From Ectocarpus siliculosus (lineage: Eukaryota; Sar; Phaeophyceae; Ectocarpales; Ectocarpaceae): 20,321 nucleotides of DNA. A program made the translations under genes and the position numbers. The notes under the pieces were generated by a model that was not told the DNA's origin, did no database searches, and saw only the letters and a list, made by a program, of their open reading frames with translations. The stretch lies in NCBI GenBank assembly GCA_000310025.1, contig FN648410.1:1469-21789 (forward strand), written 5' to 3'. Positions within the stretch are counted from its first letter, which is position 1. Every line of letters begins with the position of its first letter. Below, one piece after another: positions 1 to 20,321 of this stretch.

Positions 1-429
1 GGCGCGCGCCATAACTGCCGTGTAGGTCTCCGCCCCGGCAAGGGGCGGCAGCCGAGTGGCCACCTCACCCAAACGGAGGACCAACTCCTCCACAGTGCCC
101 TGATCGCAACCGAGCCGGTTGCGGTCGAACACCCGCCCAAGGTCCAGCGTTGCCCCGGCTCCCGGCACCAGCGCCGTGTAGCACGGCAGAGCGTAGGCCG
201 CCGTGGTCGCGTCCACAAACGCGGCCGTCTGGCGGTCGGGCCGGGGAGGCAGCCCAGGTGGAGGCGGGGAAAGCGGTCCCATCGGCGCGCTGGCAGCCGC
301 TGGGGCCGCGGCAGCCGCCGCCGGGGCAGCAGCCGCTGAGGAAGAAGGCGCCGCCGCTGAGGAAGCCGTTGTAGGAGAAGCAGCCGCCGAAGCCGCCGCC
401 GTGGCGTGCCGCGTGTTGCGAGGCGGCAT
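1..429 (-). CDS. Crypton-like element ORF, N-terminal part (partial)
   Basis: The ATG lies at 429-427 on the minus strand and the frame stays open to the window edge (143 codons visible). The product starts MPPRNTR and continues into an alanine/serine/proline-rich low-complexity stretch (about residues 10-50), then a more ordinary region with the motifs DRQTAAFVDATTAAY and LGRVFDRNRLGCDQGTVEEL. It matches the N-terminus of the fuller copy at 11257. The recombinase core lies beyond the window. Nothing in the visible part is broken. The role of this N-terminal region is unknown; by position it would precede the DNA-binding and catalytic parts of the recombinase. Confidence 0.75.
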   Translation of the reverse strand, partial: MPPRNTRHATAAASAAASPTTASSAAAPSSSAAAAPAAAAAAPAAASAPMGPLSPPPPGLPPRPDRQTAAFVDATTAAYALPCYTALVPGAGATLDLGRVFDRNRLGCDQGTVEELVLRLGEVATRLPPLAGAETYTAVMARA

Positions 430-596
430 GTTACGACTCTCAAATATATCCCTTCTCCTCGATAGCTCCGTGCTGTATTTCGGGAGAGAAAAGGGGGACT
501 GAACTAGATGGGGTCATTTTCCAACATCCTTTCTGGAATATCTGACTCTTCTCGATTTCGTTCCGAAATCTAGATGCGTCTCAAATCCGAGATTAC
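1..596 (-). mobile_element. 5' part of a Crypton-like tyrosine-recombinase element, inverted copy (cut by window edge)
   Basis: Read on the minus strand, bases 596 down to 1 match 11092 to about 11690 on the plus strand almost base for base, including the untranslated leader and the start of ORF1. The match begins at gtaatctcgg (596 here, 11092 there). The sequences outside it differ: a GAAAAA-rich tract here, unrelated DNA there. That places the 5' end of the element within a base or two. The leader is 167 bp here and 165 bp in the other copy. Only the first ~600 bp are visible, so whether this copy is full length cannot be told. The high identity points to recent activity or gene conversion. 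Confidence 0.85.
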
Positions 597-1838
597 CGAG
601 GAAAAGAAAAAGAAAAAGAAAAAAAGGGTGGTGGAAGAAAACGATGGCGCAGAGGAGAATCGAATCCACTGCTGTCTCACAGAAGTTGGTTGCTTAAGAT
701 ATCACGCCCCCTGGACCAATTTCCAAACCCTGTGTACTCCCCAGCAGAAGAGGTGGCGGTGCCGGAAATGGTAGCATTGGAACTGTCCAGTCCAGAACTT
801 TCCCAAAAATGTATCGTTTGACATTTGGCATATCCATTGTCTTTGTCGGGAAAAATAGAGGTGCGAAATTCGGTTAAGGGGGGTGTGGTATCCTTATGCA
901 ACCTACGGTAGTCAATTCTTTGCTTTCAAAACGAACGCATGTTTACAATATTGCGACGTGTGAACGACCCTGTGTCAATCGAACAATTACAATTTGTCTA
1001 AAAAAAACAGGGCGTGTTAAGGGCTGAGCGTCGGCTGATGCCTCTGGACGGTTCACGCGGTCTCTGCTGGGCATGTGTGTGGACACGTCATACAGCCGAC
1101 ATGCGCGTTGTCACAAAATACTGATGAAAAATACTAATACTTCAAGCACGACCCCCGCAAAAAACCGTTGAGAAATGGCGAAGTGCCTACAGCAGCATGT
1201 ACATCCCCCGCCCTAAACAATGTCTAATGAGGCTGGGCACAGATTGACGCCTTCGGGACAATTCCCCGTTGTACATGATGAGTAAGAGCTGCATGCGCGC
1301 AGTAGGCCCAGAGCCATTGGGTGTGCAGGACCAACTGCTGGTGTCTGAGCACATGTAACAACACTAAATGCTGAGTTCGCGCCTCTCCCGCAGGGGACAC
1401 AGGGATACACAACACACAACTTTCCCTTCATGCATCCTTCTTTTGCTTACCTAAGCAGAAACTGCTGCCGGCATGTCGCTCTCTCTTGTCCGCGCGCGCC
1501 GTGTAGAAGCTCGTCTTGCCGCTCTTAGCAGCACAAGTGCGGCGGGTTAGCCGCGGCGGCTGCCGTGCCCGAAGTCCGAGCATCTAGAGATAGTAGCCTG
1601 TTGCCTTGGTTACGAAAGGAATGCCACCAGTCTAATCGTATTCGTCTTGGCACGCTGCGGCCTCTGGTCGCCTGTGTCAAGGCTCGTCATGTGCAGTGTG
1701 GAAACGAGGGCGCGCAGGCCACAACGCAACACACCACCACACACAAAGCAAACCCACCAACAGGGGGCTCGCTGGTTCGAATGCACACACCCCACTCTAG
1801 CTTCCCATCTGTCTGGCGGGATCGGTTGCCAACTGCCT
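597..1838. other. No recognisable gene
   Basis: A purine-rich (GAAAAA)n tract at about 597-628 directly abuts the Crypton-like terminus. After it I see only short, low-quality ORFs in all frames and no repeat families shared with the rest of the window. A tRNA B-box-like word (GGTTCGAATGC, near 1774) is present without a convincing A box. I see nothing else to annotate. Confidence 0.5.
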
Positions 1839-2102
1839 CCCAACCTGTGTATCTTCGGTGCTTTCACCACCAGGAGGTCTGGCCTAAGGTTGTAGCTGCT
1901 TCCCAACCTGTTGGGTCTGTGTTTGTACAACCAGGAGGGCTGGCCAAGGTTGTGACAGCCCTCCCAACCTTCAGCACCCAGCCTTGTACAACCAAGAGGG
2001 CTGGCCAAGGTTGTGGGTGCCTCCCAACCCCCCTCCACAACCTGCCCGACATTGGGGGTGCTCCCAACCTACCCCCAATGTGTACTTTGGCCACCTGTGT
2101 TA
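1839..2102. repeat. ~61-bp minisatellite
   Basis: CCCAACC recurs at 1839, 1902, 1963, 2023 and 2063, giving spacings of 63, 61, 60 and 40 bp. The units share the order: CCCAACCT, a variable part, gtacaaccaggagggctggc, caaggttgtg, a variable part, ctcccaacc. Units are diverged and the last is truncated. The array ends where gag homology begins (about 2103), so it may belong to the flank or to a rearranged 5' end of the copia element. Confidence 0.75.
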
Positions 2103-3515
2103 TTCCTGACTACCAGTGGAGACGCAAAGTGTTTTATGCGCACGTACGAGTCGAAGAAAGGAAGGAAGGCAGACGGGCAAGCAGCCTGGCTTGCGCTGGA
2201 GAACAAGCATCAGAACAAGTCAACTCACAGGAGGCAACAACTCATGACAAGACTTGCCAACTTCCGAATGGAAGAAGGATCCGATCCGGACACCTTCTTC
2301 AGGCACATTGACCAGCTCGCCGAGCAGCTCGAGCTGGTAGGAGAGCATGTTTCGCGGCACAGAAAAATGGACACCATCATGAGGGGGGTGTCCAGAGAGT
2401 ACGAGTCCATCAAGTTCCACGTCATGAGCAATCCAGGTTTTACTCTGGAGCAGCTAAAACTCGCAATTCAGAACATGCACATGAACGGATATGCAACATC
2501 CGGGCGCAGAGGAAGGGGATCAGCTATGGCAGCTGGTCCAGCTAGACGTGACACGTCTAAGGTCATATGCTACTCGTGTGGTGAGCTTGGACACTACCAG
2601 AAAGACTGCACGAAGACGGGAGGATCGACCGACAACCTCGGTGGCGACACATCCACACCCCGTCAGAACGGCGACACGACCGGAAAGAAGAAATGGTGTT
2701 CTTTCCACAAAACACACACCCACGACACCTCGGAATGCAAAGCATCAGCGGCTAGGAAGGCCGCACCGAAGTCTTCTAGGAAACAGCACAGGCAGGGCAA
2801 GAGCAACTTCGCCAACGCAGCTGCTGAAGAAGATGAGTCATCAAGCGACAGCGTCTTAACGAAAGACATCGCTAGGGTGTTCAAGCACATCAGCTTGTCT
2901 CTTCAAGCTACTGAGAAGAAGGATTCTACGACATCGGATCAAGACAGCGATGGCATCCCAAAAGCCATGGGATTCTCGTTCACAGTCACGGAAGAGGAAG
3001 AAGGCCTCTCCACATCGGACCACAACACTGCCCGCTTGCCGATGATGGTGGACAGCGGAGCATCCGCTCACTACATCGACGACAAACTGGTTCCAGGGAT
3101 CAAGCCGATGATGACAGATTATCGTAGACTGGTCCCATCCCGTGTCATAACCACGGCAGGCCTGCACAAGCTGCGTGGAACAGCTACAGGCTACATACGG
3201 TGTGGCATCACCGACAGCCACGGCAAGATGCATGTGGCGCGTCTACCCATCACGATAGTTCCGGGGATCGGACGGAACTTTTTCTCATCCGGAGCTGCCC
3301 AGACGAAGGGAATAAAAACCATCATATCGGATGTTCCTAGACTGGAACGGGAAAACGTTCACTTTCCTCTGAGGCGAGATGGGTCGATCTTCAAGGTGGA
3401 TTTGAAGATTCTCCCCAAGATTTCATCAGCTCAGGCACAGTCGGCATTCCCTACTACCAACGAGGACACGGACAACTGGCACCGTCGTCTCGGACACCTG
3501 AACGAGAAAGCATGA
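2103..3515 (+). pseudogene. copia gag-protease segment (5'-truncated)
   Basis: The frame is open from 2013, but recognisable gag starts near 2103 with LTTSGDAKCF and AAWLALENKH, typical of UBN2/copia gag. The usual N-terminal part is absent and a minisatellite takes its place. A CCHC zinc knuckle (CYSCGELGHYQKDC) is at 2568-2609, which would bind the RNA genome. A second Cys/His-containing stretch and a Ser/Glu-rich linker follow. The aspartic protease motif VDSGAS has its catalytic Asp at 3051-3053, followed by an ALG-like flap region. The GAG-pre-integrase motif WHRRLGHL (about 3477-3500) supplies the integrase zinc-binding histidines. The frame ends at a TGA (3513-3515), apparently because one A was lost from an A-run just upstream; the protein continues one frame back from 3512. 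Confidence 0.88.
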
Positions 3516-4553
3516 AGACGCTGCGCTCCAAGCCTGACTCGGGTGTTTTGTTCCAAGGAGATATTTCCACTTGCAACGTTTGCAAGCTTGGGAAAAGTGC
3601 TCAGCTCAAGCATTCAAAGGAATTAACGGTCACGACAACCACTCCGTTCGAGTTGGTCTACACGGATTTGGCTGGACCGTTCAAGCCTCAAGCGAAGGAC
3701 GGGTCCAACTATTTCAGCAAGTTCACGGATCATCACACCAGATGGAAAGCGGTTTACCCGATATCTTCCAAGGATCAAGCTATCGACACCCTGACATATT
3801 TCATTCAGGATTACGTCATCCCCCTGGGGCTACGGGTGCAGCGTCTACGCTGCGACAAGGCGGAGAATACGTGGCTGAGTACTACAGGAGCTACTGCAGG
3901 GAAACCGGAATAAACATGGAGTTTGCATCGACAAATACTCCTCAGCAGAATGGTGTATCGGAACGTGACGGAAGGACGATAATGAACATGACAAGGTGCA
4001 TCCTCATCGACACTGGACTTCCGAAGTTCCTGTGGGGTGAAATAGGCGAAAAACGTCGGTCTTCCTTATTATTCGCTCTCATCATCGTGCACTTGGCGGA
4101 AGCTCGCCATACTCCAAGCTATTTGGGAAAGGACCAGATCTTTCGGGTTTGAGGGGTATTGGAGCAAGGGCCTTCGTGCACAACGAGAGACACGGCAACA
4201 AGCTAGAACAGAGGGCTTGGGAAGGCATCATGCTGGGGTACAGCAAGGACAGCAAGTCCTATCGAGTCTACAATCCACACAACCACCGGATTACGGAAAG
4301 CCGGAATGTCACGTTCATTGAGACGCCGCCAACGGCAATACCGGAAGCTGGACAAGACAAGATCCTGTCCAATCAAGACGAAGACGAAGATGCAGATGAC
4401 AACGGCGCTTATGAAGCGTATCGTTGGGACATTCTTGCGCATTTACCCCTCCTCGGCACAACCAGGGAGGAACCCAACAACGAGGGGGACCAAAAGTTGG
4501 AAACGAGCACCTATTCGGAGGGTTCACCACGTCCACTCACGACAACCGGTTCA
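3512..4553 (+). pseudogene. copia integrase segment (frameshifted)
   Basis: This segment continues pol. CNVCKLGK (cysteines at 3572 and 3581) completes the HHCC zinc site. The DDE residues are visible: Asp in YTDLAGPF (3664-3666), Asp in RCDK (3853-3855) and Glu in NGVSER (3961-3963). The frame changes near 3858 (AAGGC where AAGGGC is expected) and again between about 4040 and 4075. After that SPYSKLFG...GIGARAFVHN and the copia 'WEGIMLGYS...YRVYNP' C-terminal segment are read in the original frame. Each change equals loss of one base. The frame then runs into the transposon insertion at 4553/4554 and stops inside it at 4679. The acidic, Thr/Pro-rich region after about 4330 is the normal integrase-RT linker. 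Confidence 0.85.
4543..4553. repeat. Target-site duplication, left copy
   Basis: CAACCGGTTCA is repeated exactly at 16298-16308. It lies at the outer edge of the left terminal inverted repeat. Codon TCA at 4551-4553 is in the same pol frame as TCA at 16306-16308. Part of the 11 bases may be chance identity; a true duplication of 8-12 bp is compatible. Confidence 0.85.
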
Positions 4554-4596
4554 ATCATATACACTATCGTTATTCGTGCCCATGGGTACCCATGGG
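4554..4596 (+). repeat. Left terminal inverted repeat of the DNA transposon
   Basis: Bases 4570-4596 (TTATTCGTGCCCATGGG... ending in a second CCATGGG) are the perfect reverse complement of 16254-16280. The outer bases 4554-4569 match the reverse complement of 16281-16297 imperfectly (shared TAYACAYTATCS pattern, one-base length difference). The inner part is one ATGGGTACCC repeat. Confidence 0.85.
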
Positions 4597-5241
4597 CACA
4601 CACGGCCACCAACGGCCCACGGAGGACCGTAATGGCCTTCAACTCCACGGGGATGGATCACAACGGGTACCAAGATTAAGCGTACTCTATAACATCGATT
4701 AGGCGGGGTCGACGAAGGCGCGGCCGCAGCGAGGTGGTACACCCAAGGTTCCGTGGGAGGCTCACAGCACAGCAGTTGGTGAGTCCAGCATTATTCCAGC
4801 TCGGCGCAAGAATGTGAAGAAAGAAAGGATACAACTGAACTGGCTTGGTGTGGGCGTGGAGGAAAGCGCGTCAGTGTGGCCTCACCCAGATCCACGGCGC
4901 TAGGCTCACCCAGGTCCACGGCGCGACGCTGAGGGCGTAGTCGCATCTCCCGTGTTTCGTACAGTGCACGCGCACGCCGAGGCCTTGGGCACGTCTCTTC
5001 ATCATACTGACTTGTTTCAGATTTAAACGGTACGGTGGGTTTAGTTGTTTTCAAAGCTCCAAGACATGTCGTCTTTCCTTCGTCAGGACGAATAGGTCCC
5101 TTGGTGATCATCCCTAATTCCCGTCGGCACCCGTAGGGTGCTACACCACCGATACCAACGGATCGCTACCCACGGTTATCACCAACGGGTGCCTGTGGCT
5201 ACCCACGGTGACGACCATGGGCTAGCGTTAGGCATCAGTTT
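4597..5241. other. Subterminal non-coding DNA of the transposon
   Basis: No coding signal. A tandem pair of a 24-bp unit (CTCACCCAGRTCCACGGCGC at 4881-4900 and 4905-4924) is present. Degenerate relatives of the ATGGGTACCC word occur between about 5120 and 5220 (for example ctacccacggt, caacgggtgcc), grading into the dense array that follows. Confidence 0.5.
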
Positions 5242-5570
5242 GGGTGCCCATGGGTCACCATGTGTGTGGCCATGAGTCACCATGGGCACCCATAGGCATT
5301 GCCCGTGGTAACCCATGGGTACCCATGGGCATTGTCTGTGGGAACCCATGGGTACCCATGGGCATTGCCTGTGAGAACCCATGGGTACCCATGAGTACAC
5401 ATGGGTACCTGGGTGCCCATGGGTAACCATGGGTATACCCATGGGTTCCCATGGGTACCCATGGGCATTGTCTGTTGGAACCCATGGGTACCTATGGGCA
5501 TTGTCTGTGGGAACCCATGGGTACCCATGGGTACCCATGGGCATTGCCTATGGTGCACGTGGGTACCCAC
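5242..5570. repeat. ATGGGTACCC subterminal satellite array (33-bp and 10-bp periods)
   Basis: Two nested periods are visible. A 33-bp unit, ACCCATGGGTACCCATGGGC plus ATTGYCTGTGGGA, gives GCATTG at 5296, 5329, 5362, 5465 and 5498. A 10-bp step (ATGGGTACCC) accounts for extra spacing, such as the 43 bp to the next GCATTG at 5541. The word is close to palindromic, so both strands encode open frames of the MGTHGYPWVP type; these are artefacts of the repeat. The same word forms the transposon termini, so the array may hold transposase-binding sites. Confidence 0.9.
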
Positions 5571-6668
5571 CGTGTAATTTCACTTGGTTATGGGCCAATG
5601 TATCAAACATCTGCACCGAGACACAGAAATAAACGGAGAACCCCGACGCAATGAAGAGGGCCGCGGGGCGGGAAAGCTTCGGGTATGGTTTGAAACCCTT
5701 TTGTCACCTGAACGGGCACGCACGAATGCGTGTATACTACCTCGGGGAGAGATAAAGTAAGGAACAGAACGTCAATTGGCAATGCGGGTTCGCTTCGGCG
5801 ACGTTATGAAACCCGGTATGTATGTCGTGACCATCTCGTGTCCACGTGGTTGAAACCCCCTTACGTTTCTTGGGGCGGGGTCGCTTCTGCCACGACCTGA
5901 ATCCCTTACCCCTTGCTGTATATGCCCCATATTCGGCACTATTTGGCTCGGTCCTGAAGAACCACGAAGGAAATACTAACATACGTAATGACGCCACAAA
6001 AAGACGATGTTGGGAAAAATATATGAAGCCAAACACAGCACCATAGAAAATCCACGCTCGACACCTTCACGACGAACTCCGCGTGGGACATTGTAAATTA
6101 TCGTCGTTACGCTGTGTACGACGCAACAAGGAAAAAAGATGTCGTCGGAACCAAGATATTGACAAGAAGTCGGAACCACGATGTTGACATACACACGGCA
6201 CATATCGTCCCGAGAACAGACAACACTCCCGCCAGGAAGGAAACCCATACCGGGAAACGTTGGCAATTTTCAATGTCAACCGTGCAATGGGACAAAAAAA
6301 ACAACGACAACAACGTCAACCCATTCTAGTAAACCCACTCTAGGAAGAAACGTCGCCGATCAAAGTGACATGACGCAGCTAGATAAGAGGAAGCAACCTA
6401 AACGGCTCGAATGTACGTAAAGCAGCCCCATTAGGTAGCGCGAATGGTGTAACCATAACCAAGTGCATCCTTCAGCCCATCACTCCAGGACATCTGTGCG
6501 GGTGGGATTCCTCTCTGCTAGGTAGAGAGCACCAGGGAACTCAGATCGGTAGGAATGTTGGCCCGCTCTCGACACACCGTAGGAGGACGAAAAAGATGGC
6601 AGCGGGAGCTGTACGGTTCCTGACGTCTACAACCTGCCGTTCCGGATGTATGTGTTGTACGTGCTTCA
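5571..6668. other. Non-coding DNA 3' of the transposase gene
   Basis: No convincing coding frame. A tandem 25-bp pair starts GTCGGAACC at 6144 and 6169. Four weakly similar 'tgaaaccc' words recur between 5689 and 5910. The region would hold the transposase 3' untranslated region and terminator; no clear polyadenylation signal was identified. Confidence 0.45.
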
Positions 6669-9600
6669 CTAACGGTCAAAGGTCGGGTGCTGGGACAACA
6701 GCTTTTTGGTGAGCAGGAGCTCGTTCTTGAAGCAGATGTTGTTGTCCAAGACGAAACGGTTCAGCACCTTTGGCATGCGCATGAGGACATGTCGAAACCC
6801 TGGTCAACAAGAGAGGCATGCGTTTCAGAACAGGTGTGGGTAGTTAACGTAGTTGGAGGTACTTAGCCTTAATGGATGAAACAACATGGACTACGAGTGA
6901 GACAGCGAGGAAAAGACATCAACGGGGGTCTGTAATGACGGTGTTAACCAGAAACTGGTATTGGTTCGACGCAGGGTGTATCTGACGCACGGCTTAGCCA
7001 CCCGTTGTTGGACTCGGCGATGGAGGAGTTCCAGCAGAACTCGGGCGGGTCTTGCTGCAAGTTCCACAGAAGAGGGTTGTTGTGGTCGTTTGGGTTGTTG
7101 AGGATAGAGCACGCAAGCTCCGTATGGCCCCGATAATGGAACCTGCCGGCGTCCATAGTAACGATATGCGCACAACGCGGGTATTGGGTACGGCCGGGGT
7201 ATGTGGTACTGAATTCCAAGTTGGAGTTCGGACACACTGTACACGTCACCCCTAACGCTACGCCAACTACAACTTAGAACGCCCAACCTGCTGCTGTGAG
7301 TAACTCACTATCAGGGAGCACGCCCTACTTTAGGCCGAGGTGTACGTAGTCTCTCGTTGAATTGCCCCGGGTGCTTTGGAAACACCGGCCCACGTGTCAC
7401 GTACCGGTCGACGATCAGCATCGTTCCAACCCAGGACAGATCCCCTCGGCCGCTCAGGTAGCGGTCCAGAACGCAGGCCTTGTCGTAAAAGGGGATGGTC
7501 GGGCGTCGATCCTCATCGGGAAAAATATGTTTCAGGGCCGCGTCCACATCGGCACATCCTTCCGCCTCCAAGAGGGGCACTATCCCGCAGATGATTCCGC
7601 AAGACCAGCTCGCGGAAAGACTCCCCCAGCTGATCTTCCTTTCTAGAACTGCACGGAGCATCCTCATGTCCTCAGGCTATGTTGTCGGCACACACACGCA
7701 CGCAGTGACAAGGGAGCAAGGGGTTTGTAATGGTGCCGATCAATGTGGCTTAAGTCCGGCTGCTCCCATGCGCGCCAGATTCGTTATGATACACTCGATA
7801 CCGCCACGTTCAAAATAGGTTAAACCCGAAGCCTGCGGTATCAGTGGGCTTCAATCGCAGGCCCTCCTACAGTGTATTCTTGGAGTACATGGTGATGTAC
7901 ATCCTCAACTGATGTTGGTGTGTGGAGCTTCTGTCTCAAGTCCATGCGGTGTGAGAAAAATCGTTCGCGTCGTCTGCCGGGCGCGTTCCGTCCTCGGCTG
8001 AGAACCCATGTCGGAGGGACCATCCCGGCCGGAACGCGCCTATTGTCCTGTAGCTATGGTTGGGTTAGGAGTAGAGTTAGGGGTAAAATAGCTTGCGCTG
8101 TTCAAGGAAAAACGTTGAGGTGGGTATTTTTCACCCGTGAAGCAGAGGGGCAGTCGATGCAAAAACCACGGCGCTTGTGCGAGACTTTTTAGATTGGAAC
8201 GTGCGCACATCACGTTGCTGAAGAAAAACCGGCACCCCTATCGGAGCGGTTTTCCAAAAAAAAACTGCCAAAAATAAAGAACGCAAGGGGAAAGGAGTAA
8301 CAGTTGTTGGGGTTCTGTAAAACGGGCCAGATGAAAGAGGAGGAGCCAAGCAGCTCTGTACCTTCGAAGAAGTCCAAAGACTTTTACTCAGACTCACGAC
8401 GAAACACGTACTTGATAGGTAGTTGATAAGCCCTCCCGAACCCTCTGGTGATGTAAAGACGATATCATGTCGGTAACCAATCACAGAGTATGCCACCGCC
8501 GCAATTGTTGTTTATGCAGAAACCCGACATCAAAAACCCTTCGTCGTAGGTTGCTGTTTCGTCCTAAAGGGGGGTGGGCGTAGCATGCGTTGATTCTACG
8601 ACACCTCCTGGTCCAAGAAGCGCGCTCGCTGTGCAGCAGTCCACGTAGCCTCCCGGTTCCTTCTGTAGAACTCGTCCTCCTGTGCCTTGTGTGCTGTGCA
8701 CGTTAGCCTGCTGTCCTCGCGATTGTTTCCGCAGGGTGGTTGTGCGACCCAGAACGCGCATGTGTGCCCGTGTACAGCAGCGTGGTCCTCGCAGTATCTG
8801 CCATTCAAAGATCACAAAAGATCACGAAAAGACCTCGGCGTATCTTGATTATTGTTGCCTTCCTACGATACGCAGTTTGTGTTGGTTGCCGTTTGACTGG
8901 TCTCGCAGTGTATGGAAGACGTAGCTGGTTACGTTATGCATGCTGTTGGTGAGCCTCTGTGTCACGAAAACCTAAGCCATCGATCTAGCGTTGTACAAGC
9001 GGCACGCCTTACTATCCCAGAAAGCTAATCGACGGCGCAGCTGCCATCGTTTTTCCTCATACCGATACGTCGATTAACGCGTCTCTCAGCAAGCGTGATG
9101 AACTTGGGCATGACGCTACCATTCAGGTAGCTTTAGCGACACGTATTGAACGTTGGTTGTGGTGATGATGCACGAATACGTGCAGCCTAGCGGCAAGGGC
9201 TTGGGACAGGGCTTCGGACGAGGGTTAGCTACTAGGGAATCGTGCTCAACCGTGTCTTCGCTCGACACTAAGTTGCAACGTACGTCTGCGTGGAGTGAAG
9301 CCCTTCAATTTCACGGTCACTCTTGAAAGAGCACGGGCTTGTGAAGGCGCGGGACGTTTGAAGGAGAGGGTGGTGTCGAGTTATATTTTGTGGGATCAAC
9401 AGGCGTTACAAACGACGTTGAAGGTTGGTCTGTGCGTGAGCTGGGCAAACAAAAACATTCCGGGAACCATGCGACAACAAAGGAGTGTGTGTACGGGGAC
9501 GTTCAAGTAACACTTAGCGCCCCCACCCACGGCGCCTCGAAAGGCAGGTCCATGTGAAACACACGGCAGCGCCAACTAACGGCGATAACATCGAAATGCG

Positions 9601-11091
9601 CCTAACAAAGTCCCGGCAATACGCATCATTTAAGAATAATACCATCTACCCGCCGCTGTGCAACGTCCTTGGCAGTGTTTGGAGCGGACAAACCCAAACC
9701 GACGAGCGGAAGGTATGGATAGCGGCGACGAAGTATGAGACTGTTTTGCGACACCAGAATAAAACGAGCCAAGAGTAAGGCATTCTCCGCCGAAAAAAAC
9801 ACTTGCAGACCTTGAAGTATCGCGTGGACGTATGCCGTCTATCGCGGCCGCCTGCGTCCAGAAGTCCTGTCCCTCTATGGGAGTGTATTTCCGGCACTGA
9901 TCACAAGCGTGATCTACCCACGGGGAGTCCCTCCAGTACCTGTCGTTGAGCTCCTCCTCGACACGACGTAGCCCCGCCCAACTATTGCATCCTGACTGCT
10001 CACCTCTCTCATCAAACACATCGACAGCCTTGGGATCCCTTGGCTTGAGTGCCTGGGCCGGCAATGCGTACCACTTGTGTGGACCTTGCACGCAATCATA
10101 ACGGAGAAAGTTTGAGTAACGGCAAGCAAGACTAAGAACTTGAGTCAGTTGCCAGAACGATAGCTGAAGGCGACTCGCCATCGGTTGTCGGTTCTGTGTG
10201 AATAACCCTCCGTGCTGTAGAGGAGGCGCGGTCGTTCGTGTAACCGCTAAGGCTTGTCAAACATCTCCCACCCCCGGTAGGTGTCCCACCCCTTGCGTAA
10301 TGACAGAGGAAAGACAAGAAGAAACAAACGATTGACTACTGCCAAATAAAAGGCTCGCACGCATGTCCCCTGCTCGGCGCTCCCTTATCCTTCCTACGAG
10401 AAGTTACTGTTAACCTGTACGCGGTCGGATTGGGGATTGGGTGCTAAATTTTGTTCGCCTTCGATGGAAAATGTATTCCAATGCGGGGAGAGGTCTGCTG
10501 TGTTGTCACAACAGAATACAACATGTTGCAGTGAGGGGACAACGCAACTTTCTTACCGACATCATTTGCGGCCTTAAGCACGGCGTATATCTCCCAGCAC
10601 TGCAGGAGCTCTGAACCCAGGAGGCGCAACTCCCGGCCGCCGCCGACGTCCGCGGCGGCGGTGTTGGAGTGCAGTTCAGCGTAGGAGTTGAAGCCCCCCC
10701 TGTCAGATATGTAACGTAGCAGCGATGTGTGCCACAGTAACCCACAGAGGGATGCTGGATCCTCTCCTCAGGAGTACCCTAGGCGACGAAATTTACCAGG
10801 GGCCGACATACGACAGAGAATCGGTAGAGTGGCTAACCAAGCTGAAGCCATCGACTGCGGTTGCGAGTACTTGGTCGGCGTGTACGTCCGCCCCTTCTTT
10901 TAACAAGTTCCACGACAACATGCACGGCGTCAGGATGATGTCGATTTCCGCGGACTTATGGTCCGCTAGCGCGCAAATCACATGTTCGCATGTTGCCGCC
11001 GAGTCACTTGGGTGTATTTCGGGCCAAGGATTTATTCGACTCGCCCATGGACGGAGTGGTGTGGCCGGCCACCGTTGAGGTGATGTCGTTC
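6669..11091 (-). CDS. KDZ-superfamily transposase, multi-exon, 5' end uncertain
   Basis: It probably moves the surrounding transposon. Exons on the minus strand: 10767-10557, 10084-9811, 8797-8605, about 7640-7405, 7142-6991 and 6799-6669 (stop TAG 6671-6669); 11091-10793 is an open frame that probably belongs at the 5' end. Motifs in order are an N-terminal SLLRYISDRGGF region, WVDHACDQC (9911-9892), RYCEDH with further Cys/His (8797-8605), CGIICGI and FYDKACVL (about 7475-7490), VDRFHYRGH (joined across an intron), NSSIAESNNGWL and FVLDNN near the C-terminus. The FYDKAC, VDRFHxxGH and NSSxAE order is typical of the KDZ catalytic region. Splice phases agree at four junctions. The segment between 8604 and about 7640 and the 5' part are unresolved and may contain further exons or a frameshift, so intactness is unproven. 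Confidence 0.75.
6800..6990 (-). other. Intron in the transposase gene (last)
   Basis: Donor is C|GTGCGT at 6990; acceptor is GTTGACCAG|GG with the next exon starting at 6799. Length is 191 bp, with a pyrimidine-rich stretch before the acceptor. Joining gives GWLSRFRHV, which bridges the NSSIAE motif to the FVLDNN segment without a stop. Confidence 0.75.
7143..7404 (-). other. Intron in the transposase gene (catalytic region)
   Basis: Donor is CCG|GTACGT at 7404; acceptor is CCGGCAG|G with the next exon starting at 7142. Length is 262 bp. The unspliced frame leaves the family pattern and reaches a stop at 7311. Splicing yields VDRFHYRGH, the expected KDZ motif, split exactly at the intron. 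Confidence 0.8.
8798..9810 (-). other. Putative intron in the transposase gene
   Basis: Donor is TCAAG|GTCTGC at 9810; acceptor is ATGGCAG|A at 8798, phase-compatible. Length is 1013 bp, much longer than the others, so an additional exon could hide inside. The joined frame reads DTSRYCEDH. Confidence 0.5.
10085..10556 (-). other. Putative intron in the transposase gene
   Basis: Donor is GTCG|GTAAGA at 10556 (close to consensus); acceptor is GTGCAAG|GT at 10085. Length is 472 bp, phase-compatible, giving ANDVGPHKWYALP. The unspliced upstream frame continues to a stop at 10444, so retention would truncate the protein. Confidence 0.6.
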
Positions 11092-13287
11092 GTAATCTCG
11101 GATTTGAGACGCATCTAGATTTCGGAACGAAATCGGGAAGAGTCAGATATTCCAGAAAGGATGTTGGAAAATGACCCCACCTAGTTTAGTCCCCCTTTTC
11201 TCTCCCGAAATACGCCGGAGCTATCGAGGAGAAGGGATATATTTGAGAGTCGTAACATGCCGCCTCGCAACACGCGGCGCTCCACGGCGGCGACTTCGGC
11301 GGCTGCTTCTTCTACAACGGCTTCCTCAGCGGCTGCGCCTGCTTCCTCAGAGGCTTCTGCCCCGGCGGCGGCTGCCGCGGCCCCAGCGGCTGCCAGCGCG
11401 CCGATGGGACCGCTTTCCCTGTCTCCACCTGGGCTGCCTCCCCGGCCCGACCGCCAGACGGCCGCGTTTGTGGACGCGACCACGGCAGCCTACGCTCTGC
11501 CGTGCTACACGGCGCTGGTGCCGGGAGCAGGGGCAACGCTAGACCTTGGACGGGTGTTCGACCGCAACCGGCTCGGTTGCGATCAGGGCACTGTGGAGGA
11601 GCTGGTCCTCCGTTTGGGTGAGGTGGCCACTCGGCTGCCACCCCTTCCCGGGGTGGAGACCTACACGGCAGTTTTGGCGCGCGCCAGGAAGGTGGCCACT
11701 TCGCGGGCGGGCGACAAGTCAGTTGCCTATCGCCAGGCCGAGGCGAAGAAGCTCCTGGCCGAGTACACTGTGGAACTCGCGCTCCGCCATGGCCGCCTCC
11801 TGCAGTCAGAAGGCTGTGTTCGTCGTGCCAGACGGAAAACGTGGGACATTACAACTATTGTTGATCCTGCGGTGTTCAGCCTGCCCGCGGGCGTCCGGTA
11901 CCGCGTGACCCTCAAGCGGCTCGGGTGTCGATCGATTTCGACGCGCTGCGCGCTCGTGGTGATCAGGTCCTCTCGGCCGCGTCTAACCGTCGTCCTCGAC
12001 AGTGCAAGTGCGCCGTAGCGGACGGGTTCGACGCTTTCATACTTTCGGCGACTGAACAACGTCGGGGTTGGAAGCAGGCGTCGGACCGAGACGTGTTTGA
12101 CTATCTCTGCTTCTTGGAAACACAAGGTAGTGGTACCAAGCGGGTGCACGACAGGGCATGCCCTGGTGTCGGCACGACGCACGGCCGCGATTGTCTTCCA
12201 AACACGCCATGTGCTAAGCGGTATGCCGCCGCGTCCATGCAGAAAGGGATCGTGTCCAAGCTGAAGATGGCGATGCAAGAACAGTTGGGAAAAGACAGCA
12301 GCTGGGACCCTGCCACGCGCTCGGGCAACCCCTGTTGTAGTCCTCTCGTCGACTCCTACCTCGTCTTCACGGGGGAGGAAAAAAAACGTGTGGGTGTCGC
12401 TGTCAACCAGGCAGAGGCTATGTTACCGCACGTCCTCATCGATCTGTTGAGGGACATGCGCTCTCGCGCGCAGACTGCGTCCTCTTTGGCGGAACGTATT
12501 GAGCTCACCAGGGACGTCGCTTTGTTTTCGCTGGCGTTCGCCTCCATGCGGCGAGGCCATGATCTCTCCTTCACTATGGGATCGCAAGTTCTGCGGTTGC
12601 CCGCGGGGCAGGGTCTTCTGATTTTCAACTTCCAGTTTGGCAAGACCCTCCGGGACTCTGTTGATGCCGTGGTCGTGCATCCGGACGTCGCTTGCCCGTC
12701 TATTTGTGCGGTGAGCAATTTTACGGCCTACATCAGTGCGGCGGAGCGTATTGGCTGGGATTTGTCCCAAGGGCATCTATTTCCTATCGTTCTGCTGGAT
12801 GGAACTCGGGGCTGCGCTCCGCTTACGGCGGTTCAGATGACGGCTGCCCTACAAGGGCATTTCCGAGCGGCGGGACTGCCGCACCGCTACACTATGCACT
12901 CGTTCCGCGTCGGGGGTTCTGTAGCGCAATCGCTTGACGGAACGGCGATGGTCGCCATCATGAAAATTGCCGGGTGGCGCACGGAGAGTGTAGCGAAGCG
13001 ATATGTTGGCGCCACTACTAGTGTGGGGGAACCGGGTTCCAAGAGGACCCGTAGCGAGCTGTACGCAGACTCAAACGCGTTGCCGTTGTCGGCTGACTTC
13101 ACATGCCATTTCTCTGCGTGTGCTCGCCGCGAAAAATAAGAAAGTTTGGGTGGGCGAGACCTAGCTTAGAGGCGTGAGTGGTCAAGAACTAACATGTGAC
13201 AGATCGGAAAATTAACAAGAAAGTAATGGGCGGGACCACAGACCGGCGCAGGAGGCCTCACCCAACCAAATCCAATACTTACATCGA
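11092..13287 (+). mobile_element. Crypton-like tyrosine-recombinase element (3' end approximate)
   Basis: The left boundary at 11092 comes from comparison with the inverted copy ending at 596. The only coding content is one long tyrosine-recombinase frame (11257-13139) preceded by a 165-bp leader. No reverse transcriptase or other gene is present, as in Cryptons and unlike DIRS or Ngaro elements. The right end must lie between the stop codon (13139) and the start of the FNIP-like reading frame (about 13288). It cannot be fixed, because the other copy is cut before its 3' end. A GTAATS word at 11092 recurs at 13223 and might be a short terminal repeat. Confidence 0.75.
11257..13139 (+). CDS. 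Crypton-like tyrosine recombinase (one -1 frameshift)
   Basis: The first part (11257 to about 11925) starts MPPRNTR, has an Ala/Ser/Pro-rich stretch (residues 10-50) and a helical-looking region. The second part continues one frame back from 11925. The change coincides with GGG at 11923-11925 and fits loss of one G; the second frame has no ATG there. Numbering from 11925, the recombinase signature is Arg209/Arg210 in MRRGHDLS, Lys240 in FQFGKTLRD, His325 and Arg328 in MHSFRVGG, Trp351 in GWRTES and Tyr360 in KRYVG. This is the full R-K-H-R-W-Y set of tyrosine recombinases. The enzyme would cut and rejoin DNA through the tyrosine to excise and integrate the element. Cys-rich segments (CKC; DCLPNTPC) precede the catalytic domain. 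Programmed frameshifting is possible but no evidence supports it over a simple deletion. Confidence 0.82.
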
Positions 13288-14285
13288 ATGATCTGGGTAA
13301 GGGATAAGAATATAACAGGATCCGGCTACGAGAGCCGCTTCAACCAGCCACTCGAAAGTATCAGTATGCCTCCTAATTTGAAGCAACTTCGCTAGAAAGC
13401 ACATTCAACAGGTCCATCGAAGGTGTGACTTTCGTAGATTCCATCGAGGACATTCGTCTAGGAGGATGCTTCAACCAGCCAATCGCCGCAGTCCGGTGGC
13501 CCAGTAGCTTGCAACGTTTGGCGTTTGGTACGTGCTTTGACCAGCCGTTGACCGGCTATCATTGGCCGGATGCATTGATCGCTCTGACGGCCGGTGATGC
13601 GTTCCAGCAGAACCTGCTAGGCGTTATCTGGCCTGATTCGCTGCAGTATCTCACCTTGGGGGGTGCGTGGAACGGGGGGCTGAGGCCTCCTGTGGTACTC
13701 CCTGCCACGCCCAAGGTCCTACGGTTGGGGGGGAGTTTCAACAGCCCAATACAAGGCATGCAGTTGCCTGACGGGCTGTAGGAGGTGTCGTTTCCCTTAA
13801 AATTTCACCAGGAGGTTGATGCCGTTCATTGGCCCAGGAACTTGCATAGGTTGTGTTCCCGGATGATTTCGACGACATGGTTTCCGTCGAACGCGCTAAG
13901 TGGCCGTCCACGCTAGAAGCTTTCGAGTTTGGGTCAGGCTGCGGGTGGCGTGTAAGCGACACCTCCTGGCCTACGAGCCTAAAGACGTTGGTGCTTGAGG
14001 GCAAGTTCAACACGAAGGTTTACACCTTGCAGTGGCCGCCTGGATTGGAGTCGCTTGCCTTCGGGGTTTCATTCAATCACTCTCGAGTCATGTTGGGCTC
14101 CTACCCTGAAGGAGTTGTCGTTTGGCAAACGCTTCCAACAACCACTGTCAGGCGTACGTTGGCCGAGAGCTATAGTCGAACTGAGGTTTGACGGGATGTC
14201 TACAGGTGACGGTTTTACGTGTGGTTACATGTGGCCAAGGTCGCTGAAGAGGGTTCAGTTTAGAGATGCATATTTGACTCGTTGA
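13288..14285 (+). pseudogene. FNIP-type leucine-rich repeat protein, WP variant, decayed
   Basis: About 14 tandem repeats of ~23 residues follow the pattern FNQPLxxVxWPxSLxxLxFGxx, as in CFNQPIAAVRWPSSLQRLAFG near 13470-13530. This resembles FNIP repeats (a leucine-rich repeat variant) with Trp-Pro in place of the usual Leu-Pro. The first ATG in frame is 13288, but the repeat array seems already underway there, so the N-terminus is probably missing. Single-base losses are inferred near 13392-13400 and 13845, one gain near 14090, and an in-frame TAG at 13779-13781. The last repeats are more diverged and the frame stops at 14283-14285. There is no signal peptide, membrane segment or partner domain. 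The function is unknown; such repeats generally serve protein-protein contacts. It may be cargo of the transposon or the site into which the Crypton inserted. Confidence 0.75.
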
Positions 14286-16231
14286 AAGGATAAACACTTG
14301 AAGCGCGCAGTAATATGCGGGGAAATGCCTGGTGGTGACCAGCTCCATACTTCGTGATGAACGATCGTGGTTTTGTAGACCAGGGCATTCGAGCTCGCTC
14401 TGGCACGGTGGGGTGAAGAGGTTTACGAATGGCGCCCCGTGCATGTTCCGACGCGGGGTATTCCCTGGTTTTCTTTGTGGGACTTCAGTCGTTCGTGTTG
14501 TGCCACGTTTGTTTCTCCCAGTTGTTTGGCGTTTTCAATCGAAGTGTATGGAACGACTTATTACCATCATCGGGTCCTCATGGGTTTTTCTCTCTCGCAG
14601 TTGTTTAGTGTTTTCAATCGAAGTATGGCACGACTTACTACCCTCAGCGGGTCCTCCAATGTTATTCTCTGCCACAATGGAAGCGACATCCTTGCGGCTG
14701 CCTGCTTAATTTTCAGTGGTCGTTACCTGTTGCCATGTTCTAGTATACCGTGTATCGGCAAGAGCGTCCGCGGGTGTGTTTTCGGTGAGAGGCTTCAAGG
14801 TGACGACAACCGCGTACGTACATGACCATTTTTTTACGGCCTTCCCAGGTTTCTATTGGTGGCGTCCAACTTGGTATGGCGACAGTACTCTCATTTTCGT
14901 CGTGAGACGTATACGACACTTTTCATTGTACGCAGAGTAATAAAATGTACACTTTCAGTATCCTTTTTCCGTACAACTACAACCATCCAAGGCTACACAG
15001 GAGGGGTGTGTGGACAAGAAATCCAATCCTTGTCGGCAGCTCCTGCGTACGGCAACGAACAGCACGTATTACAAGTAATTTAGCTTTCGATGTCCCTTGT
15101 AAGTACCAAAGCACGTGGTTCAGCCTTGTAGCCGGTCACGAGGAAAACTTGACCCACAGCTTCACGCACGAGGTGTTGCGACACGTCATTCCATGTAGGT
15201 ACACTGTTCGTGGTTGCCAACCTCCGTGAGAGGTTGTGCCAGCGGACTCCCACCTCTTCTTGCACGAGGACGACGACAAGAGTGCCCAGGACAACAAAAG
15301 CAATCTTTGGGAAGATGTGGCGAATAGAACCCTCCGTTGACAAGGCCCCTCACGCATAAATATTTTCTACCACGAGCATTACCATATTTTTTGCTCGTTT
15401 TATCCAAAGAACACACCACACTTATTCCATTCGCCGTACACTGCGACACAACCCCGAACAATCACACACATGATCTACGTTATTACCAAAGTTGGGTGTA
15501 CACGCTCAGCCTAGTTGAACTGCTGCGCAGCGTATCACCGTGCCCGCCGCAAAGTCTAAAAGGCCAACGGTGCGGTCCATGGACTCTGCGGTGACGCTTG
15601 GGGCGGCAGCAGCAATGGAATCAGCATGATGTACAAGTTGTGGCCATGAACAAAAGCGAAGAGTCGAGTTATTCGCTGTTGGTACGTACACCAAGGCTGT
15701 AAACTGCGACCGGGGCGGCAACTCACTGGCGCTAACCCTCACGCGCCCCCGATACCCTTTCGCTGGGGGGGACGCGACCCCGACCATAATGCCATCTGAC
15801 TAGAGTAGCGTTTCCGGCTACCTGCCCTTGGTAGCTGATGACCTTCCGCTTGAAATACGTGCTCTGGGATCTTTACACTTCGTATATACGCATTTCCTCC
15901 GTCAGTCAGACTATGCCTTCATATGTTGCTAGGTGATGGATCATCGCCTTTCTTTGTCATGGGTGGTAAGCATAGCGCGCGTATGCATCCAGTTCACGCG
16001 AGGTTGAACGGTAAGGACAAGCGCCGCAGGTGAATGGCTTACGAGTACCAGCCATGCGCAGTGTTGCATCGCGTTACCCGCTGTGTGCCCCCGAGAAAGA
16101 GAGTGGCTTCCGAGAGGAGGAAAATGCCGGGTGCCGAACCCAAAGTGTCCACAACGAGGAGTACGTATGCATACATCTAACAGAGAGAGTTTTGCAATTT
16201 CCAACGTCGTTCCCATAGTCTAGGTACCCAC
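14286..16231. other. Right-hand interior of the transposon, no clear gene
   Basis: Short ORFs occur on both strands. The only one with any compositional appeal is on the minus strand, 15787-15506 (93 codons, starting MVGVASPPAKGYRGRV), which matches nothing I recognise. It lies on the same strand as, and upstream of, the transposase, so it could be a detached 5' exon. A 79-bp tandem duplication is listed separately. Otherwise nothing is seen. Confidence 0.4.
14519..14656. repeat. 79-bp tandem duplication
   Basis: CAGTTGTTTRGYGTTTTCAA starts at 14519 and again at 14598. Similarity continues through gaagt(gt)atgg and cgactta...cgggtcctc, with a 2-bp deletion and scattered substitutions in the second unit. 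Confidence 0.75.
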
Positions 16232-16253
16232 GCCATATGGGTACCCATGGGTA

Positions 16254-16297
16254 CCCATGGGTACCCATGGGCACGAATAAGGATAATGTACATCACC
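16254..16297 (-). repeat. Right terminal inverted repeat of the DNA transposon
   Basis: This is the reverse complement of the left end: perfect over 16254-16280 against 4570-4596, imperfect outward to 16297. Just inside it, from 16232, two to three more ATGGGTACCC units lie in tandem; the left end has only one before diverging. Confidence 0.85.
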
Positions 16298-16308
16298 CAA
16301 CCGGTTCA
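16298..16308. repeat. Target-site duplication, right copy
   Basis: Exact second copy of CAACCGGTTCA. The copia linker resumes directly after it (GGGGTCACGTTTGATCC) in the same frame as the left half. Confidence 0.85.
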
Positions 16309-18266
16309 GGGGTCACGTTTGATCCGCCGTCAACACCGGATTCTGTGGGCACACCGAGTAGCCGAACGTCATTTGACCAGGGGGAGGGCTCGACGGAGCG
16401 ACAAGATCCCTCAAGTTCTTCATTGCTTCCTGATACCTCGCCAGGCAGGGCAACATCACTACGGTCGCAGAGACCTGTCACATCCTTGAGCAGGACATTA
16501 CGGTCCAAGGGACCAGCCCAAGACCCCCCGAGTGTGGACACTGCAGGGCTAGACGGAAAAACGAGACTCGAATTGAAACGACTGGCTACGTCGGCCACGT
16601 TCGAGAAATAAGACTATGCTCACGAGCCGGAACGTAGTTCACTCGTGGAGTATGCATACGTCACGGAAACAATCACCCAATCCAACCCGGATCCTGCCAG
16701 CATTACGCTGCCCAACACGTTCAAGGAAGTCAACGCGTCAGCACACAGAGCACAATGGTCCAAGGAAATGGACAAGGAAATGGCGAGCCTTCACGAGAAC
16801 AACGTCTACGACTTCATCCCAAGATCGGCGGTTCCGGTCGGAAACAAGGTCATCGGATCGCGGTGGGTGTTCAAGGTCAAGAGCGACTACACTTTCAAGG
16901 CAAGAATTGTCTGTCAAGGATATGCTCAGCGACCTGGAATCGATTGCGGGGCAACCTTTGCACCGGTTTGCCGCATCGAGAGTCAACGGATACTAATGGC
17001 CATCGCCTGCCATTTTGACTGGGATATTTTGATGCTGGACGTCAAGACGGCGTTCCTTGAAGGCCCTATCGACTCACCGACATACGTGCGACAAGCTCCT
17101 GGATACGAGAAGCTTGACGCTCAAGGAAAACCCTTCATCATGAAGTTAAAGCAAGCTGTTTATGGACTGCGGACAGCAAGCCGCGTTTGGCATCTCACAT
17201 TGGACAAGACTCTTATGGCGATGGGATTCAGGGCTACAAAGACGGACCCGTGCATGTACATCACAGAAATTGGGGGAGGATACTGTCTATTAACTATTTA
17301 GGTTGATGACATTCTCCTGACATCGTCGGACAAGAAGGTACTCGTCAAGAAGAAGAAGAAGCTTATGGACCGCTTTACCATGAGCGATCTCGGAGAGGTG
17401 TCCCTCATCCTGGGGATGAAGATCACACGCGATCGAGTAAAGAAGACCCTCCGGATCAGCCAAACGGACTACACCACTTCACTACTGGAACGATTTGGGA
17501 TGCAAGACTGCAACCCAGTTAGCACGCCAAGCGTCGGAGGAGAGCTATTGCTGGATCAGCCAGCGGAGACTCTACTCGACGAAGACGGCATCAAGACGTA
17601 CCAAAGCTTAGTCGGAAGCCTTTTGTATTTGAGCCGGACCAGCCTCTGGGACATATCATACGCCGTGCTTGAATTGACACGGGCTACCAGCAAACCCAGC
17701 AAGGCGCACATGTCCAGAGCTAAGCATGTACTCCGGTACCTCAAACAACGGCCAGAGTTGGACATCGTGTTCAAGAGCGGCGATTTCAAGGTCCAAGCTT
17801 GGGCAGACGCAAGCTTTGCTCAAGACCTTGAGAAGAGGAGGTCAACAAGTGGATACCTTTTTCTACTGTGCGGCGGTCCATTTCATGGGCCTCATCACTT
17901 CAATCGCTGACTGCACTCAGCACAACGGAGGCGGAGATGGTTTCAATCTCCTATGCAGCACGAGAATGCTGCCACATTCAAGACATGTTGGCGGAACTCG
18001 GATTCCTCAATCAGTTCAGCAACATTCGGATCGGAAATGATTCGACGGGCGCTCTATCGCTAGTGAGTAACAACTCCTACAGCGCCAGGACGAAGCACCT
18101 TCAGCTGCGGAAGTGGTTCACAACGGAGCTCATCGAAAGCGGACGTTTGAGCGTATACCACGTCCCGTCGGGAGCTCTACCTGCCGACCTCTTCACGAAG
18201 AGCACTACGAAGGCCATCCACCGAAAGCTCGTCGACCAGATTCTGGCTTATTCAACGAAGGAGTGA
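16309..18266 (+). pseudogene. copia reverse transcriptase / RNase H segment
   Basis: The Ser/Pro/Thr-rich linker runs to an in-frame TAA at 16609-16611. The frame then continues unchanged into reverse transcriptase: AQWSKEMDKEMASL, NKVIGSRWVFKVK, the catalytic Asp in LDVKTAFLEG, and KLKQAVYGLRTASR. The YVDD catalytic box reads stop-VDD (TAG at 17299-17301), consistent with a Tyr codon mutated to stop. Thumb and connection follow in the same frame (GEVSLILGMKI, SLVGSLLYLSRT). RNase H begins with WADASFAQD and STSGYLFLLCG. One base is lost near 17870, after which TALSTTEAEM, IGNDSTGALSL, RTKHLQLRKWF and ADLFTKS complete the domain, ending at TGA 18264-18266. Both stops and the frameshift prevent a functional polyprotein. 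Confidence 0.88.
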
Positions 18267-18977
18267 GGATCTTTGAAGCAGCCAGGAAATCCATCTAGAA
18301 CGAGATCTGGCGCACAACACTTCTCTCTACGGGCACCACGGCACCATAGAGGCAACAGCTCGAGAACGTTCATCGCTACACAGCGCATGGACTGGCAACA
18401 AGATTGTCAAGATTCATCTATACAGCCTAATCATGGCACAATGGGGAGCAACCACGTCGTGTGCTGCACTTGCCACTACTTTTGGCGAGTGGAATTTTTC
18501 GAGGCATCATCCATGGAAAAATATCGGACGTACAGGTTCACATCGATCGCAAGCCATGGGGACAGGACGGAATGCGAGATCAGGTTGGAGGACGATAACC
18601 GGTACCATAGACAAATACGTTGTTGCGATGGTATCATAATTTATATTGAGTGAATACCATTCGAGGGGGCATATATACATCTGTAGCCCGTATTAAGTGA
18701 ATGTAATTCGAGGGGGCATGTGTGTGTGTTCATGACCACACAGTTGGAGGTATACCTATGGAAAAGGTAGGATCTTGTAGGTAACATCAATCACGTACTC
18801 AGTGTGCTGGGGTTGATATTTTCTCTTACCACAGATACGCATCCATGGAGAATTTTCTCACTCCAAGTGCAATGCATTTGTTCTTCGGCACGTTATTGTA
18901 GTTCGCAGTATCTCAGCATCTTAGATGTTCAGTACAAGCTGTTCATAGATTATGGACATTGTTTCATTGAGGGGGCA
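18267..18977 (+). other. copia 3' untranslated region with polypurine tracts
   Basis: There is no convincing gene here; an open frame at 18273-18653 has no recognisable domain. GAGGGGGCAT occurs three times: about 18663, about 18710 and 18969. The first two lie in a 47-bp tandem repeat (tgaatnnnattcgagggggcat). The third directly precedes the LTR start and is the likely primer for plus-strand DNA synthesis. Confidence 0.7.
18969..18977 (+). promoter_or_regulatory. Polypurine tract adjoining the 3' LTR
   Basis: GAGGGGGCA is immediately followed by TGTTGGAA, a typical copia arrangement of purine tract and LTR 5' end. Confidence 0.7.
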
Positions 18978-19180
18978 TGTTGGAATATTTGGCACTACCG
19001 TAGCTTCAGCATTAGGTAGTCAGTTTGACTAGATCAAATATTGTCAATGTCGCTATGTCATGTAGTAGGTAAAATTCCGTCTGGTCTGTCATACTCGGAA
19101 TATGGAGACATGGTTGATGATCTGTGTTTCATACCCAGAAATAATCTGCATAGCCTAGATTTCCAGAAATATGTCATAGT

Positions 19181-19415
19181 GCAAGTAGCTCAGACTTGCG
19201 TGCTCGGAAATATATATGCATCGGGTAGTTGTCGCAAGTGCCTCTGACTTGCGTGTATGCAAGGATATGTACCGCCGCAAGTAACTCAGACTTGCGTGCT
19301 TGAATGAATGAATATTCGTATGCGCTCAGCAGTCGAATTTGGAAAGTACATTAGTTCAATTGTTGAAGCTGTATGTTGCGGTTTATCGTACGTCAGTGCA
19401 AGTAATCACTTGTGC
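19181..19415. repeat. Four copies of a GCAAGT-loop-ACTTGC hairpin in the LTR
   Basis: GCAAGTAGCTCAGACTTGC is at 19181-19199, with close relatives at 19234-19252 and 19277-19295 (each 19 nt, 6-bp stem). A shorter GCAAGTAATCACTTGTGC is at 19398-19415. The first three are followed by GTGT/GTGC and an AT-rich patch, giving a loose ~50-bp repeat. This looks like a multiplied control element in the LTR. Confidence 0.75.
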
Positions 19416-19606
19416 GTGCAACTACAATACTTGATGTGCATACGTGGCACAAGCTCGAGAGCATGGTGTTGAAGTCATCTTTCCAGAAAGGTGTTGTAGC
19501 TTACCAGTACCGTATTCTGAACACGTGTGATTGGTCGACGTTGTCCGATAGGTGTGATTCCATGATTTTGAGGATGAGCGCGTACGTACTCGCCCCGTCC
19601 TCTCAC

Positions 19607-19726
19607 TCTGCTTCTCTAGGGGTTCTCCAACCCTCTGTTTCTCTGGGGGTTCTCCAGCCCTCTGCTTCTTTGGGGTTTCTCAACCTCTCTACTTCTCCGG
19701 GGTTCACTACCCGTCTGTTTCTCTAC
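19607..19726. repeat. 27-bp minisatellite in the LTR
   Basis: TCTGCTTCTCTAGGGGTTCT plus CCAACCC is repeated four times (27, 27, 27 and 26 bp) with a partial fifth unit starting TCTGTTTCTCTAC. The strand is pyrimidine-rich. Confidence 0.85.
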
Positions 19727-19744
19727 ATTATTTCTGGTCTCCAC

Positions 19745-20321
19745 TGATCAAGTAATTTCATTTCCACCACACCATCTTCTTCTCCTTCGGACCTTCCTGC
19801 GTACTCAGAGCCAAGCCTCTCGTACTAAAGGGTCCAGCGGCACAACAAGTGAGTTGGCACGCCGCGCTGCAGCCGTACAGGACACGTACAGGCTTACACG
19901 CAGCACTCGAGTTTTTGCCTTTTACCTGTGTGACTATAAGATTGCACAATCGGGTGCTCTGCTTATGTACATCAGTGGTCATTGCTGCATACGCACGTTC
20001 TACTCGCGCGACACACTGCGGAGAGAGCACGCACCAACTCAAGAGTAAATTAGGACTACCCTTTTTGACGACAAACAAGAACACCTCTTCGAGAGCCGAT
20101 ACGGGTCGTCAACACCCACAAGCCTACATCCCCAAGATCAGAATGGGGTTTTTAGTCGTTTGGGGGGTCGCGTATGAAGTGCGCGGGCGCTGGATTTTCG
20201 AGTACCCACTTTTGTCCGAGAAAGGAGTGGGTATACCCACTTGTGTCTATTTCCCTTTTAAAAATTAAGTACATATATTATGACTTAGCAGACCACGCGC
20301 TGGCTCGAGGGGGGGGGTTAG
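19745..20321. other. Flanking DNA, no recognisable gene
   Basis: A 139-codon plus-strand frame (19849-20268) and a minus-strand frame (20084-19758) overlap here, but neither shows a known motif. A perfect 16-bp palindrome, AGTGGGTATACCCACT, lies at 20226-20241, with a further TACCCACT at 20203-20210. Confidence 0.45.

Follow-up and report, generated by a model that had tools for sequence, protein, structure and literature searches.

Organization of the locus

The window, a stretch of 20,321 nucleotides, contains a copia element that is divided into two parts by an insertion of 11,747 bp. The insertion is bounded by terminal inverted repeats (TIRs) and carries transposase exon pieces on the minus strand, a nested insert with a tyrosine recombinase, a fragment of an FNIP-repeat ORF and a subterminal repeat array. 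The positions and the basis of each assignment are listed in Table 1.

Table 1 Features of the interrupted copia locus (positions within the window).
Feature	Position	Strand	Basis or remark
Host copia, left part (start approximate, frames already broken)	2200..4543	+	ORF list; other copia copies
Left target-site duplication AACCGGTT	4544..4551		Sister copies and empty copia sites
KDZ-type giant DNA transposon, 11,747 bp	4552..16298		Ends common to sister copies; empty sites
Left TIR	4552..4610	+	Inverted-repeat arm I5; sister copies
Subterminal palindromic CCCATGGGTACC repeat array	5241..5569		Repeat search and copy comparison; differs among copies
KDZ transposase exon K3 (last exon; contains the stop codon)	6669..6799	-	Borders read by eye; copies, spliced model
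KDZ transposase exon K2 (FHYRGHTELAC...NNGWLS)	6991..7141	-	Relatives, spliced model; K1/K2 junction matches predicted protein P0038
KDZ transposase exon K1 (YDKAC...LIVDR), followed by GTACGT donor	7405..7673	-	Relatives, spliced model; exon 5' start not fixed
Transposase exon piece, CxC6-like cluster	8603..8799	-	Pfam CxC6 E 0.02, below cut-off
Transposase exon piece, cysteine cluster DHACDQC	9840..10169	-	Open in 6 of 8 gap-free copies, window included
Nested DIRS-like remnant with tyrosine recombinase, 2.2 kb	11093..13317	+	Absent in three sister copies
FNIP-repeat ORF fragment (cargo)	13377..13781	+	Pfam FNIP 5.6e-16
Right TIR	16240..16298	-	Inverted-repeat arm I5; sister copies
Right target-site duplication AACCGGTT	16299..16306		Sister copies and empty copia sites
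Host copia, right part (RVT_2)	16307..18266	+	ORF list; Pfam scan; copia copies

Element limits and empty sites

An earlier sequence-only reading had delimited the element by an 11-mer, CAACCGGTTCA, and we reproduced its exact occurrences at 4543-4553 and 16298-16308, at the outer edges of inverted repeats. The arms of these repeats (4544-4610 and 16240-16306, target-site bases included) are 82% complementary. The 11-mer alone is a weak signal, at least two matches being found in 11 of 100 shuffles with one mismatch allowed, and it is not the duplicated unit: the boundary fixed by other copies reduces the target-site duplication (TSD) to the 8 bp AACCGGTT. The first C of the 11-mer belongs to the flank in the left copy and is the last base of the element in the right copy, while the final CA represents the first two bases of the element on the left and flank on the right. 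These three bases outside the TSD match by coincidence. The excised length of 11,755 bp given in that reading holds, as the sum of 11,747 bp and the 8 bp of one TSD.

The left copia flank has 19 matches in the genome, including the window, and 13 of them read through the insertion point without interruption. AACCGGTT occurs once in 11 of these 13 copies of the same genome and as a one-base variant in the other two. On their sequence, the 13 copies are true empty sites, and the continuity of related copia copies that had been proposed as a check was thus observed. The insertion of a DNA transposon into copia pol is also confirmed by sister copies, although its superfamily, KDZ (see below), had gone unrecognised. 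The claim that excision would rejoin pol in frame stands insofar as the frames agree on both sides. However, pol of the window copy is split into several frames upstream of the insertion and has stops downstream in the ORF list, and excision therefore would not restore an intact gene.

Near the start of contig C60, where the window is situated, two copia halves might have been misassembled around an unrelated repeat. We regard this as extremely improbable, since the flanks run into each other in the 13 uninterrupted copia copies and the same ends, each with its own TSD, are found in 13 other pairs.

Family of sister copies

A search for elements sharing both ends, as had also been proposed, revealed a family of copies in the genome. 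The left 158 bp gave 59 matches and the right 231 bp gave 124, many of the latter to internal repeats. Twelve sister copies were retrieved, and the 11 of measurable length span 7.6-12.1 kb. Both ends could be read in 19 pairs; a perfect 8-bp TSD was present in 14 of these and absent in the other five. All 14 duplications differ from one another, and cross-pairings of left and right ends as a control gave no match in 342 combinations. Two further pairs (E68 and C25), in which the left end is lost or degraded, are outside the 19. End pairings about 26 kb apart on C2 and C73 lack a TSD and perhaps do not each represent one element. Two small loci considered as miniature relatives were rejected: the one at C24:389 kb has no clear 8-bp TSD, and the one at C23:2911 kb is an inverted duplication that takes in its flanks.

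Three copies at different insertion sites have a deletion and a stop codon of the transposase in common, yet their duplications differ; defective members of the family therefore probably moved in trans, as judged from these sequences. No codon-position bias was detected at variable sites among the copies in the windows examined, a test that says little because copies evolve neutrally after insertion.

Transposase and superfamily assignment

The transposase was recognized mainly through relatives. Exons K1 and K2 recur together in distant loci at roughly 38-53% identity. The spliced C-terminal model shows 82% identity over 180 aa to predicted protein P0038 of Ectocarpus sp. 6 and 53% identity over 182 positions to P0040. 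The KDZ domain was found in relatives only: P0040 matched the Pfam KDZ model (PF18758) at 1.4e-4 and 22.1 bits, below the curated cut-off of 26.6, and relative L067 did so at 0.023, also below the curated cut-off. The same model gave no match in the window's own pieces, P0038, P0039 or the L090 frame, nor in a six-frame search of the genome, in which the controls were equally silent.

CxC6 was detected over the cut-off (9.5e-7) in the piece from relative L090, and among 16 CxC6 matches in the genome, 4 were over and 12 below the cut-off. Each of the four over the cut-off is followed, 0.7-0.8 kb downstream on its own strand, by a K1 relative. A first protein database search with the joined exon pieces returned one match, in the CxC6 part. 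The piece with the DHACDQC cluster had no Pfam match on its own. Taken with its relatives, the element combines CxC cysteine clusters and a transposase with 8-bp TSDs and TIRs.

An 8-bp TSD alone does not separate hAT from KDZ. With the window's transposase pieces below the Pfam cut-offs, the element could belong to another TIR superfamily with 8-9 bp duplications (hAT or MULE) and carry the KDZ-like exons as cargo. This is unlikely: a scan of nine ORFs of the element turned up no other transposase domain, and in relatives the KDZ and CxC6 similarities lie one after the other on a single strand. We conclude that the element very probably represents a member of a giant DNA transposon family of the KDZ (Kyakuja-Dileera-Zisupton) type, resident in an Ectocarpus-like brown alga. 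Its inverted termini would be bound by a KDZ transposase, from the window copy or supplied in trans by another copy; the same enzyme would catalyze the movement of the element, and integration at an 8-bp staggered cut in the copia pol region would leave AACCGGTT on both sides. The FNIP and DIRS-like pieces would be passengers.

Nested insert and FNIP cargo

The so-called cargo of the element is largely a nested remnant, probably of a retroelement, plus an FNIP-repeat gene piece. The tyrosine-recombinase frame of the nested insert is open over 424 aa, and such a frame might suggest that the whole element is moved by its recombinase, like a Crypton or a Starship-like cargo element. Mobile Cryptons and other tyrosine-recombinase DNA transposons carry the recombinase and are not known to produce a random TSD; an enzyme of this kind does not account for varied 8-bp TSDs and TIRs. 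Sister copies E68, E233 and E33b have a clean join in place of the insert, E233 with a perfect TSD, and the insert ends also occur at two loci that do not belong to the family, spaced 8.1 kb from each other on C5 and 9.5 kb on C33. With the recombinase missing in three copies and the TSDs varied, the whole element does not fit a Crypton, and movement by this recombinase is hardly credible. Two candidate sets, of 162 and 216 members, underlie the two loci, with 40 scored in each; both loci are known by their ends only.

Among 36 homologues of the recombinase, 10 had a precomputed ALOG label (PF04852) and three had PF00589. On rescanning, P0002 (96% identical) lacked ALOG and showed Phage_integrase only at 0.054, and P0024 showed ALOG at 0.012, below the cut-off. 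A Crypton reading of the nested recombinase, prompted by the clean joins, was rejected in view of the recurrence of the ends 8.1 and 9.5 kb apart and of the ALOG-DIRS literature. The ALOG-domain DIRS1-type retroposon of Ectocarpus, as described in the available portion of its report, is a little over 9 kb and contains reverse transcriptase-RNase H (PMC3537659). It shares with the nested insert a tyrosine recombinase and the host group, with precomputed ALOG labels on the 10 relatives above, whereas the insert is only 2.2 kb and consists essentially of the recombinase part. Such a length leaves little room for a reverse transcriptase-RNase H.

The nested insert splits the FNIP ORF from its 5' part (near 10692-11092), while in the E68 copy the ORF is uninterrupted (287 aa). 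The fragment resembles genes elsewhere in the genome; the family's FNIP piece is present at 40 places, some of which have long open FNIP frames of up to 523 aa. The family might be a working gene carrier that captured a host FNIP-repeat gene and kept it because it is useful to the element or the host. We consider this doubtful; if true, giant KDZ elements would be a brown-algal counterpart of Pack-MULEs.

Comparison with known KDZ elements

By published description, the window element is similar to the giant KDZ families described from strain Ec32 of Ectocarpus sp. 7 (KDZ-1_Ec32 among them), which belong to the same superfamily, exceed 10 kb, occur in high copy number and carry accessory genes (PMC12477816). 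Nested unrelated transposable elements are fixed among their copies, and their transposases are often pseudogenised and supplied in trans (PMC12477816). The size and cargo, previously taken as unusual for a cut-and-paste element, are hence typical of published giant brown-algal KDZ elements (PMC12477816). Such elements, nested insertions included, are already published for Ectocarpus, and the present one is ordinary for its host. The main text of PMC12477816 mentions neither FNIP nor Crypton.

Zisupton (fungi and fish) and Dileera (fungi) likewise have a KDZ-type transposase with a CxC cluster. They differ from the window element in host lineage; its transposase is divergent, and a scan of nine of its ORFs showed no TET/JBP domain. 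In the part of PMC12730594 consulted, 8-bp TSDs are given for Zisupton and a Dileera lineage, and TIRs for Zisupton; the corrected TSD length of 8 bp is as expected of both. The locus is a clean instance of an element class known from the literature, with all its limits fixed. Its termini, TSD, empty sites, probable nested retroelement remnant and a deletion subfamily seemingly moved in trans can all be read within one genome, together with an FNIP-repeat gene piece that travels in a giant KDZ element.

Termini and target-site duplication

Both occurrences of the 11-mer (4543–4553 and 16298–16308) by which the sequence-only reading had delimited an 11.7-kb transposon in copia pol were found in place. 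As sole evidence this repeat is weak, at least two matches being obtained in 11 of 100 shuffles with one mismatch allowed. The inverted arms at 4544–4610 and 16240–16306 are 82% complementary. In the genome (189 Mb, 492 contigs), where the window lies at C60:1469–21789, a search for the ends gave at least 59 matches to the left 158 bp (40 of 67 candidates scored) and at least 124 to the right 231 bp (40 of 100 scored), many of the latter to the internal CCATGGGTACC repeat. Left-end matches that reach the end start mostly at query positions 8–11 (window 4550–4553), many others start at 34–37, within the terminal repeat, and for many right-end matches the last aligned query position is 219 (window 16298).

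Twelve sister copies were retrieved and compared together with the window copy. Both ends are present in 12 of these 13 copies, the left end being lost in E68, and 10 of the 12 two-ended copies are flanked by a perfect 8-bp duplication, which is lacking in E16 and E33b; in E233 the right boundary is displaced by one base. Eight further end pairs were picked by the distance between ends sharing a contig. Four of them carry a perfect 8-bp duplication (C268, C241, C42, and C33a), three do not (C24b, C2, and C73), and the left end is degraded in C25. Overall, the duplication is perfect in 14 of 19 readable pairs, while none of 342 cross-pairings match; no strong target motif was seen among the 14 duplications. 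The ends and duplications across copies therefore place the element at 4552–16298 with AACCGGTT as its target-site duplication, which is thus 8 bp long and not the 11 bp initially proposed. The proposed check for other genomic elements with both ends yielded 11 further two-ended sister copies and pairs elsewhere.

A subterminal array of palindromic CCCATGGGTACC units, varying between copies, occupies 5241–5569; these units could be transposase binding sites. At a small locus on another contig (C23:2911830–2912060), two left ends face each other and the flanks are inverted on both sides to give a near-perfect palindrome, left by aborted transposition or created in assembly.

Empty sites and the interrupted copia element

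The left copia flank alone (window 4200–4551) was used as the empty-site query and gave 19 genome matches including the window. An empty site had been anticipated in related copia copies, and in 13 of the 18 others the two flanks adjoin, aligning side by side at about 94–98% identity. In the reading direction, a single AACCGGTT is present in 11 of these 13 sites and a one-base variant in two (L041 and L048). A more distant copia copy (L051) aligned partially, its site differing by one base; the last four (L052–L055) matched only part of the flank. The proposal that excision rejoins pol in frame holds for the joint itself, over which both frames agree, but the pol of this copy lies in several frames on the left and contains stops on the right. 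To the right of copia, about four copies of a 26–27-bp direct repeat were observed at 19606–19724.

Transposase pieces and assignment to KDZ

K1, K2, and K3 are C-terminal exon pieces of the transposase.

Minus-strand coding pieces of the element, recognised by eye
Piece	Window positions	Strand	Basis
Cysteine-cluster piece	10169–9840	minus	by eye
CxC6-like piece	8799–8603	minus	by eye
K1, C-terminal piece	7673–7405	minus	by eye, GT..AG-like borders
K2, C-terminal piece	7141–6991	minus	by eye, GT..AG-like borders
K3, C-terminal piece	6799–6669	minus	by eye, GT..AG-like borders

K1 and K2 together gave at least 149 genome matches (150 of 158 candidates scored). Among these are distant loci where K2 accompanies K1 in unchanged order, at roughly 38–53% identity, and loci with K1 alone at 34–36%. 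Joining the window pieces gave a model with 46% identity to the relative L067 over 183 aligned positions. Three such proteins served as queries of a profile search that retrieved 22 database proteins; those with a named source come from several species of Ectocarpus and from Pylaiella littoralis, which points to Ectocarpus or a close relative as the host. Among the related proteins, P0038 (Ectocarpus sp. 6) shares 82% identity with the window model over 180 residues and spans its K1/K2 and K2/K3 joins.

The window pieces alone scored 0.02 against Pfam CxC6, below cut-off, and did not match Pfam KDZ. L067 (0.023) and the database protein P0040 (1.4e-4) fell below the curated KDZ cut-off, and P0038, P0039, and the frame at the relative locus L090 gave no KDZ match. 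Searching the genome directly with Pfam KDZ gave no match, nor did the controls give any. Pfam CxC6 had 16 genome matches at E up to 10, and all four above cut-off (on C21, C424, C30, and C296) lie 0.7–0.8 kb upstream of a same-strand K1 relative; on C424 both fall within L090. The assignment therefore rests on the relatives, CxC6, and the 8-bp duplication, by which the element is very probably a KDZ-type transposon; that it is instead a hAT or MULE element, as the missing direct KDZ match might allow, is highly improbable.

Eight KDZ families are reported to make up 1.8% of the Ectocarpus Ec32 genome, and its giant elements generally exceed 10 kb, KDZ reaching 30.3 kb, with accessory genes and nested unrelated transposable elements fixed among copies (PMC12477816); duplications are 8 bp in Zisupton and a Dileera lineage and 7 bp in Kyakuja (PMC12730594). 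Compared with these descriptions, the window element is a close fit to the Ec32 giant elements and to the 8-bp duplications of Zisupton/Dileera (PMC12477816, PMC12730594).

Nested insert and FNIP cargo

Positions 11093–13317 are missing from three sister copies (E68, E233, and E33b) with a clean join, one base being ambiguous, and were therefore interpreted as a later insertion into a pre-existing element. The insert encodes a tyrosine recombinase. Scoring 7999 candidates gave 36 database relatives of it with E no greater than 0.001, including one with Laminaria digitata as its named source. Precomputed labels among them are ALOG in 10 and phage integrase in 3. On rescanning, the closest relative (P0002) showed no ALOG and a phage integrase match of 0.054, below cut-off; another (P0024) gave ALOG at 0.012, also below cut-off. 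The insert ends recur as pairs on C5, separated by 8.1 kb, and on C33, separated by 9.5 kb. A DIRS-type retroposon with an ALOG recombinase is described from Ectocarpus (PMC3537659), and the insert fits a putative internally deleted member of it. Outside the element, window 1–596 is a partial inverted copy of this DIRS remnant, 94–98% complementary to 11092–11685, which extends beyond the left edge of the window.

The insert splits an FNIP-repeat frame (Pfam FNIP, 5.6e-16) that is unbroken in E68 (287 aa). The FNIP piece has at least 233 genome matches (150 of 865 candidates scored). At least 40 are at 79% identity or more, taken as the element family, followed by a gap down to 57% and less, where many of the matches listed lie within long open frames elsewhere. 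Given this gap and these frames, the FNIP part resembles a gene of host type, either captured or shared. Relatives at 90–95% identity with longer open frames than that of the window occur at C145:54881 (523 aa), C33:476745 (421 aa), and C376:7329 (366 aa). None of the papers listed in literature searches describes a FNIP-carrying KDZ element, as judged by titles and abstract openings.

Probable mobility in trans

No codon-position bias at variable sites among the 13 copies was seen in the windows examined. In Ec32, transposases of giant elements are reported to be often pseudogenised, implying mobilisation in trans (PMC12477816). Three sister copies (E3b, E24a, and E7) have a common deletion of 8573–10160 and an identical stop codon in K2 but three differing target-site duplications, and thus most simply appear to have moved once part of their transposase was gone, aided by another copy.
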